Counted from the first letter of the stretch, positions 1 to 55,537 are shown. The stretch: DNA of 55,537 nt from Planctomycetales bacterium (GCA_027449865.1 DAIDKV010000256.1:1-55537), one strand, 5' to 3'. The notes: generated by a model from the letters alone, not told the origin. Translations and numbers: made by a program.

Positions 1-181
1 GATGCATGAGGGAAGATGAGGCCGGATCGAAGGACGGGGCCCGAGGGCTCCGGGTCGTAGAAGGTACGTTCAATGATAATCCGATACATGTGATGCCGTG
101 CCGCTCGGCCGACTAATATATAACGCTTGTTTTGGGTCTAGGCAGATTCGCGGTGCCAGGCGCTGGATTGGGGGCGTGACC

Positions 182-1366
182 ATGCGGGGATCAAATCATC
201 TGGGCGACGATCGGGGAGGACATCGGTTCCATGTTGTCGTCCTGGGGACCGGCCCAGTGGGGAAGACCTCGATGGTTCAGGCTTTGCTGGGCCGGTCGGC
301 CGGCGAGACGGGCGTAATCTCGGGGACGACGCCGGCAGGCCGATCCTTCACGCAGGCCGTCGAAGGGGTCGAGGGAATCCTTCTGCTGACCGACACGCCA
401 GGACTCGGCGAGGCTGGAGAGGAGGGAAGTCGTCGTGAGGCCGAGGCGGTCGAACTGGCGATTGGGGCTGACCTGCTCATCTTCGTCGTGGACCAGGACG
501 TTGGGCGAGCCGACCACCGCCTACTCGCCGAGATGGCCCGCGAAGGAAAGCGAATCCTTGTCGCCCTGAACAAGAAGGACCGGCTGAACGAGGACGATCG
601 GGCCGAGATCCTGACAAAGCTGCGTGAGCGGCTCGAGGGGCTGATCCCGGGCGAAGATGTGGTGGCAGTCTCGGCGTCTCCCTCGCCGGTGACGGTCCGG
701 ATTCGAAACCCAGACGGGACGAACACAACCAGCCTTGAGGAGGAACAGCCGGATCTGGAAGAACTTGAAGCAAGGGTTGTAGCGATTCTCCATCGCGAGG
801 GAGACACACTTCGCGCTGGCAACCTCCTGCTGCGGGCTCGTCGGCTGGAGCGGGCCGAGCGGGCGAGAGTCGCGGCCGATCGTCGGAAGCGGGCCGTCGA
901 AATCATCGAACAGCATCAATGGCTCGCCGCCGCGGCCGCGTTTGCCAACCCGTTGCTTGCCCTCGGCCCGATGGCCGCCGGAGCCGTCCAACTGCGAATG
1001 CTCAGCGAGATCGGAGCGGTCTACGATGTGGCTCTCTCTTCGGAGTACATCGAGCAGGTTGGCCGCCAGATGGCACATACCCTCTTCAAGCTGGGCTTCG
1101 CCGAGGCCGCGGCCAGCGTCCTCGGAGCGTTCCTCAAGTTCAACCCGGCTGGATTCCTCGCCGGTGGAACCGTCCAGGCGATCTCGATGGCCTACCTGAC
1201 CCGGCTCACGGGGGCCTCGTTCCTTGAGTACGTCGAGAAGGGGCAGGATTGGGGCGAGGGCGGAATGCAGGCCGCCCTCACCCGACATCTCGAAGAAACC
1301 CGTCGTGCGGACTGGCTGGCCGAGTTCGCCAAAGCTGTTCTGGCGCACTTCTTCCGGCGCAAGTAG
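182..1366 (+). CDS. GTPase with C-terminal DUF697 domain
   Basis: A 394-residue protein with a G domain followed by a hydrophobic DUF697 region. The P-loop is GTGPVGKTS (residues 22-30), G3 is DTPGLGE (71-77) and G4 is NKKD (130-133). Residues about 250-370 are helical and Ala/Gly-rich, as in DUF697 proteins related to YcjF, and probably associate with the inner membrane. The open frame runs upstream to a GTG at 98, but the ATG at 182 leaves a short, normal lead-in to the first G-domain strand and is preferred. It ends 16 bp from the convergent VOC gene. The G domain is certain from the motifs; the cellular role of DUF697 GTPases is not established, so none is assigned. Confidence 0.85.
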   Translation: MRGSNHLGDDRGGHRFHVVVLGTGPVGKTSMVQALLGRSAGETGVISGTTPAGRSFTQAVEGVEGILLLTDTPGLGEAGEEGSRREAEAVELAIGADLLIFVVDQDVGRADHRLLAEMAREGKRILVALNKKDRLNEDDRAEILTKLRERLEGLIPGEDVVAVSASPSPVTVRIRNPDGTNTTSLEEEQPDLEELEARVVAILHREGDTLRAGNLLLRARRLERAERARVAADRRKRAVEIIEQHQWLAAAAAFANPLLALGPMAAGAVQLRMLSEIGAVYDVALSSEYIEQVGRQMAHTLFKLGFAEAAASVLGAFLKFNPAGFLAGGTVQAISMAYLTRLTGASFLEYVEKGQDWGEGGMQAALTRHLEETRRADWLAEFAKAVLAHFFRRK

Positions 1367-1382
1367 ACGGGAGTATCGACCG

Positions 1383-1871
1383 TTATGCCTCGACGGTCGT
1401 CTCGACGCACTCCCCCGTCGAATTCGTCATCCGCTCCAGGATCTTCTCGTGAGGGACATCTTCGATATGGGTGGCGACTGACCACTTGTGTCCGAAGGGA
1501 TCGACGAGCATCCCCCAGCGGTCGCCCCAGAACATGTTGGTCGGCGGCATCGTCGGACTGGCGCCCGCCTCGACGGCTCTCGCGTAGAAGGCGTCGACGT
1601 CCTCTACGTACAGGAAGACCGAAACCGGCGAATGTCCCTGAGGGCCCGTCACGCCGTGCTCGGGAAACTCGTCGCACAGGAACAGCTTCGAGTCGCCGAA
1701 CTGCAACTCGGCATGTCCGATCATGTTCTCGCCCGACTTCGTCGGCATCTCCATCCGATAAACTTCCACAGCACCAAAGGCCCGGTTGTAAAAGTCGATG
1801 GCCTCGGCCGCTCCTCGGACCACCAGACTTGGCGTGATCGTGTGGAACCCCTCTCGTATCGCCTTTACCAT
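1383..1871 (-). CDS. VOC superfamily (glyoxalase/PhnB-like) protein
   Basis: A 162-residue protein with the vicinal-oxygen-chelate fold signature: TPSLVVRGAAEAIDFYNRAF near the N-terminus, YRMEMPT, HAELQFGDSKLFLCDE and a C-terminal WGDRWGMLVDPFGHKWSVAT segment. This order is typical of PhnB-like glyoxalase/bleomycin-resistance-fold proteins, which are cytoplasmic. Substrate cannot be told from sequence. The ATG at 1871 is chosen over the upstream start at 1895 because a GAGG/AGGTGGG purine tract precedes it on the minus strand and homologues begin MVKAIREG-like. It is convergent with the GTPase and divergent from the PHA-granule-like gene. Confidence 0.85.
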   Translation of the reverse strand: MVKAIREGFHTITPSLVVRGAAEAIDFYNRAFGAVEVYRMEMPTKSGENMIGHAELQFGDSKLFLCDEFPEHGVTGPQGHSPVSVFLYVEDVDAFYARAVEAGASPTMPPTNMFWGDRWGMLVDPFGHKWSVATHIEDVPHEKILERMTNSTGECVETTVEA

Positions 1872-1988
1872 GATCCCACCTCTCTCTCTCCTCAAAGACC
1901 GCCAGCCAAATCTGTTCGCTCGAACAGATGGCCACTCTGGCGGGGTTATTGAAACGAGAGATCAACCTTTTGTCAACGCGTGTACAGT

Positions 1989-2040
1989 AAAATCGAGACC
2001 GGATCGATTTTTTCTCGACTTCCTCATAAAAAGGGATAAT
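1989..2040. promoter_or_regulatory. Inverted repeat and -10-like box in divergent spacer
   Basis: In the 287-bp divergent spacer (1872-2158), AAAATCGA (1989-1996) and TCGATTTT (2004-2011) form a perfect 8-bp inverted repeat with a 7-nt centre. A GATAAT box lies at 2035-2040 inside a short GGGATAATCCC palindrome, reading towards the gene at 2159. This is AT-rich for the genome. It could be an operator with the promoter of the downstream gene, or a weak hairpin; the -35 is not convincing. Confidence 0.3.
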
Positions 2041-2158
2041 CCCTCGAGGGGTGTCGGTTTTCTCAAATCCGATCGCTGGCACCCGGGTTGCGGATGGAGA
2101 GGATGTTGCGTCGAGGAGAGAGGCGCAACGACGGACCCACAGGCGAGGTGAGACAAAG

Positions 2159-2446
2159 ATGGCAAGACTGAATATTTCGGTAGAGCACCGACAGACACCG
2201 GAGGCCGCGCAGGCGAAGTTTGAGGCCGGTATCGAGGAAGCGATCGGTCGATTTGGATCGTGGATTGAGGAGGTAGACTGGTCCGAGGACCGTCAGACGG
2301 CGACCATCCGAGGAGCTGGTTACGAGGTCCGACTCTGGTATGATGAGCGCCATCTGCATGCGAGTGGGCAGATCCCCCTGGCCTGGAAGTTGATTGAGCC
2401 GGCCGTGCGCGGGCACATCCAGCGGATGATTACGGGCCCTGCGTGA
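2159..2446 (+). CDS. Small polyhydroxyalkanoate-system-like protein (PHA_gran_rgn type)
   Basis: A 95-residue soluble protein beginning MARLNISVEHRQTPEAAQAK. Length and pattern (N-terminal beta strand, helix with EAGIEEAIGRF, two strands, then a helix near LIEPAVRGHIQRMI) fit the polyhydroxyalkanoic-acid-system family (PF09650 type), small proteins first linked to PHA granules. The ATG at 2159 follows a GGCGAGGTGAG tract; the longer frame from 2051 lacks a good start context. No other PHA gene is visible nearby, so the functional link is only by family resemblance. Confidence 0.55.
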   Translation: MARLNISVEHRQTPEAAQAKFEAGIEEAIGRFGSWIEEVDWSEDRQTATIRGAGYEVRLWYDERHLHASGQIPLAWKLIEPAVRGHIQRMITGPA

Positions 2447-2525
2447 ACTCAAGATCTCCGGGCGTACGAAGATCGGGCCGGGGAGAAGATCCGGCCGATG
2501 CGAGCCCCTCGCGTGATCCGTAGGG

Positions 2526-2810
2526 TCAGGCCGTGGTGCCGTTGGCGGTCGAGAAATGAGGGGTGGTCGATGGCTCCGTGTCACCCGCGGTGGTGCTATT
2601 TTGACTGGCCTCGGCCATCGCGTCCTGCATTGCCTCAACACGCTCGCCAACTCGACGGGCAGCGGCCGTGTAGGCATCGCCGACAGCGGTTCCAGCGGCG
2701 GCCAGGATCGGGGCCGCCTTCGCCTTGAGTTTGTCGTAGTTTTTTACGGCAACCGCGCCGGCAATGGCGCCCCCGCAAAGGAAGAGGAGTTCAGACCGTG
2801 TTACGGGCAT
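2526..2810 (-). CDS. Small protein with N-terminal membrane segment, unknown
   Basis: A 94-residue protein. After MPVTRSELLF comes a Gly/Ala-rich hydrophobic segment (LFLCGGAIAGAVAVKNY, about residues 9-25), then an amphipathic Ala/Lys helix with AAAGTAVGDAYTAAARRVGE and a polar Ser/Thr tail. The layout resembles small YtxH-like or phasin-like membrane-anchored coiled proteins, but I do not recognise a family. The ATG at 2810 is preferred to the longer frame from 2924, which would overlap the end of the upstream gene. It lies 110 bp after the 162-residue gene on the same strand and may be co-transcribed. Confidence 0.55.
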   Translation of the reverse strand: MPVTRSELLFLCGGAIAGAVAVKNYDKLKAKAAPILAAAGTAVGDAYTAAARRVGERVEAMQDAMAEASQNSTTAGDTEPSTTPHFSTANGTTA

Positions 2811-2920
2811 CCCAGGATTCCTTTCGTCCAGTGGCTCGCGGATGACGAGGCCAGCGCCCCAGACCGTCCTAGAGCGACCCCGTCGATACATCCTGATTTT
2901 CGGTCCAGGATCGCCACGGC

Positions 2921-3409
2921 TCAACCCTTCTTCCGGGACGAGGGGCGTGCGGTCTTATGCGTCGGCCCGCCAGTGGCCCGTTTCGACCTTGTCCGACGAG
3001 GCTTTGTCTCGTGATCCTGGGACTCTGCGTGCTCGTGAAGGCCGGTCCCATTACCGAGGGCATGCGCCTCGTCATCCTCCTGGATTTCATGTTCCTCCAT
3101 CATCTCGTGATGCCAGCCGAAAGCCTGGTCACGTGCCGCCCTCCCGCCGTCGATCAGGCCGTGAACCAGCGCGTTTTCCTTTGGCACAACATGGACGACC
3201 ATCATTACGGGGAGGGTCACGCCGAAAGACACAGCATAGGAAGTGTTGTAGATGATCCGACTGAGAAAACGGCCGGTGGCGGGGAATACCGCGCCGACGC
3301 TCAACTGGGTCTCGTGGGTTCCATCCGCAAGTGAGTCGAAGTCCGATTCCGCGTGGTCCTCAGCGTGGTCGAGCGTTGCCACGGAATCCCTCAAAGCGTG
3401 TACTGCCAT
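2921..3409 (-). CDS. Conserved-looking protein of unknown function, His/Glu-rich tail
   Basis: A 162-residue protein with no recognised domain. Residues about 1-35 are acidic; a hydrophobic stretch, IIYNTSYAVSFGVTLPVMMVVHVVP, at about 52-76 may be one membrane helix or an amphipathic helix; residues 85-125 are rich in His, Glu and Asp; the tail is Lys/Arg/Ser/Thr-rich. It starts divergently from topB with 266 bp between them and precedes the 94-residue gene on the same strand. Coding is supported by frame length and a sensible domain-like layout, not by homology. Confidence 0.5.
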   Translation of the reverse strand: MAVHALRDSVATLDHAEDHAESDFDSLADGTHETQLSVGAVFPATGRFLSRIIYNTSYAVSFGVTLPVMMVVHVVPKENALVHGLIDGGRAARDQAFGWHHEMMEEHEIQEDDEAHALGNGTGLHEHAESQDHETKPRRTRSKRATGGPTHKTARPSSRKKG

Positions 3410-3604
3410 CGGAGTGCCTCATATCCCGGCGGGCCGCGCCGATTGTCGTACCCGTCGCCCAGACGATCCGTCCGGGCTGAGCCGTCATCGCGGGATCGTC
3501 CCGAACTTGCACCAGCTCAAGCCAATTTCAAGCAAATCGTGTGCCACAGAAGTCGGTTCGGAGTGACTCGAGGCTTGTGAGTCCGCGCGACCCGATGATT
3601 TCCC

Positions 3605-3632
3605 TTGGTTTATGGAACGGATTCTGTACAAT
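3605..3632 (+). promoter_or_regulatory. Candidate sigma-70-type promoter of topB
   Basis: TTGGTT (3605-3610) and TACAAT (3627-3632) are separated by 16 bp and lie about 45 bp upstream of the topB ATG, in an AT-rich patch. Purely a pattern match. Confidence 0.4.
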
Positions 3633-3675
3633 CGAATAGTTGTGATCGAGGAGTGGATCGCGGAGGTGGGCTCCG

Positions 3676-6216
3676 ATGAAAGTGGTTCTGGCCGAGAAGC
3701 CGTCGGTTGCGCGGGAATTGGCGACATTCCTGGGAGCCTCGACGCGCCGCGAGGGCTACCTCGAAGGTAATGGGTATCGCGTAACCTGGGCTCTTGGACA
3801 TTTGGCGATACTGAAGGAGCCACAGGATTACGACCCGACCTTGAAGCGTTGGACAGTCGAGTCTCTGCCAATTGTCCCCGATCGGTTCGAGATCAAGGCG
3901 ATTGAGGAGGGAGGCGCGCGAAAGCAACTGTCGGTTGTCAGGAAACTCTTCCGTGAGGCAGACGAGTTGATCTGTGCGACCGATGCTGGCCGTGAGGGAG
4001 AGCTGATTTTCCGGTATATTCAGGAGTTGGTCGGATGTGTTGGTAAGCCCGCACGCCGGCTCTGGCTGAGTTCGCTGACCGAATCGGCCATTCGTGACGC
4101 CTTCCGACGGCTACGTCCGCTCTCGGATTACGATGACCTCTACGCCGCGGCGCGGAGTCGGAGCGAGGCCGACTGGATTGTCGGGTTGAACGCGACCCGG
4201 TACTACACGGTCTCGCACCGGTCGAGCGGCGTGCTGTGGAGTGTCGGACGAGTGCAGACGCCCGTCCTCGCTCTGATCGTTCGCCGTGACGACGAGATCC
4301 GGACCTTCCGCCCCGAGTCGTTCTGGGAGCTGTTGACGAGGTTTCGGGACGTCACCTTCAAGTTCGCTGGCGACCGCTTCACTCGCGAGGAGGATGCTCA
4401 CGCGGTTCTCGATCGAATCCTCGGACAGCCCCTTGCCGTCCGGGGTGTTGAGCGGAAGCGCGAGCGAGTTGCTCCTCCGCAGTTGTATGACCTGACTGAG
4501 CTTCAGCGCGACATGAACCGGCGATACGGGATGTCGGCCGACGCGACGCTCAAGGTTGCGCAATCGCTTTACGAGGACAAGCTCATTAGCTATCCGAGGA
4601 CCGATTCGCGGCATCTTGGGGACGACATGAAGGGGCAGATCCCTGTTATCCTGGAGGAACTTCGCCCGCTCCGATCAGCAGAGATCGGCCGGCTTGACCT
4701 TTCAATGCTGACCTTTACCGGCCGGATTATCAACAACTCGAAAGTTCGCGACCATCATGCGATCATCCCGACGGGAAAGCGTCCGGGAAGTCTCGGTTCA
4801 CCGGCGCAGAAGGTGTTTGACGCCGTGGTCACTCGGCTGATCGCCGTCTTCTATCCGGCGTGCTTGAAGGAGATCACAACGATTCATGCGTCCTCGGAGG
4901 ATGTTCCTTTCCGAGCCCGCGGTGTCCGTGTGCTCGATCCCGGATGGACCGTTCTCTATCCGCGCCGGGAGGACGACCACAAGGAAGGGGATGATGAGCA
5001 GGATCTGCCCGAGTTTCGGGTCGGAGAAAGCGGTCCGCATGAACCGTTTGTTCGCCGGGGCGAGACGTCACCTTCGAAGCCGTTTACCGAGAACACCCTC
5101 CTTGGAGCGATGGAAACGGCCGGCAAGCTCGTCGAGGAAGAACACCTAAAAGAAGCTCTGAAGGAGCGAGGGCTCGGGACCCCGGCCACGCGTGCGGCTA
5201 TCATCGAAACATTGATCGACCGCGGCTACATCGTTCGCGAGGGGAAGACGCTCATCGCGACGGACCTGGGCCGATACCTCGTAGCGATTGTCCGGAACCG
5301 CGCGCTGAAGAGTCCCGAGCTGACTGGCGACTGGGAAGCGAAGCTTCGTCAGATCGAGCGCGGCCAATTCGGTCGTGGACCCTTCATGGCGGAGATTGTC
5401 CGTTACACCGGCGAAGTCATTCGATCGGGTGAAGAGGCCGCGATCGACACTAGCCGCCTGGGCGACTGTCCGAGGTGCGGACGACCCGTCATCGAGGGGA
5501 AGCGTGGATATGGCTGTTCGGGATGGCGTGACGGATGTCCGTTCGTACTCTGGCGCGAGTACCGCGGCCTTGAGCTGGGCGAGGAGAAGATCCGGGAACT
5601 GCTTCAGCACCGGGTTCTACTCCATCCGCTGACCATCGAGGGTACAGGGGCCTTCCTCTTGCAATTGCTCGAATCAGGCACGCTCGTCGAGGTTCCCGTG
5701 CCGACGGGCGGACCGCGCCGATTGGGTGCGAAGTCGGGGGGATCGGAGCGAAGAAGACGAGGGAAGTCGGGAGGCCGTGCGGCCCCTCATTCGAAGGTGG
5801 GCGATGCAGGGAGTCCTTCGCCGGAGGGCCCGGCCTCTTCCAGGCCGCGACGATCGCGGAAGCCGAAGACCTCGGAGGAAGCTGGAGATACGCCGATTTC
5901 GGGCGAGGGCTTCCGCAACGTCGCGCTGGGAACCTGCCCGCTCTGTGGCTCGGAAGTGATCGAACAGGCGAAGTCGTTCGGCTGCAAGGGTTGGCGGAGG
6001 GGGTGCAAGTTCGCGATCTGGAAGACGATTGCCGGCAAGGCGATCGGCGTCCGAACGGCGCAGGCGCTTCTGCGAGACGGGCAGACTTCCGTTCTCCATG
6101 GCTTCCGGTCGAAGTCCGGCAAGCCATTCGAAGCTCGCCTCAGACTGGACGAGGGTCAGGTCCGGTTCGACTTCGACGACCAAAACCGGAAGCCGTGCCG
6201 CCCCCCGGGATCGTGA
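3676..6216 (+). CDS. topB: DNA topoisomerase III (type IA)
   Basis: An 846-residue type IA topoisomerase that breaks and rejoins single strands, decatenating DNA. The Toprim domain starts MKVVLAEKPSVAREL and carries DAGREGELIFRY (103-114). The catalytic tyrosine is Tyr306 in LISYPRTDSRHL. GVLWSVGRVQTPVLALI is the usual motif just before the central domains. The C-terminus has two topoisomerase-type zinc motifs: CPRCGRPVIEG...GYGCSGWRDGC near 600 and CPLCGSEVIEQ...FGCKGWRRGC near 750, joined by a basic Ser/Arg/Lys linker. That is longer than the E. coli enzyme (about 650 residues), because of the zinc repeats. The ATG follows GGAGGTGGGCTCCG. The gene stands alone. Confidence 0.96.
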   Translation: MKVVLAEKPSVARELATFLGASTRREGYLEGNGYRVTWALGHLAILKEPQDYDPTLKRWTVESLPIVPDRFEIKAIEEGGARKQLSVVRKLFREADELICATDAGREGELIFRYIQELVGCVGKPARRLWLSSLTESAIRDAFRRLRPLSDYDDLYAAARSRSEADWIVGLNATRYYTVSHRSSGVLWSVGRVQTPVLALIVRRDDEIRTFRPESFWELLTRFRDVTFKFAGDRFTREEDAHAVLDRILGQPLAVRGVERKRERVAPPQLYDLTELQRDMNRRYGMSADATLKVAQSLYEDKLISYPRTDSRHLGDDMKGQIPVILEELRPLRSAEIGRLDLSMLTFTGRIINNSKVRDHHAIIPTGKRPGSLGSPAQKVFDAVVTRLIAVFYPACLKEITTIHASSEDVPFRARGVRVLDPGWTVLYPRREDDHKEGDDEQDLPEFRVGESGPHEPFVRRGETSPSKPFTENTLLGAMETAGKLVEEEHLKEALKERGLGTPATRAAIIETLIDRGYIVREGKTLIATDLGRYLVAIVRNRALKSPELTGDWEAKLRQIERGQFGRGPFMAEIVRYTGEVIRSGEEAAIDTSRLGDCPRCGRPVIEGKRGYGCSGWRDGCPFVLWREYRGLELGEEKIRELLQHRVLLHPLTIEGTGAFLLQLLESGTLVEVPVPTGGPRRLGAKSGGSERRRRGKSGGRAAPHSKVGDAGSPSPEGPASSRPRRSRKPKTSEEAGDTPISGEGFRNVALGTCPLCGSEVIEQAKSFGCKGWRRGCKFAIWKTIAGKAIGVRTAQALLRDGQTSVLHGFRSKSGKPFEARLRLDEGQVRFDFDDQNRKPCRPPGS

Positions 6217-6381
6217 ACGCTCTCCAGATTTCTTCCGGAAGTCCCGTCGCCGAATCGCCTCGACACGATAGGAAAGCGATCGAGGGTCCTTCTGACGCTA
6301 TCGGGGCCGCTGAAGAGTCTTACCGACTGCAGTCATCGGGGAAACTTTGAATGCGACTATCGGTGGCCAGAGGTTGAGTCC

Positions 6382-6419
6382 GGCGAGGGGCCTGATTGGG
6401 CCGATCAAGGCCCCTCGCC
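6382..6419. terminator. Bidirectional hairpin between topB and the DUF1501 gene
   Basis: GGCGAGGGGCC (6382-6392) pairs perfectly with GGCCCCTCGCC (6409-6419); a further TGAT/ATCA pairing inside extends the stem past a single bulge. It sits in the 272-bp gap between two convergent genes, so it can end both transcripts. Only weak T runs follow. Confidence 0.6.
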
Positions 6420-6488
6420 GAGTTTGCCTCTTCCACAAGTCTCCATCGCTTCCAAGCGAGAGAAGCGCGCGCACGGAAATGTTACGGC

Positions 6489-7874
6489 TTAGATCGAGGC
6501 TGCGGTGTAAATCGGCTCGATCACCTGGCCAGCACAGAGTCGTATCGGCCGACCGAAGCGATCACGGAGTTCCGTGGACGGATCCACTCCGAGGGCGGTG
6601 TAAAGCGTGGCGGCGAGGTCGGGCGGGCTAAACGATCTTGTAACCGGATGCGCTCCCAGGCGGTCGGACTTGCCAATGGCCTGCCCACCCACGACACCGC
6701 CTCCGGCAAAGATCGCCGGGAAGACAAAAGGCCAGTGGTCGCGGCCCGGGACGGCACCTGGGGTAAGTTCAGAGATTCTGGGCGTTCGGCCGAACTCGCC
6801 CAGCATCACGATCAACGTCTCCTCGAGCAGGCCGCGAGCGGCCATGTCGTCGAGCAGCGCCGAGACACCACGATCGAGCCTCGGGAGCAAGTCATTCTTC
6901 AAACGTGGGAAGTTGGCAACGTGCGTATCCCAGGTCTGGACGATACCCATCGTCGCCTGAACGACTGGGACACCAGCCTCGACGAGACGTCGGCCGATCA
7001 AAAGGGACCGGCCGAAGAGGTTGTCACCGTAGCGCTCGATCAGGCGAGGATCCTCGCGGGAGAGGTCCAGCGCCCGGCCGACCTCGCCATTACAGAGCAT
7101 CGCCAGCGCTGCGTCTTGCTGGCCGAGGAATGGGTCGTTCGATGCCGGGTGGGTACATTGCGCCAGAAGATGGCGGCGACGATGTAATCGGTCGGGATCG
7201 AGACCTGGCGCCATCGCCAAACTCTCATCGCGTCGATCGGGGCGATTCGGGTCGAGTCGGATCTGCCAGGGATCGTGCCGGGGTCCGAGGAACCCGGCGT
7301 CTTGGCCTGGCCAGGTTAGCGGTCCCTCGATCAGCCGCATGGGCAGCGAGACTCCGTCCGGGATTCCGTCGCCGCGTGGACGAACCTGATTAATTACCGC
7401 TCCAAAACAGGGGAAATCGTCGCGAGAGGCGACTCGGTCAAGGTCAGAGGCTCCTCGGGGACGAGACGGATGGCCAGTCAGCACCCGATGCACGGCGACC
7501 AGGTGGTTCCCCTCGGGGTGCGACATCGTCCTGACGATTGCCAGCCGATCAAGCCGCGCCGCCAGTCCCGGCAGGTGCTCACAGATCTCGAGCCCGGGCA
7601 CGGACGTCTGGATCGGTCGAAACTCGCCGCGCATCGCGTCGGGGGCCTCAGGCTTCATGTCGAACGAGTCGTGCTGGCCAAGTCCGCCACTGAGCAAGAT
7701 GACCATCACCGACCGAACACGACGCGGGCCTGAGGCTGAGGTGCCCGCCGAGGCCGCCCGCGCGGCGAGCCATTGCGGCAACCCGAGTCCGAGTAGTCCC
7801 GAGTATCCTGCCTGGACGAAGGCCCGCCGTGAGATCGTGATGCCTGATTCCTGTCCCGCTCTTCTCACTCCCAT
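6489..7874 (-). CDS. DUF1501 domain protein with Tat signal
   Basis: A 461-residue exported protein. The N-terminus has a twin-arginine motif (ISRRAFVQAG) followed by GYSGLLGLGLPQWLAARAA, a Tat signal. The body matches the DUF1501 family, a sulfatase-like alkaline-phosphatase-fold group abundant in planctomycetes: MVILLSGGLGQHDSFDMKPE, HLPGLAARLDRLAIVRTMSH, MLGEFGRTPRISELTPG and GRDHWPFVFPAIFAGGGVVGG. The start at 7874 is set by an AGGAGG 7 nt upstream; the frame continues to 7913 without such a site. In many planctomycetes DUF1501 genes pair with DUF1549/DUF1553 cytochrome-type genes; here the gene is alone. Function is not established. Confidence 0.9.
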   Translation of the reverse strand: MGVRRAGQESGITISRRAFVQAGYSGLLGLGLPQWLAARAASAGTSASGPRRVRSVMVILLSGGLGQHDSFDMKPEAPDAMRGEFRPIQTSVPGLEICEHLPGLAARLDRLAIVRTMSHPEGNHLVAVHRVLTGHPSRPRGASDLDRVASRDDFPCFGAVINQVRPRGDGIPDGVSLPMRLIEGPLTWPGQDAGFLGPRHDPWQIRLDPNRPDRRDESLAMAPGLDPDRLHRRRHLLAQCTHPASNDPFLGQQDAALAMLCNGEVGRALDLSREDPRLIERYGDNLFGRSLLIGRRLVEAGVPVVQATMGIVQTWDTHVANFPRLKNDLLPRLDRGVSALLDDMAARGLLEETLIVMLGEFGRTPRISELTPGAVPGRDHWPFVFPAIFAGGGVVGGQAIGKSDRLGAHPVTRSFSPPDLAATLYTALGVDPSTELRDRFGRPIRLCAGQVIEPIYTAASI

Positions 7875-8000
7875 GCGGAAGCCTCCTGACACGGAACCCG
7901 CTTCCCAACCCAACTCCTAAACTCAAGTATCCACCGTAAGTTTAACATTTAGTGAAGCAGAAAGATAGCGAACTTGTCGCGCGGCGCCGATCGGTTGGGT

Positions 8001-9467
8001 TCAGAGAGCCCGGTGGTGTCGGTGCGTGCTGGGGAGCGGGTCCTTGACATGGCGGTTGGCCTTGCCGAAAAGGGGGTGTCGTATCCTCGGATGATGAACT
8101 TTTGGCTTCGCGATGTGGACGTGCCGACGTCTCGGGGCAGGCAAGACCGACCCAGGCGCTGGTTGAGGCGGCGGCGCTGGTGGTGGTGTGGGGGATGGAG
8201 TTGGAGACGGCAGCGGGGCCGGCGGCGGGCCGATGACCGGTGGCGGAGTTGGGGAAGGCCCGAAGATCGGGATGGGAGGCGGCGAGGGCCTGAGACCCGG
8301 CGGCGTTCCGGGGCTCGAAGTCGGCGAGGGGCTCGGCGTGGGGGCCGATGTCGTGCTACCGACCATCGCGTCGATGAACACAGCGCCGGCCGGCGAGCCT
8401 AGGCCCGCCTGAGTGTTGTAGTTCGCCGTGGTGATCGTCATGTTCGAGGCGCTGCCGCCAGCGGAGATGGGCGATTTGTTAAAATCGGAGGGCGGGAGGG
8501 CGTAAATGGTCGGGAGCGTCTGAGTCGCTCCCGTCAATGATGCCAGACCAGCCTCGCCGCGGCCCTGGTTGACTATGGCCATGATCCCGGCCCAGGCTGG
8601 CGCGCCGACACTCGTCCCACCGACAACTCCCCACTTTCCCTGATCGGCGGAGGCCCCTGGCAAGATCACGTAGATGGAGACGCCCGACTGCGGATTCCCA
8701 TCGAACGAGACATCGGGCGTGCTCCGGTTGCCGGTTGACTGCACGACCTTCTGGAAGGACGGTTCCGTCTCGAAAGCACTGACGCCGCCACCGGAGTTGT
8801 TCCATCCAGTCTCCGAGCCGTATCCGCCCGTGCCGGAGAGGGTCAACATGGTCCCACCGACCGAGAGGACTCCGGGCGCCGTTGAGGGCCACTGGATCGC
8901 ACCGCTGTCGCCGCTCGCCGCAATGAAGGTGATTCCTGACGCCAGGAAGGTCGAGTCGCTGGACGATTCACCACTGGATTCGGTGTAGCCCCAGCTCATG
9001 GAGACCACCGAGACACCCGGGACCTGGCTTGCGGTTTTCACCGCGTTCATCAGGTTGGAGAATTCCTGACTGGAAGTTGTGCCGGGCGACGACTCGACCA
9101 CAGTAATCTTCGCGCCGGGTGCGATGGCATGGGCCCACTCGACATCCAGCGTTTCTTCGGTCGCCCAGCCTGAATCCGACTGGTTACCGGCCTGATCGAT
9201 CACGTTGACCGTGAGGCTCGGCAGCCCATATTGCACGTCGAAAACGTTGAGCGACGCCTGCAAGTTCGCGTCGTGATACTCGTCGACAATGGCGATCGTC
9301 TGACCAGTTCCGTCGGCCGCGATTGAGGCACCTGTGGAGGAATGAAAGACGATCCCGCCCAGTCCGTAGGCGTCGACGATCTGTGAGGGCGTGAAACCAG
9401 TCGGCAGCCAACGACCATCGAGAGGCTCCACGAACGGGCGGAAACCCCGCCATCGCCTGATCCGCAT
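8001..9467 (-). CDS. S53 (sedolisin) serine-carboxyl peptidase, secreted, Pro-rich tail
   Basis: A 488-residue subtilisin-fold peptidase of the sedolisin family. The catalytic Glu and Asp are Glu104 and Asp108 (EETLDVEW), the oxyanion Asp is Asp187 (SGDSGA), and the nucleophile is Ser286 in GGTSVGAPAWAG. A GLGSP loop near residue 380 is the usual calcium-side region. The N-terminus FRPFVEPLDGRWLPTG (about 9-24) resembles the planctomycete LEPR-XLL export-associated motif. No S53 propeptide (normally about 170-200 residues) precedes the catalytic domain. After about residue 390 comes a long Pro/Ser/Thr-rich linker and a His/Arg/Lys-rich tail. ATG 9467 has GGGAGTGGAG upstream and is preferred to the frame start at 9608. 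Confidence 0.85.
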   Translation of the reverse strand: MRIRRWRGFRPFVEPLDGRWLPTGFTPSQIVDAYGLGGIVFHSSTGASIAADGTGQTIAIVDEYHDANLQASLNVFDVQYGLPSLTVNVIDQAGNQSDSGWATEETLDVEWAHAIAPGAKITVVESSPGTTSSQEFSNLMNAVKTASQVPGVSVVSMSWGYTESSGESSSDSTFLASGITFIAASGDSGAIQWPSTAPGVLSVGGTMLTLSGTGGYGSETGWNNSGGGVSAFETEPSFQKVVQSTGNRSTPDVSFDGNPQSGVSIYVILPGASADQGKWGVVGGTSVGAPAWAGIMAIVNQGRGEAGLASLTGATQTLPTIYALPPSDFNKSPISAGGSASNMTITTANYNTQAGLGSPAGAVFIDAMVGSTTSAPTPSPSPTSSPGTPPGLRPSPPPIPIFGPSPTPPPVIGPPPAPLPSPTPSPTPPPAPPPQPAPGSVLPAPRRRHVHIAKPKVHHPRIRHPLFGKANRHVKDPLPSTHRHHRAL

Positions 9468-9758
9468 GGTCGCTCCACTCCCATCGTCGATCGAGGTGCT
9501 ACTTGCGGCCGCATTGGTTACTGGTCCCGGATGGGCGGGGGGCGGCCATCGCCGTTGAGGCCGTCGATGGTCTCCCTTCGAAAATACGAGTCGTCCCGTG
9601 AGGATCAATGATTATCGCTGGCAGAGTTATGGTCTGGGAAGCGATCTCCTACGGATTTCGTGGAATTGGGTCGGGCTGAGGGTCCCGAGCGGCGGCTGAT
9701 GGCGCTTACAATAATATTTCGATCAACCACCCCGAATGCAATCGGGAAGGAGCCCTTG

Positions 9759-12056
9759 ATGAACCGTCGTTTGATCCTCGCCGCTACTTCCCTGCTGATT
9801 CTCGGAGGCGCCTCACTCCGGATGGTACCCCGGAGGATGACTAGGACCACAAAGACCGAAGAGATCGGGCAAACTGGCGAGTTCGTGCGAGCGCGAGCCG
9901 ATGATGGGCGGCTATTTCTCCCAAACATTCGATATCGCCCGCTCTCGTCGCCGATCGACCAGGGAGGATTCACGGCCGCACTTTTTGCGGTCCGGCCTTG
10001 GCGGTCCAATGCCTCACTTGCCGAGATCGCCGAGCACTGGAGGCGTCCGGGCGACCAGGGCCTTGCGATTGTCGAGCGGCAACTGTCTGATCCAGGGCTG
10101 ACTCGAAACGGCAAATTCTCGTCTCTCTATCTGAAGGCGATTCTCCTCGGCTATGAGGGTCGGCCTGGGCAGGCTTACGAGGTCTGGGAGGAGCTAAAGA
10201 CACTTGTCCGGCCAGACCTGGAGCTCTCGCGATCAACGCTCGGGACGATTCTGTTCCTTCAAGGTGTCTCGGCCCTACGCCGTGGGGAGGACGAGAACTG
10301 TCTCATCTGTCGTGGCGACAGCGCCTGCCTGCTCCCAATTGGCCCGTCGGCCATCCACAACAAGCCGAACGGTTCGCGTGCCGCCATCCGCCACTTTACC
10401 GAGTACCTTGACGAATTCCCCACCGACCTCCAGGCTCGCTGGCTGCTCAACCTCGCCCACATGACCCTTGGCGAGTACCCCAAGAAGGTCAATTCCCGGT
10501 ATCGGCTCGACCTCTCGAAGTTTTTTCACTCCGAGATCGACATCGGGGCCTTTCGCGAGATCAGCCATTCGACCGGGCTTGACGACCGAATCAACCAATC
10601 GGGCGGCGCGATCATGGACGACTTCGACGACGACGGGTGGCTTGACGTCCTCATTACCTGCCACGACCCGACCGAGCACATGGCCTTCTACCACAATAAC
10701 GGCGACGGTACCTTCGTTAACCGGACGAACGAGGCCGGACTCTCCGATCAGTTTGGTGGCCTGGTCTGCTACCAGGCCGATTTCGATAACGATGGTCATC
10801 TGGACGTTTTCATCCCGCGCGGAGCCTGGCATGAATGGCCGATGCGACCCTCACTGCTGCGTAATCGAGGCCGTGGGCGGTTCGAGGACGTCACGAAGCG
10901 AGCGGGACTTCTCGACCCGGCCAATTCCAACGCGGCCGCGTGGGCCGACTACGACAACGATGGCCAGGTCGACCTCTTTGTCGCCTGCGAGAAGCAGCCG
11001 AACCGGCTCTACCACAATCGAGGCGACGGGACTTTTGAAGAGGTTGGCGCACGGGCCGGCGTGCAGGGAGCCCCCGACCGGTTCGCCAAGGGATGCACCT
11101 GGTTCGATTACGACAACGACGATTTTCCCGACCTCTTTGTCAACAACATGGCCGATGCTGCCCGGCTTTACCACAATAATCGCAAAGGCAGGTTCGAGGA
11201 GGTCACGAGCCCGATGGGGATCGACGGCCCGACCGGATTCTCCTGCGGGGCATTCGACTACAACAACGACGGCTGGCTCGACATCTTTGCTGTTGAGTAC
11301 GGCTGGCCGGTGGCCGAGGTGATCCATGGCATGCAGGGAAAGCCCGTCGATCGGACCGGCAATCGACTCTATCGAAATCGGCAAGGGAAGGGTTTCGAGG
11401 ATGTCAGTCTCGAGGTCGATCTCGGGGCATATTATGCCACGATGGGCCTGAACTATGCCGATTTCGACAATGACGGTTATCAGGATATCTATCACGCCAC
11501 CGGTGGACTTGGCTTCGGTTACCTGGTCCCGAACCGGATGCTGAAGAACGTCGAGGGAAAGCGATTTGTCGACATCTCGTCGTCGTCGCGGACGGCTCAC
11601 CTACAAAAGGGGCACGGTGTGGCCTGCGGTGACTGGGACCGTGACGGCGACGTCGACCTCTTCGTCGAGATGGGAGGCGGTGTCAACGGCGACAAGTATC
11701 ACAATCTTCTCTTCCAGAACCCTGGACAGGGGAATCACTCGCTGACGCTCAAGCTCGTTGGCAGGAAATCGAACCGGGCGGCGATCGGGGCACGGATTCG
11801 GGTTGTCGCGGCTGGCGGATCACCGTTGATGGTTTATCGTGAAGTCTCGTCTGGATGCAGCTTCGGCGGCAATCCGATGGAGCAAACCATCGGCCTCGCC
11901 CGCGCCACGCAGGTCGAGACGCTCGAAGTATACTGGCCCACCAGCCGGACCAGGCAGGTCTTCCGCAATCTCCCGGCCGATCATACGATCGAAGTGACAG
12001 AATTCAATGATCGCTATCGAGTGCTCGATCACCGTCCGATCTCGCTCAAGCCTTGA
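9759..12056 (+). CDS. FG-GAP/VCBS repeat protein with ASPIC/UnbV C-terminus (CRTAC1-like)
   Basis: A 765-residue exported protein. It starts with an uncleaved or cleavable signal (MNRRLILAATSLLILGG), has a helical TPR-like region, then a Cys motif ENCLICRGDSACLLPI (Cys181, 184, 190). Seven Ca-binding repeats of DxDxDGxxD type follow (DFDDDGWLD, DFDNDGHLD, DYDNDGQVD, DYDNDDFPD, DYNNDGWLD, DFDNDGYQD, DWDRDGDVD), giving a beta-propeller. The C-terminal 110 residues are an ASPIC/UnbV domain (LKLVGRKSNRAAIGARIRV). It is clearly paralogous to the gene at 13880-16282. The ATG at 9759 has GGAAGGAG upstream. Role in surface adhesion or ligand binding is inferred from the fold only. Confidence 0.88.
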   Translation: MNRRLILAATSLLILGGASLRMVPRRMTRTTKTEEIGQTGEFVRARADDGRLFLPNIRYRPLSSPIDQGGFTAALFAVRPWRSNASLAEIAEHWRRPGDQGLAIVERQLSDPGLTRNGKFSSLYLKAILLGYEGRPGQAYEVWEELKTLVRPDLELSRSTLGTILFLQGVSALRRGEDENCLICRGDSACLLPIGPSAIHNKPNGSRAAIRHFTEYLDEFPTDLQARWLLNLAHMTLGEYPKKVNSRYRLDLSKFFHSEIDIGAFREISHSTGLDDRINQSGGAIMDDFDDDGWLDVLITCHDPTEHMAFYHNNGDGTFVNRTNEAGLSDQFGGLVCYQADFDNDGHLDVFIPRGAWHEWPMRPSLLRNRGRGRFEDVTKRAGLLDPANSNAAAWADYDNDGQVDLFVACEKQPNRLYHNRGDGTFEEVGARAGVQGAPDRFAKGCTWFDYDNDDFPDLFVNNMADAARLYHNNRKGRFEEVTSPMGIDGPTGFSCGAFDYNNDGWLDIFAVEYGWPVAEVIHGMQGKPVDRTGNRLYRNRQGKGFEDVSLEVDLGAYYATMGLNYADFDNDGYQDIYHATGGLGFGYLVPNRMLKNVEGKRFVDISSSSRTAHLQKGHGVACGDWDRDGDVDLFVEMGGGVNGDKYHNLLFQNPGQGNHSLTLKLVGRKSNRAAIGARIRVVAAGGSPLMVYREVSSGCSFGGNPMEQTIGLARATQVETLEVYWPTSRTRQVFRNLPADHTIEVTEFNDRYRVLDHRPISLKP

Positions 12057-12147
12057 GTAACGCCTGGCAGCAGCCGTGAAAGTCCAGTGCGTCACGAGTG
12101 CGGACGGAGGAGATAGGAGCCGGACAGAATCCTCGCGAGGGTGGTAC

Positions 12148-13878
12148 ATGGAACGGCGATGGTTCCTCTTGCTTGTGGCAATGGCGCTTGGGATCGCGTC
12201 GGGATGTCGTCGGGATCTGGTCTCGCTCCCTTCAAAGTCGGGCGATTCGACAGGCCTGGTCCCCGACGATCCCGACCCGCTAAGATTCCGAGCGCAGGAA
12301 CTACCGTTTCGCTACGAGCGGGGCGAGACCGGACTCGCCTGGCCGGTCGAGACGACCGGCGGAGGGATCGGACTGCTCGACTTCGATGGCGATGGTCGGC
12401 TTGATCTCTTCTTTGCGCAGGGAGGTCCGCTTGAGTCGGGTAAAATCAGACCGATGGCCGATGTTTTGCTCCTCAACCGGGGAGATGGAAAGTTTGAGGA
12501 CGTCTCGACAGCGGTCGGCCTGGGGCCCCGCGGGTACGGGCAGGGGGTTGCGGTCGCCGATTACGATGGCGACGGTGACTCCGATGTCTACGTCACTCGG
12601 TACGGCCGGAACACTCTCTGGCGTAACGAGGGTGGTCGGTTCACCGACATGACCGAGACGGCGGGGGTCGGCTGTGGACTCTGGAGCCTGGGTGCCGCGT
12701 TCGCGGATTATGATGGAGACGGCGACCTCGATCTCTTCGTGGCTCGCTACTTCACCTTCAACCCGACTCAGGCCCCTTTCCACCGCGATCCGAAAACTGG
12801 TGCGCCGGATTATGGGATGCCGGCGAACTTTCCTGGGCAGCCCGATGTCCTCTTCCGGAACGATGGGGGCGGTCATTTCACGGATGTGACCGATCGAGCC
12901 GGCATCGCGGGGAACGGTCGGGGGATGGGTGTCGTGGCCGCGGACTTCGACGGCGACGCTCGGATCGATTTTCTCGTCGCGAATGATGCAATGCCGAACG
13001 CTCTTTGGATCAACCGAGGCGACGGCACCTTCGAGGACCGCGCGGAGGCCCTCGGGGTTGCGGTCAATGGCGACGGCGTCTCCGAGGCCAACATGGGGAT
13101 CGCCCACGGCGACCTCGACGGAGACGGTCTACCCGAAGTGATGATCACCCACTTTTTCGGCGAGCACAGCACGCTCTGGCGCCCAGGAGCCCTGCCCGAC
13201 GGCTCCCTCTACTATCGCGATGCGACCGACGAGACGAGCCTGGTTGCCGACACTAGGAATCTCACAGGATGGGGAGCTGCTTTCGCGGATTTCGATCTCG
13301 ATGGCTGGCTCGACATCGTCTCGACCAACGGCCACATCCGTCGCGAGCCGACTCAACTCCACCCCTACGAGAATCCGCCCATCCTCTGGAAGAATCGCGG
13401 CGGGGGCCAGCTTGCCAATGTCACGGAAGGTGCTGGCGAGTATTTCCGAAGTCTCCACATGGGCCGCGGCCTGGCGGTTGGCGACCTTGACGACGATGGA
13501 GACCAGGACCTGGTGATCCTGCAGCACCTCGAACCGAGCGTGGTTCTGTGGAACGAGTCGCCCAGACGCGGACGTCGGCTCACAATCCGACTCCGGGGTC
13601 GGGCTCCCAATACCGACGCCATTGGTGCCCGCCTGACCGCCCAAATCGGGCCAGTTTCAATTGTTCGTACTCTCGACGGCGGAGGCAGTTACGTCTCCGC
13701 AAGTGATCCGCGCCTCGTCTTCGGGCTCGGTCAGGCTACGAAGGTCGATCGCCTGGTAATCCGGTGGCCCTCCGGCCTGGTTGAGACCCGGTCCGAGATT
13801 CCGGCGGACCGACTCCTCGAATTCAAGGAGCCGACAGGGAATTCGAGTGATTCGCATTCTGTGATACGTGGTCAGTGA
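12148..13878 (+). CDS. ASPIC/UnbV FG-GAP lipoprotein (CRTAC1-like)
   Basis: A 576-residue protein. The N-terminus MERRWFLLLVAMALGIASGC has a lipobox-like IASGC, so it is probably lipid-anchored after Cys20. Seven propeller repeats carry DxDxDGxxD-type loops (DFDGDGRLD, DYDGDGDSD, DYDGDGDLD, DFDGDARID, DLDGDGLPE, DFDLDGWLD, DLDDDGDQD). The end is an ASPIC/UnbV domain (TIRLRGRAPNTDAIGARL, then GLGQATKVDRLVIRWPSG). It lacks the N-terminal helical region and Cys motif of its two neighbours and so belongs to a different subtype. It lies 91 bp after the first ASPIC gene, probably co-transcribed, and converges on the third with stop codons 1 nt apart. Confidence 0.88.
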   Translation: MERRWFLLLVAMALGIASGCRRDLVSLPSKSGDSTGLVPDDPDPLRFRAQELPFRYERGETGLAWPVETTGGGIGLLDFDGDGRLDLFFAQGGPLESGKIRPMADVLLLNRGDGKFEDVSTAVGLGPRGYGQGVAVADYDGDGDSDVYVTRYGRNTLWRNEGGRFTDMTETAGVGCGLWSLGAAFADYDGDGDLDLFVARYFTFNPTQAPFHRDPKTGAPDYGMPANFPGQPDVLFRNDGGGHFTDVTDRAGIAGNGRGMGVVAADFDGDARIDFLVANDAMPNALWINRGDGTFEDRAEALGVAVNGDGVSEANMGIAHGDLDGDGLPEVMITHFFGEHSTLWRPGALPDGSLYYRDATDETSLVADTRNLTGWGAAFADFDLDGWLDIVSTNGHIRREPTQLHPYENPPILWKNRGGGQLANVTEGAGEYFRSLHMGRGLAVGDLDDDGDQDLVILQHLEPSVVLWNESPRRGRRLTIRLRGRAPNTDAIGARLTAQIGPVSIVRTLDGGGSYVSASDPRLVFGLGQATKVDRLVIRWPSGLVETRSEIPADRLLEFKEPTGNSSDSHSVIRGQ

Positions 13879-13890
13879 ATCACTGACCAC
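13868..13890. terminator. Perfect palindrome containing both convergent stop codons
   Basis: An 11-bp arm (13868-13878, GTGGTCAGTGA) and its exact complement (13880-13890) flank one central base. The TGA stops of the plus gene (13876-13878) and minus gene (13880-13882) are inside it, so both proteins end Arg-Gly-Gln. It may act as a shared bidirectional terminator; no T run follows. Confidence 0.5.
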
Positions 13891-16282
13891 GACGCTCGGA
13901 CGGTTTCTCCTGCTTCGCGATGATGCGGAAACCGTCCGAGCCCTCGGTGATTTCAATGAATTGATTCGCTGGGATGTCGCGGAAGGTCTGGGTGGTCCGG
14001 CTGGTCGGCCATTGGATTACCAGCTCGGCCAATCGCTCTACTCCGCCCAGCCCGATCAGTTCGGTGAGCGAGTTCCCGCCGAAACTCGAGTTGTTACCAA
14101 TGGTCCGGTAGATCGACCGCTTCCGACCATCCGGCAGGACCAGATCGGCCCGGATCCGCGCCCCGATCGCTGAGCGATTCGTCCGGGTGCCTACAAGTTT
14201 CACCTTCAGCCAGTGGCGTCCTTCCAGCGGGTTGCGGAAGAGAGCGTTGTACGCCTGATCGCCGGGGGTTGCACCACCAAGCTCGACGAAGAGATCCAGG
14301 TCGCCGTCGTCGTCGAAATCGGCAAACGAGACCCCGTGCCCTTTCTGTAGATGCCCTGTGCCGGAAAGCGTTGTCACGTCCTCAAACCCGATGCCCTCGA
14401 CGTTGCGGAACATTAACTTTACGTCTAGCCCCTCATACGACATATCTCCGGTCCCGAGGTACAGGTCGAGATACCCGTCGTTGTCGATGTCGCCGAAGTT
14501 GGCTCCCATCGGTGCCATGGCGCGGTCGAGGCCCATCTCGACCGAGACATCGCGGAAGCCGTCCTTGGCGAGGTTACGGTAGAGTCTCGGATGGCTTGAA
14601 CCCTGAATCCGAACTCCCAACGCGCTGGCGAGAACCTCCGCAACCTTCGCTCGATAGTCGTTAACATACAGGTCGAGCTTCCCGTCGTTGTCGTAGTCCC
14701 AGAACCAGCAGGCGAAGCTCATGTCGGCACCAGTGACACCGAGCGAAGAGGCGACATCTTCAAACGTCCCATCCCCTTGGTTGCGGTAGAGCCGGCTCGG
14801 CTGTCCCATGTTCGAAACGAAGAGATCGAGTTGGCCGTCGTCGTCGTAATCGCCCCAGACCGAGCCCTTGGCGCACCGCTCATTGACCACTCCAGCGCGG
14901 CCGGCAACATCCTTGAAGGTTCCATTCCCTTCATTGTGGTAGAGCCGGCAGCGATTACGCGGATTCCCAGGGCGGTCCGATGGTTGCCCGCCCGGAATCA
15001 AGTACTCGCCACAAACGAAGAGGTCGAGCCGTCCGTCATTGTCGTAATCGCCCCAGGCGGCCGACTCGGTTGTGATCGGCTCGCCGAGCCCGGCCCCGAT
15101 TGTGACGTCGTCGAAGCTCGCATCCCCACGGTTCCGCAAGAGCGAGAGCCGAAGCGCACGCTCCCAGCCGCCGCGGAGCAGAAGTACGTCGAGATCCCCG
15201 TCATTGTCATAATCCGCCCGACGGATGTTCAGAGCATAGACCTGGTCCCCCAGCCCGGCCGACGCCGACCGGTCCTCAAATGTCCCGTCGCCTTTGTTGA
15301 TGTAGAGGGAAGCACCGAGATCGGCGTCGAGCGAGGTTGAGAAGAGGTCCGGGCGCTCGTCGCCATTGAAATCGTCGAAGATGCTCCCGCCGGCCAGGTT
15401 CGGCCCTCTTGCCGTCAGCCCGGTCGTCGTCGCCACGTTCTCGAACCTCGGCGCCTCGCCGGAGGTCGTCTGCGAAAGCCTGGTCGCAATCCGGTACTCG
15501 GGTGGCACCTGGTCGGGGTACTCGCCCAGCGTCATCGCGACAATGTTTAGTAGCCAGATAATCCGAAGGTCACGCGGCGACTCGGCCAGGTAAGCCTTGA
15601 ACCACTTCATTGCCTCGCGAGAGCCGGATTCGTTTTTGTGCCTCGCCTCCTCGGCGATCGGAAAGATGCAAGTCGACGGCCCAACGCACTCCACACAATT
15701 CTCGATCTCGCCTCGGCGCATCGCGACGATCCCCAGCACGGCCATCAGCCGGAGCCGGACATTCCCTGGCACCGAGGAATCGCGGGCCATTTCCAGGGCC
15801 TGCTGGAGCCACTCGGACGACTCACGGAACTTTCCCTCGTACATGTAAAGGAACCCGATCGACTGGAGCATCGCTACCGCCTCCAGCCGCTTCTGTGGCG
15901 TGGGGTGAGGGGTGACCGGCAGCTCCGCGTATCTCTTCTTGAGCACGCTGATCCCTCGACGACCGCGCCCCCGGACACTCTCTCGCAGTTCCTGGAGCGA
16001 TTCCGGATGGAGGATACGGGTCGAGAACCGGATTGCTGTCTCGTAACCGCCATCCTCGAACCGGTCGAGTATCATCTCGAACGATACAGGCTCGGGCTCC
16101 TTCGCGGACGTCTTCCCGATGGATCGATCGCGGCCACTCCGGGGGCCTTCTGACGAGCCCACGGCCAACGGACGACGGTCGGACTTCACGAATCGATCTT
16201 CCTTCAAGAGGAAGTAGACCACCCCGCAAGCAACTCCGAAACAGAAGACCCCCGCCAGCGCGATCCCGATGAGTTTGCGCAT
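13880..16282 (-). CDS. FG-GAP/VCBS repeat protein with ASPIC/UnbV C-terminus, paralogue
   Basis: An 800-residue protein with an N-terminal membrane anchor or signal (LIGIALAGVFCFGVACGVVYFLL, about 4-26), a TPR-like helical region (100-240), the Cys motif ENCVECVGPSTCIFPI (Cys196, 199, 205), seven DxDxDGxxD-like propeller repeats (for example DFNGDERPD, DYDNDGDLD, DYDDDGQLD, DFDDDGDLD) and an ASPIC/UnbV end (KVKLVGTRTNRSAIGARIRA). It matches the protein at 9759 along its length, including LLNIVAMTLGEYPDQV versus LLNLAHMTLGEYPKKV and LQKGHGVSFADFD versus LQKGHGVACGDWD. The two paralogues face each other with a third, shorter family member between them. Confidence 0.88.
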   Translation of the reverse strand: MRKLIGIALAGVFCFGVACGVVYFLLKEDRFVKSDRRPLAVGSSEGPRSGRDRSIGKTSAKEPEPVSFEMILDRFEDGGYETAIRFSTRILHPESLQELRESVRGRGRRGISVLKKRYAELPVTPHPTPQKRLEAVAMLQSIGFLYMYEGKFRESSEWLQQALEMARDSSVPGNVRLRLMAVLGIVAMRRGEIENCVECVGPSTCIFPIAEEARHKNESGSREAMKWFKAYLAESPRDLRIIWLLNIVAMTLGEYPDQVPPEYRIATRLSQTTSGEAPRFENVATTTGLTARGPNLAGGSIFDDFNGDERPDLFSTSLDADLGASLYINKGDGTFEDRSASAGLGDQVYALNIRRADYDNDGDLDVLLLRGGWERALRLSLLRNRGDASFDDVTIGAGLGEPITTESAAWGDYDNDGRLDLFVCGEYLIPGGQPSDRPGNPRNRCRLYHNEGNGTFKDVAGRAGVVNERCAKGSVWGDYDDDGQLDLFVSNMGQPSRLYRNQGDGTFEDVASSLGVTGADMSFACWFWDYDNDGKLDLYVNDYRAKVAEVLASALGVRIQGSSHPRLYRNLAKDGFRDVSVEMGLDRAMAPMGANFGDIDNDGYLDLYLGTGDMSYEGLDVKLMFRNVEGIGFEDVTTLSGTGHLQKGHGVSFADFDDDGDLDLFVELGGATPGDQAYNALFRNPLEGRHWLKVKLVGTRTNRSAIGARIRADLVLPDGRKRSIYRTIGNNSSFGGNSLTELIGLGGVERLAELVIQWPTSRTTQTFRDIPANQFIEITEGSDGFRIIAKQEKPSERRGQ

Positions 16283-16397
16283 CGTTCCCCGGTTCGTCCG
16301 GACCTATCAGAGGGGAAGCACGGCAATCGGGGGAGGACCGACGCCGGAAGGCGCACCGCATGGCTCACGCCACGGGTCGCTTCTAAAGAATTCAGCG

Positions 16398-18062
16398 TCA
16401 ATCGGGGCGAGAATTGCCCCTCTCAAATCGACGGACGCTCGAAGGCGAGACGACCGCACGCAAAACGGCGAGGTTTTCCTCGATCGTCCGGTCCCAATCC
16501 TGCCCATAGAGGTTGGCGTTCTGGCCGTGCGTGGGGATCAAGGGCAACCAAAGATCCGAACGGCCGGCACGGTGCAGCCGTGTCATTGCCCGGAGATAGC
16601 CCTGTGGATCGCCGGGTGGGTGGGTGAGATCGGCGATGAGGGATTCGCCAGCCTCCTGGCTCATCTTCACCGGAATCTGGCCCGAAAATAGGACCGACTT
16701 TCCCCCAAGAATGACCCGGTAGGCGATCGGAGACCAGCCCCGGCCGTCGAGAGTTACCGTCTCCACTGGGAACCAGCCACGGTCCGAAAGCTCTTCTGCC
16801 GGGCCGATGGAAGTCCCAGGAGGACACACCTCGCGGGCCCGGTCGATCCCCGCATACCCCGCGATTACGACCGGATTCGCCTTCTCGACCATGTCAGCGA
16901 GCCCCTGCGTCGACAGCGGCCCGACATCAGTCAGCAGGACCGCCGACGGACGCGCCGGCTCTCGTCCGAGCTGCCGTAATTGATCGGCCACAAAGGCTAG
17001 AAGGCCCGGACCTCCCGGAGCATCGACCAGGAAGAAGCGTTCTCCGACGTAAAACCCGTAAACCGCAGCTCCACCACGTTCTCCAAGGTAATAAAGATTC
17101 GGGAGCAGCAACCTGGGGTGGCCGTCGAGGAAGTCGGCGCCGTCCGCCTTGAATCGGGCGATCAGGTTTTCCATGTCGCGAATGCCAGAGTCAAGGATCT
17201 CCTCCCAGCGAGATTGGGAGATTCGAGGGTCCTCGGGATTCGGCTGCGCCCGGGGATGACCCGGAAGGACGAGGTCGGGGACCGGGATTCGACGAAGTGC
17301 TTTCAAGGACTGGAGGGTCGCGCGGGCGTCGCCACGATAAGAGGGAGCGAGGTAAGCCGAATAGGTTCCGAGCGGCTTCCCCATCTCGTCGCGAGGAGGC
17401 TCGTCGCCGCGGAGCATCATGATGACATCGCCTGCGAAAAAGGCACGCAAACCCTGGCGCTCAGAGAGATAACAGGTGCTCCCCGGCGTATGCCCGGGCG
17501 CGGAAATCGCCTCGACGCGTACATCTCCAACGACGATCAGCTCCCCGCCGCGGAGCTCGACATCGACCGGGGTCGGGTGTGGCGTGTGGCCGGGCATCGC
17601 AAACGTGCTGAAGAACGCCTCTCGCGGTCCGCCTTCGCGAAGCACGGCGGCATCGCCAGCTCCAACGTAGAGACGTGCGCCTGTCTGCCGACGTAAGGTT
17701 GCAGCACCGCCGGTGTGGTCTCCGTGGGCGTGGGTCAGCAGGATCGCCCGGATACGCCGCCAATCGAGACCGAGCTTCGCCAATTCAGCCTTCACTGGAC
17801 TGGCATCGGCCTCCAGCCCAGAATCGATCAAGATCAGGCCTTCGCTTGTCTCAATCACGTACGCCGATGAGGGGGAGAGCCCGGCAAGCGCCCCGATTCC
17901 GGGCGCGACGAACATCGTTGATCGGTGCAGTGGGTATGATCGAAAACCTAGAGTATCCAGCGCACCGGCATACCAGACCCCCGCGCTGATCGCCGTTGCG
18001 AGCGCCAGGACGAGGGCAACGCCACGGGCCCATCGCCCGCCCTTCGACCGTCCCGACGCCAT
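16398..18062 (-). CDS. Membrane-anchored tandem metallo-beta-lactamase-fold protein
   Basis: A 554-residue protein. One N-terminal membrane helix (about 13-32) precedes a metallo-beta-lactamase domain with HAHGDH (111-116), PGHTPGS (about 189-195) and a metal Asp in FAGDVI (about 210-215). The second half repeats the layout, but the metal motif has become LLTDVGPLSTQG (376-387), so this copy cannot bind metals in the usual way. LFSGQIPVK and LIPTHGQN later in the domain correspond to the FAGD and PGH segments. The ATG at 18062 follows GGGGGAAC; the frame opens with a TTG at 18077. Substrate unknown; hydrolase activity of the first half is inferred from conserved metal ligands. Confidence 0.82.
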   Translation of the reverse strand: MASGRSKGGRWARGVALVLALATAISAGVWYAGALDTLGFRSYPLHRSTMFVAPGIGALAGLSPSSAYVIETSEGLILIDSGLEADASPVKAELAKLGLDWRRIRAILLTHAHGDHTGGAATLRRQTGARLYVGAGDAAVLREGGPREAFFSTFAMPGHTPHPTPVDVELRGGELIVVGDVRVEAISAPGHTPGSTCYLSERQGLRAFFAGDVIMMLRGDEPPRDEMGKPLGTYSAYLAPSYRGDARATLQSLKALRRIPVPDLVLPGHPRAQPNPEDPRISQSRWEEILDSGIRDMENLIARFKADGADFLDGHPRLLLPNLYYLGERGGAAVYGFYVGERFFLVDAPGGPGLLAFVADQLRQLGREPARPSAVLLTDVGPLSTQGLADMVEKANPVVIAGYAGIDRAREVCPPGTSIGPAEELSDRGWFPVETVTLDGRGWSPIAYRVILGGKSVLFSGQIPVKMSQEAGESLIADLTHPPGDPQGYLRAMTRLHRAGRSDLWLPLIPTHGQNANLYGQDWDRTIEENLAVLRAVVSPSSVRRFERGNSRPD

Positions 18063-18137
18063 GATCGGTTCCCCCAAACCCTGCCGAAGTACCTTCCATC
18101 CATCGGATCGTATGGAGGGCTGGCCTGCGGTTCAAGC

Positions 18138-19172
18138 TCACTTGAGGAATTCGGCGTGGGGGTGCAGCGTATAGAAATGGGAGCGGCGACGGGGATCGAA
18201 GAAGCGATAGAGAGGGACCGTACCAGGGAGCGGCCTCGCAAAGACGTAGCAAGCGGACCCCTGGAATCGATAACCGAGTTGCGGCGCGTTCTCGCCGTCG
18301 ATCTGGGTCGTGTAGAGGTGATCCTGGCCGTTCGACCATCGGAAGAGCGGGACAGCGTCGGGCACACGGTGCGCCAGAACAAAGCAGGAGACCCCTTGCG
18401 CCACGGCGCGCGGACGATCCGGCGCGTTCCGACGAATTGTGTAGTAAAACGAGCCGTCGGCCGGATGCCGCCATCGATACAACGGGATCGTTCCCGGCTG
18501 CGCCTCGGCAAAGACGAATCCGGCGATTCCCTCACGGCGGAGACGGGTCAGGTCGAAGTGCAGCAAAAGGTCTGACTGCGAGTATTCAATCCCGCAAAAC
18601 ACTCCATACTCGCGAAAGATCGCGATTCGCCGCGCAATTTCGAGGTTGAGCCGCTGGCTGAGTTGCGAGGCTCGTCCGTTGGCGAACTTAGTGACCAGGT
18701 CGTCGAAAAACTTCCCCAGCGCCCGCGCTACAAGGCCACTGGCTCCATCAATGCCGAGCCGCTTGACCTCGTCGATCGCGATTCGGAAGCGAGGGGCCCC
18801 CTCACGCCCCGGCTCGACGTTGACTCGAGCCCGAACGCTGAAACCGAATCGTCGCCAACCCTCGGGCGTCTTCGGACTCCGTGCGACCCGATCGGTGATT
18901 GGGCCGTTCACCGGTGCCCGAAACTCGCCATCGATCCGGCAGGCTACCAGAATCACCCGACTGCGCGGATCGATCCCAATCAACTCGAAGTTATGAACCA
19001 TCCCACGGTATTGACCGGGCTTCTCAAAGTCCACCGGTGGCAACTTCTCGATTATCCCACCGAGAAAATCGCGATCGAGCCGGATCTCCGCAGAAGCGAC
19101 CGCCGATCGCTCCGTCCCCATCATGGCCCCGGCCAACAGGCCCAGGGCGATCCATCGCCTCCATGTTGCCAT
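18138..19172 (-). CDS. Exported protein with C-terminal DUF5648 repeats
   Basis: A 344-residue protein with a signal peptide (LGLLAGAMMGTERSAVASA, about 10-28). Residues 30-200 form an unrecognised domain. The C-terminal half holds three repeats of the DUF5648 type: GTIPLYRW...SFYYT, AVPLFRWS...DHLYTT and GTVPLYRFFDP...SHFYT, each preceded by a GFVFA/SCFVLA/ACYVFA strand. In other proteins these repeats sit on secreted or surface enzymes; their ligand is unknown. The gene is divergent from the zinc metalloprotease across 316 bp and follows no obvious operon partner, though the MBL-fold gene lies 75 bp downstream on the same strand. Confidence 0.75.
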   Translation of the reverse strand: MATWRRWIALGLLAGAMMGTERSAVASAEIRLDRDFLGGIIEKLPPVDFEKPGQYRGMVHNFELIGIDPRSRVILVACRIDGEFRAPVNGPITDRVARSPKTPEGWRRFGFSVRARVNVEPGREGAPRFRIAIDEVKRLGIDGASGLVARALGKFFDDLVTKFANGRASQLSQRLNLEIARRIAIFREYGVFCGIEYSQSDLLLHFDLTRLRREGIAGFVFAEAQPGTIPLYRWRHPADGSFYYTIRRNAPDRPRAVAQGVSCFVLAHRVPDAVPLFRWSNGQDHLYTTQIDGENAPQLGYRFQGSACYVFARPLPGTVPLYRFFDPRRRSHFYTLHPHAEFLK

Positions 19173-19488
19173 GGCCGGTCATCCCCCCGGTTTTCCTCCG
19201 GCCGCGCGGTCCGCACCACTGGGTCGATTCGTTCTACCCGCAATCCCGCCGTCTGGCCAGAGGAATCGTCGCCCAACCAATCCTTCCAACCGCCCCCAAA
19301 GGCTTCTTCGTCTCGATCAGCCAACTCTCTGTTCTCGACGGACGTTTACACCCGTCCGAGCGGGCGTGTATTCTGAATGAATGGCCTGTGACGACGGGGG
19401 AAGACGCGAGGACGACGAGAACTTTTTGGGGCACACGCGGGCGACTGCGATCGAGGAAATTCGGGCCAGATCATCTGGGGATACAACA
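19173..19488. other. Divergent intergenic region, candidate operators
   Basis: No gene seen in these 316 bp. An inverted repeat CGGACG (19339-19344) / CGTCCG (19353-19358) with an 8-nt centre, overlapping a second imperfect repeat around ACACCCG and CGGGCGTGT (19348-19369), lies about 120 bp upstream of the metalloprotease gene and may be an operator. No convincing -35/-10 pair was found. Confidence 0.25.
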
Positions 19489-22452
19489 ATGAAAGTACGA
19501 AGATGGATCGCGGCGATCGGCGGGTTGGCGCTCGCGATCGGGGGAGCCTTCGGCACGGCGAAGGCCCAGGGACCTTTCGGACGGTCGCCAGGTGGGCGGC
19601 CCATGCAGGATTTCAACGAACTGACTCGAAATGCGAAGAGCTATGAGGGCTACATTTCTCTTCATGAAAAGGACCAGCATCTTTACGCGGAAATCCGGCC
19701 GATGCTACTGGATCAGCCGATCCTGGCGCCGATGACAATCGCTCGTGGATCGGCCAACGCCGGTCAGCCGCTGAACTTCGGCGACGAGTGGGTGCTGACC
19801 TTTCACCGCGTCGGCGACAATCTGCAGCTTATCCGCAAGAACATCCACTTCACCGCTCCGGCCGGTTCGCCCTTGGAGAAAGCGGTCAAACAGAATTACA
19901 CCGACTCGATCCTGATGTCGCTACCCATCCTGAGCATTAGTCCCCACGGTGGCGGCCTGGTCGTGGACTTCGCCGACATTTTCCTGACCGACTTCGCCCA
20001 GCTCGGCCTCGGTTACCTCGACCGCAGCCGATCACGGTGGTTCAAGGTCCGAGCCTATCCCGATAATGTCGAGATTGAAGTTGAGGCGACCTATTCGGCT
20101 GGAGGCCGGGGCGGAATGTCCCTGGGGTCAGGCGGGTCGTCGCCGGTCGTTGATCGCCGGGGGATCACGATGGTGATCCATTACAGCCTCTGCAAGGCCC
20201 CCGGATACGGCTATCGACCAAGGATGGCCGATTATCGCGTTGGTCACTTTCTCAACTCCGTCACTGACTTCGCCAATCCTGATCCCGACACCAACTCAAA
20301 GCGGATGATTAACCGGTGGCGGCTCGAGAAGGCCAGCCCAAACTCCAAACTCTCTCCGCCGAAGAAGCAGATCGTCTGGTACATCGAGGATAACGTCCCC
20401 GAGGAATATCGGCCGTATGTCCAGGACGGCATCCTCGAATGGAACAAGGCGTTCGAGAAAATTGGATTCCGCGACGCGATCGCCGTCCGGTGGCAGAACG
20501 AGCGCGATGACTTCGACCCCGAAGACATCAACTATTGCACCCTCCGCTGGATCACCACGGGCAACACGTTTGCCATGTCGGCCCTACGCAGCAATCCACT
20601 GACGGGCGAGATGATCGATGGCGATGTGATCTTCGACGCCGGTTGGATCAAAACATGGAGAGAGCAATATGCTTTCTTGGTCGGTATCCCGATCCCGACC
20701 GGCTCAGGGGCCACGAATGATGCCGTCGTGACGCCGATTCCGCTGGCCGTTGGTGAAATCCTCAGTCCGATCATGGCCGCAAAGGAAGGATTCGGCCGCC
20801 TGCTGCCACCGCCCGGTAGTCGACGCGCCGAGGCCTGGCGAACCGCCCTGCTCTCGGGTGCAGGCCAGCCGAATGCTCAGTCACCTGCCTCCAGCAAGTC
20901 CCCATTGGCGATCGACGTTATTCCTGGGGGATGGGATCCCATCCTCGCCCGGCTCCAGCAGAGGCTCTCGGCGGGGCACGCCTCGACCTGCAATTACTCA
21001 GCTGCCCGCGCCCACGAGATGCAGTTTGCTGCCCTCGTCCTGGCCGACCGAGCCGCAAGGTCCGACGACAAGGAAAAGACCAGGGATCAGGCGAAAGACA
21101 AGGATAAAGAAAAAGACAAGGACAAGAAGGACAAGGATAAAGAAGCAAAACTCCCCGAGGAGTTCATCGGCCAGGCGATCAAGGAGGTCGTGATGCACGA
21201 GGTCGGCCACTCGCTGGGCCTTCGCCACAATTTCCGGGCCAGCGGCATGCTTCGACCGGATCAGGTTAACGATACATCGATAACCCGGGTCAAGGGACTC
21301 ACCGCAAGCGTGATGGACTACAACCCTATCAATATCGCGCCGAAGGGACAGAAGCAGGGCGATTACTACTCGACCACGATCGGTCCCTACGATTACTGGG
21401 CGATCGAGTATGCATATGCCCCGATTATGGGTAACGAGGAGGAGCAACTCAGGAAGATCGGGGCGCGGTCGCCCGAACCGGACCTGGTCTTTGCAACCGA
21501 CGACGACGTCTCGAAGAACGATCCGCTGGTGAATCTATACGACCTCACTTCCGACACCCTGGCTTACGGCAAGATGCGGATGGAGATGGCTTCCGACCTG
21601 CTGAAGGATCTGGACCATCGGGTGGTCAAGGATGGCGAATCGTGGTCGAGGCTTCGGACGGCCTTCACCTCGTGCATCAATCAGTACGGTAACGGCGCGC
21701 ACCTGGCAACCCAGTACATCGGCGGCCACTCGATCTACCGAGACTTCAAGGGGACCGAGAAGGCTCACGATCCCGTGGTCCCGATCTCGGGCGACCGCCA
21801 GCGCGAGGCCCTGAAGCTCCTGGTCGACCGCATCCTCACCGACACCTCCTTTCGGTTCTCTCCGGCTCTGCTTCGCAAGCTGACGAGCGAATCGTGGATG
21901 GATAATGAGTGGGCCGTCCGGATGGATGCCGACTACCCCGTGTTTCGAATCGTCCTGGGCATTCAACGGATCGCACTGGATCACTGCCTCGACTCCGAGG
22001 TCCTGCAGCGAATTCAGAACCAGGAGGCACAGAGCGATCCCGAGTCGAAACCCCTGAAGATCGCTGAGGTTTTCCGAGCCCTGAGTGATGGGATCTTCAA
22101 CGAGCTGACCAGGGGCTTGCCCAGGGAGGGTTCGCCGTTCGCGATCTCGACAATTCGCCGCAACCTACAGCGCGAGTATATTAAGCGGCTCAGCACAATC
22201 GTCCTGGGCTCTCGTGATGGCGGCTCGACGAGCCCGTACGGCTTCGTCGTCTTCTACGGGATGCCCGCATCACCGCCCTCAGACGCCCGTAACCTGGCCC
22301 GGCTGCACCTGGAAGAGATTGGCCAGCAGATCGACAAGGTCCTCGGTCAGGCGGGCATGAAAATCGATGACACGAGCCTGGCGCATCTCAAGGAGATCCG
22401 CTTCCGGATCAACAACGTTCTTGCGGCTAGGCTGAACGCCAACGAGCCCTGA
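19489..22452 (+). CDS. Large exported zinc-dependent metalloprotease (DUF5117/DUF4953 type)
   Basis: A 987-residue protein with a signal peptide (WIAAIGGLALAIGGAFGTAKA, about 5-25). The N-terminal half matches the DUF5118/DUF5117 layout (YEGYISLHEKDQHLYAEI, DEWVLTFHRVGDNLQLIRKN, RWRLEKASP...PKKQIVWYIEDNVPEEYR). The zinc site HEVGHSLGLRHN (about 570-581) is of the HExxHxxGxxH metzincin kind and is followed by SVMDYNP, a plausible Met-turn. Just before it, residues about 524-552 are almost wholly Lys, Asp and Glu in a KDKDKE-like low-complexity run. The ATG at 19489 starts right before the signal peptide; the frame opens earlier at 19381. It is followed by strong terminator-like hairpins. Confidence 0.88.
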   Translation: MKVRRWIAAIGGLALAIGGAFGTAKAQGPFGRSPGGRPMQDFNELTRNAKSYEGYISLHEKDQHLYAEIRPMLLDQPILAPMTIARGSANAGQPLNFGDEWVLTFHRVGDNLQLIRKNIHFTAPAGSPLEKAVKQNYTDSILMSLPILSISPHGGGLVVDFADIFLTDFAQLGLGYLDRSRSRWFKVRAYPDNVEIEVEATYSAGGRGGMSLGSGGSSPVVDRRGITMVIHYSLCKAPGYGYRPRMADYRVGHFLNSVTDFANPDPDTNSKRMINRWRLEKASPNSKLSPPKKQIVWYIEDNVPEEYRPYVQDGILEWNKAFEKIGFRDAIAVRWQNERDDFDPEDINYCTLRWITTGNTFAMSALRSNPLTGEMIDGDVIFDAGWIKTWREQYAFLVGIPIPTGSGATNDAVVTPIPLAVGEILSPIMAAKEGFGRLLPPPGSRRAEAWRTALLSGAGQPNAQSPASSKSPLAIDVIPGGWDPILARLQQRLSAGHASTCNYSAARAHEMQFAALVLADRAARSDDKEKTRDQAKDKDKEKDKDKKDKDKEAKLPEEFIGQAIKEVVMHEVGHSLGLRHNFRASGMLRPDQVNDTSITRVKGLTASVMDYNPINIAPKGQKQGDYYSTTIGPYDYWAIEYAYAPIMGNEEEQLRKIGARSPEPDLVFATDDDVSKNDPLVNLYDLTSDTLAYGKMRMEMASDLLKDLDHRVVKDGESWSRLRTAFTSCINQYGNGAHLATQYIGGHSIYRDFKGTEKAHDPVVPISGDRQREALKLLVDRILTDTSFRFSPALLRKLTSESWMDNEWAVRMDADYPVFRIVLGIQRIALDHCLDSEVLQRIQNQEAQSDPESKPLKIAEVFRALSDGIFNELTRGLPREGSPFAISTIRRNLQREYIKRLSTIVLGSRDGGSTSPYGFVVFYGMPASPPSDARNLARLHLEEIGQQIDKVLGQAGMKIDDTSLAHLKEIRFRINNVLAARLNANEP

Positions 22453-22478
22453 TCGGGCCCGGACCATCGTGTCGCGGA

Positions 22479-22515
22479 GAAGCGGGCGGATTCCAGCACC
22501 GGATCCGCCCGCTTC
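22479..22515 (+). terminator. Terminator-like hairpin after the metalloprotease gene
   Basis: GAAGCGGGCGGAT (22479-22491) pairs perfectly with ATCCGCCCGCTTC (22503-22515) over 13 bp with an 11-nt loop, 27 bp after the stop codon. Confidence 0.6.
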
Positions 22516-22559
22516 GCGCGCCGGACATTCTTTGACCCATCGTGGACATTGCCTGGCCT

Positions 22560-22590
22560 CGTTCGTGCCGCCAATCGAACGTGCCTTTTT
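22560..22590 (+). terminator. Second hairpin followed by T run
   Basis: CGTTCG (22560-22565) and CGAACG (22576-22581) form a 6-bp stem, followed after 4 nt by five T (22586-22590), giving a rho-independent shape. With the stronger hairpin upstream, it would insulate the DUF1559 operon. Confidence 0.45.
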
Positions 22591-22703
22591 CACAAATCGT
22601 TTTCAAAATGAGACTTGCAACAATGGAGCAGCAAGGCATGAGGCTTGCTAAAAGAGGGGACCGAAATTCCAATGGCCGCTGATGCCCCTTGAGGTCCTCC
22701 ATC

Positions 22704-23699
22704 ATGAAGCGAAGACGCGGATTCACTCTGATCGAGTTGCTGGTCGTGATCGCGATCATCGCCGTTTTGATCGCCTTGCTTTTGCCAGCGGTGCAGGCGG
22801 CGCGCGAGGCCGCGCGTCGATCGCAATGCATCAACAATCTGAAGCAGATGGGGCTGGCGCTTCACAATTATCACGATTCCGTCGAGGCATTTCCATCGGG
22901 ATACATCGCGTCGAGCCGGTTCCTTGACGGCGAGACCGACACCTCGCCCGGCTGGGGATGGGCGTCGATGATCCTGCCTCAGATGGACCAGTTGTCGCTT
23001 TTCAACGCGACCAACTTCGACCTACCGGTCCAGCACTCGGCGAACTCGTCCTCTGTGCAGACGGTCCTTTCCGCGTTCCTCTGCCCATCGGACCAGCCAC
23101 CGCCGGGTGGGACGTTTTCCATCACCGACGCGCTGAATCCTCCCGTGACGATCGCCACGGTGGCCGCAACGTCGTATGCTGCCTGCACCGGGAACGATGC
23201 CGCGGATGTGGCTCTCGGTATCAACGATGACGGCCTGGGAAATGGCCTTTTCTATCGCAATAGCTCCGTGCGAATTGCCTGGATCACCGACGGCACTAGC
23301 CAGACCGTGATGCTCGAAGAACGAGACTGGGCGATCACCGAAGGGACATGGACTGGAGCGATCTCCGGTGGCGTCGTCCAGCGCGGGGCGATGAACCCTT
23401 GTCCAACGGTCGCCGCTGGCGGCGCACCGTTTTACCTGGCCCCTTGTCTGGTCCAGGTCCACTGCAACATGATCAACTCCAATTCCGACATGGACAGTGG
23501 CCTCGACGATCCTTCGAGCTTGCACCCCGGGGGAGTCAATATCCTGTTTGCCGACGGGTCGGTCCATTTCCTCCGGAGCGTCCCATCGAACTCGGGTGTG
23601 AACTCGAACGGGACGACACGGTATTCGCCGGGCAGTCTTATCTTCCAGGCTCTCGGGACCCGGGCCGGTGGCGAAGTGGTCAGTGCCGATTCGTATTGA
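22704..23699 (+). CDS. DUF1559 protein with pilin-type prepilin signal
   Basis: A 331-residue protein. The N-terminus KRRRGFTLIELLVVIAII is a type IV prepilin signal (cleavage expected before Phe), followed by the hydrophobic helix and AVQAAREAARRSQCINNLKQ, then ALHNYHDSVEAFPSGY, the standard DUF1559 opening. The C-terminal H-G-G-V-N-I-L-F-A-D-G-S-V-H-F signature is present at about 278-292. These proteins are greatly expanded in planctomycetes and are thought to be pseudopilin-like surface proteins. The ATG at 22704 has GAGG upstream; the frame opens with TTG at 22689. It begins an operon with the HEAT lipoprotein 16 bp downstream. Confidence 0.92.
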   Translation: MKRRRGFTLIELLVVIAIIAVLIALLLPAVQAAREAARRSQCINNLKQMGLALHNYHDSVEAFPSGYIASSRFLDGETDTSPGWGWASMILPQMDQLSLFNATNFDLPVQHSANSSSVQTVLSAFLCPSDQPPPGGTFSITDALNPPVTIATVAATSYAACTGNDAADVALGINDDGLGNGLFYRNSSVRIAWITDGTSQTVMLEERDWAITEGTWTGAISGGVVQRGAMNPCPTVAAGGAPFYLAPCLVQVHCNMINSNSDMDSGLDDPSSLHPGGVNILFADGSVHFLRSVPSNSGVNSNGTTRYSPGSLIFQALGTRAGGEVVSADSY

Positions 23700-23715
23700 A
23701 GGAGGGATACCCGAG

Positions 23716-24138
23716 ATGCCATTATTCCTGTCTCGGAATCGCTCGCGAACGAGCCGGTTCGCCTCCGTGATGCTCACCGTGGTTCTGACCCTGACCGGCT
23801 GTGGTCGAGAGGAGCGGGGACCGGCCCTCCTGGGCGGGCGAGACGTCCGCTCCTGGCTGGATGACTTGCACGCCTCCAAGGCGACGGTCCGCCGTCATGC
23901 CGTACTCAAACTGGGCAACGTGGGCGACGCCGATCCCGCAGTGGTTGCCGGCCTGATCGCCGCACTTGATGACAGCGACCCGCTTGTCCGCCGCGATGCG
24001 ATCGTCGCCGTCACCCGGCTGAAAGATCCAGGACCGTCTACCTGGGAGCGTATCCGAAAGTTGAGCCAGTCTGATAAGGATCCTGGCACCCGTGACCTGG
24101 CGAAGCAGGCGATCACTCGACGACCGGGCGGAGGATGA
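23716..24138 (+). CDS. Small HEAT-repeat lipoprotein
   Basis: A 140-residue protein. MLTVVLTLTGC forms a lipoprotein signal with lipobox LTGC. Two HEAT-like helical repeats follow: ATVRRHAVLKLGNVGDADPA and DSDPLVRRDAIVAVTRLKDP. GGAGGG lies about 10 nt upstream of the ATG, which sets the start over the longer frame from 23668. Short HEAT lipoproteins commonly sit directly after DUF1559 genes in this phylum, which fits the 16-bp spacing seen here. A scaffold role is inferred from the repeats. Confidence 0.8.
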   Translation: MPLFLSRNRSRTSRFASVMLTVVLTLTGCGREERGPALLGGRDVRSWLDDLHASKATVRRHAVLKLGNVGDADPAVVAGLIAALDDSDPLVRRDAIVAVTRLKDPGPSTWERIRKLSQSDKDPGTRDLAKQAITRRPGGG

Positions 24139-24151
24139 CCGAGACGAGCCC

Positions 24152-24652
24152 ATGAACGAAAAACCGCGGATGGATCAGGCCGTGAAGCACCTCGCCGAGC
24201 AACTCCGCGGCATCCGGTCGGGACCGATTGGGATCGGGTTGGTGGCGACGGTTCGGGTCGCGGTCGGGGGAAATTTGGTCCCGATCGATCGTCTGGCTAG
24301 GGTCCGATTGCAGGGAGATCGGCTACTGGTCACGCCATTCGACCCGGCAAACCTCTCGGCAATCGTTCGGGCGATGACCGACGCCCGCCTGAGCGCCTAC
24401 GCGATGAATCCAACAACGGTCGCGGTCAGCGTCCCTCCGATGAGCGGGGAGCAGCGTGAGGAGATGGCCCGGCATGTGAAGAGATTGGGCGAGGAGGCGA
24501 AGATCGCGATCCGATCCATTCGCCAGCAGTCGCGGAAGCAGATCGAGGCGTCTGGCCGCGGCTCGCTGAAGCGCGCTCAGGAGGCCACCGACGAGGCAGT
24601 CGGTGAGGTCGATCGGCTCGTCAAGGGAAAGCTGGAGGAACTTTCAAAGTAG
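24152..24652 (+). CDS. Divergent ribosome-recycling-factor-like protein
   Basis: A 166-residue protein aligned by eye with RRF: LRGIRSGPIGIGLVATVRV for the conserved RtGRA segment, VPIDRLARVRLQGDRLLVTP, then VPPMSGEQREEMARHVKRLG and EAKIAIRSIRQQSRKQIEAS, close to the family's PPLTEERRKELVK and KVAIRNIRRDA. It is about 20 residues shorter than a normal RRF (about 185), has VGG where RRF has YYG, and lacks several residues between MNP and the PPM motif. The C-terminal helix is present. It lies 13 bp after the HEAT lipoprotein gene rather than beside pyrH or tsf, where frr usually is, so it is probably a paralogue and not the housekeeping factor. Confidence 0.75.
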   Translation: MNEKPRMDQAVKHLAEQLRGIRSGPIGIGLVATVRVAVGGNLVPIDRLARVRLQGDRLLVTPFDPANLSAIVRAMTDARLSAYAMNPTTVAVSVPPMSGEQREEMARHVKRLGEEAKIAIRSIRQQSRKQIEASGRGSLKRAQEATDEAVGEVDRLVKGKLEELSK

Positions 24653-24815
24653 TCCCTCGAGGTCGAGATTGCCGGCCCTGCGTTTCGCAACAGTTGAACT
24701 CGGAAAGGTCACGTTGGACACTCTGGCGATCGGCGCGTGGGTTGATAGATTGGAACTGGAGCGTCTGATCATCCTTCGATCACCGCTCCTATCCTATCCG
24801 AGAGCGGAGCCCAAC

Positions 24816-25034
24816 ATGTCAAACGACTTTCGTCGCGAGATCGCCGTTTACAACGCCAACCTGATCGAATTGCTTGCCTACGCTGGCTGTTACGTCGTGA
24901 TTCGAGGAGAGGAGATTGTCGGCCCGTTCGTCGCGATCGAACAGGCGTGGGCGACTGGTCGGGCCAGATATGGATCGTCGCCGTTTCTGGTCCAGCGGGT
25001 TGGGGCCGAAGCTTCCGCCGCCCGGGTTGGTTGA
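24816..25034 (+). CDS. Small conserved protein of about 70 residues, unknown
   Basis: A 72-residue protein. The pattern LIELLAYAGCYVVIRGEEIVG followed by A..TGRARYGSSPFLVQRV matches a widespread small family in cyanobacteria and planctomycetes (a helix, a VVI-x-GE-x-xxG hairpin, an EAxxxG helix and a pFLVxxi strand), usually found next to aspartyl-protease-like genes. No such partner is visible here. The ATG at 24816 lies after an AGAGCGGAGC tract. Function unknown. Confidence 0.6.
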   Translation: MSNDFRREIAVYNANLIELLAYAGCYVVIRGEEIVGPFVAIEQAWATGRARYGSSPFLVQRVGAEASAARVG

Positions 25035-25114
25035 TCAATCCCCGGTTGACGATTCACGAGCTCGAGTGCCAAACTTCGAGGTCCAGATGCGTCGATCGTC
25101 GCGGTGCCGATGGC

Positions 25115-26998
25115 TCACCGTCCAACCACCGAAAGTTCCAGACGTGTTGCGCGGGTAGGCGTCCGGTAGAGGCGCTGGGTGGCCGCGACGAAGTCGTCGG
25201 GCCTCGCATCGAAAATGTTCGGGACGTATTTCTGTGGGTTACGATCGATCAAAGGGAACCAGGTGCTCTGGATCTGTACCATGATCCGGTGCCCTTTGCC
25301 GAAGCGGTGGTCGACCCAGTGCAGATCGATCGGGTATTCCTCAACCTGACCGGGCGACAGTGGCTCGGGGTGATCAAAGCTCCGGCGGAACCGGGCGCGG
25401 AAAACCTCGTCGGCGATCAGGAGCTGATAACCGGCCAGGGGTTCTTCGGGGCTTTCGGGATAGACGTCGATCAGTTTGACGATCCAGTCGCCATCGCTTC
25501 CGGAGGTCGAGGCGAAAAGCCGGGCCAGCACTGGACCGACCACGTTCAGATCCTCGGTCATCGGCTCCGACTCGTAGCTAAGCACATCAGGTCGCAAGTG
25601 GGCGAACCGTTGGTCCTGTACCAGCCACTCCGACCATTGTTTGTTCGAATAGAGAGGCGCGATGGGGCGGGGATAGTAAGGGACGGGCTTCGCTGGATCG
25701 GAGAGGTATTCGTCGAACTCACGGTCCGACTCGCCTTTCGTCGGAGGGGCGAACGATAGCCGGCCCAGTGGCTTCAGGTAGAGGTTTCTCGCCTGCGCGG
25801 ATGGGGGCGGCCATCGTTCGTAGGTTTTCCAGGCGTTCTCGCCGGTCCGGAAGCTGAGGATTTCAGGCATCTTCGCGGAGGCCGAGTCGCCTGGTCGGAA
25901 AGTCGGCTCCAGGTCGAGCCCGCGTCCTTTGAGGTAATGTGCGAAGAACGGCCGCTGAATTTTCTCCCGAAACTGCCAGGCCGTTGGGGCCTCGAATGTG
26001 ATCGGGCCCAGGCGATCACCGGTGTCGTGACTCCATCCGCCGTGGTTCCAGGGGCCGACGACGATGGTGCTGAGCCGATTGGGATCATTCTTCTCCCAGG
26101 TCTCGTAGATCTTCAGCGGACCGTACAAATCCTCCTGGTCCCACCAACCAGCGACACTCAGTGTCGGGACCTTCGGCGGCGTCAGGAAATGCGCGACCGC
26201 CTGAGCTTGCCAGAATGGGTCGTAGTTTGGATGTCGTGTAAAGTCGTTCCAGGTCGGCAACTTTTTGTGGAAGTAGCGGTCGTTCGCGGCCGGGAGAGCG
26301 CCCAGGCCCAGAAAGAACTCGAACGTGTCGTGGCGATCGAATTCGAAGAACTTCATGCCGCGAGTCGATTCCATTCGCGCGACGTATTCGAAGCCATAAC
26401 TGAGCCGAAAAGCACCATTGTGGTGAAAGTCGTCGCCGAGGAACATGTCTGCCGGCGCGGCTTGGGGCGAGGCCGCCCGGAGTGCTGGGTGGGGTTCGAG
26501 AAGGGCCATCACGGTCGTCCATCCATCGTACGAGACGCCCAGCATCCCGACCCGACCGTTGTGGCCCCGGACGTTGTGAATCAGCCACTCGATCGTGTCG
26601 AAGGCGTCGGTCCCCTCGTCAATCGCTTTCGAATCCGAGGCTTGGCGTGGAGCCCGAATCATCGCGAATTCGCCTTCTGAACCGAACTTCCCACGGATAT
26701 CCTGAAAGGCGAAGATGTAGCCGTCATCGGACAGTTCGCGGAGCGCGACACCGATCGAGGAACCGCGGTTGTCGGCATTGTAAGGGGTGCGCTGGAAGAG
26801 AATGGGGAGCGGGCCACGCGCATCCTTCGGCGCGTAGATCACCGTGTGCAGTCGAACGCCGTCACGCATCGCGATCATGACCGGGGTGATTTCGTACCCT
26901 GGAACGTCAACAGGAGCGGCTACGCCCGTCGCCGACCAGGTCAGCATCGAGAGAGCCGCCACACCGAACCGGCTCAACCTGTTTAAAAGATTCATCAT
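25115..26998 (-). CDS. CocE/NonD-family alpha/beta hydrolase, exported
   Basis: A 627-residue protein with a signal peptide (FGVAALSMLTWSATGVAA, about 11-28). The alpha/beta-hydrolase domain has its nucleophile at Ser156 in GMLGVSYDGWT, a likely acid Asp in VAGWWDQEDLYG and a His in GPWNHGGWSHD; the C-terminal jelly-roll domain (about 400-627) is typical of X-Pro dipeptidyl-peptidase/cocaine-esterase relatives. An acyl-ester or peptide substrate is likely but cannot be named. ATG 26998 starts 6 bp after the upstream hydrolase's stop codon; the longer frame to 27142 would overlap that gene. The two hydrolases form an operon. Confidence 0.88.
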   Translation of the reverse strand: MMNLLNRLSRFGVAALSMLTWSATGVAAPVDVPGYEITPVMIAMRDGVRLHTVIYAPKDARGPLPILFQRTPYNADNRGSSIGVALRELSDDGYIFAFQDIRGKFGSEGEFAMIRAPRQASDSKAIDEGTDAFDTIEWLIHNVRGHNGRVGMLGVSYDGWTTVMALLEPHPALRAASPQAAPADMFLGDDFHHNGAFRLSYGFEYVARMESTRGMKFFEFDRHDTFEFFLGLGALPAANDRYFHKKLPTWNDFTRHPNYDPFWQAQAVAHFLTPPKVPTLSVAGWWDQEDLYGPLKIYETWEKNDPNRLSTIVVGPWNHGGWSHDTGDRLGPITFEAPTAWQFREKIQRPFFAHYLKGRGLDLEPTFRPGDSASAKMPEILSFRTGENAWKTYERWPPPSAQARNLYLKPLGRLSFAPPTKGESDREFDEYLSDPAKPVPYYPRPIAPLYSNKQWSEWLVQDQRFAHLRPDVLSYESEPMTEDLNVVGPVLARLFASTSGSDGDWIVKLIDVYPESPEEPLAGYQLLIADEVFRARFRRSFDHPEPLSPGQVEEYPIDLHWVDHRFGKGHRIMVQIQSTWFPLIDRNPQKYVPNIFDARPDDFVAATQRLYRTPTRATRLELSVVGR

Positions 26999-27003
26999 GA
27001 CTC

Positions 27004-28575
27004 TTAGTGATCTGTTCGGGTGAATCGGTATTCCATTGGGTCGACGAAGTCGGGACGAACCTTCATCCGAAATTCGTCGGCCTTCCCACTCTGATCGAGT
27101 CGGAACGGAATCGTGCCGCTCCGGAAATAGGAGTCGGTCCAATCGATTGCGAATGTTTGGAATCGTCGATGCTTCAATTCGCCACGCAGCCCGGGATTTC
27201 GTTCAATTTCGAGGAGGAGCTTGCCGTCCTTCGCGGTAATGTTCGCCCGCCCAAGCGCCGGATGCCGATAGAAGCCCACGTAGTTCGACAAATTGACGCT
27301 CGACTTCTCACTGTTGGCATCCGCCTTCGCTTGTTTTTTCTTCTCTTCGCGGTCCCGCCGCTCGCGATCCTGCCGGGCGCGGAAGAGCTTGTCCTGCCGG
27401 TCATCGTGGTGGACGCCGAGGTAGGCGTCGACCACGTGGAGGGGCAGGTCCTGGTAGAACTCCTGCTCATCGAAATTGGTGAGGACGACTACACCGAGCT
27501 TTTGGTCAGGGACAAACACCGAGAGTGAAAGCATGCCGTCGAGGCCACCACCGTGAGAAACGAGGCGATGCCCCTCGTAGTCGCGGAGGGCCCAGCCCAG
27601 ACCGTAGGCCGAGAACGGCGGATCCAGGGCTTCGGGCCCGGCTGGAACGATCGTCTGCGGGGTCCGCGTCTCGCGAATGATGGACGCCGGGACGATCTCT
27701 TTGCCGTCGAGAATCCCGCCATTGAGCTGGAGGCGGAGCCATCGCGTCCAGTCCTCGACGCACGAGTAGATCCCGCCCGCCGGGGCTGAATTCCTGGTTT
27801 CTCGATAGGAGATCGGAGCGATTTTTCCGGCGACGACTGTGTGTGGCCGAGCCACTTCCCCGATCTGCTCGCACGCATTAAGCTCTGTCTTCGTTCGCGA
27901 CATTCGCATCGGATCGAAGAATCGACGGAGGAGAAAATCGTCCCATGAAGTTCCCGACCGCTCCGCGAGGATCTCGCCGGCCGCGATGAACGTCAGGTTG
28001 CAATAGCCGTAACGAGAGCGAAACGACGAGTCGGGCTCAAGGAATCGCAAACAGTTCAGCACCTCGCGGCGCGTTCGATCCGAGCCGTACCAGATCAGGT
28101 CACCCTGCCAGGTCCCGAGCCCGCACCGATGACAGAGGAGGTCACGGACGGTCAGCTCGTCTGTGACGAATCGGTCCTGCATCCGTAGCCAGGGAAGATG
28201 ATCAATCACTCGATCGTCCCATCCAAGCTTTCCGGAGTTCACTAGCAGCCCGATCGCTGTTGCAGTAAAGGCCTTGCTCTGCGAGGCCATCGCGAAGATT
28301 GTTCGACCGGTGATCCTACCGGGCTTGCCAGCCTCGCGAACGCCGAATCCCTGGCAGTAGACAACGCGGTCGTCCTTGACCACGGCGATGGCAAGGCCGG
28401 GAATCCGCCAACGGGCCAGGCCAGATTGAATATAGCGATCAAGGCCGTCGAGCGGGTCGGGTTCGTGGGATGGGCGAGCCTTTGCATTTGGAGTGTCCTC
28501 CATGGCCCGCGCGGGGAGATTTTGACCGATCCCGGAGGCCAGCAGGAACGTAACCGCGAGCAACCGCCTCAACAT
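27004..28575 (-). CDS. Exported serine hydrolase, class C beta-lactamase/DD-peptidase fold
   Basis: A 523-residue protein with a signal peptide (LLAVTFLLASGIGQNLPARA, about 5-24). The beta-lactamase-like domain has SQSK (Ser98-Lys101), the tyrosine motif YCN in RYGYCNLTF, and HGG in LVSHGGGLDG. The C-terminal region (about 400-523) is a DUF3471-like beta-barrel extension, introduced by a Lys/Glu-rich linker. Family members are esterases or D-aminopeptidases more often than true beta-lactamases. ATG 28575 has GGAGG six nt upstream. It is the first gene of a two-gene operon with the CocE-type hydrolase. Confidence 0.88.
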   Translation of the reverse strand: MLRRLLAVTFLLASGIGQNLPARAMEDTPNAKARPSHEPDPLDGLDRYIQSGLARWRIPGLAIAVVKDDRVVYCQGFGVREAGKPGRITGRTIFAMASQSKAFTATAIGLLVNSGKLGWDDRVIDHLPWLRMQDRFVTDELTVRDLLCHRCGLGTWQGDLIWYGSDRTRREVLNCLRFLEPDSSFRSRYGYCNLTFIAAGEILAERSGTSWDDFLLRRFFDPMRMSRTKTELNACEQIGEVARPHTVVAGKIAPISYRETRNSAPAGGIYSCVEDWTRWLRLQLNGGILDGKEIVPASIIRETRTPQTIVPAGPEALDPPFSAYGLGWALRDYEGHRLVSHGGGLDGMLSLSVFVPDQKLGVVVLTNFDEQEFYQDLPLHVVDAYLGVHHDDRQDKLFRARQDRERRDREEKKKQAKADANSEKSSVNLSNYVGFYRHPALGRANITAKDGKLLLEIERNPGLRGELKHRRFQTFAIDWTDSYFRSGTIPFRLDQSGKADEFRMKVRPDFVDPMEYRFTRTDH

Positions 28576-28698
28576 CGACGGCCTCCGAACAGGTTTCTCA
28601 GAACAGACCCAAGACAACACGCCCGGCCTACTTCTGCTCTCGAGGATGATTGCGAAGTCTTTCGGGACTTGCAAGCGATTGATCCAGAAGGCCAACGG

Positions 28699-30129
28699 CT
28701 AGATGGTATCACTCGACTCATAACGCGATGGATCGTAGCCGAGCATGTGTCGCTGACAGATCAAGAGCGCGACATTCGGCGGTACGTCGTCAATCCACGA
28801 CGGATCGCCTTCGGCCAGCTTCCGATAAACATCACGTGAGAAGACGCCCAGAAACTCCGCACGGTAGTCCCGAATTGGCTCGATGTGGCCGTTGTCTACC
28901 AGATAATTGTACAGATGCTGAAGCCTGGGCGAGACACGAAAGTCGGCGGCCGTCGATGAAGTTCCGGCAACAGGGTCAAGCATCGGGTAGACGTACATCT
29001 TGAGATCATTCTTGAACATGCGACCGAAAGACTCAAGGATGCCTCCAGCCAGATGTTCGTAGTAACGCTCCTCGAAGATTTCCCGGAGTGTCGCCACCCC
29101 GACAGAGAGACCAATCAGCCGATCGGTGAGTCGGTGGAGGTATTGTGCAAGTCGGTAAAACTCTCCGAAGTTGGTGATCAGCACCGGTCGTCCCAGGGTC
29201 CGGAGCAGATCCATCCGATCCAGGTAGTCGCGATCGTCGATCTCGGAATCCCCCTCCACCTGGAGATGGCGGAGGGTCATCTCGGTGACGACGAGCACTT
29301 CCTGACCACGGTTGGCGGGCTCCTCACGGAACTGGGCGAGTGAGCTGTGAAGCATGTCGACCGTGTGATTGGTGACCGGCCGGAACCGGCCGCGGAGGAC
29401 CAAAATCGGCTTCTTGTAAAAGGCGTCAGCCGGCTGGACGACCTTGCCGTCAGCCGTGAACATCGCGGCGTCGGTCAAGCCGCGGTGGACGAGTTGAAGA
29501 CTCATCAGGCGATTATCAACCCCCGCGAAGGCCGGGCCGATGAACTCGATCAGGTCGATCTCGATCCGTTCGTGGCTCAGGCCGTCAAGCAGATGGCCGA
29601 TCACGTCCGTCGGGTCTGGGGAGTAGAGTGCAGCGTGGATCAGGTTGACGCCGAGTATGCCCACCGCCTCCTGCTGCAAGGTCGCCTCTCGGTCGAGCAG
29701 GCTAACGTGGAGAATGATTTGCGAGGGCGCCGCGCCGGGGTGCCCCTGGAATCGGATCCCCATCCATCCATGGAAGTTGTCCTTGCGTGAGTAGCTTTTC
29801 GTGGCGATGGTGTCGGCGAAGGCAAAAAATCGCGTGTTCTCGCCGCGCTTGGCGGCGAGTCGCTCGATCATCAGGCCATACTCGTGGTCGAGCATCGTAT
29901 CGAGACGGCCTCGGCTGACGTAACGTCCGGCGACGCCGTAGATCGCGTCGGAGACGGTCATGTCGTAGGCTGACATGCTCTTGGCGATCGTCCCGGCCGC
30001 CCCGCCAACGAGGAAGAACCAGCGGACGACCTCCTGGCCGGCGCCGATCTCGGCGAAGGTTCCGTACTTGGTGTTGTCCAGGTTGATCTGGACGGCCTTC
30101 TGGTGCGTATCGAGCCGGTTGTTTTCCAT
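28699..30129 (-). CDS. Conserved bacterial protein of unknown function
   Basis: A 476-residue soluble protein without signal peptide. It carries an invariant-looking opening, YGTFAEIGAGQEVVRWFF, followed by VGGAAGTIAKSMSAYDM and VSDAIYG. I recall close relatives in many phyla under inconsistent labels (nicotinate-nucleotide adenylyltransferase or TonB receptor), but I see no nucleotidylyltransferase HxGH motif and no beta-barrel, so those labels are not adopted. ATG 30129 has GGAGG just upstream; the frame runs on to 30363 without homology. It is divergent from the potassium importer gene. The number of conserved Gly, Asp and Tyr residues suggests an enzyme. Confidence 0.75.
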   Translation of the reverse strand: MENNRLDTHQKAVQINLDNTKYGTFAEIGAGQEVVRWFFLVGGAAGTIAKSMSAYDMTVSDAIYGVAGRYVSRGRLDTMLDHEYGLMIERLAAKRGENTRFFAFADTIATKSYSRKDNFHGWMGIRFQGHPGAAPSQIILHVSLLDREATLQQEAVGILGVNLIHAALYSPDPTDVIGHLLDGLSHERIEIDLIEFIGPAFAGVDNRLMSLQLVHRGLTDAAMFTADGKVVQPADAFYKKPILVLRGRFRPVTNHTVDMLHSSLAQFREEPANRGQEVLVVTEMTLRHLQVEGDSEIDDRDYLDRMDLLRTLGRPVLITNFGEFYRLAQYLHRLTDRLIGLSVGVATLREIFEERYYEHLAGGILESFGRMFKNDLKMYVYPMLDPVAGTSSTAADFRVSPRLQHLYNYLVDNGHIEPIRDYRAEFLGVFSRDVYRKLAEGDPSWIDDVPPNVALLICQRHMLGYDPSRYESSDTI

Positions 30130-30195
30130 CGGGCCTCCGCGAGGCGTGCCGGGATTCGCGGCCCGACGCGACGGTCGCGTGGGTCCGCCGATCTC

Positions 30196-30213
30196 CGCCA
30201 TACTAATATGGCG
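30196..30213. promoter_or_regulatory. Candidate operator in divergent spacer
   Basis: CGCCATA (30196-30202) and TATGGCG (30207-30213) form a perfect 7-bp inverted repeat around CTAA, an AT-centred palindrome 67 bp upstream of the unknown gene and 159 bp upstream of the importer gene. Pattern only. Confidence 0.3.
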
Positions 30214-30371
30214 CGGTCGCCTGCCCGCGCGAAGAACAACGCGGTTCCACATGGTCGGATCCATCGAGCTGTGATCGTCGCGCGGGTCCGCTGAGGGTAA
30301 AATCCATGGGGCCGATCCGCGGACATCGTCGTCGCGTGAACCGGCCGGCGCAACCTGGAGCAACTCCCTTC

Positions 30372-32243
30372 ATGGCGATCTCGGACTGGCTGTTCGGGCG
30401 GAGGCTCGCAACTCTCGACGAAGGTCATCAGCGCGTGGGCGTCCTGGCCGGAATTCCGATGCTCGGCCTCGATGCCCTGGCCTCCGCGGCCTATGGACCC
30501 GAGGCTGCACTGACGCTTCTAATCCCGATTGGGGTCGAGGGCATCCCCCAGATCGGGCCGATCACCATCTTGATTTTGGCCCTGCTCGCGGTCGTCTATT
30601 TCTCCTACCGTCAGACGATTGCGGCCTATCCCCAGGGCGGGGGCTCGTACACGGTGGCGCGTGAGAATCTCGGCACGGCCCCCGGACTGCTCGCCGCCGC
30701 GGCGCTGATGCTCGACTACGTTCTGGTCGTCGCCGTTGGGATCTCGGCCGGGATCGGTGCCCTGGTCTCGGCGCTGCCTGGGTTGCAGCCCTACACCCTC
30801 CCGCTCTGCCTTGTCACGTTGGCTCTGATTACGATCATCAACCTCCGCGGCGTGAAGGAGTCGGGTCTTGCGTTCATGGTCCCGACCTACCTCTTCGTGG
30901 TCTCGATGCTGGGCGTCCTGGGTCTAGGACTGTACCGAGCGTGGGTGTCGGGCGGTCATCCCGCGCCGGTGGTCGCTCCATCTCCGATCGGTCCCGGTAC
31001 GGCGGGTGCCTCACTCTGGATCCTGATGCGGTCGTTCGCCAGCGGATGCACCGCGATGACCGGCGTCGAGGCGGTGAGCAACGGCGTCTCGGTCTTCCGC
31101 GAGCCGCCGGTCCGGTACGCCCGGCGCACCCTCACCGCGATCATCGCGCTGCTGGGGATCCTGCTCGCCGCGATCGCCTATCTCTGCCGGGCCTACCAGA
31201 TCGGGGCGACTGAGCCGGGTCATGAGGGATATCAGAGCGTCCTCTCGCAGCTCGTCGCGGCGATCGTGGGTAATGGTTTCGCTTACTACATCACCATTGG
31301 ATCGGTCCTCGCAGTACTGGCGCTTTCGGCAAACACGGGATTCGCCGACTTCCCCCGGCTCTGCCGAGTGATTGCGCAGGACGGCTACCTCCCGAACGCC
31401 TTCGCCCACCGGGGGCGGCGCCTGGTCTACTCGCACGGGATCCTTGTTTTGGCGGGCCTTTCAGGTGCGCTACTGATCCTGTTCCGTGGGATCACCGATG
31501 CGCTGATCCCGCTCTTCGCGGTGGGGGCGTTCCTGGCGTTCACGCTCTCGCAGGCGGGGATGGTCGAGCACTGGCGACGCGAACGCGGGCCGGGATCGAC
31601 GAGGTCGATGGTGATCAACGGCCTGGGCGCTGCCTGCACGGCTGTCACGCTGGTGGTTGTGCTGGTCTCGAAGTTCGCGGAAGGCGCCTGGGTGACGGTT
31701 CTGTTGATCCCGGTTTTGCTCGCGGCCTTTGCGAGTGTCCGGGTGCATTATCTCTCGGTCGGGCGAGAAGTCCGGAGTGAGGCCCCGCTCGACGCCTCGC
31801 ATCTGCTGCCGCCGATCGCGCTTCTCCCGATCCGGGGCTGGAGCGCCATCACCCGGAAGGCCCTCCGGATCGCCCTGAAGATCGCTCCGGATGTCTATGC
31901 CCTGCACATCGCGGGAGACGAGCAGGCGGTCCTCGATCTGGAAGATACCTGGCAGCAGCGCGTCCGCGAGCCGGCGCGTGAGGCCGGGATCGAGCCGCCC
32001 CGGCTTATCGTCATGTTCTCGCCGTACCGCCGGCTGTACCAGCCGCTGATCGAGGTCGTTGGCGACCTGCAACGATCGCACCCCGGGCGCGATATCGCCG
32101 TGATCGTCCCCGAACTGGTCGCCACCAAATGGTATCATTACTTGCTTCACAACCAGACCGCCGCCATCATCAAGGCGTACCTGCACTTCAGCGGGATGCG
32201 GCGAGTTGTCGTGGTGAGCGTCCCCTGGTATTTGAACGATTGA
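30372..32243 (+). CDS. KimA/YdaO-type potassium importer (APC superfamily)
   Basis: A 623-residue protein with about 12 membrane helices and a cytoplasmic C-terminal domain of about 150 residues. LDALASAAYGPEAAL near the N-terminus matches the SDALSSVAYGTE region of Bacillus KimA, keeping the Asp and Tyr that help bind potassium there; FSYRQTIAAYPQGGGSYTVA and ENLGTAPGLLAAAALMLDYV also match. The tail keeps the KimA-like YRRLYQPL, HNQTAAIIKAYL and VVVVSVPWYL, a universal-stress-like fold. General annotation would be amino-acid permease; I judge potassium uptake by H+ symport more likely. Start could also be the ATG at 30306; homologues favour 30372. Confidence 0.8.
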   Translation: MAISDWLFGRRLATLDEGHQRVGVLAGIPMLGLDALASAAYGPEAALTLLIPIGVEGIPQIGPITILILALLAVVYFSYRQTIAAYPQGGGSYTVARENLGTAPGLLAAAALMLDYVLVVAVGISAGIGALVSALPGLQPYTLPLCLVTLALITIINLRGVKESGLAFMVPTYLFVVSMLGVLGLGLYRAWVSGGHPAPVVAPSPIGPGTAGASLWILMRSFASGCTAMTGVEAVSNGVSVFREPPVRYARRTLTAIIALLGILLAAIAYLCRAYQIGATEPGHEGYQSVLSQLVAAIVGNGFAYYITIGSVLAVLALSANTGFADFPRLCRVIAQDGYLPNAFAHRGRRLVYSHGILVLAGLSGALLILFRGITDALIPLFAVGAFLAFTLSQAGMVEHWRRERGPGSTRSMVINGLGAACTAVTLVVVLVSKFAEGAWVTVLLIPVLLAAFASVRVHYLSVGREVRSEAPLDASHLLPPIALLPIRGWSAITRKALRIALKIAPDVYALHIAGDEQAVLDLEDTWQQRVREPAREAGIEPPRLIVMFSPYRRLYQPLIEVVGDLQRSHPGRDIAVIVPELVATKWYHYLLHNQTAAIIKAYLHFSGMRRVVVVSVPWYLND

Positions 32244-32268
32244 GAGCGGCTTTCCGGGAGGCCGGGCC

Positions 32269-32538
32269 ATGGTCGCGAGGCAGGGGATTGCGCGGGTTGG
32301 GTGGCTGGTGTTCATCGTCGTCGCCGCGACTGACGCGACCGCGACGACCTCGGGCGCTATCGGGGGACCTCCCGATCCCCTGCCCCCTCGCGCGATCGTC
32401 CGGCTCGGGACCGATCGGCTGAGGACGCGCGGTCGGGTCTCGGGCCTCGCCTTCTCGCCGGACGGTCGTCGGCTCCTCACCGGGCTCGGACGGGGCGACG
32501 CGATCGTCTGGGACCTCGGCGTCGAGGGAGCCCAATGA
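32269..32538 (+). pseudogene. Truncated WD40-repeat protein gene (remnant)
   Basis: An 89-residue frame: a signal peptide (GWLVFIVVAATDATATTSG), then DPLPPRAIVRLGTDRLRTRG and RVSGLAFSPDGRRLLTG followed by AIVWDL, which is exactly the opening of planctomycete exported WD40 proteins (first blade of the propeller). It then stops. A working propeller needs six or seven blades, so this is either a decayed remnant or, less likely, a short peptide gene. It has a fair RBS (CGGGAGGCCGGG) and lies 25 bp after the importer gene. Confidence 0.6.
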
Positions 32539-32566
32539 TGTGCAAATCGGACACCTGGAGCGAAGC

Positions 32567-33226
32567 ATGAGCCTGGATCGGATCGCCTTGCTGGCGGCTA
32601 CGGTCGACGGACGATGGCGCCTCGGTATCGGGGACCCGACGGTCCTCGGTTGGGTGACGGTCGCCGCCTACTTCGTCGCGGCGGCCGGCTGCGCGCTGGC
32701 CGCTCGCCGGGAGCCACGGCTCAGTCCGACCGACCACGTCGGCGCCGCGCGACTCTCGCGGTTCTGGCTGGTCCTGGCGGTCCTCCTCGTGGCCCTGGGG
32801 ATCAACAAGCAGCTCGATCTTCAGACGTTCGTCACCCAGGTCGGCCGCGACCTCGTCCGGCGGTGGGGGCTCTACCAGGATCGGCGAGGGCTCCAGGCCG
32901 GATTCATCGGGGCCGTCGCGCTGACGTGCCTTCTCGGGCTAGCCGGGTTCTCCTGGGCGGCCCGTCGTCGCCCGCGCACGCGATGGTCGGTGCTCGCGGG
33001 TATGATTTTCATCCTGGGCTTCGTCACGGTGCGGGCGGCCTCGTTCCACCATGTGGATGCCTTCCTGGCGGCACGGATCGGCGGGATGAAGTGGAACTGG
33101 ATCCTCGAGCTGGGCGGGATCGCGGTCGTCGTTGCGTCGGCCTTTCGGGTCGCGCGCTTCGCCCCGGCGGTTCACCAGCGCCCCGAAGGTGCCGCCGTTT
33201 ATCGCTACAAGATCGACCCGCGATGA
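32567..33226 (+). CDS. Multi-pass membrane protein, unknown
   Basis: A 219-residue protein with about four or five membrane helices (near 27-47, 63-83, 110-130, 139-157, 178-198). The motif LGINKQLDLQTFVTQVGRDL followed by G.YQDRRGLQ is found in a widespread family of short membrane proteins of unknown function. The ATG at 32567 follows CTGGAG and lies 28 bp after the WD40 fragment. No catalytic motif was seen. Confidence 0.65.
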   Translation: MSLDRIALLAATVDGRWRLGIGDPTVLGWVTVAAYFVAAAGCALAARREPRLSPTDHVGAARLSRFWLVLAVLLVALGINKQLDLQTFVTQVGRDLVRRWGLYQDRRGLQAGFIGAVALTCLLGLAGFSWAARRRPRTRWSVLAGMIFILGFVTVRAASFHHVDAFLAARIGGMKWNWILELGGIAVVVASAFRVARFAPAVHQRPEGAAVYRYKIDPR

Positions 33227-33326
33227 GCCGGGACCCTGGGATCTCGGCATGCGGGTTGCTGCCCAGGGACCCTGGCGTGATGGCATCGCGGGACGAACAA
33301 CCTGCCGAATCATGAGGCGATCTTCG

Positions 33327-33785
33327 ATGAATCCGATCGGGCGAGCCCTCGCTGGCGGCGTGGCCGGGGCATTGACAGTAACCCTTCTCAACGAGTCGGC
33401 GCGGAGGATCATCCCGCACGCGCCGCGGATGGATGTGATCGGCGAGCGTGCCCTCGGTCGGACCATTGAGGCGGCCGGCCTCCCCGCGCCGGAAGGCGAT
33501 CGGATAAAGGGGATGGCGCTGGCGGGCGACATCGCGAGCAATTCGCTCTATTACGCGGCGGTCGGGCTGGGGTCTCCTTGCGCAGCGATCCGGAACGGGG
33601 CGATCCTCGGCCTGATCGCCGGCATCGGCGCCGCGACCCTCCCCGGGCCGATGGGCCTGGGCCCGCAACCTGGACAGCGGACACCCTACACGCAACTCCT
33701 GACCGCGGCCTGGTACACGATTGCGTGCCTGGCGGCCGGGGCAGCCTTCCGCGCGATCGATCGACACGTCGAGGACCGGGGCTGA
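33327..33785 (+). CDS. Small membrane-associated protein, unknown
   Basis: A 152-residue protein beginning MNPIGRALAGGVAGALTVTL, with a hydrophobic N-terminal helix and two further Gly/Ala-rich hydrophobic segments (about 82-98 and 127-143). I do not recognise the family. An upstream ATG at 33312 is possible; 33327 is preferred because GAGG lies about 9 nt ahead. It converges on trxC with 2 bp between stop codons. In the 100 bp upstream, GGGACCCTGG occurs twice and a CCTGGG/CCCAGG pair could form a hairpin. Confidence 0.5.
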   Translation: MNPIGRALAGGVAGALTVTLLNESARRIIPHAPRMDVIGERALGRTIEAAGLPAPEGDRIKGMALAGDIASNSLYYAAVGLGSPCAAIRNGAILGLIAGIGAATLPGPMGLGPQPGQRTPYTQLLTAAWYTIACLAAGAAFRAIDRHVEDRG

Positions 33786-33787
33786 GG

Positions 33788-34234
33788 TCACTGGGCGAGG
33801 CGCTCCAGTTGACGCTCAATCTCCCGCTGTGGCACGACTCCCACAATCCGGTCGATTTCGCGACCCCCCTTTAGCATGAGAAGCGTCGGGATGCTTCGCA
33901 CCCCAAACCGCGACGCGGTAGCCGGATTCTCGTCGACGTTGAGCTTCGCGATCCGAACGCGCCCTGCCCACTCCCTTGCCAGGTCTTCGAGGACCGGCGC
34001 TACCATTCGGCAGGGACCGCACCAGGGCGCCCAGAGGTCGAGAAGTACCGGAACAGGCGAGCGGGCCACCTCGGACTCATAAGTTGCATCAGAGACGACA
34101 ACTGGCCGTACATCGATCGCCATCCGCGATTTGCAACGTCCGCAGACCGGTGTGGACCCACGCTCAACCTCGTCCATCGGTACTCTGTTGGTCGTACCGC
34201 ACGAGGCGCATCGAATCATTCGGATCTCCGCCAT
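33788..34234 (-). CDS. trxC: Thioredoxin 2 with N-terminal zinc ribbon
   Basis: A 148-residue thioredoxin. The N-terminal extension has two CxxC pairs, Cys9/Cys12 (CASCG) and Cys31/Cys34 (CGRC), the zinc-binding module that distinguishes TrxC from TrxA. The catalytic motif is WCGPC (Cys72/Cys75) in DLWAPWCGPC, followed by the cis-Pro region RSIPTLLMLKGG. It reduces disulfides in the cytoplasm. The ATG at 34234 begins MAEIRMIRCASC, one residue block before the first CxxC. It is divergent from the SRPBCC gene by 242 bp. Confidence 0.93.
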   Translation of the reverse strand: MAEIRMIRCASCGTTNRVPMDEVERGSTPVCGRCKSRMAIDVRPVVVSDATYESEVARSPVPVLLDLWAPWCGPCRMVAPVLEDLAREWAGRVRIAKLNVDENPATASRFGVRSIPTLLMLKGGREIDRIVGVVPQREIERQLERLAQ

Positions 34235-34476
34235 CTCAACCAGCCCTCCCCATGCCCATCCGGTGCAATCTCGATACCGGGCTCAGGTAAACCGCCGAGT
34301 GGGCACGCCGATTGAAAGGATGTATCGGCCACGCCGAGGCCAGATTCTTCTCGTTCGCCCCAAGACTTCGGATCCGTCGAATTCGGCCTCTGTGCATCCC
34401 GGCACACGGTAACTCGACCGTCGATCGGTTCGGCGGGCCCGAGCCGCCGGGATGACCAGTCCTCGGAGGCTTCCTC

Positions 34477-35523
34477 ATGAACACCACCAACGCAATTTCA
34501 GGTCGATCCTTCGGCCCGACGGTCGGTGAGGCTCCACTCGCCGGGCACGTGGGCGCTCGCTCCCATCGGAGGGAGGATCGCCATCCCATATCCGTTGGGC
34601 TTGCCCGCGGGCTGGGATGGTTCAGCATTGGGCTCGGCCTCTCCCAGCTTCTTGCTCCTCGCGGCATTGCTCGTGTTATCGGGGTCCCCGATGATACCAA
34701 AAATTGCGCCCTGATGCGACTCCTCGGGCTGCGAGAGCTGGCAAGCGGCGTCGGCATCCTCTCGTCACGCCGACCTCAGGGATGGATCTGGGCCCGTGCC
34801 GCTGGCGATGTCATGGACCTCGCCCTCCTCGGCTCGGCGTTGGCATCCGACGACACCGAGAAGGATCGACTTGCCGCGGCAACCCTTGCCGTGATTGGGG
34901 TCACCGCCGCCGACATCTACGAGGCCGTCCGGCTTGGCGGCCCGACCGGGTCGCTCGCCTCGTCTAACGCCTGGGGCCCTGGCGAGGTCCACGTTCGCAA
35001 GGCCATCACCGTCAATCGCCCGGTCGAGGAGGTCTACGCCTTCTGGCACGATCTCCGCAACCTCCCGCGGTTCATGCTCCATCTCGAATCGGTCGAGGAG
35101 ATCGGCGACGGCCGCACCCGGTGGCGCACGCGAGCGCCCGTCGGGATGTCGGTCGAGTGGGAGGCCGAAACGATCGAGGACAACCCCAACGACCGGATCG
35201 CCTGGAAGTCGGTCGAAGGCTCACAGGTGGATAACGTCGGCTCCGTTCGCTTCGTCAAGGCGCCTGGCGGCCGTGGAACCGAGGTCCACGTTGAGCTGCG
35301 CTACCGTCCGATGGGCGGGGCCATCGGCGCCGCCATCGCCTGGCTTTTTGGAGAATCGGCCGACCAGCAGATCTACGATGACCTTCGCGCCTTCAAGCAA
35401 GTGATCGAGACCGGCGAGGTCATCGTCTCCGAGGGATCGCTCGGGCATCGGGGACACTACTGGCAGCGGCCAGCCCAGCCACCTGCCGAGCTACCGGCTG
35501 ATTGGCCCGCGCTCGAGGACTGA
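34477..35523 (+). CDS. SRPBCC family protein with N-terminal membrane domain
   Basis: A 348-residue protein. Residues about 38-150 contain hydrophobic helices ([37 protein letters not shown]). From about 170 there is a START-like SRPBCC (polyketide cyclase/dehydrase) domain: [34 protein letters not shown], then [18 protein letters not shown] and [15 protein letters not shown], as in the cyclase/dehydrase family. It lies 37 bp upstream of the alcohol dehydrogenase gene, a pairing also seen in other bacteria. GGAGG precedes the ATG at about 8 nt. Ligand unknown. Confidence 0.83.
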
Positions 35524-35560
35524 ACGATCCACGATCCCATCACCCCGAAGGAGACGAACA

Positions 35561-36730
35561 TTGAGAGCCAATTGCTGGATTTCCACGGGTAAGGTCCGGG
35601 TCGACAACGTCCCGGAACCAAAAATACTCAATGCCCGCGACGCGATCGTCCGGATTACCTCAACGGCGATCTGCGGATCCGACCTCCACTTGTATAACGG
35701 CTTCATGCCGACGATGCACTCCGGCGACATCCTCGGCCACGAGTTCATGGGCGAGGTCGTCGAGGTCGGGCCGAGGGTCAAGAATCTTTCGGTCGGCGAT
35801 CGCGTTGTCGTGCCGTTCCCGATCGCCTGCGGCGGTTGCCTGCAGTGCGAGCGACAGATGTACTCGCTCTGCGAGAATTCAAACCCCAACGCCTGGATGG
35901 CCGAGAAACTCTTTGGCCACTCCGCGGCCGGAATTTTTGGCTATTCGCACCTGACGGGAGGATTTGCCGGCGGTCAGGCTGAGTATGCCCGGGTGCCCTA
36001 CGCGGATGTCGGGCCGATCAAGGTTCCCGAGGGTCTCACGGACGACCAGGTCTTGTTCCTATCCGACATCCTCCCGACCGGCTACATGGCCGCCGAGGCC
36101 TGTGAGATCAAGCCAGGGGATGTTGTTGCCGTCTGGGGATGCGGGCCGGTCGGGCAGTTCGCAATCAAGAGCGCCTATCTGCTGGGCGCCGAACGCGTGA
36201 TCGGGATCGACCGGTTCCGCTACCGACTCCGGATCGCCCGCGAGCGAGCCGGTGCCGAGACCATCAACTACGAGGAAGAAGACGTCTACGAGGCCCTGCT
36301 CGAGATGACTGGCGGGCGCGGACCCGACGCGGTGATCGACGCCGTCGGCCTGGAGGCGCACGGATCGGGGGCGACCTATGCCTTCGACCGGATCAAGCAG
36401 GCGATGATGTCGGAGACCGGCCGGCCGATCGCGCTCCGCGAGGCGATTATGGCCTGCCGGAACGGCGGGGTCGTTTCGGTGCCCGGCGTCTTCGGCGGGC
36501 TCATCGACAAGTTCCCGATGGGCTCGTTCATGAACCGGGCGTTAACGATGAAGACCGGTCAAACGCACGTCCAGCGGTACATGAAGCCGCTGCTTGAGCG
36601 GATCCAGAAGGGCGAGATCGACCCGAGCTTTATCATCACCCATCGACTCCCCCTGGACCGGGCGCCCGAGGCCTATCAGATGTTCCGCGACAAGCAGGAT
36701 GAGTGCCTGAAGGTTGTCCTCAAGCCGTGA
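35561..36730 (+). CDS. Zinc-dependent alcohol dehydrogenase (formaldehyde-dehydrogenase-like), TTG start
   Basis: A 389-residue medium-chain dehydrogenase. Catalytic zinc ligands are Cys38 (ICGSDLHLY) and His60-Glu61 (GHEFMGEV); structural zinc is bound by Cys90, Cys93, Cys96 and Cys104 ([16 protein letters not shown]). The Rossmann motif is WGCGPVGQF near 185, followed by IGIDRF. The family contains glutathione-independent formaldehyde dehydrogenases and related enzymes; the substrate here is uncertain. The start is a TTG at 35561, supported by a strong AAGGAGACG six nt upstream and by homologues that begin MKANVW-like just where MRANCW falls. It probably forms an operon with the SRPBCC gene. 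Confidence 0.9.
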
Positions 36731-36822
36731 TCAGATCGAGGGCGCCGGCCGGTGGGTACTTCGTCGGCTCGCTGCCGGCGCCTCGCCTTCTCGACAGCAA
36801 CCCTCACCCAGAGGCCCCCGCG

Positions 36823-38574
36823 ATGTCCGATCATTCGACCGAGACGGTTGCTGAGGCCTTTCCGAGGCTGAACGCCAGCCAGATCTCTGCCCTGGAGCGA
36901 TCGCCGCTGACCTCTATCCGCCACCATCGCGACGGTGACCGACTTTTCGAGGTTGGCGACCGGGAATACCGGTTCCATCTTGTTCGCTCGGGCGAGGTCG
37001 CCATTGTCGATACCGCAGGAGTCGAGTCCAGGACGATCGCGGTCCTCGGTCCAGGCGAGTTCACGGGCGACGAGACCAAGTTGACCGGCGGCCCGTCGAT
37101 CGTCGCTGGTGTCGCGCGGGGCGATTGCGAGGTGATCGAGGTCCCGCTTGATGCGCTTCGGGAGATCCTCAACAGCCGCCCCGATATTGGCGACTTGATG
37201 CTCCGGGCCTTCATGGCACGTCGGGAGTGGCTAGCGGAGTCGGGAGAACAGCTAGGCCCGAGGGTCATTGGGCCGGGCCGATTGCCCGAGACCTTCCGCG
37301 TCCGCGAATTCTTCGCGAGGAACCGAGTTCCCTATACCTGGATTGATTCCGAGGACCATCCCCGAATCACCGCCGCTTTCGGACGGCTCGGGATCACCGA
37401 TAACGACTTACCATTTGTAGCCTGGGGGCGTCGGCTGCTCCTTCGATGCCCGTCCAACCGTGAGCTAGCCGATGCTCTTGGACTTCGGAAGCCCGCCGAT
37501 CGCGACCTGTACGACCTCGCCATTGTGGGTGCCGGCCCGGCCGGACTCGCGGCGGCCGTCTACGGGGCCTCCGAAGGATTGCAAACCATTGTCCTTGAGC
37601 GGACCGCGCCCGGCGGCCAGGCCAGTCGGAGCGCCCGGATCGATAACTATCTCGGTTTTCCGACCGGCATCTCAGGAGCTGATTTGACTGAGCGCGCCGT
37701 TGTTCAGGCGAATCGGTTCGGGGCAAGACTTCCGGTCGCCACCGAGGTGGTCCATCTCTCGTTCGAGGGAGACCTCTCGGTTCTCCGTCTGGATGACGGC
37801 GAGCGCATCTCGGCTCGTAGCGTTTTGATCGCCACCGGGGCCGATTATCGCCTGCTTAACCTCAATGGCTGCGACCGATTCGAGGGATGCGGAGTCTACT
37901 ACGCCGCGACACCGACCGAAGCGCGGATGTGCCGCGATGGAGAGGTGGTCGTCCTTGGTGGAGGCAACTCGGCCGGACAGGCGGCCGTCTACCTCGCTGC
38001 CCTCGTCCGGAAAGTCCACCTGGTGATCCGGGGGCATGATCTTGCCGAAGAAATGTCTGACTACCTGGTCCGCCGAATTCGCGAGACAAAAGGGGTCGAG
38101 ATTCACACTGAGACCGAAGTTCGGAGCATGCGCGGGGACGAGATCCTCGGATCCGTGGAACTGGCGCATACACGGACGGGCAAAGTGAGCAGGATTCAGA
38201 CGCCGGCCCTTTTCAGCTTCATCGGGGCCGTTCCACGCACCGACTGGCTCCCCTTCGAGATCGCTCGCGACAATCGTGGGTTCATCAGAACCGGGACGGC
38301 GCTATCGACCTCGTTCCGTGAGACGTACGGTCGCGAGCCGTTTCCACTGGAGACGAGTCGAGCCGGGGTTTTCGCCGCGGGTGATGTCCGCGAAGGCTCG
38401 ACTAGGAGGGTAGCGTCCGCAGTAGGCGAGGGCGCGATGGCGATCCAGTTCGTTCATGGCTTCCTCGAGATGCTGGACTCAAAGCCGAAGCATAATGATC
38501 GCCACGAGCATCACCGCGAAGGCGATCATCAGGACGACACGAGGATTCCAGGGCACACGATGGAAACGCGATGA
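36823..38574 (+). CDS. Cyclic-nucleotide-binding domain fused to thioredoxin-reductase-like flavoprotein
   Basis: A 583-residue fusion. Residues about 20-135 form a cNMP-binding fold (DRLFEVGDREYRFHLVRSGE, then LGPGEFTGD). About 150-225 is a glutaredoxin-like insert (VREFFARNRVPYTWIDSED) without a CxxC. From about 232 comes an FAD domain (GAGPAGLAAAVYG), NADPH site GGGNSAGQAAVYL (about 379) and FAAGDVREGSTRRVASAVGE (about 518). The CxxC expected in thioredoxin reductase between the FAD and NADPH parts is missing; that place reads YYAATPTEARMCRD. So it is probably an NAD(P)H oxidoreductase whose activity is set by a bound nucleotide. Its last 30 residues overlap a convergent gene. Confidence 0.85.
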   Translation: MSDHSTETVAEAFPRLNASQISALERSPLTSIRHHRDGDRLFEVGDREYRFHLVRSGEVAIVDTAGVESRTIAVLGPGEFTGDETKLTGGPSIVAGVARGDCEVIEVPLDALREILNSRPDIGDLMLRAFMARREWLAESGEQLGPRVIGPGRLPETFRVREFFARNRVPYTWIDSEDHPRITAAFGRLGITDNDLPFVAWGRRLLLRCPSNRELADALGLRKPADRDLYDLAIVGAGPAGLAAAVYGASEGLQTIVLERTAPGGQASRSARIDNYLGFPTGISGADLTERAVVQANRFGARLPVATEVVHLSFEGDLSVLRLDDGERISARSVLIATGADYRLLNLNGCDRFEGCGVYYAATPTEARMCRDGEVVVLGGGNSAGQAAVYLAALVRKVHLVIRGHDLAEEMSDYLVRRIRETKGVEIHTETEVRSMRGDEILGSVELAHTRTGKVSRIQTPALFSFIGAVPRTDWLPFEIARDNRGFIRTGTALSTSFRETYGREPFPLETSRAGVFAAGDVREGSTRRVASAVGEGAMAIQFVHGFLEMLDSKPKHNDRHEHHREGDHQDDTRIPGHTMETR

Positions 38575-38820
38575 GATGTGATATTTCACTTCCTCCCGAA
38601 CCTCGGCCACGCGCTCACTGATCGCGTCGAGAGTCGGCGTTCGAATATCGACCGGCGAGCCGAGAAGCTCGCACCACTGTCCGTAGCAGAGACTGGCCGC
38701 ATCCAAGACAATGGGTGCCAGCAGCGGCACGGTAACAAACAGCGAAAGGATCGGAAGGAACTTCCGCCGGGGACGGTCAGGGTGGATGTTTGGGGCGAGC
38801 ACAATCACTTGCTTGGACAT
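38479..38820 (-). CDS. Small membrane protein downstream of tad genes
   Basis: A 113-residue protein with two membrane helices: LPILSLFVTVPLLAPIVLDA (about 22-41) and VVLMIAFAVMLVAIIML (about 95-111). Between them is VAEVREEVKYHISSRF, amphipathic. It lies 83 bp after tadC on the same strand and may be the last gene of the pilus operon. Its 3' end overlaps the convergent flavoprotein gene by 96 bp; since the encoded end is a good membrane helix, the overlap looks real. No family recognised. Confidence 0.6.
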   Translation of the reverse strand: MSKQVIVLAPNIHPDRPRRKFLPILSLFVTVPLLAPIVLDAASLCYGQWCELLGSPVDIRTPTLDAISERVAEVREEVKYHISSRFHRVPWNPRVVLMIAFAVMLVAIIMLRL

Positions 38821-38903
38821 GGGACGGTCCTTCTCTCCAAGCGAGGCAGGCGGGAGGGATCAGGGAGTGTCGTGGCGGGGGGCTCCGAGCCGGTTTTGAT
38901 CGG

Positions 38904-39848
38904 CTATTTCTTGAGCATCATCTCGTACATCTGAATGCCCGCTGGTCCGACGAGCACCACGAAGACGCCCGGGAAGATGAAGAGAATCAGCGGGATCATA
39001 ATCTTGACGGCTGTCTTCGCGGCTTTCTCCTCGGCAAGCTGACGGCGACGGAGCCGCATCGCGTCGGACTGGACGCGAAGTGCCGAGCCAATGCTGGTTC
39101 CAAACCGCTCCGCCTGAATGATCACAGCCGCAAGCGCGCGGACATCGTCAACACCGGTGCGGGTTCCAAGGTCGCGAAGAACGTCCTTTCGCGCCCGGCC
39201 CATCTGGAGTTGGAAGTTAGCGATCGCGAACTCCTCGCAGAGGACCGGGGCCGAGTGAGCCAGCTCGCCGGTAACCCGCCGCATCGCGGCGTCGAGGCCC
39301 AGACCAGCCTCAACGCAAACGACCATCAGGTCGAGGGCATCGGGGAGACTGAGGAAGATCGACTCCCCGCGCTTCTTCTTCTGCTGGCCAATCGCGAAGT
39401 CAGGAAGGTAAAACCCGATCGCAGAGGCGGCGACAACGGTGGTCAGCGACGACTGCGAGAGGCCCGAATTCATCATCGCGGTCGGGACCGAGACTGCCAG
39501 GCCAAAGAGCAATCCCAGGGACTTTAGCCCGAAGAATATCGTGACGGCGTTTTCCTGCCGATATCCGGCGTTGAGGAGTTTAAGCCGGACCTTCCCCACC
39601 TCGGCCTCGTCCGATGGTCGCACCGTTTGACCGAGCCTTCGCGCAGCCTCAGTCACTTTCGCCTGAAACGCCTCTTGCCTGCGCACCGTGGTCGACTCGG
39701 TCGCCTCGCGTGTTGAGGTCCCCTCGATCAGTCGGCGCAGGCGATCTTCCGCTCGCTGGGGCCGCGACGATACCGCTGTCAGTGCGACCCAGGTCGCGAT
39801 GGTGATCGCGACAAATACCGAGAGCGGGATCAGGATCTCGTGATTCAT
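38904..39848 (-). CDS. tadC: Tad pilus inner-membrane platform protein TadC
   Basis: A 314-residue T2SSF-type membrane protein. Helices near the N-terminus (ILIPLSVFVAITIATWVAL), at about 105-140, and at the C-terminus (IMIPLILFIFPGVFVVLVGP) frame the cytoplasmic T2SSF domain (PDALDLMVVCVEAGLGLDAA, ELAHSAPVLCEEFAIANFQ, GTSIGSALRVQSDAMR). With TadB it forms the platform of the Flp pilus machine. The start may be ATG 39848 or GTG 39854. It follows tadB by 12 bp. Confidence 0.9.
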   Translation of the reverse strand: MNHEILIPLSVFVAITIATWVALTAVSSRPQRAEDRLRRLIEGTSTREATESTTVRRQEAFQAKVTEAARRLGQTVRPSDEAEVGKVRLKLLNAGYRQENAVTIFFGLKSLGLLFGLAVSVPTAMMNSGLSQSSLTTVVAASAIGFYLPDFAIGQQKKKRGESIFLSLPDALDLMVVCVEAGLGLDAAMRRVTGELAHSAPVLCEEFAIANFQLQMGRARKDVLRDLGTRTGVDDVRALAAVIIQAERFGTSIGSALRVQSDAMRLRRRQLAEEKAAKTAVKIMIPLILFIFPGVFVVLVGPAGIQMYEMMLKK

Positions 39849-39860
39849 TCCCACGACCGG

Positions 39861-40838
39861 TTACACCTTGATCGCAACGATCTGCTTGATCGCGAACGCC
39901 CCGACCACCTGGAGCACGGCGGTGACAGTCAGCAACTTCACCCCGACCGGCGTGGTAAAGAGCGTACTAATGTAATCGTAGTTCACGGTGGCGAGGAACG
40001 CGAGCAGGGCTGGCGGCATTGCCAGAAGAACGGCACCCGAGAGCCGACCTTCGGCCGTCAGTGCCTTGACGTGACCGAAAAGCTCGAATCGCTGACGGAT
40101 CAGGCGTCCGATCTTGTCGAGCACCTCGGCAAGGTCACCGCCAGTAGCCCGCTGGATGACCACGGCGATGACAAAAAAGCGAACGTCCATGACCGGAATC
40201 CGGTCGGCCATGTTTCGGAGCGCGACCTCAATGGGGATGCCGAGGTTCTGCTCTTCGAAGACGCGATTGAATTCGTCGGCGATGGGGCCCTTCATCTCTT
40301 CGGCGACCAGTCGGAGGCCTGACGCCAGCCCGTGGCCCGCGCGGAGGGCCCGGCTAATCAACTCGACGGCATCTGGCATCGCGGCGACAAACTGGCTGAT
40401 CCGCCGCCGTTTCCTCATCAGCAGCCAGAGAAACGGCATCGCCGCCAGGAACACCGAGCCAATGGGAATCGCGTAGATTGGAAGGTGAAAGACCAGACCC
40501 ACGACCAGCCCGGCGACGCCCAGCCCACCGACAATCCCGAGAAACCGGTGAAAGCTCATGTTAACGTCAGCCTGTTCGTAGAGCAGGTTGAGGTTTTCGG
40601 CATTCGGGATCATCTGGTTCCAGAACGAGGGCCGGCCGAGATCGATGGCGGCCGGCCGCGCCAGGATACCCGAGGAGAGGTCAGCCTTCTTGGGCTTGCG
40701 CTTTTTCTGCCCCGTCAGGCCATCGAGTCGCTCTTCGGCCTTTGCCTCGGCCGAACGCGACATAACCAGCCCGAGCCCGCCGAACAGCAGGATCACGCCC
40801 AGGCCGACCAGCATCGGTATCAGGTTGGCATTGTTCAC
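39861..40838 (-). CDS. tadB: Tad pilus inner-membrane platform protein TadB
   Basis: A 325-residue T2SSF protein with an N-terminal helix (LIPMLVGLGVILLFGGLGLVM), two central helices around 112-150, the cytoplasmic domain (MPDAVELISRALRAGHGL, IADEFNRVFEEQNLGIPIE, QRATGGDLAEVLDKIGRLIR) and C-terminal helices. GTG 40838 is the start (MNNANLIPML); AGGG lies 8 nt upstream. It partners TadC. An 89-bp gap separates it from cpaF and contains a small stem-loop. Confidence 0.9.
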   Translation of the reverse strand: MNNANLIPMLVGLGVILLFGGLGLVMSRSAEAKAEERLDGLTGQKKRKPKKADLSSGILARPAAIDLGRPSFWNQMIPNAENLNLLYEQADVNMSFHRFLGIVGGLGVAGLVVGLVFHLPIYAIPIGSVFLAAMPFLWLLMRKRRRISQFVAAMPDAVELISRALRAGHGLASGLRLVAEEMKGPIADEFNRVFEEQNLGIPIEVALRNMADRIPVMDVRFFVIAVVIQRATGGDLAEVLDKIGRLIRQRFELFGHVKALTAEGRLSGAVLLAMPPALLAFLATVNYDYISTLFTTPVGVKLLTVTAVLQVVGAFAIKQIVAIKV

Positions 40839-40872
40839 GGGATTCCCTGCGGCTCTTCGAAGGAGGATAGAC

Positions 40873-40899
40873 CTTCAATCATTTTCGGCTCGATTGAAG
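40873..40899 (-). other. Stem-loop between cpaF and tadB
   Basis: CTTCAATC (40873-40880) and GATTGAAG (40892-40899) form a perfect 8-bp stem with an 11-nt loop within the 89-bp cpaF-tadB spacer. It has no T run; it may be an mRNA-processing or attenuation site. Confidence 0.35.
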
Positions 40900-40927
40900 A
40901 TTTGGGATGGAGCGAGGTTAGAAGACC

Positions 40928-42406
40928 TCAATCTTTCAGGAGCACGCGTTGCCGGAAGAGATCGGGAGAAAGCCGGCAGCCGGCGGATTCGAGTCGTTCC
41001 ATGAACGTGGGCCGTATTCCAGTCGCGATGAACTCACCATGCGCCCGGCCGTCTTCGTTCACGCCGATCTGCCGGAAGGCGAAGATCTCCTGCATGATAA
41101 TGGTGTCGCCCTCCATGCCGATGACTTCCGAAATGCTGGTCACCTTGCGCGGTCCGCCCTGGAGTCGGCTGGCCTGTATGATCAGGTCGACGGCCGAAGC
41201 GAACTGCGATCGGAGCGCCCGGATCGGCAACTCAAGTCCAGCCATGCTGATCATCGTTTCGAGGCGGCTAAGCGCGTCTCGTGGGGTGTTGGCGTGGACG
41301 GTGGTCATTGAGCCTTCGTGTCCGGTGTTCATCGCCTGGATCATGTCAAGGGTCTCAGCGCCACGGCACTCGCCGATGATGATTCGGTCAGGCCGCATTC
41401 GGAGAGCGTTCTTCACGAGGTCGGTGGCGGTGACAGCGCCCCGGCCCTCGATGTTGGGAGGGCGCGTCTCCAGTCGGACAACGTGGTCTTGCTGAAGCTG
41501 CAATTCGGCGGCATCCTCGATCGTGATCACCCGGTGATCATGCTGGATGAAGCTGGAGAGCGTATTGAGAAGGGTCGTTTTCCCTGAGCCGGTTCCTCCC
41601 GAGATGATGACGTTCAGCCGGGCCTTCATGGCGCCTTCCATTAGCTCGAGCATCTCGGGCGTGAACGCCTTGAATCGAAGGAGGTCGTCCTTCGAAAGCG
41701 GCTTGGAGCCGAACATTCGAATCGTGACGACCGGCCCGTCCAGGGCCAGGGGTGGAATGATCGCGTTGAACCGAGAGCCGTCAGGGAGCCGGGCGTCGAC
41801 CATTGGCGAGGTTTCGTCCACGCGTCGTCCGACGCGAGAGACGATTCGGTCGATGATCTGGAGGAGGTGCTCGTTGTCTCGAAAGGTCACCTCCGAGCGC
41901 TGGATGCGCCCCAATTTCTCGACGTAAATCTTCTTCGGCCCATTGATCATGATATCGCCGATCTTGTCGTCCTTGAGCAGCAGTTCGAGCGGACCGAAGC
42001 CGAAGGTTTCGTCGAGGATCTCATTGACGAGTCGCTGCCGCTCGTTGCGATTGAGCAGCGGGTTCTCGGTGTCGCAGAGGAGTTCAACAACCCCGCGGAT
42101 TTCCTGGCGGAGTGTTTTGGGGTCCATCTCGCCGACTCGGTTCATGTCGAGCCGGTCGACCAGTCGGGCGTGGATATGCTTCTTGAGTTCCTCGAAGGCC
42201 TGCTGGGCCGGGTCGGGCTCGCGCGAGGGTTCGGCCCGGCCAGGTGGCGGTGATTCCGGCGGAGCGACCGGTGTAGGCAGGGAGACCAACATCGGCTCGG
42301 CTGCGGCCGGGTCGATGGCTGGGAGCGTTGTGGCTGTGCCGTTTCCCCCGCCGGCCCCGAACGGCGTTTTTGGTCCGAATGGGCCCCTCCCGAGTCCTCG
42401 GATCAT
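40928..42406 (-). CDS. cpaF: Tad/CpaF secretion ATPase
   Basis: A 492-residue hexameric secretion ATPase (TadA/CpaF) powering pilus assembly. After a Pro/Gly-rich N-terminal 80 residues it has the N-terminal domain (FGFGPLELLLKDDKIGDIMI), Walker A GGTGSGKTTLLNTL (about 266-279), the Asp box (VITIEDAAELQLQ), HVVRLETRPPN, and Walker B-like DRIIIGECRGAETLDMIQAM with the His-rich TGHEGSMTTVHANTP. ATG 42406 follows GGGAG. It is followed by tadB and preceded by cpaE in the usual order. Confidence 0.95.
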   Translation of the reverse strand: MIRGLGRGPFGPKTPFGAGGGNGTATTLPAIDPAAAEPMLVSLPTPVAPPESPPPGRAEPSREPDPAQQAFEELKKHIHARLVDRLDMNRVGEMDPKTLRQEIRGVVELLCDTENPLLNRNERQRLVNEILDETFGFGPLELLLKDDKIGDIMINGPKKIYVEKLGRIQRSEVTFRDNEHLLQIIDRIVSRVGRRVDETSPMVDARLPDGSRFNAIIPPLALDGPVVTIRMFGSKPLSKDDLLRFKAFTPEMLELMEGAMKARLNVIISGGTGSGKTTLLNTLSSFIQHDHRVITIEDAAELQLQQDHVVRLETRPPNIEGRGAVTATDLVKNALRMRPDRIIIGECRGAETLDMIQAMNTGHEGSMTTVHANTPRDALSRLETMISMAGLELPIRALRSQFASAVDLIIQASRLQGGPRKVTSISEVIGMEGDTIIMQEIFAFRQIGVNEDGRAHGEFIATGIRPTFMERLESAGCRLSPDLFRQRVLLKD

Positions 42407-42498
42407 CCGAAAGTCTCCCTCGATGGCAGGTCTGTCTGGCAAGACCTGGCCCGCCTCTCAACTGTTTACCGCTTCCGCCTCGGGTCCCCAACCTCATT

Positions 42499-43683
42499 CT
42501 AGAACAGGGCGGCGAAGAAGCCTTTACGGACAGGTTTCTCGACCTCCTCGCCTGGCGGTCGTAGGGTACGGGCCATCTCGAGAAAGACCTGATGCGGTCG
42601 GCTTCCCTTGGCGACATCGGCGATGGGCGCGCCCTGAATTCGTGCGGCCTGGAAGATCTTCGTGGCGTTGGGGATCTCCCAGGAGATGGGCATCTTGAGC
42701 GTCTCCTCGGCCTTGGCCTGCGAGATCTCGGTATCCGAGGAACCTGCGCGGTTGACGACGAGTTTCACGCGGTCGCTCAGCCCCTCGAACTGCTGGAAGA
42801 GCCCGATCAGCCTGGCGGTGTTGCGGAGGCAGGTCAGGTCGAGTTGCGCTACTACCAGAATCACGTCGGCGATTTCCAGGGCGGCGAAGTCGGAGGCCTG
42901 GAGCCCCTTGCTGGTGTCGATGACGACCGTGCTGAACGTCGCCTTGAGCAGACCAAGGAGTCGCTGGAGTGTATCGGGGTCAACACGCGCGACCTCCTCA
43001 ATGGCCTGCGGGCGAGGCAGCACGTAGAGCCCGGTGGCGTGCCTCGTCATTGAGCGTTTGAGCAAAGTGGCGTCGAGGCGTTCGAAGTTTTGGAGGACCG
43101 AGTAGATCGTGTGGTCGGTGACGATGTCCAGGGCGGCGTCGATCGAGCCGAAGACCATATCCAGGTCGACAAGGAGGGTCTCCTGATCACGGGCGACGGC
43201 GAAGGACGCGGCGAGGTTCACGGCGACCGACGTGACGCCGACTCCGCCTGAGGCACCAATTACGGCGACGACTCGTCGATTTCTCGTGGCGGGGGTCTGC
43301 GACTCGCCGCGGCCCCGGAGTAGCCGGCCAACGATCTCGAGGATTTCACTCGGGTCGGCCGGAAGAGTGAGGAATTCGCGTGCTCCCGCGCGGATGGCGC
43401 GGAGGATCAAGGCGCTGTCGCTGCCTCGACTGGCTGGCAAAACGGCGGCATCCGGCAGGGCCCGGGCTATCGTGGCGATAAGGTCGATGGCTTGCTGTGG
43501 ATCGGGATCGAGAGCGACGATAATGAGATCGGGAGCGACCTGGGCCACACGGGAATCGGCACCTCGGTAGACGTCGAGTACCTCGGCTACCCAGAACCCT
43601 CCGATCGTCCCCAGTAAGCGCCGCATCGTCTCACGCGAATCGGCGCTCGGGTCAACCAGGACGATACGGATCAGGTCCTTCAT
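42499..43683 (-). CDS. cpaE: Pilus assembly protein CpaE/TadZ (receiver-like plus ParA-like ATPase)
   Basis: A 394-residue protein. Residues 1-125 form a receiver-like domain (IRIVLVDPSADSRETMRRLL, PDLIIVALDPD, ILRAIRAGAREFLTLP). The second half is a MinD/ParA-like ATPase with GASGGVGVTS (143-152), in which the usual lysine before Thr/Ser is Val; LLVDLDMVFGS and VVIDTSKGL are the later motifs. CpaE/TadZ proteins localise the pilus machine to a cell pole, and altered P-loops are common in the family. It lies 92 bp upstream of the cpaF start. Confidence 0.88.
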   Translation of the reverse strand: MKDLIRIVLVDPSADSRETMRRLLGTIGGFWVAEVLDVYRGADSRVAQVAPDLIIVALDPDPQQAIDLIATIARALPDAAVLPASRGSDSALILRAIRAGAREFLTLPADPSEILEIVGRLLRGRGESQTPATRNRRVVAVIGASGGVGVTSVAVNLAASFAVARDQETLLVDLDMVFGSIDAALDIVTDHTIYSVLQNFERLDATLLKRSMTRHATGLYVLPRPQAIEEVARVDPDTLQRLLGLLKATFSTVVIDTSKGLQASDFAALEIADVILVVAQLDLTCLRNTARLIGLFQQFEGLSDRVKLVVNRAGSSDTEISQAKAEETLKMPISWEIPNATKIFQAARIQGAPIADVAKGSRPHQVFLEMARTLRPPGEEVEKPVRKGFFAALF

Positions 43684-43765
43684 GGGTTCAACTCGCAGGC
43701 TAATGCGGGGGGACAGGCTGATCGCAGGGCCACGATCGGCCCGGGATGGTTCAAATCAAGGAACG

Positions 43766-44860
43766 TCAGGGCCCGTTTAAAGGCTGGGCCGGGGGCAATC
43801 CGTCGGCCTGGGCCGATCCCTGGAGCAGCGACTTCCTGGCGGTGCTGATCCCTCGGATTGGGAGTAATTGGGCGGAAATCGCGGCGGGGATGGCATCCGT
43901 CGAGGGGGTGGCGTCCCTCGAGGGGATGGCTTCGGGCAACTGGGAATCGGCCGTATCCGGTGTGATGGAACCGTCCATCACGATTCTTGTAGGCTGATGA
44001 CCACCCCGGTAGATGTGAACGTGGCGAACTCTCGCCTTTTTTGGAGGAGGTGCTGTCTCGGGCGGTGGTGGTGGAGCGACCACTCGTGCGGCGAGGGTCG
44101 ACTTCAGTTCGTCCAGTTCGCGCTCGAGCCGGGCACGCTCCTCCTCGGCGGCCTTCCACCTTGCCTCGTCGGCCGATGGTTTGGGCGGTACCAGCTTTGG
44201 CTTCGGGGCTGCCACAACTTCGTGATCGTTGACTCCACGAAGAGAGAGAGAGAGCGAGCCTTTCGCCCTCGCCGCGACCAGGACGTCCACCTGATCGGGC
44301 ATTAGCGCAAGCGTGACCGTGCGTGTGGAGAGCGATCGTTCCTCGGCACGTGTGAAGACCTGGCCTGCGGCGAGTACGAGGATATCCTGGAGTATACTCT
44401 CGCCGCGCTGATGGCCTTGCTCCGACTCATACCGAATCACGTCAACCCGGTGGCCCGGGAGGATGAATCCCGAGACACCGCTCTGCTCGGTCACGTCGAT
44501 GGCGAAGGCACGCATTCCCTTGGGAATGTTGGCGACCAGGCCCGGTGGGGTCCCCTTTTGACCAAGCTTTTTCTCGATGACGATGTCGCCTTCGAGCATG
44601 GCCGTCTTGACCCATCGCTCTTCAACATCCTTCGACAACGAGAAAGCACCAGGGGGCACGGCCGATCGGGCTAGGCGGACGACCTTGACCGCATCGCCCT
44701 TGAGAACCTCCTCCTCCTTCAGGTCGCGAGCGGCGACCAGCACATCCTGCGTCTCCTCGACCTTCGCTGGTTCCTGCGCCAGCATTTGCCTGGTCATCAT
44801 CATGGCGACGAGGCCGAAGGCCGCTGCCAGTCCCAGCATCATCAACGATTTACCGTTCAT
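43766..44860 (-). CDS. cpaB: Flp pilus assembly protein CpaB (SAF domain)
   Basis: A 364-residue protein. A signal/anchor (LMMLGLAAAFGLVAMMMTRQ) precedes the SAF domain (DVLVAARDLKEEEVLKGDAV, then RAFAIDVTEQSGVSGFILPG and HRVDVIRY) and an RcpC/CpaB domain (QVFTRAEERSLSTRTVTLAL, LVAARAKGSLSLSLRG). The last 150 residues are a coiled Ala/Glu/Arg stretch then Pro-rich. CpaB is periplasmic and normally works with the CpaC secretin, which is not encoded here. Confidence 0.9.
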   Translation of the reverse strand: MNGKSLMMLGLAAAFGLVAMMMTRQMLAQEPAKVEETQDVLVAARDLKEEEVLKGDAVKVVRLARSAVPPGAFSLSKDVEERWVKTAMLEGDIVIEKKLGQKGTPPGLVANIPKGMRAFAIDVTEQSGVSGFILPGHRVDVIRYESEQGHQRGESILQDILVLAAGQVFTRAEERSLSTRTVTLALMPDQVDVLVAARAKGSLSLSLRGVNDHEVVAAPKPKLVPPKPSADEARWKAAEEERARLERELDELKSTLAARVVAPPPPPETAPPPKKARVRHVHIYRGGHQPTRIVMDGSITPDTADSQLPEAIPSRDATPSTDAIPAAISAQLLPIRGISTARKSLLQGSAQADGLPPAQPLNGP

Positions 44861-44896
44861 GGTCCTGACCTCCTCGAGGCCCGGGGTGGTCGCGAT

Positions 44897-45442
44897 TCAG
44901 ACTGCGAGGAGTCCCGCCCAGGCGAGCACGCCGATTGTCCCGATGGCGATCGGGATGCCGTAAGGGAGGAGCATCATCGACGGCTTGCGTTGTGCGGCCA
45001 GTTCCGAAAGCGCTACAGGGTTTTTGATCGTGAGGACTTCCCGGCCGATCGACTGTGCCAGGGCGAGGTGGCTGAACAGGTTTCCCGAGGCGACCATCAT
45101 CAGCAGCCCGATGAGGCCACCGACCATCGCTGTGGAGAGAAACGCCCAGAAGGTGAGCGCGGGGCCTAGCCAGGCGCCCACACCCGCCATCAGCTTCACG
45201 TCGCCGGCGCCCATCCCTCCGATCGCATAGAGCGGCATCAGGCTCGCCAGGCCAACGGCCGCGCCGGCGAGCGACCAGCCGAGCATCGCCGGGCCACCCG
45301 CCCAGAGGGCATAGACCCAGCCCGCGAAAGCGAAGTGATAGGTTAACCAGTTGGGAACCTTCAGAGATCGGCCATCAATGATGGCCGCCTCGACCAGCAC
45401 GAAGGACACCAGAACCGCGACCTCGCGTGTGACCTCGATCAT
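44897..45442 (-). CDS. cpaA: Prepilin peptidase, TadV/CpaA type (A24)
   Basis: A 181-residue membrane aspartyl peptidase that processes the Flp pilins. The catalytic aspartates are in AAIIDGRSLKVPNWLT (about residue 22) and GGMGAGDVKLMAGVGAWLG (the GxGD motif, about 82-100). Six hydrophobic segments are seen. The short form without methyltransferase domain is typical of Tad systems. ATG 45442 is set by GGAGAGGAG and by homologue length; the frame runs on to 45619. Confidence 0.9.
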   Translation of the reverse strand: MIEVTREVAVLVSFVLVEAAIIDGRSLKVPNWLTYHFAFAGWVYALWAGGPAMLGWSLAGAAVGLASLMPLYAIGGMGAGDVKLMAGVGAWLGPALTFWAFLSTAMVGGLIGLLMMVASGNLFSHLALAQSIGREVLTIKNPVALSELAAQRKPSMMLLPYGIPIAIGTIGVLAWAGLLAV

Positions 45443-45840
45443 GGGTGACTCCTCTCCAGAGACCGCCTTGGCCTGAATCGCCCCGGCTATCCAGCTTTCT
45501 GGGGAGTCGGTTATGCCGATCTCCGCCGGGCTCTCATGGGAAGCTTGTGTCGTATCTCCGGGGGTGTCAAATGGTCTGACTTTCCAGTTGGACACATGGT
45601 CGGGAAGGGATCGTCTCACGGAGAAACCGATCGAGGACCGGGCCAGCGGTTCGCCGATCCGGTCCTCATCGCTGGCGAGGCTATTCGCCCGAGGGCGTCG
45701 GGCTCGCTCGATCTATCAGCATCGGCGGCCGACGGCCGGTTAGGCGAGGCGAGCAGGGATTCCTCGCCAACCGGCCGAGGCACAGAGGGGCTCCCTGGAA
45801 ATTCCGACGGTGTTGAGATCCGCGGACGTACGGCCGGCGA
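45443..45840. other. 398-bp gap between pilin and prepilin peptidase genes
   Basis: No gene is supported here. The region contains the strong hairpin at 45734-45776; otherwise nothing recognisable, apart from the AGAGGAG ribosome site next to the peptidase start. Confidence 0.4.
45734..45776 (-). terminator. Long hairpin after the pilin genes
   Basis: Left arm 45734-45748 and right arm 45763-45776 pair over 14 bp with one bulged A (45742) and a 14-nt loop. Reading leftwards it lies 65 bp after the stop codon of the second pilin and before the machinery genes. It has no T run, but could partly end or stabilise the pilin mRNA, so that pilin is made in excess. Confidence 0.5.
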
Positions 45841-46035
45841 TCACGAACCCGAGGATGTCCCGCCGACCGTACTCTGGACGGTGCTGAAGGTGCCACTGAT
45901 GCTCGTGCCCAGATTCTTGAGCACCGTGATGCAGACGACCACGATCAGGGCCAGCATGACCGCATATTCGACCGCTGTCGGGCCGTCCTCGCTCGCCAGA
46001 AAACGACGGACGCGATTCGCGAGCGCGTGCAACAT
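45841..46035 (-). CDS. flp: Flp-type pilin (second copy)
   Basis: A 64-residue Flp pilin. RRFLASEDGPTAVEYAVMLAL carries the prepilin cleavage site before Thr/Ala-x-x-Glu-Tyr, followed by the hydrophobic helix LALIVVVCITVLKNLG and a short Ser/Thr/Gly tail (ISGTFSTVQSTVGG). It is 89 bp downstream of a near-identical copy; a stem-loop lies between. Confidence 0.92.
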   Translation of the reverse strand: MLHALANRVRRFLASEDGPTAVEYAVMLALIVVVCITVLKNLGTSISGTFSTVQSTVGGTSSGS

Positions 46036-46076
46036 GGAAAGTACTCCTTCGGTAGAAAGCCACGGCGAGGCCTGGT

Positions 46077-46099
46077 GAGCCTGGAACGAGACCAGGCTC
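46077..46099 (-). other. Stem-loop between the two pilin genes
   Basis: GAGCCTGG (46077-46084) and CCAGGCTC (46092-46099) form a perfect 8-bp stem with a 7-nt loop, 26 bp after the stop codon of the first pilin. Confidence 0.4.
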
Positions 46100-46124
46100 A
46101 GATCTCCTCGCGCGGCCTGCTCGA

Positions 46125-46313
46125 TCAAGAGCCGCTGGTACCGCCCAGCGTACTCTGCACCGAACTGAAGGTTCCGCTGATGCTCGTGCCGAGGTTCTTG
46201 ATCACCGTCACGCAGACGACCACGATCAGAGCCAGCATGACCGCATATTCGACGGCCGTCGGGCCGTCCTCGCTCACCAGGAATTGTCGGACTCGGGCCA
46301 GGGCGCCATTCAT
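46125..46313 (-). CDS. flp: Flp-type pilin (first copy)
   Basis: A 62-residue Flp pilin, MNGALARVRQFLVSEDGPTA, then VEYAVMLALIVVVCVTVIK and NLGTSISGTFSSVQSTLGG. It is the promoter-proximal gene of the Tad locus. A strong ribosome site (AAAGGAGATCGAG) precedes ATG 46313. It differs from the second copy mainly at the N-terminus and in a few conservative changes, so the pair arose by tandem duplication. Confidence 0.92.
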   Translation of the reverse strand: MNGALARVRQFLVSEDGPTAVEYAVMLALIVVVCVTVIKNLGTSISGTFSSVQSTLGGTSGS

Positions 46314-46463
46314 CTCGATCTCCTTTCCATCGAACAGACTGTCGGCGGGATGAGTGGTGGACGAGGTCCACCGGAGAGATTCGGATCGCCCGGCTGTCAT
46401 GAAGCACCACCTTCACCTCTTGGCGTCGCGGGCCTCATTCCTGGATTCACCGGGCTCATTGGA

Positions 46464-46493
46464 ACCCTAGGTCGTGGACCCCGTAGCTGTCAA
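46464..46493 (-). promoter_or_regulatory. Candidate sigma-70 promoter of the pilin genes
   Basis: On the minus strand TTGACA (46488-46493) and TAGGGT (46464-46469) are 18 bp apart. The resulting leader to the first pilin would be about 140 nt. It lies in the 317-bp divergent gap (46314-46630), where no gene is seen. Confidence 0.4.
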
Positions 46494-46630
46494 AAGGCGA
46501 GCCCTGTGTTGTCGAGCCGCATCATCGTCTGGTCCTGGAGATCCCCAACGGTGTTCGGCACGATCCCCGATCGTGTTCTATTTTTCTCAAAGGAGGCCGA
46601 GAATCCGGTCGGCCCGGGGAGTATCAGATT

Positions 46631-47506
46631 GTGCGTGCAGAATGGATCGCCCGGGCGCGAAAAGAACTCTGGGATAGGCGAGGCCCCCAGGGCGGATGGG
46701 GCTATCGTCGAGGTGGAATCCATGCCGCGGAGCCGACCGTGATGGCCGTGCTTGCCATGCTCTCCACCGAGGATAAACGCCTGGATGACCTGGGATCAGC
46801 CGGCGACTGGTTGGCGAATATTCAGCGCGAGGGTGGCTCCGTTCCGGCTGCGCCCGGTGAGTCTGCGCCGGGCTGGACCACTCCATACGCGATGCTCGCC
46901 TGGCAAAAACTCGGGAGTCACGAAAAGGCTCGAGAGCTCGCAAGAGGCTGGCTGCTCCGCGTCGCGGGTAAGCGAATTCCAAGGAACCAGGAGGTGGATC
47001 ACGTTCTCGGCCATGATCCAACTTTGATCGGGTGGCCCTGGGTCGTGGGGACGCATTCCTGGCTCGAGCCGACCGCGATGGCCATCCTGGCCCTTCGCGG
47101 CGAGGGTCTCGGCGACCATCCTCGCGCACGCGCAGGGCTTGCGGTGGTTGTCGACCGGGCGATCCCGGCAGGCGGCTGGAATTATGGAAACAAAAGCGTC
47201 TTCGGCCAGGACCTTCGACCTCAGCCCGGTCCGACCGGCCTGGCCTTGCTGGCGCTCGCCGGAGGCGCTCCAGGCGATAGTCGGGTCATCGGACCAGCCA
47301 TCGATTACCTGAAACATATTCTCCCGACGACCCACGCCGCCGTCTCGATCGGCTGGGGCGTCCTCGGCCTAAGAGCCCACGAAGCCGCACCGTCGGAGGC
47401 CGGGAACTGGCTCTCAGTGGCAGCCAGTGGCGAACTTACAAGGCCCGATTCGACGCTCGGCCTTGGCCTGCTGCTCTTGGCATCGTCGCCCTCGCCGCCC
47501 CTCTGA
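46631..47506 (+). CDS. Prenyltransferase/squalene-cyclase-repeat protein
   Basis: A 291-residue alpha-barrel protein with repeats of the terpene-cyclase type: GPQGGWGYRRGGIHAAEPTV, GWTTPYAMLAWQKLG, HSWLEPTAMAILAL and GGWNYGNKS...QPGPTGLALLAL. It is about half the length of a squalene-hopene cyclase, and the catalytic DxDD motif is not seen, so it is probably not a cyclase. The start is a GTG at 46631 with GGGGAG upstream. The DUF362 gene follows 25 bp later, and the pair is probably co-transcribed. Confidence 0.72.
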   Translation: MRAEWIARARKELWDRRGPQGGWGYRRGGIHAAEPTVMAVLAMLSTEDKRLDDLGSAGDWLANIQREGGSVPAAPGESAPGWTTPYAMLAWQKLGSHEKARELARGWLLRVAGKRIPRNQEVDHVLGHDPTLIGWPWVVGTHSWLEPTAMAILALRGEGLGDHPRARAGLAVVVDRAIPAGGWNYGNKSVFGQDLRPQPGPTGLALLALAGGAPGDSRVIGPAIDYLKHILPTTHAAVSIGWGVLGLRAHEAAPSEAGNWLSVAASGELTRPDSTLGLGLLLLASSPSPPL

Positions 47507-47531
47507 CGCCCTCGACGAGGAGCCCAGGTTC

Positions 47532-48512
47532 ATGGATCGCCGTACTTTCCTGACAGGTGCCGGGGCCGCTGTGGCGGCCGGGCTGGGCGCAAACCTCATG
47601 CGCAACGGCTCAGGCACGATGCCGACCACCACCCTGATCGCCAAAGCCACGTCTTATGATGGAAAACTGGAGGAAATTCTTCGCTCTGGCTTGAACGAAA
47701 TAGGAATTGACCATGACTCGATCCGTGGACGATCCGTCCTGCTCAAGCCAAACCTCGTCGAACCCTGCGCCGAAGCACCACATATCAACACAAACCGAAT
47801 CCTCGTTCACGCGGCGGCTGAGGTCTTCCGGGGATTCGACGCCTCGCGCGTGGTCGTTGCCGAGGGACCCGGCCATTGCCGGGACGCCCAGTTTGTCCTT
47901 GAACAGTCGGGTCTCGATGACGTCCTCGAAAGCGATGGAATCGAATTCGTAGATCTTAACCATGATGATCTGATAAGAGTTCCGAACCGCTTCCGAAGGA
48001 CGAACCTCTCGCACCTGATGCTCCCCGCGACTCTCACGCAATTCGACTGGATCGTCTCAATGCCCAAGATGAAGACGCATCACTGGGCCGGCGTGACGCT
48101 CTCGATGAAGAACCTCTTTGGCGTGATGCCGGGCGTCTACTACGGTTGGCCGAAGAACGTCCTGCACCACGCCGGGATCTCCGGGTCGATCCTGGACATC
48201 AACGCGGCTGTCGGCGCTCATCTGGCGATCGTCGACGGGATCGTCGGCATGGAGGGGGATGGGCCAATCATGGGGACGCCGAAGGCGATGGGCGTCCTCG
48301 TGATGGGGACAAACCTACCGGCCGTCGACGCGACCTGCGCCCGACTGATGCGGATCGCACCGGAGCGGGTCGAGTACCTCTCGGGTGCGGCGGCGGGCGG
48401 GCTCGGGCCGATCTCCGAGGATCAGATCGAGCAGCGGGGCGAGTCGATCGAGTCGATGGCGCAGACATTCCGCCTGCTCGATCACCCCTCGCTCGCCCGG
48501 CTCCGGGCATGA
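47532..48512 (+). CDS. DUF362 protein with Tat-like signal
   Basis: A 326-residue protein. MDRRTFLTGAGAAVAAGLGA is a twin-arginine-like signal. The body is DUF362: GRSVLLKPNLVEPC, INTNRILVHAAAEVFR, DWIVSMPKMKTHHWAGVTLS, LFGVMPGVYYGWPKN and LAIVDGIVGMEGDGPIMG. No iron-sulfur cysteine motif follows, unlike in some DUF362 proteins. It shares an operon with the cyclase-repeat gene and converges on the sigma-fusion gene with 24 bp between. Function unknown. Confidence 0.85.
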   Translation: MDRRTFLTGAGAAVAAGLGANLMRNGSGTMPTTTLIAKATSYDGKLEEILRSGLNEIGIDHDSIRGRSVLLKPNLVEPCAEAPHINTNRILVHAAAEVFRGFDASRVVVAEGPGHCRDAQFVLEQSGLDDVLESDGIEFVDLNHDDLIRVPNRFRRTNLSHLMLPATLTQFDWIVSMPKMKTHHWAGVTLSMKNLFGVMPGVYYGWPKNVLHHAGISGSILDINAAVGAHLAIVDGIVGMEGDGPIMGTPKAMGVLVMGTNLPAVDATCARLMRIAPERVEYLSGAAAGGLGPISEDQIEQRGESIESMAQTFRLLDHPSLARLRA

Positions 48513-48536
48513 TTCTTCCAAATTCCAGTGAAACCC

Positions 48537-51500
48537 TCAGCGACCGCCGCGCAGGGCCTTCTCGATCGCCGTCCTGAGCGCATCGCCCCGCAACCCCGAC
48601 GCCACAATCGTTCCATCAGGCCCGATCAGGAACGTCGAGGGGATCGCCGTCGCGCCGTAGTCGTCGACGACCGCCGCATCAGGGCCGACGCAGGCCTGGG
48701 TCCAGGTCATCTTTTCCGAGGCGATGAAGGATTTGATGTCGTCTGGCCTCTCATCGAGGCTCATCGAGACGATCGCGAACCTCGAATCGGAGCCGAACGC
48801 CTGTTGCAACGCCGAGAGGTTCGGTAGCTCCGCGACGCAGGGGGCGCACCAGGTCGCCCAGAAGTCGAGCAGAAGGAACTTTCCGCGGAAGTCGCCCAGA
48901 CCCAGGCGTTTGCCGTCGAGAGTCTCGATGGCGAAACCGGGCGCCTTCTCGCCGACCTTCAGCGTCCGCCCGCCCAGCTCTCGGGGCGCGATCGTGCCGA
49001 GGTCGAGCGGCGGATCCTCGAACGATCCGCTGACCGAGAACTCCCGTTCATACGCGGCGATCAGCCGCCCCCAGCCGCAGGCATCCGGTGGAGGCGGCTC
49101 GTGGAGCGCGATCTTCATGGAGTACGTTCCGGGCGGAAGATCGAGGGCTCGGAATCGCCCTTTCTCCATAAGCTCGACGCCGTAGGAAGACTCCCGACCT
49201 TTCGGGGCCTTCAGCTCGATGGAGGCCTTGCGGACCATCGCATGGACATTCTCGGGGATCTGTAGATTTCCCGTGACCATGCGCCCCGACTCGCCGATCC
49301 GTAGCGAGTAGGATCGGCCGGGCTCGACGTCGATCGTCGCCACCGGGACGTAGAAGAACCGCCGTTCCGCGCCGTTAGGACTCATGCGGCGGAGGCTTCG
49401 CCGGCCCGCCATCACCCGCCGCAGCGCGAAGCGACCATCGACGTCCGTCTGAACGTTATATCGGATGTCGAGTCGGGGCTCGCCGAAGACCTGCCTTCCT
49501 CCGTTTTCATCATTGGCGAGGAGCATCTCCTTTGCGGCCGGCTTGCCGTCGATCTTGATGGTGCCGGTGATCGACGCCCATCGCTGGAGCTGGAGCGTGT
49601 GATCCTCGGGAAGATCGCGACTGTGGACGATCGCATAACCGGCATCCGAGGTGGCCACGAGGGCGAAGTTCCCCCGTTGCGGCGCGAGCGTGAAGTGACC
49701 GTCTAGCCCGACCTTCGATCGATGCTCCGGCCAGGTCGTGCGGTCCTCGATCTCGCCGTTGCGAAAGTCGGCGTAATCGCTCGTATCGGGCTGTTCCGCC
49801 GGGACGAGAGAGACGATGGCACCGACCGCCGGGGAACCGTCGGGGCCGAGCAGGGTCCCGCGGACCGGCTCCCCCTTCACCAGTCGGAACGCGAACGAAC
49901 GCGGCTCGCCATCCCCCGCGAAGCGTCCAGAATTCGCGGCGAGATAGCCATCGGCGGAGACGCGCAGGTCGTACTGGTCGGCCCGTTCGTAGAGCGTGTA
50001 CTCGAAGGCGCCGGGCGTCTTCGTCGCTTCCCTGTCGATGTCGTCCCCATGCTGCCAGATGAGATGCTCCGTACGGTGCCAGACCGTGCCGATGCCGAGC
50101 CGGAACGTCGGGATCGGCCGACCGGTCGCGGCATCGACGACGGTGCCCTTGATCGTGGTTGGCCGCTTCAGCACGATCCGGACGGGCTCGCCGGGGCGAA
50201 GCGAGACGCCCTGGGCCGTGGCGTAGCCCACCGCCGAGACGTCGGCCTTGACCTCATCGCCCGGCGCCTCGTTCCAGGTGAACCGGCCCTCGGCGTCGGT
50301 CTTCAGATCGAGCTGGAGACTCTCCCCACCGCGCCAGGACCGGACGCCCACCCCTGCGCCGGCGATGGGCTTTCCCTCCGGATCGACCGCCTGGCCGCTC
50401 ACCGTGTGGGCTCGCGGGAGCCGAAGAGTGATCCGTTGCGGCTCGCGTCCGACCCGGATCGCTTCCCGGACCGGGCCGAACCCGGCGCTCCGGGCCATGA
50501 GACTCGTGTTCGTCCCTGGTTTCATTCCGAGTCGGAACTGCCCTCGATCATCCGCCTGGATCGGGGGAATCCGGTTTGCGTAACCTCCGTCGTCCCCGAT
50601 CGTGACGGAACCTCCCGCGACCGGCTGGCCGTTGGGATCGACGACGGTCCCCTCGATGGTCGTCCCGCGCGGTGGGAGCCGGAGGGTCGCCGATCCGTCT
50701 CGCAAAGCCGAGAGCGGCCGGAAGGCTTCGAGGTAGAAGCTCTCGCTGTACGGCCACTCGGCCAGGTGGAGATAGTCGTAAGCCGCCAGTTCGATCGAAT
50801 CCGGCTTCTCGGGGATACCGATGAACGACCATCGCCCGTCAACGTCTGTCTTTGTCTTTTCGTAACCGAAGTTGACCCACTGCTTCGACCGCGGATACGT
50901 CTTCTTCGCCGCGATGACGACGGTCGCCCCGGCCACGGACTTCCCGTCTGGGTCCACGACCCGCCCGCGGACGATGGTCGCTTTCTCCATCTGAAAGAGG
51001 AAATGGTCCGGCGGCCTTGGAGCCTCGGCCTTGCGGCTCCAGCGAAACGACTCGCGGACGAGCCCATCCCGCGAGGCTCCGATGTAGACGCTCCGAACCG
51101 CGGCAGGCAAGGGAATTCGCGCTGTGCCCGAGGCGTCGGTCGTCGCCGAGGACTTGTGCTGGGTCGTGGTCCAGATGGAGAGGTCGAGCTTCACGTCCGG
51201 CATCGGGGCATCGGTCAACAGGTCGCGGGCCTCGACCGTTATCTCGGTCGGCTGCGGGGTGGGATCGGGCTCGTCGGAACGAGCTTCAAGGAAGACCGAT
51301 GCCGGCGGCTCCGTCGGCTCATTCCCGGCCGCGCCGAGGGCGACGAGCCCGACCGAGACTATCGAACCCAGGACCAGCACGGCCGCCACGGACACCGACC
51401 GGATGCGGTTCATGAGCAAGCTCCGGATCAGGGAACGAGCCAGGATCGAGACACCGGCCGGGACCGTTCCGCCGGTCGCCGCCGCCAGCGCCGCACGCGA

Positions 51501-52166
51501 CCACGACGCCGCGACCGCGGACGGCCGGGCGAGGTCGAGCGCGGCACTGATTGCCCCGGCCGAGACCCCGCGTCGGATGAGGCGATCGCGCAATCGCTTT
51601 CGCCCCTTCGCCAGCCGGTGATAAACCTTCGGCGCCGTCGAACCGAGCCGGGCCGCGGCCTGGTCGTAGGTCAGCCCCTCCAGGTCGCAGAGCACGACCG
51701 GCAACCGCTCGGCATCGGGCAGCCGATCGAGTTCCTGATGGAGGATCGCCCGGACGTCGAAATCGAGCGAGGGGCGAGATGGGTCGGGGATCTGACGGGC
51801 GTCGGTCTCCGAGAGTCGCGACGGCCGCCGACGCGCCTCGATGTTCCGCTGCATCGCCGCGCGACTCGCCACGCGAAGCAGCCAGCCGCCGAGAGCCTCG
51901 CCCGCACGGATCGAGCCCGCCTTCCGCGCCAGCACGAGGAAGGTCGCCTGAAAGACATCCTCGGCATCGTCCGGATCGCGAAGGATCGCCCGGCACGTCG
52001 ATGCGACCATCGGTCCGTACCGGATCACCAGCGTTTCGAACGCCGACCCGTCGCCCGCATCGGCGTATCGACGAAGCAGCTCGGCATCGCCGAGGCCGAC
52101 GGCCGTGCCGGTGTCGAAGAGGTCACGCAGGTGGTTCAGGTTCGTTCTCAAGGTCCCGCTCGCCAT
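48537..52166 (-). CDS. ECF sigma factor fused through a TM helix to carboxypeptidase-regulatory repeats and a TlpA-type thioredoxin
   Basis: A 1209-residue protein. Sigma region 2 spans about 42-110 (AFETLVIRYGPMVASTCRAI, DPDDAEDVFQATFLVLARKA) and region 4 about 143-200 (LPVVLCDLEGLTYDQAAARL, HRLAKGRKRLRDRL). One membrane helix (about 256-279) follows, then 700 residues of CarboxypepD_reg-like beta-sandwich repeats (GKSVAGATVVIAAKK, GQPVAGGSVTIGDDG, GKPIAGAGVGVRSW), and a C-terminal thioredoxin of AhpC/TSA-TlpA type with WCAPC (1106-1110) and cis-Pro IPSTFLIGPDG. ATG 52166 is right before the sigma domain. The frame continues upstream to 52622 but that part is not sigma-like. A sequestered ribosome site is possible. 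Confidence 0.85.
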   Translation of the reverse strand: MASGTLRTNLNHLRDLFDTGTAVGLGDAELLRRYADAGDGSAFETLVIRYGPMVASTCRAILRDPDDAEDVFQATFLVLARKAGSIRAGEALGGWLLRVASRAAMQRNIEARRRPSRLSETDARQIPDPSRPSLDFDVRAILHQELDRLPDAERLPVVLCDLEGLTYDQAAARLGSTAPKVYHRLAKGRKRLRDRLIRRGVSAGAISAALDLARPSAVAASWSRAALAAATGGTVPAGVSILARSLIRSLLMNRIRSVSVAAVLVLGSIVSVGLVALGAAGNEPTEPPASVFLEARSDEPDPTPQPTEITVEARDLLTDAPMPDVKLDLSIWTTTQHKSSATTDASGTARIPLPAAVRSVYIGASRDGLVRESFRWSRKAEAPRPPDHFLFQMEKATIVRGRVVDPDGKSVAGATVVIAAKKTYPRSKQWVNFGYEKTKTDVDGRWSFIGIPEKPDSIELAAYDYLHLAEWPYSESFYLEAFRPLSALRDGSATLRLPPRGTTIEGTVVDPNGQPVAGGSVTIGDDGGYANRIPPIQADDRGQFRLGMKPGTNTSLMARSAGFGPVREAIRVGREPQRITLRLPRAHTVSGQAVDPEGKPIAGAGVGVRSWRGGESLQLDLKTDAEGRFTWNEAPGDEVKADVSAVGYATAQGVSLRPGEPVRIVLKRPTTIKGTVVDAATGRPIPTFRLGIGTVWHRTEHLIWQHGDDIDREATKTPGAFEYTLYERADQYDLRVSADGYLAANSGRFAGDGEPRSFAFRLVKGEPVRGTLLGPDGSPAVGAIVSLVPAEQPDTSDYADFRNGEIEDRTTWPEHRSKVGLDGHFTLAPQRGNFALVATSDAGYAIVHSRDLPEDHTLQLQRWASITGTIKIDGKPAAKEMLLANDENGGRQVFGEPRLDIRYNVQTDVDGRFALRRVMAGRRSLRRMSPNGAERRFFYVPVATIDVEPGRSYSLRIGESGRMVTGNLQIPENVHAMVRKASIELKAPKGRESSYGVELMEKGRFRALDLPPGTYSMKIALHEPPPPDACGWGRLIAAYEREFSVSGSFEDPPLDLGTIAPRELGGRTLKVGEKAPGFAIETLDGKRLGLGDFRGKFLLLDFWATWCAPCVAELPNLSALQQAFGSDSRFAIVSMSLDERPDDIKSFIASEKMTWTQACVGPDAAVVDDYGATAIPSTFLIGPDGTIVASGLRGDALRTAIEKALRGGR

Positions 52167-52457
52167 GATGGTGCCGCCCTCCCGGAGTATAAGAGGGGCG
52201 GCACCGGCGCTGCGCACGGATTTTTCTTGGGAATGGACCGGGCGGGCGTTCACGGCCCCAGGAAAAGGCCGGCCGACTTCGCAGACGATCCGGAACTGGA
52301 TTAAGTTACCAGGGACCTCAAACCACGGTTCCTGGCGCCTTATCCTGGTCAGAGAAGCTGATCGACCGGATCGCGGCCAGTGGAAGCCAGGGCAAACGGT
52401 GACGCCCTCGTTCACGGTGCGGTAGATTCCGGCCGGATATCCATCCAGGGAGAGGAG
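52167..52457. other. Gap between sigma-fusion gene and dinD remnant
   Basis: No gene seen in these 291 bp apart from the hairpin next to the sigma-gene start. It marks the change from the chromosomal backbone to the accessory region. Confidence 0.4.
52170..52205 (-). promoter_or_regulatory. Hairpin/palindrome at the sigma-gene start with a TATACT box
   Basis: Arms 52170-52180 and 52194-52205 pair (one bulged G). On the minus strand the 3' arm includes the GGGAGGG ribosome site for ATG 52166, and the loop side holds TATACT (52186-52191), a good -10 box. Either the RNA hairpin hides the ribosome site, or the DNA palindrome is an operator over the promoter. No clear -35 was found. Confidence 0.4.
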
Positions 52458-52707
52458 ATGGTCATGGGCGACGAACCACTTCCCGGCCACGGAATGAAGT
52501 GGTTCGATGATCTGAAGCAGTCGAATGAGCACGGGGCGGAGTTCTGGATCGCTTGAGACATCCAGCCGTTGCTGGGATGCACGCAATGGCGGAACTTCCA
52601 GGGAGCCGTCAAGAAAGCCCAAAACTTCCTGTGAGCAATCGGGTAACGTCTGCGACCATCGCTTTGCCGGCTCCAGCGAACCGATCCCGGGCGGGAAAGG
52701 CGCCGTC
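52458..52707 (+). pseudogene. dinD-like gene remnant
   Basis: Reading from ATG 52458 gives FDDLKQSNEHGAEFWIA, a TGA (52554-52556) where DinD proteins have Arg, then DIQPLLGCTQWRNFQGAVKK. Near 52625 homology passes to another frame: CEQSGNVCDHRFAGSSEP, then IPGGKGAV, after which it fades. This order matches DinD (DNA-damage-inducible protein D) family proteins (FWxARDLQxLLGYxxWRNF, then the CxxSG and GGKGAV-like segments). So the gene has a nonsense change, a frameshift and a 3' truncation. RBS GGGAGAGGAG is still present. Family assignment is from memory. Confidence 0.72.
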
Positions 52708-52762
52708 CATTTCCTAATCCCTTATCGGCCCCCCAACGCCATCGCAACCGCAAATTAAGCCC

Positions 52763-52791
52763 TTGTCGGCTATCCGCCAATGGCGTAGGCT
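52763..52791 (+). promoter_or_regulatory. Candidate promoter of the toxin-antitoxin pair
   Basis: TTGTCG (52763-52768) and TAGGCT (52786-52791) are 17 bp apart. The -10 box ends 6 bp before the toxin ATG, so the transcript would be leaderless or nearly so. Pattern only. Confidence 0.35.
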
Positions 52792-52797
52792 CATGAC

Positions 52798-53116
52798 ATG
52801 CGATTCGTCGAGACACCGATCTTCACGCGGGCGATCGAGGAGCTTCTGGATCACGAGGGCTATCGTTCCTTAACAGTTGGTTCTTCTCCTCAGACCGGAG
52901 GCGGGTCGAGTGATTCGTGGAAGCGGTGGCCTGCGCAAGATCCGTTGGTCTTCGAGAGATCAGGGCAAGCGCGGTGGATGTCGGGTGATCTACAATTGGG
53001 ATGAACCGACCGAGACCTTCTATCTGCTTTATGCGTACGGCAAGGGCGAGCGAGACGGCCTGACGGCCCAACAACTTCGGGTCTTGAGCCGCCTGGTTCG
53101 CGAGGAATTCGGATGA
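52798..53116 (+). pseudogene. higB: HigB/RelE-family toxin gene with a one-base frameshift
   Basis: The first frame, MRFVETPIFTRAIEELLDHE then GYRSL, is the usual N-terminus of this toxin family. Near 52872 the reading continues only in the next frame: QLVLLLRPEAGRVIRGSGGL, RKIRWSS, RVIYNWDEPTETFYLLYAY, LVREEFG. Removing one A from TTAACAG at 52871-52873 restores one continuous frame of about 105 residues. The toxin is therefore probably inactive, unless the base is a sequencing error or frameshifting occurs. It overlaps the antitoxin start by 4 nt (ATGA), as in working modules. Confidence 0.78.
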
Positions 53117-53454
53117 GAAAACAGGACTTCGACAATCTGTTAGAGGGTGTGCGACAGGCTGGCAAGATCCGGCGTGGAGAACTTCAGCCGGACCGCGTCA
53201 CGGAATTCGCGCCGCTGGACGTTCGAGCGATCCGCCAGCGGCTGCTCAAGTCGCAATCGCAGTTCGCCCGGATGATCGGCGTGAGCGTGGCCACTTTGCA
53301 GAATTGGGAGCAAGGGCGGCGCCGACCCGAAGGCCCGGCGCGCGCCCTGCTGAAGGTCGCGGCCGAAAACCCGGAGGCAGTATCCGCAGCTCTTGATTCA
53401 AAGGATAGTGAGAATCGGAACATAGCGAATAAATCGGGCTCCGATAGCTCGTGA
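53113..53454 (+). CDS. higA: HigA/NadS-type antitoxin, XRE-family HTH
   Basis: A 113-residue protein. The C-terminal half has a helix-turn-helix of the NadS/HigA type: VRAIRQRLLKSQSQFARMIG followed by VSVATLQNWEQGRRRPEGPA. The N-terminal part (FDNLLEGVRQAGKIRRGE, PDRVTEFAPLD) matches antitoxins paired with this toxin family. It would neutralise the toxin and repress the operon. The reading frame is intact although the toxin is not. Confidence 0.85.
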   Translation: MRKQDFDNLLEGVRQAGKIRRGELQPDRVTEFAPLDVRAIRQRLLKSQSQFARMIGVSVATLQNWEQGRRRPEGPARALLKVAAENPEAVSAALDSKDSENRNIANKSGSDSS

Positions 53455-53475
53455 GGCACCCTGGTTCATTCATTA

Positions 53476-53629
53476 TGTCCCGCTTTTCGGTCTCCCCCCT
53501 CTCAAGCGGATGCCTCTTGCTGTGGAAGAGGATGAACCGGTTCGTCCAATCCACATAGGCATCCTCGGTGCGAATGCTGTAATGCAATCGTCGAGTCGCT
53601 TCCCGGACCTGATCGAGTAACCTGGGCAT
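53476..53629 (-). pseudogene. intI: Integron integrase remnant (N-terminal domain only)
   Basis: From ATG 53629 the frame reads MPRLLDQVREATRRLHYSIR, TEDAYVDWTNRFILFHSKRH and PLERGETEKRD, the core-binding (SAM-like) N-terminus of IntI-type tyrosine recombinases (RLLDQVRxxIRxxHYSxRTExAYVxWIRRFIxFHxKRHP). After about 51 codons similarity ends, 22 bp from the toxin-antitoxin module. The catalytic domain with the Arg, His and Tyr residues is absent. It points away from the cassettes, as in integrons. Recognition is by memory of the family, but the match is long and specific. Confidence 0.8.
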
Positions 53630-53675
53630 TTCCACATTCCTCCGTCCGAGATTCCGTCCAAATCCATCTGATCCC

Positions 53676-53704
53676 TTGCGACGAACTGGGAAATTGCGGA
53701 TAAT
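53676..53704 (+). promoter_or_regulatory. Candidate cassette promoter Pc
   Basis: TTGCGA (53676-53681) and GATAAT (53699-53704) are exactly 17 bp apart and read towards the cassettes, between the integrase remnant and the first recombination junction, the place where Pc promoters lie. Confidence 0.5.
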
Positions 53705-53782
53705 CCTCTGAAGTCTACGCGATTATACGGAAAATCAGACGTACATCAACACGGCCGTTCACCGGCCGAATTCTTGTTAGCC
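53705..53782 (+). other. attI-like recombination region ending in GTTAGCC
   Basis: The first core site, GTTAGCC (53776-53782), has the same start as cassettes 2 and 3. Upstream a CGGCC (53752-53756) / GGCCG (53764-53768) hairpin is present but no proper R'' partner at the distance of an attC, so attI fused to the first cassette is the best reading; a damaged attC is the alternative. Confidence 0.5.
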
Positions 53783-53795
53783 GGCGGGGAGAGCG

Positions 53796-54272
53796 TTGGC
53801 CATCGCATTGGAAGATTACCTGATCGACCCCGACGGTATTGACTGGTCGGCCGCTCTCGCGGGCTGGACCAGGCTTATCCCCGCCGAGTTCACGCTCTGG
53901 CTGGTTAACCGTCTCTGCGACCTGTTCATCGTCACCGACGACGGCTCGGTGCATATGCTGGACGTCGGCGCCGGGACGTTGAAGCGACTCGCAGCCAACC
54001 GCGACGAATTCTACCGGCTGATCGACGAGGGCAACAACGCGAACGAGTGGTTGGCGATCCCCCTGGTCGATGACTTGGTGGCGTCGGGACTGCTTCTGAA
54101 ACCCAGCCAGTGCTATGGCTTCAAGGTGCCACCCGTCTTGGGAGGTCGGTACGAGGTCGAGAATTGCGGCGCCCTCTCGATTCCCGATTACTTGGGCGCG
54201 TACGGCTCCATTCACGATCAGTTGCGAGACGTCCCGGACGGTTCTCGGGTAGTCCTCAAGGTGGTTGAGTAG
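53796..54272 (+). CDS. Cassette 1 protein, immunity-protein-like (Tdi1/DUF1851-like end)
   Basis: A 158-residue acidic soluble protein. The C-terminal half, CYGFKVPPVLGGRYEVENCG, then IPDYLGAYGSIHDQLRDVPD and GSRVVLKV, resembles the Tdi1/DUF1851 and SMI1-type immunity proteins (xGYxxPPxLGGxY motif). The N-terminus has WTRLIPAEFTLWLVNRLCDL. The start is a TTG at 53796 with GGGGAGAG upstream. The gene fills its cassette: it begins 19 bp after the attI-type junction and ends 4 bp before the first attC. Immunity to an effector is a guess from fold resemblance. Confidence 0.7.
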   Translation: MAIALEDYLIDPDGIDWSAALAGWTRLIPAEFTLWLVNRLCDLFIVTDDGSVHMLDVGAGTLKRLAANRDEFYRLIDEGNNANEWLAIPLVDDLVASGLLLKPSQCYGFKVPPVLGGRYEVENCGALSIPDYLGAYGSIHDQLRDVPDGSRVVLKVVE

Positions 54273-54276
54273 GCTC

Positions 54277-54336
54277 GGCTAACATTGCGTTGCATCGGAC
54301 CGGCCTGTGGCCGGCCGCTGAACTCGGTCGTTAGCC
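54277..54336 (+). repeat. Integron attC site 1
   Basis: R'' GGCTAAC (54277-54283) and R' GTTAGCC (54330-54336) are exact complements, 60 bp overall. The inner GGCC/GGCC arms around TGT make the apex; GTTGCA on the left pairs with TGAAC on the right leaving one extrahelical G, a hallmark of attC sites. It starts with the same 13 bases (GGCTAACATTGCG) as attC 2. Confidence 0.8.
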
Positions 54337-54350
54337 GGCGGAGGCGTGGC

Positions 54351-54710
54351 GTGTCCTATGATGAGGAGGCCGAGCTCACGCATTACGTCTGGCGCAATCA
54401 CCTGAGCCTGCTCTCCCGCTTCGAGTGGGACGTCGAGCGGGCTACCCACGCTCGCGGGAATTTCGCTGACGGCACGGGCGAGCACGCCAAGCGAGTTCTC
54501 GAAAGGTTCGGCCGGTTGGGTGATCCCCGAATTGACGTAGCCTTGGCCGAGGGGCGAGAGGCATTCCGTCGCTCCGCATGCCGTCGCATCCTCGCTGAGC
54601 ACGCTGAACTCCAGGTCAATCGGTGTCCCCGGTGCCATAAGGTCCTACGGACGCCCGTAGCGAAGCAATGCTTTTGGTGCGGTTACGACTGGCATAATAA
54701 CAACGGCTAA
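54351..54710 (+). CDS. Cassette 2 protein with C-terminal zinc ribbon
   Basis: A 119-residue protein with an acidic helical N-terminal half (MSYDEEAELTHYVWRNHLSL, LSRFEWDVERATHARGNF) and a C-terminal zinc ribbon made by Cys92/Cys95 and Cys107/Cys110 (CPRCHKV, CFWCGYDW). The start is a GTG at 54351, 7-8 nt after GGAGG. Its stop codon TAA lies inside the R'' box of the second attC. No family recognised; the compact layout is normal for a single-gene cassette. Confidence 0.72.
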   Translation: MSYDEEAELTHYVWRNHLSLLSRFEWDVERATHARGNFADGTGEHAKRVLERFGRLGDPRIDVALAEGREAFRRSACRRILAEHAELQVNRCPRCHKVLRTPVAKQCFWCGYDWHNNNG

Positions 54711-54765
54711 CATTGCGATCCAGCTGACCCGCCTGACGGCGGGCCTCTGATCTTTGGCGTTAGGC
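54705..54765 (+). repeat. Integron attC site 2
   Basis: R'' GGCTAAC (54705-54711) and R' GTTAGGC (54759-54765), 61 bp overall. CCCGCC (54728-54733) and GGCGGG (54738-54743) form the apex, and GATC-C-AG on the left pairs with CTGATC on the right leaving an extrahelical C. Together with attC 1 it bounds a 429-bp cassette. Confidence 0.8.
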
Positions 54766-54786
54766 AGGCGGAAGTGGAGATAGCGG

Positions 54787-55458
54787 ATGCCATTTCCAAA
54801 CGCAGTGCGTGATGCAGTGCTCGTCGCTGCCGGTCGGTGCTGCTGTATCTGCCACACTCTCGCCGGTCGCAACATCCAGGTACATCATATCGTGCAAGAG
54901 GCCGATGGCGGCCCGAACACGATTGAGAACGCGATCCCGTTGTGCCTTCGGTGCCATGCGGATGCCGGCCATTACAACCCGCACCATCCCCTCGGCACCA
55001 AGTATTCGCCGAGCGAGTTGCGGCGGCATCGGGATGAGTGGTTCAAAATATGCGCGGCTTGGGCAACAGCAATGTCATCCCTGCGTGTCGAATCAATCAC
55101 GCTGCCGCCAGCCTGTGCCAGATTCGAGGTTGTAGTGCGGGAGGTAGGCACGCTGTGGTCCCGATTAGCCAACAAGCCGGTGAGCCGAGAGGTAATCCGG
55201 TTCCGCGGCGCTGAGCTCGGCGGGCTCAGCCAACAAGGCGCCTATTTCAACTCTGACGAGTGGGAGCTGTTTCTCATCAGAGGTGGGCGGTTTCTGGTCT
55301 ACCACAAGCGTGTCGAGCGCGGTGATTGGTGCTGGGCCAGGCTCGGCGGGAAGTGGGGCGAGCCAGATTGTCCGCTGTCGCTTGAGGAAGTTCAGGAGGA
55401 GTATCCAGCGTTGGCCACCAGTGCAGGGCTTGAGCGTGTTCGCGTGCTGGAACTGTAG
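54787..55458 (+). CDS. Cassette 3 protein: HNH endonuclease
   Basis: A 223-residue protein. The HNH nuclease domain spans about 10-70: RCCCICHTLAGRNIQVHHIV (Cys19/Cys22, His33-His34), GGPNTIENAIPLCLRCHADA (Asn44, Cys53/Cys56, His57), then HHPLGTKYSPSELRRHRDEW, the usual continuation of a widespread HNH subfamily. The C-terminal 110 residues are beta-rich and unrecognised. ATG 54787 has GTGGAG upstream. It begins 22 bp after the attC 2 core. No attC follows within the remaining 79 bp, so the array end lies beyond the window or has been lost. Confidence 0.85.
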   Translation: MPFPNAVRDAVLVAAGRCCCICHTLAGRNIQVHHIVQEADGGPNTIENAIPLCLRCHADAGHYNPHHPLGTKYSPSELRRHRDEWFKICAAWATAMSSLRVESITLPPACARFEVVVREVGTLWSRLANKPVSREVIRFRGAELGGLSQQGAYFNSDEWELFLIRGGRFLVYHKRVERGDWCWARLGGKWGEPDCPLSLEEVQEEYPALATSAGLERVRVLEL

Positions 55459-55537
55459 TGCCTTCTATGAAGCCGCTGAAGTCAAGCCCCCGCTGACCGA
55501 AAAGCCCTCCGAGTGACCTCGGGACGAACAGAGTACG

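Follow-up and report, generated by a model that had tools for sequence, protein, structure and literature searches.

How is a sigma factor controlled when it shares one polypeptide with an envelope protein? Planctomycetes are rich in sigma factors that bear long extensions; reviews describe mechanistic work on C-terminal extensions as being in its infancy, and for the group ECF57 they list no anti-sigma partner. Such a gene lies in the 55,537-nt stretch of DNA analysed here, which comes from a Planctomycetales bacterium (GCA_027449865.1 DAIDKV010000256.1:1-55537) and is called the window below. A first-pass annotation had read it as a sigma factor tethered through a membrane helix to an extracytoplasmic thioredoxin that might directly sense envelope redox or a surface ligand. 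Judging from the sequence, we favour, with somewhat better than even confidence, a different reading: an autonomous gene that specifies a regulator together with the envelope protein under its control, with a private promoter and two nested products.

Gene and domain organisation

The gene runs on the minus strand, which the first-pass annotation had not given, from an ATG at 52166 to a stop codon ending at 48537. The start codon is backed by MASGT/MAGGT, kept in orthologs, and GC3 is 0.82 across the complete frame. Its parts are as follows.

48537-52166, minus strand: whole gene, sigma–connector–membrane helix–beta repeats–thioredoxin, a single open frame of 1209 aa
51849-52031, minus strand: sigma region 2, residues 46-106 (PF04542), holding Cys58 (codon 51993-51995)
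51591-51746, minus strand: sigma region 4, residues 141-192 (PF08281), holding Cys160 (codon 51687-51689)
51396-51569, minus strand: connector from region 4 to the helix, residues 200-257, conserved family-wide (held-out HMM test)
51339-51395, minus strand: membrane helix, residues 258-276, from hydrophobicity; would double as signal-anchor h-region in a short form
51237-51338, minus strand: Pro/Ala/Glu-rich disordered stretch, residues 277-310 (pLDDT below 50, start of the outer model)
49017-51236, minus strand: transthyretin-like CarboxypepD_reg repeats, residues 311-1050 (PF13620; all-beta AlphaFold2 model)
48552-48971, minus strand: TlpA/ResA-type thioredoxin, residues 1066-1205 (PF00578; Foldseek match to ResA)

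Pfam matches over cut-off were obtained for Sigma70_r2 (46-106; PF04542, 37 bits, cut-off 24), Sigma70_r4_2 (141-192; PF08281, 40 bits, cut-off 25.7), CarboxypepD_reg (162 bits) and AhpC-TSA (1071-1189), and TIGR02937 scored 65 bits (cut-off 42.9). Regions 2 and 4 are the only Sigma70 regions matched over the family cut-offs, as in an ECF sigma factor. No Pfam match to a fused anti-sigma domain, FecR-like or zinc-finger, was found in the 1209-aa protein. Residues 258-276 form its only strong hydrophobic segment, and no cysteine lies between residues 160 and 1030.

An AlphaFold2 model built with 38 aligned sequences gave both sigma domains well and the connector with low confidence; docking of the connector on the sigma domains was dropped because that confidence was too low. 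By Foldseek, region 2 resembles region 2 of E. coli sigma-E (TMt about 0.84) and region 4 resembles that of SigD/SigR (TMt 0.82-0.87). The outer part is all-beta (mean pLDDT 83) and ends in a thioredoxin resembling ResA (TMt 0.88-0.89), with WCAPC at residues 1106-1110 (48837-48851). This domain thus combines the thioredoxin fold and WCxxC of ResA/TlpA thiol-disulfide oxidoreductases, on what is predicted to be the envelope side, although it scored 83 bits against an NCBIfam ResA subfamily cut-off of 170 and, unlike a stand-alone oxidoreductase, forms the tip of a 1209-aa sigma chain. The intact frame, both sigma regions, the beta repeats and the TlpA-type thioredoxin of the first-pass annotation are therefore all borne out.

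On the plus strand, an 860-codon open frame at 49722-52304 is an antisense shadow of the high-GC sigma gene and not a gene, and a tRNA-Ser(CGA) called by ARAGORN at 48988-49066, antisense within the gene, has no Rfam match and is probably false. Elsewhere in the window, 42499-46416 (minus strand) resembles a Flp/Tad pilus cluster, with a CpaE-like ATPase, a CpaB-like protein, a prepilin peptidase and repeated Flp pilin frames.

A family of sigma factors with exchangeable outer parts

About 29 paralogs of the same sigma-extension plan are present in the window's genome. Of 120 sigma ORFs, 109 have the membrane helix some 61 residues beyond region 4, and flanking charges obey the positive-inside rule in 82 non-redundant relatives (p = 1e-11), supporting the N-in/C-out topology previously proposed. 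What stands behind the helix varies across the family (CarboxypepD_reg, WD40, HlyD, TolC-type OEP, Poly_export/SLBB, Peptidase_M16_C, Peptidase_S41, redoxin), and in some members nothing is recognised there. Within the window's genome, L020, L005, L008, L022 and L009 are sigma-helix chains with a TolC-type OEP, an HlyD adaptor, Poly_export/SLBB, an S41/tricorn protease and an M16 domain; three of these outer parts are export machinery.

Cys58 is kept in 76 of 77 relatives, Cys160 in 73 and both in 72. A conserved cysteine pair that links regions 2 and 4 is a trait of ECF57 (PMC8999054), which the window gene's sigma appears to resemble in this pair, in the long C-terminal extension and in having no anti-sigma gene (PMC8999054); WD40, found in part of that group, occurs here in the paralog L021. 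It differs from ECF57 in its single-pass helix with envelope domains, embedded start and private promoter element. The general kind, an ECF sigma factor with a C-terminal extension, is thus known, as the first-pass annotation had said. Since this pair is shared by the family at large and is not peculiar to members with a thioredoxin, it cannot be taken as support for a transmembrane redox link.

The exact order sigma–helix–repeats–thioredoxin occurs in nine genomes: the window's own, with two copies, and G001, G003, G004, G005, G006, G032, Singulisphaera acidiphila DSM 18658 and UBA4732; Centralia_MAG_199 probably has it too. Neither the window gene nor its orthologs adjoin an anti-sigma gene, in agreement with the first reading, and a search for conserved neighbours or an operon partner gave none in common beyond the closest relative. 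The gene is an orphan.

Three settings were found for homologs of the outer module: following sigma, following an M56 (BlaR1-type) peptidase, or joined to nothing more than a signal anchor. A maximum-likelihood tree of the module needs eight changes between these states, and its well-supported branches demand no fewer than four for sigma and no fewer than three each for M56 and the free form. Both of the closest free forms (46-48% identical) fall within the sigma clade, where the sigma-less L046 and L047 are nested among sigma forms. M56 peptidases fused to the same CarboxypepD_reg repeats are L050, L105, L109, L111, L115, L067 and L035, several of them with the thioredoxin; directly upstream of the Stieleria form (L105) lies a BlaI-type repressor gene. 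Sigma and an M56 peptidase of the kind seen in BlaR1/MecR1 receptors thus serve as interchangeable inner parts; the output of those receptors is cleavage of a BlaI-type repressor, whereas here it is a sigma factor on the same chain. This distribution indicates a module useful alone and coupled repeatedly to different transcription outputs, and the sigma-less state of L046 and L047 suggests that the outer part works on its own.

Possible redox sensing and proteolytic release

The arrangement originally proposed, a one-chain receptor made only at full length whose outer thioredoxin senses redox or a ligand and whose sigma part is freed by site-1/site-2 proteolysis, has a precedent. IutY of Pseudomonas putida (ECF243), a sigma/anti-sigma fusion released by Prc and RseP, is likewise a single chain in which one membrane helix separates a sigma domain from a periplasmic domain (PMC5411451), although the window's protein has repeats and thioredoxin outside and neither a FecR-like anti-sigma domain nor a TonB receptor system. 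Release of the sigma part in the manner of IutY is plausible by this analogy: the window's genome encodes M50 peptidases, along with a DsbD-type reductant protein, and the disordered stretch behind the helix would be accessible to proteases. Signal-peptidase cleavage right behind the helix was considered and rejected, since the AxA motif was not clearly in excess over shuffles.

The intact WCAPC, the ResA-like fold and the recurrence of the module behind M56 peptidases, one adjoined by a BlaI repressor gene, fit such a receptor as well. It nevertheless leaves unexplained both the sigma-less homologs and the embedded start signatures described below. The active-site cysteines are lost in the sigma-fused L051 (AFWATYHGPT), and the HlyD, TolC-type OEP, Poly_export/SLBB, S41 and M16 parts of the sister paralogs look like working envelope proteins. 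With most relatives devoid of thioredoxin and L051 without an active site, redox sensing cannot be the rule of the family; for the window's own protein it is possible. We regard a receptor of full length only as unlikely, though well worth keeping in mind.

A promoter-like element before the gene

The reading of the locus as an autonomous gene draws on its upstream region, where one element stands out.

52186-52224, minus strand: promoter-like element AAAATCCGTGCGC-N15-CCTCTTATACT, once per genome and in ortholog-bearing genomes only

In five orthologs, 50-89% identical as proteins, the upstream sequence has diverged except for a common GAAAAATSSGTGCGC-N15-CCTCTTAYACT. The element occurred once each in 6 of 45 family genomes, always just upstream of the ortholog, and was absent from the 39 family genomes lacking one, including those with the sigma-less form; the site in G001, with three mismatches, was left out of pattern building. 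A wider regulon was sought in vain: no second site lay within two mismatches, a pattern search that degenerate target promoters would escape, and relaxing the pattern added three-mismatch sites only, at about the rate of reversed controls. The element could have been a coded N-terminal extension; this was ruled out, as its spacing to the ATG differs among orthologs by non-multiples of three.

An element of different sequence behaves in the same way in a second sigma–helix–repeat subfamily, represented by GP187 and by S. acidiphila, whose member includes the thioredoxin. AAAGTTG was present in 9 of 77 family upstream regions against 0.5 expected from dinucleotide shuffles, and it alone stood out in a search for dyad motifs common to the upstream regions of the window's own paralogs. 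In the simplest reading, each sigma factor would recognise the promoter of its own gene and have few or no further targets. The element at 52186-52224 is accordingly likely to be an autoregulatory promoter and the window gene's sigma possibly has a one-gene regulon; we infer that this sigma reads the element, which another factor could do instead.

Around the second box of the element a 10-bp inverted repeat, GGTGCCGCCC...GGGCGGCACC, spans 52170-52205; it is lost in distant orthologs. L118 and L129, another sigma-helix pair from different genomes, share an upstream block (42/45) that resembles the S. acidiphila element.

A probable embedded start ahead of the membrane helix

Two nested products would require a second site of initiation, and a candidate is found six codons ahead of the helix.

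51421-51424, minus strand: Shine-Dalgarno-like GGAG, separated from Met252 by 7 nt; across the family such sites are in excess at a gap of 6-11 nt
51411-51413, minus strand: in-frame start codon Met252, which would open a 958-aa exported form (48537-51413)

The short form would start with a brief basic n-region followed by the hydrophobic segment, much like a signal anchor, and would resemble the free homologs L046 and L047. An ATG with a Shine-Dalgarno motif ahead of the helix was found in 46 of 78 genes, mutually related and mostly from Isosphaeraceae and other Planctomycetota, many in metagenome assemblies, where the rate at other positions of these genes predicts 2.3. Because the protein motif EGVLRxM alone could yield an ATG and a Shine-Dalgarno sequence, synonymous codons were shuffled with the protein fixed; 14.4 ± 2.6 genes were then expected, with a maximum of 21 in 200 shuffles. 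The signal is thus selected at codon level, at working distance from the ATG. The glycine of the motif is encoded by GGA in 21 of 27 cases (14% of glycines in the same genes), and the mRNA is less folded than expected around the embedded ATG (p = 2e-5) and not around other ATGs. No excess was seen at 674 other in-frame ATGs (69 observed, 75 expected). An M56 control set comprised 10 genes.

Shine-Dalgarno-like codons directly ahead of a first membrane helix might merely pause ribosomes for co-translational targeting of the helix, with a single product, and 15 genes without the ATG do retain a mild excess of motifs (16 vs 9.7). Motifs are concentrated 6-11 nt ahead of the conserved ATG (56 vs 13.7), with no excess farther upstream, which favours initiation over pausing; the reduced mRNA structure at the ATG likewise speaks against pausing alone, which we hold to be improbable. 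The signal is imperfect in the window's own subfamily: GGAG is lost in L038, and CTG replaces ATG in L045. In distant relatives Met is not conserved at the exact Met252 column, which had pointed to an unimportant residue until the codon-level tests indicated otherwise. Taking the family as a whole, translation of the gene probably yields a tethered sigma factor and, nested within the same frame, a sigma-less exported protein.

Selection on the long form

Separate proteins from internal starts had been set against the one-chain reading in the first-pass annotation. A conserved embedded start is indeed found family-wide; at the same time the long form is kept by selection, since the connector is open and conserved. 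In the held-out test of a connector HMM, 38 of 39 real linkers scored above 5 bits (median 34), while shuffles reached at most 10. Substitution rates between the window gene and its 89% ortholog L038 gave dN/dS values of 0.18 for sigma, 0.22 for the helix, 0.26 for repeats and thioredoxin alike and 0.27 overall, from which we conclude that one continuous coding frame is maintained; only the short Pro-rich stretch behind the helix is loosely constrained, at about 2. The G001 ortholog (L040) has a premature in-frame TAG near residue 834 together with its three-mismatch element, and is either a decaying gene or an assembly error.

A neutral fusion with a decaying sigma part, to which this TAG and the loss of sigma in L046 and L047 might point, is very improbable and largely refuted already, given purifying selection on sigma, conservation of connector and cysteine pair across over 70 relatives, and the private promoter element that has stayed with the gene.

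Discussion

We propose that the window's gene acts as its own regulator. An ECF57-like sigma domain, anchored to the inner membrane through the helix that follows it, would drive the private promoter before its own gene, other targets being undetectable. The mRNA would be translated into two nested in-frame products, the full-length tethered sigma factor and the repeat-thioredoxin protein begun at Met252, which would be exported. The tether most likely restrains the sigma domain until the envelope copy is cleaved or shifts to another state, possibly with release by site-1/site-2 proteolysis as in IutY, and the resulting transcription would raise both products.

Among known systems, Streptomyces ECF52/ECF53 (SCO4117) also have a fused C-terminal membrane extension with outer domains; published descriptions give them a zinc-finger anti-sigma domain plus one or two helices (PMC8999054), and no such domain was found in the protein studied here. 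Two-polypeptide phage endolysins offer a parallel for the nested products, with an in-frame internal start and a shorter product ending at a common stop codon (PMC9430671), although their function is unrelated and in the present case a transcription factor would be paired with an envelope protein. Module exchange, the private upstream element and the family-wide embedded start go beyond the earlier reading. No mention of the embedded start or private promoter was found in the literature searched, which did not include the main planctomycete ECF classification papers, so that some of what is described here for the family may have been published before.

More tentatively, and with rather less than even confidence, Planctomycetes may possess a large family of such self-contained one-gene circuits, each with a sigma factor, a private promoter that would be the one detectable target of that sigma, a tether and a nested start giving a sigma-less envelope copy, these copies including thioredoxin, HlyD, TolC-type, capsule-export, protease and other proteins. 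The embedded start together with the private promoter would explain why the extensions resemble working envelope proteins and why the genes stand without adjoining partners. If this is true, annotating these genes as sigma factors and nothing more conceals a group of exported proteins, and the product of each gene would report on its own envelope copy and set its own level.
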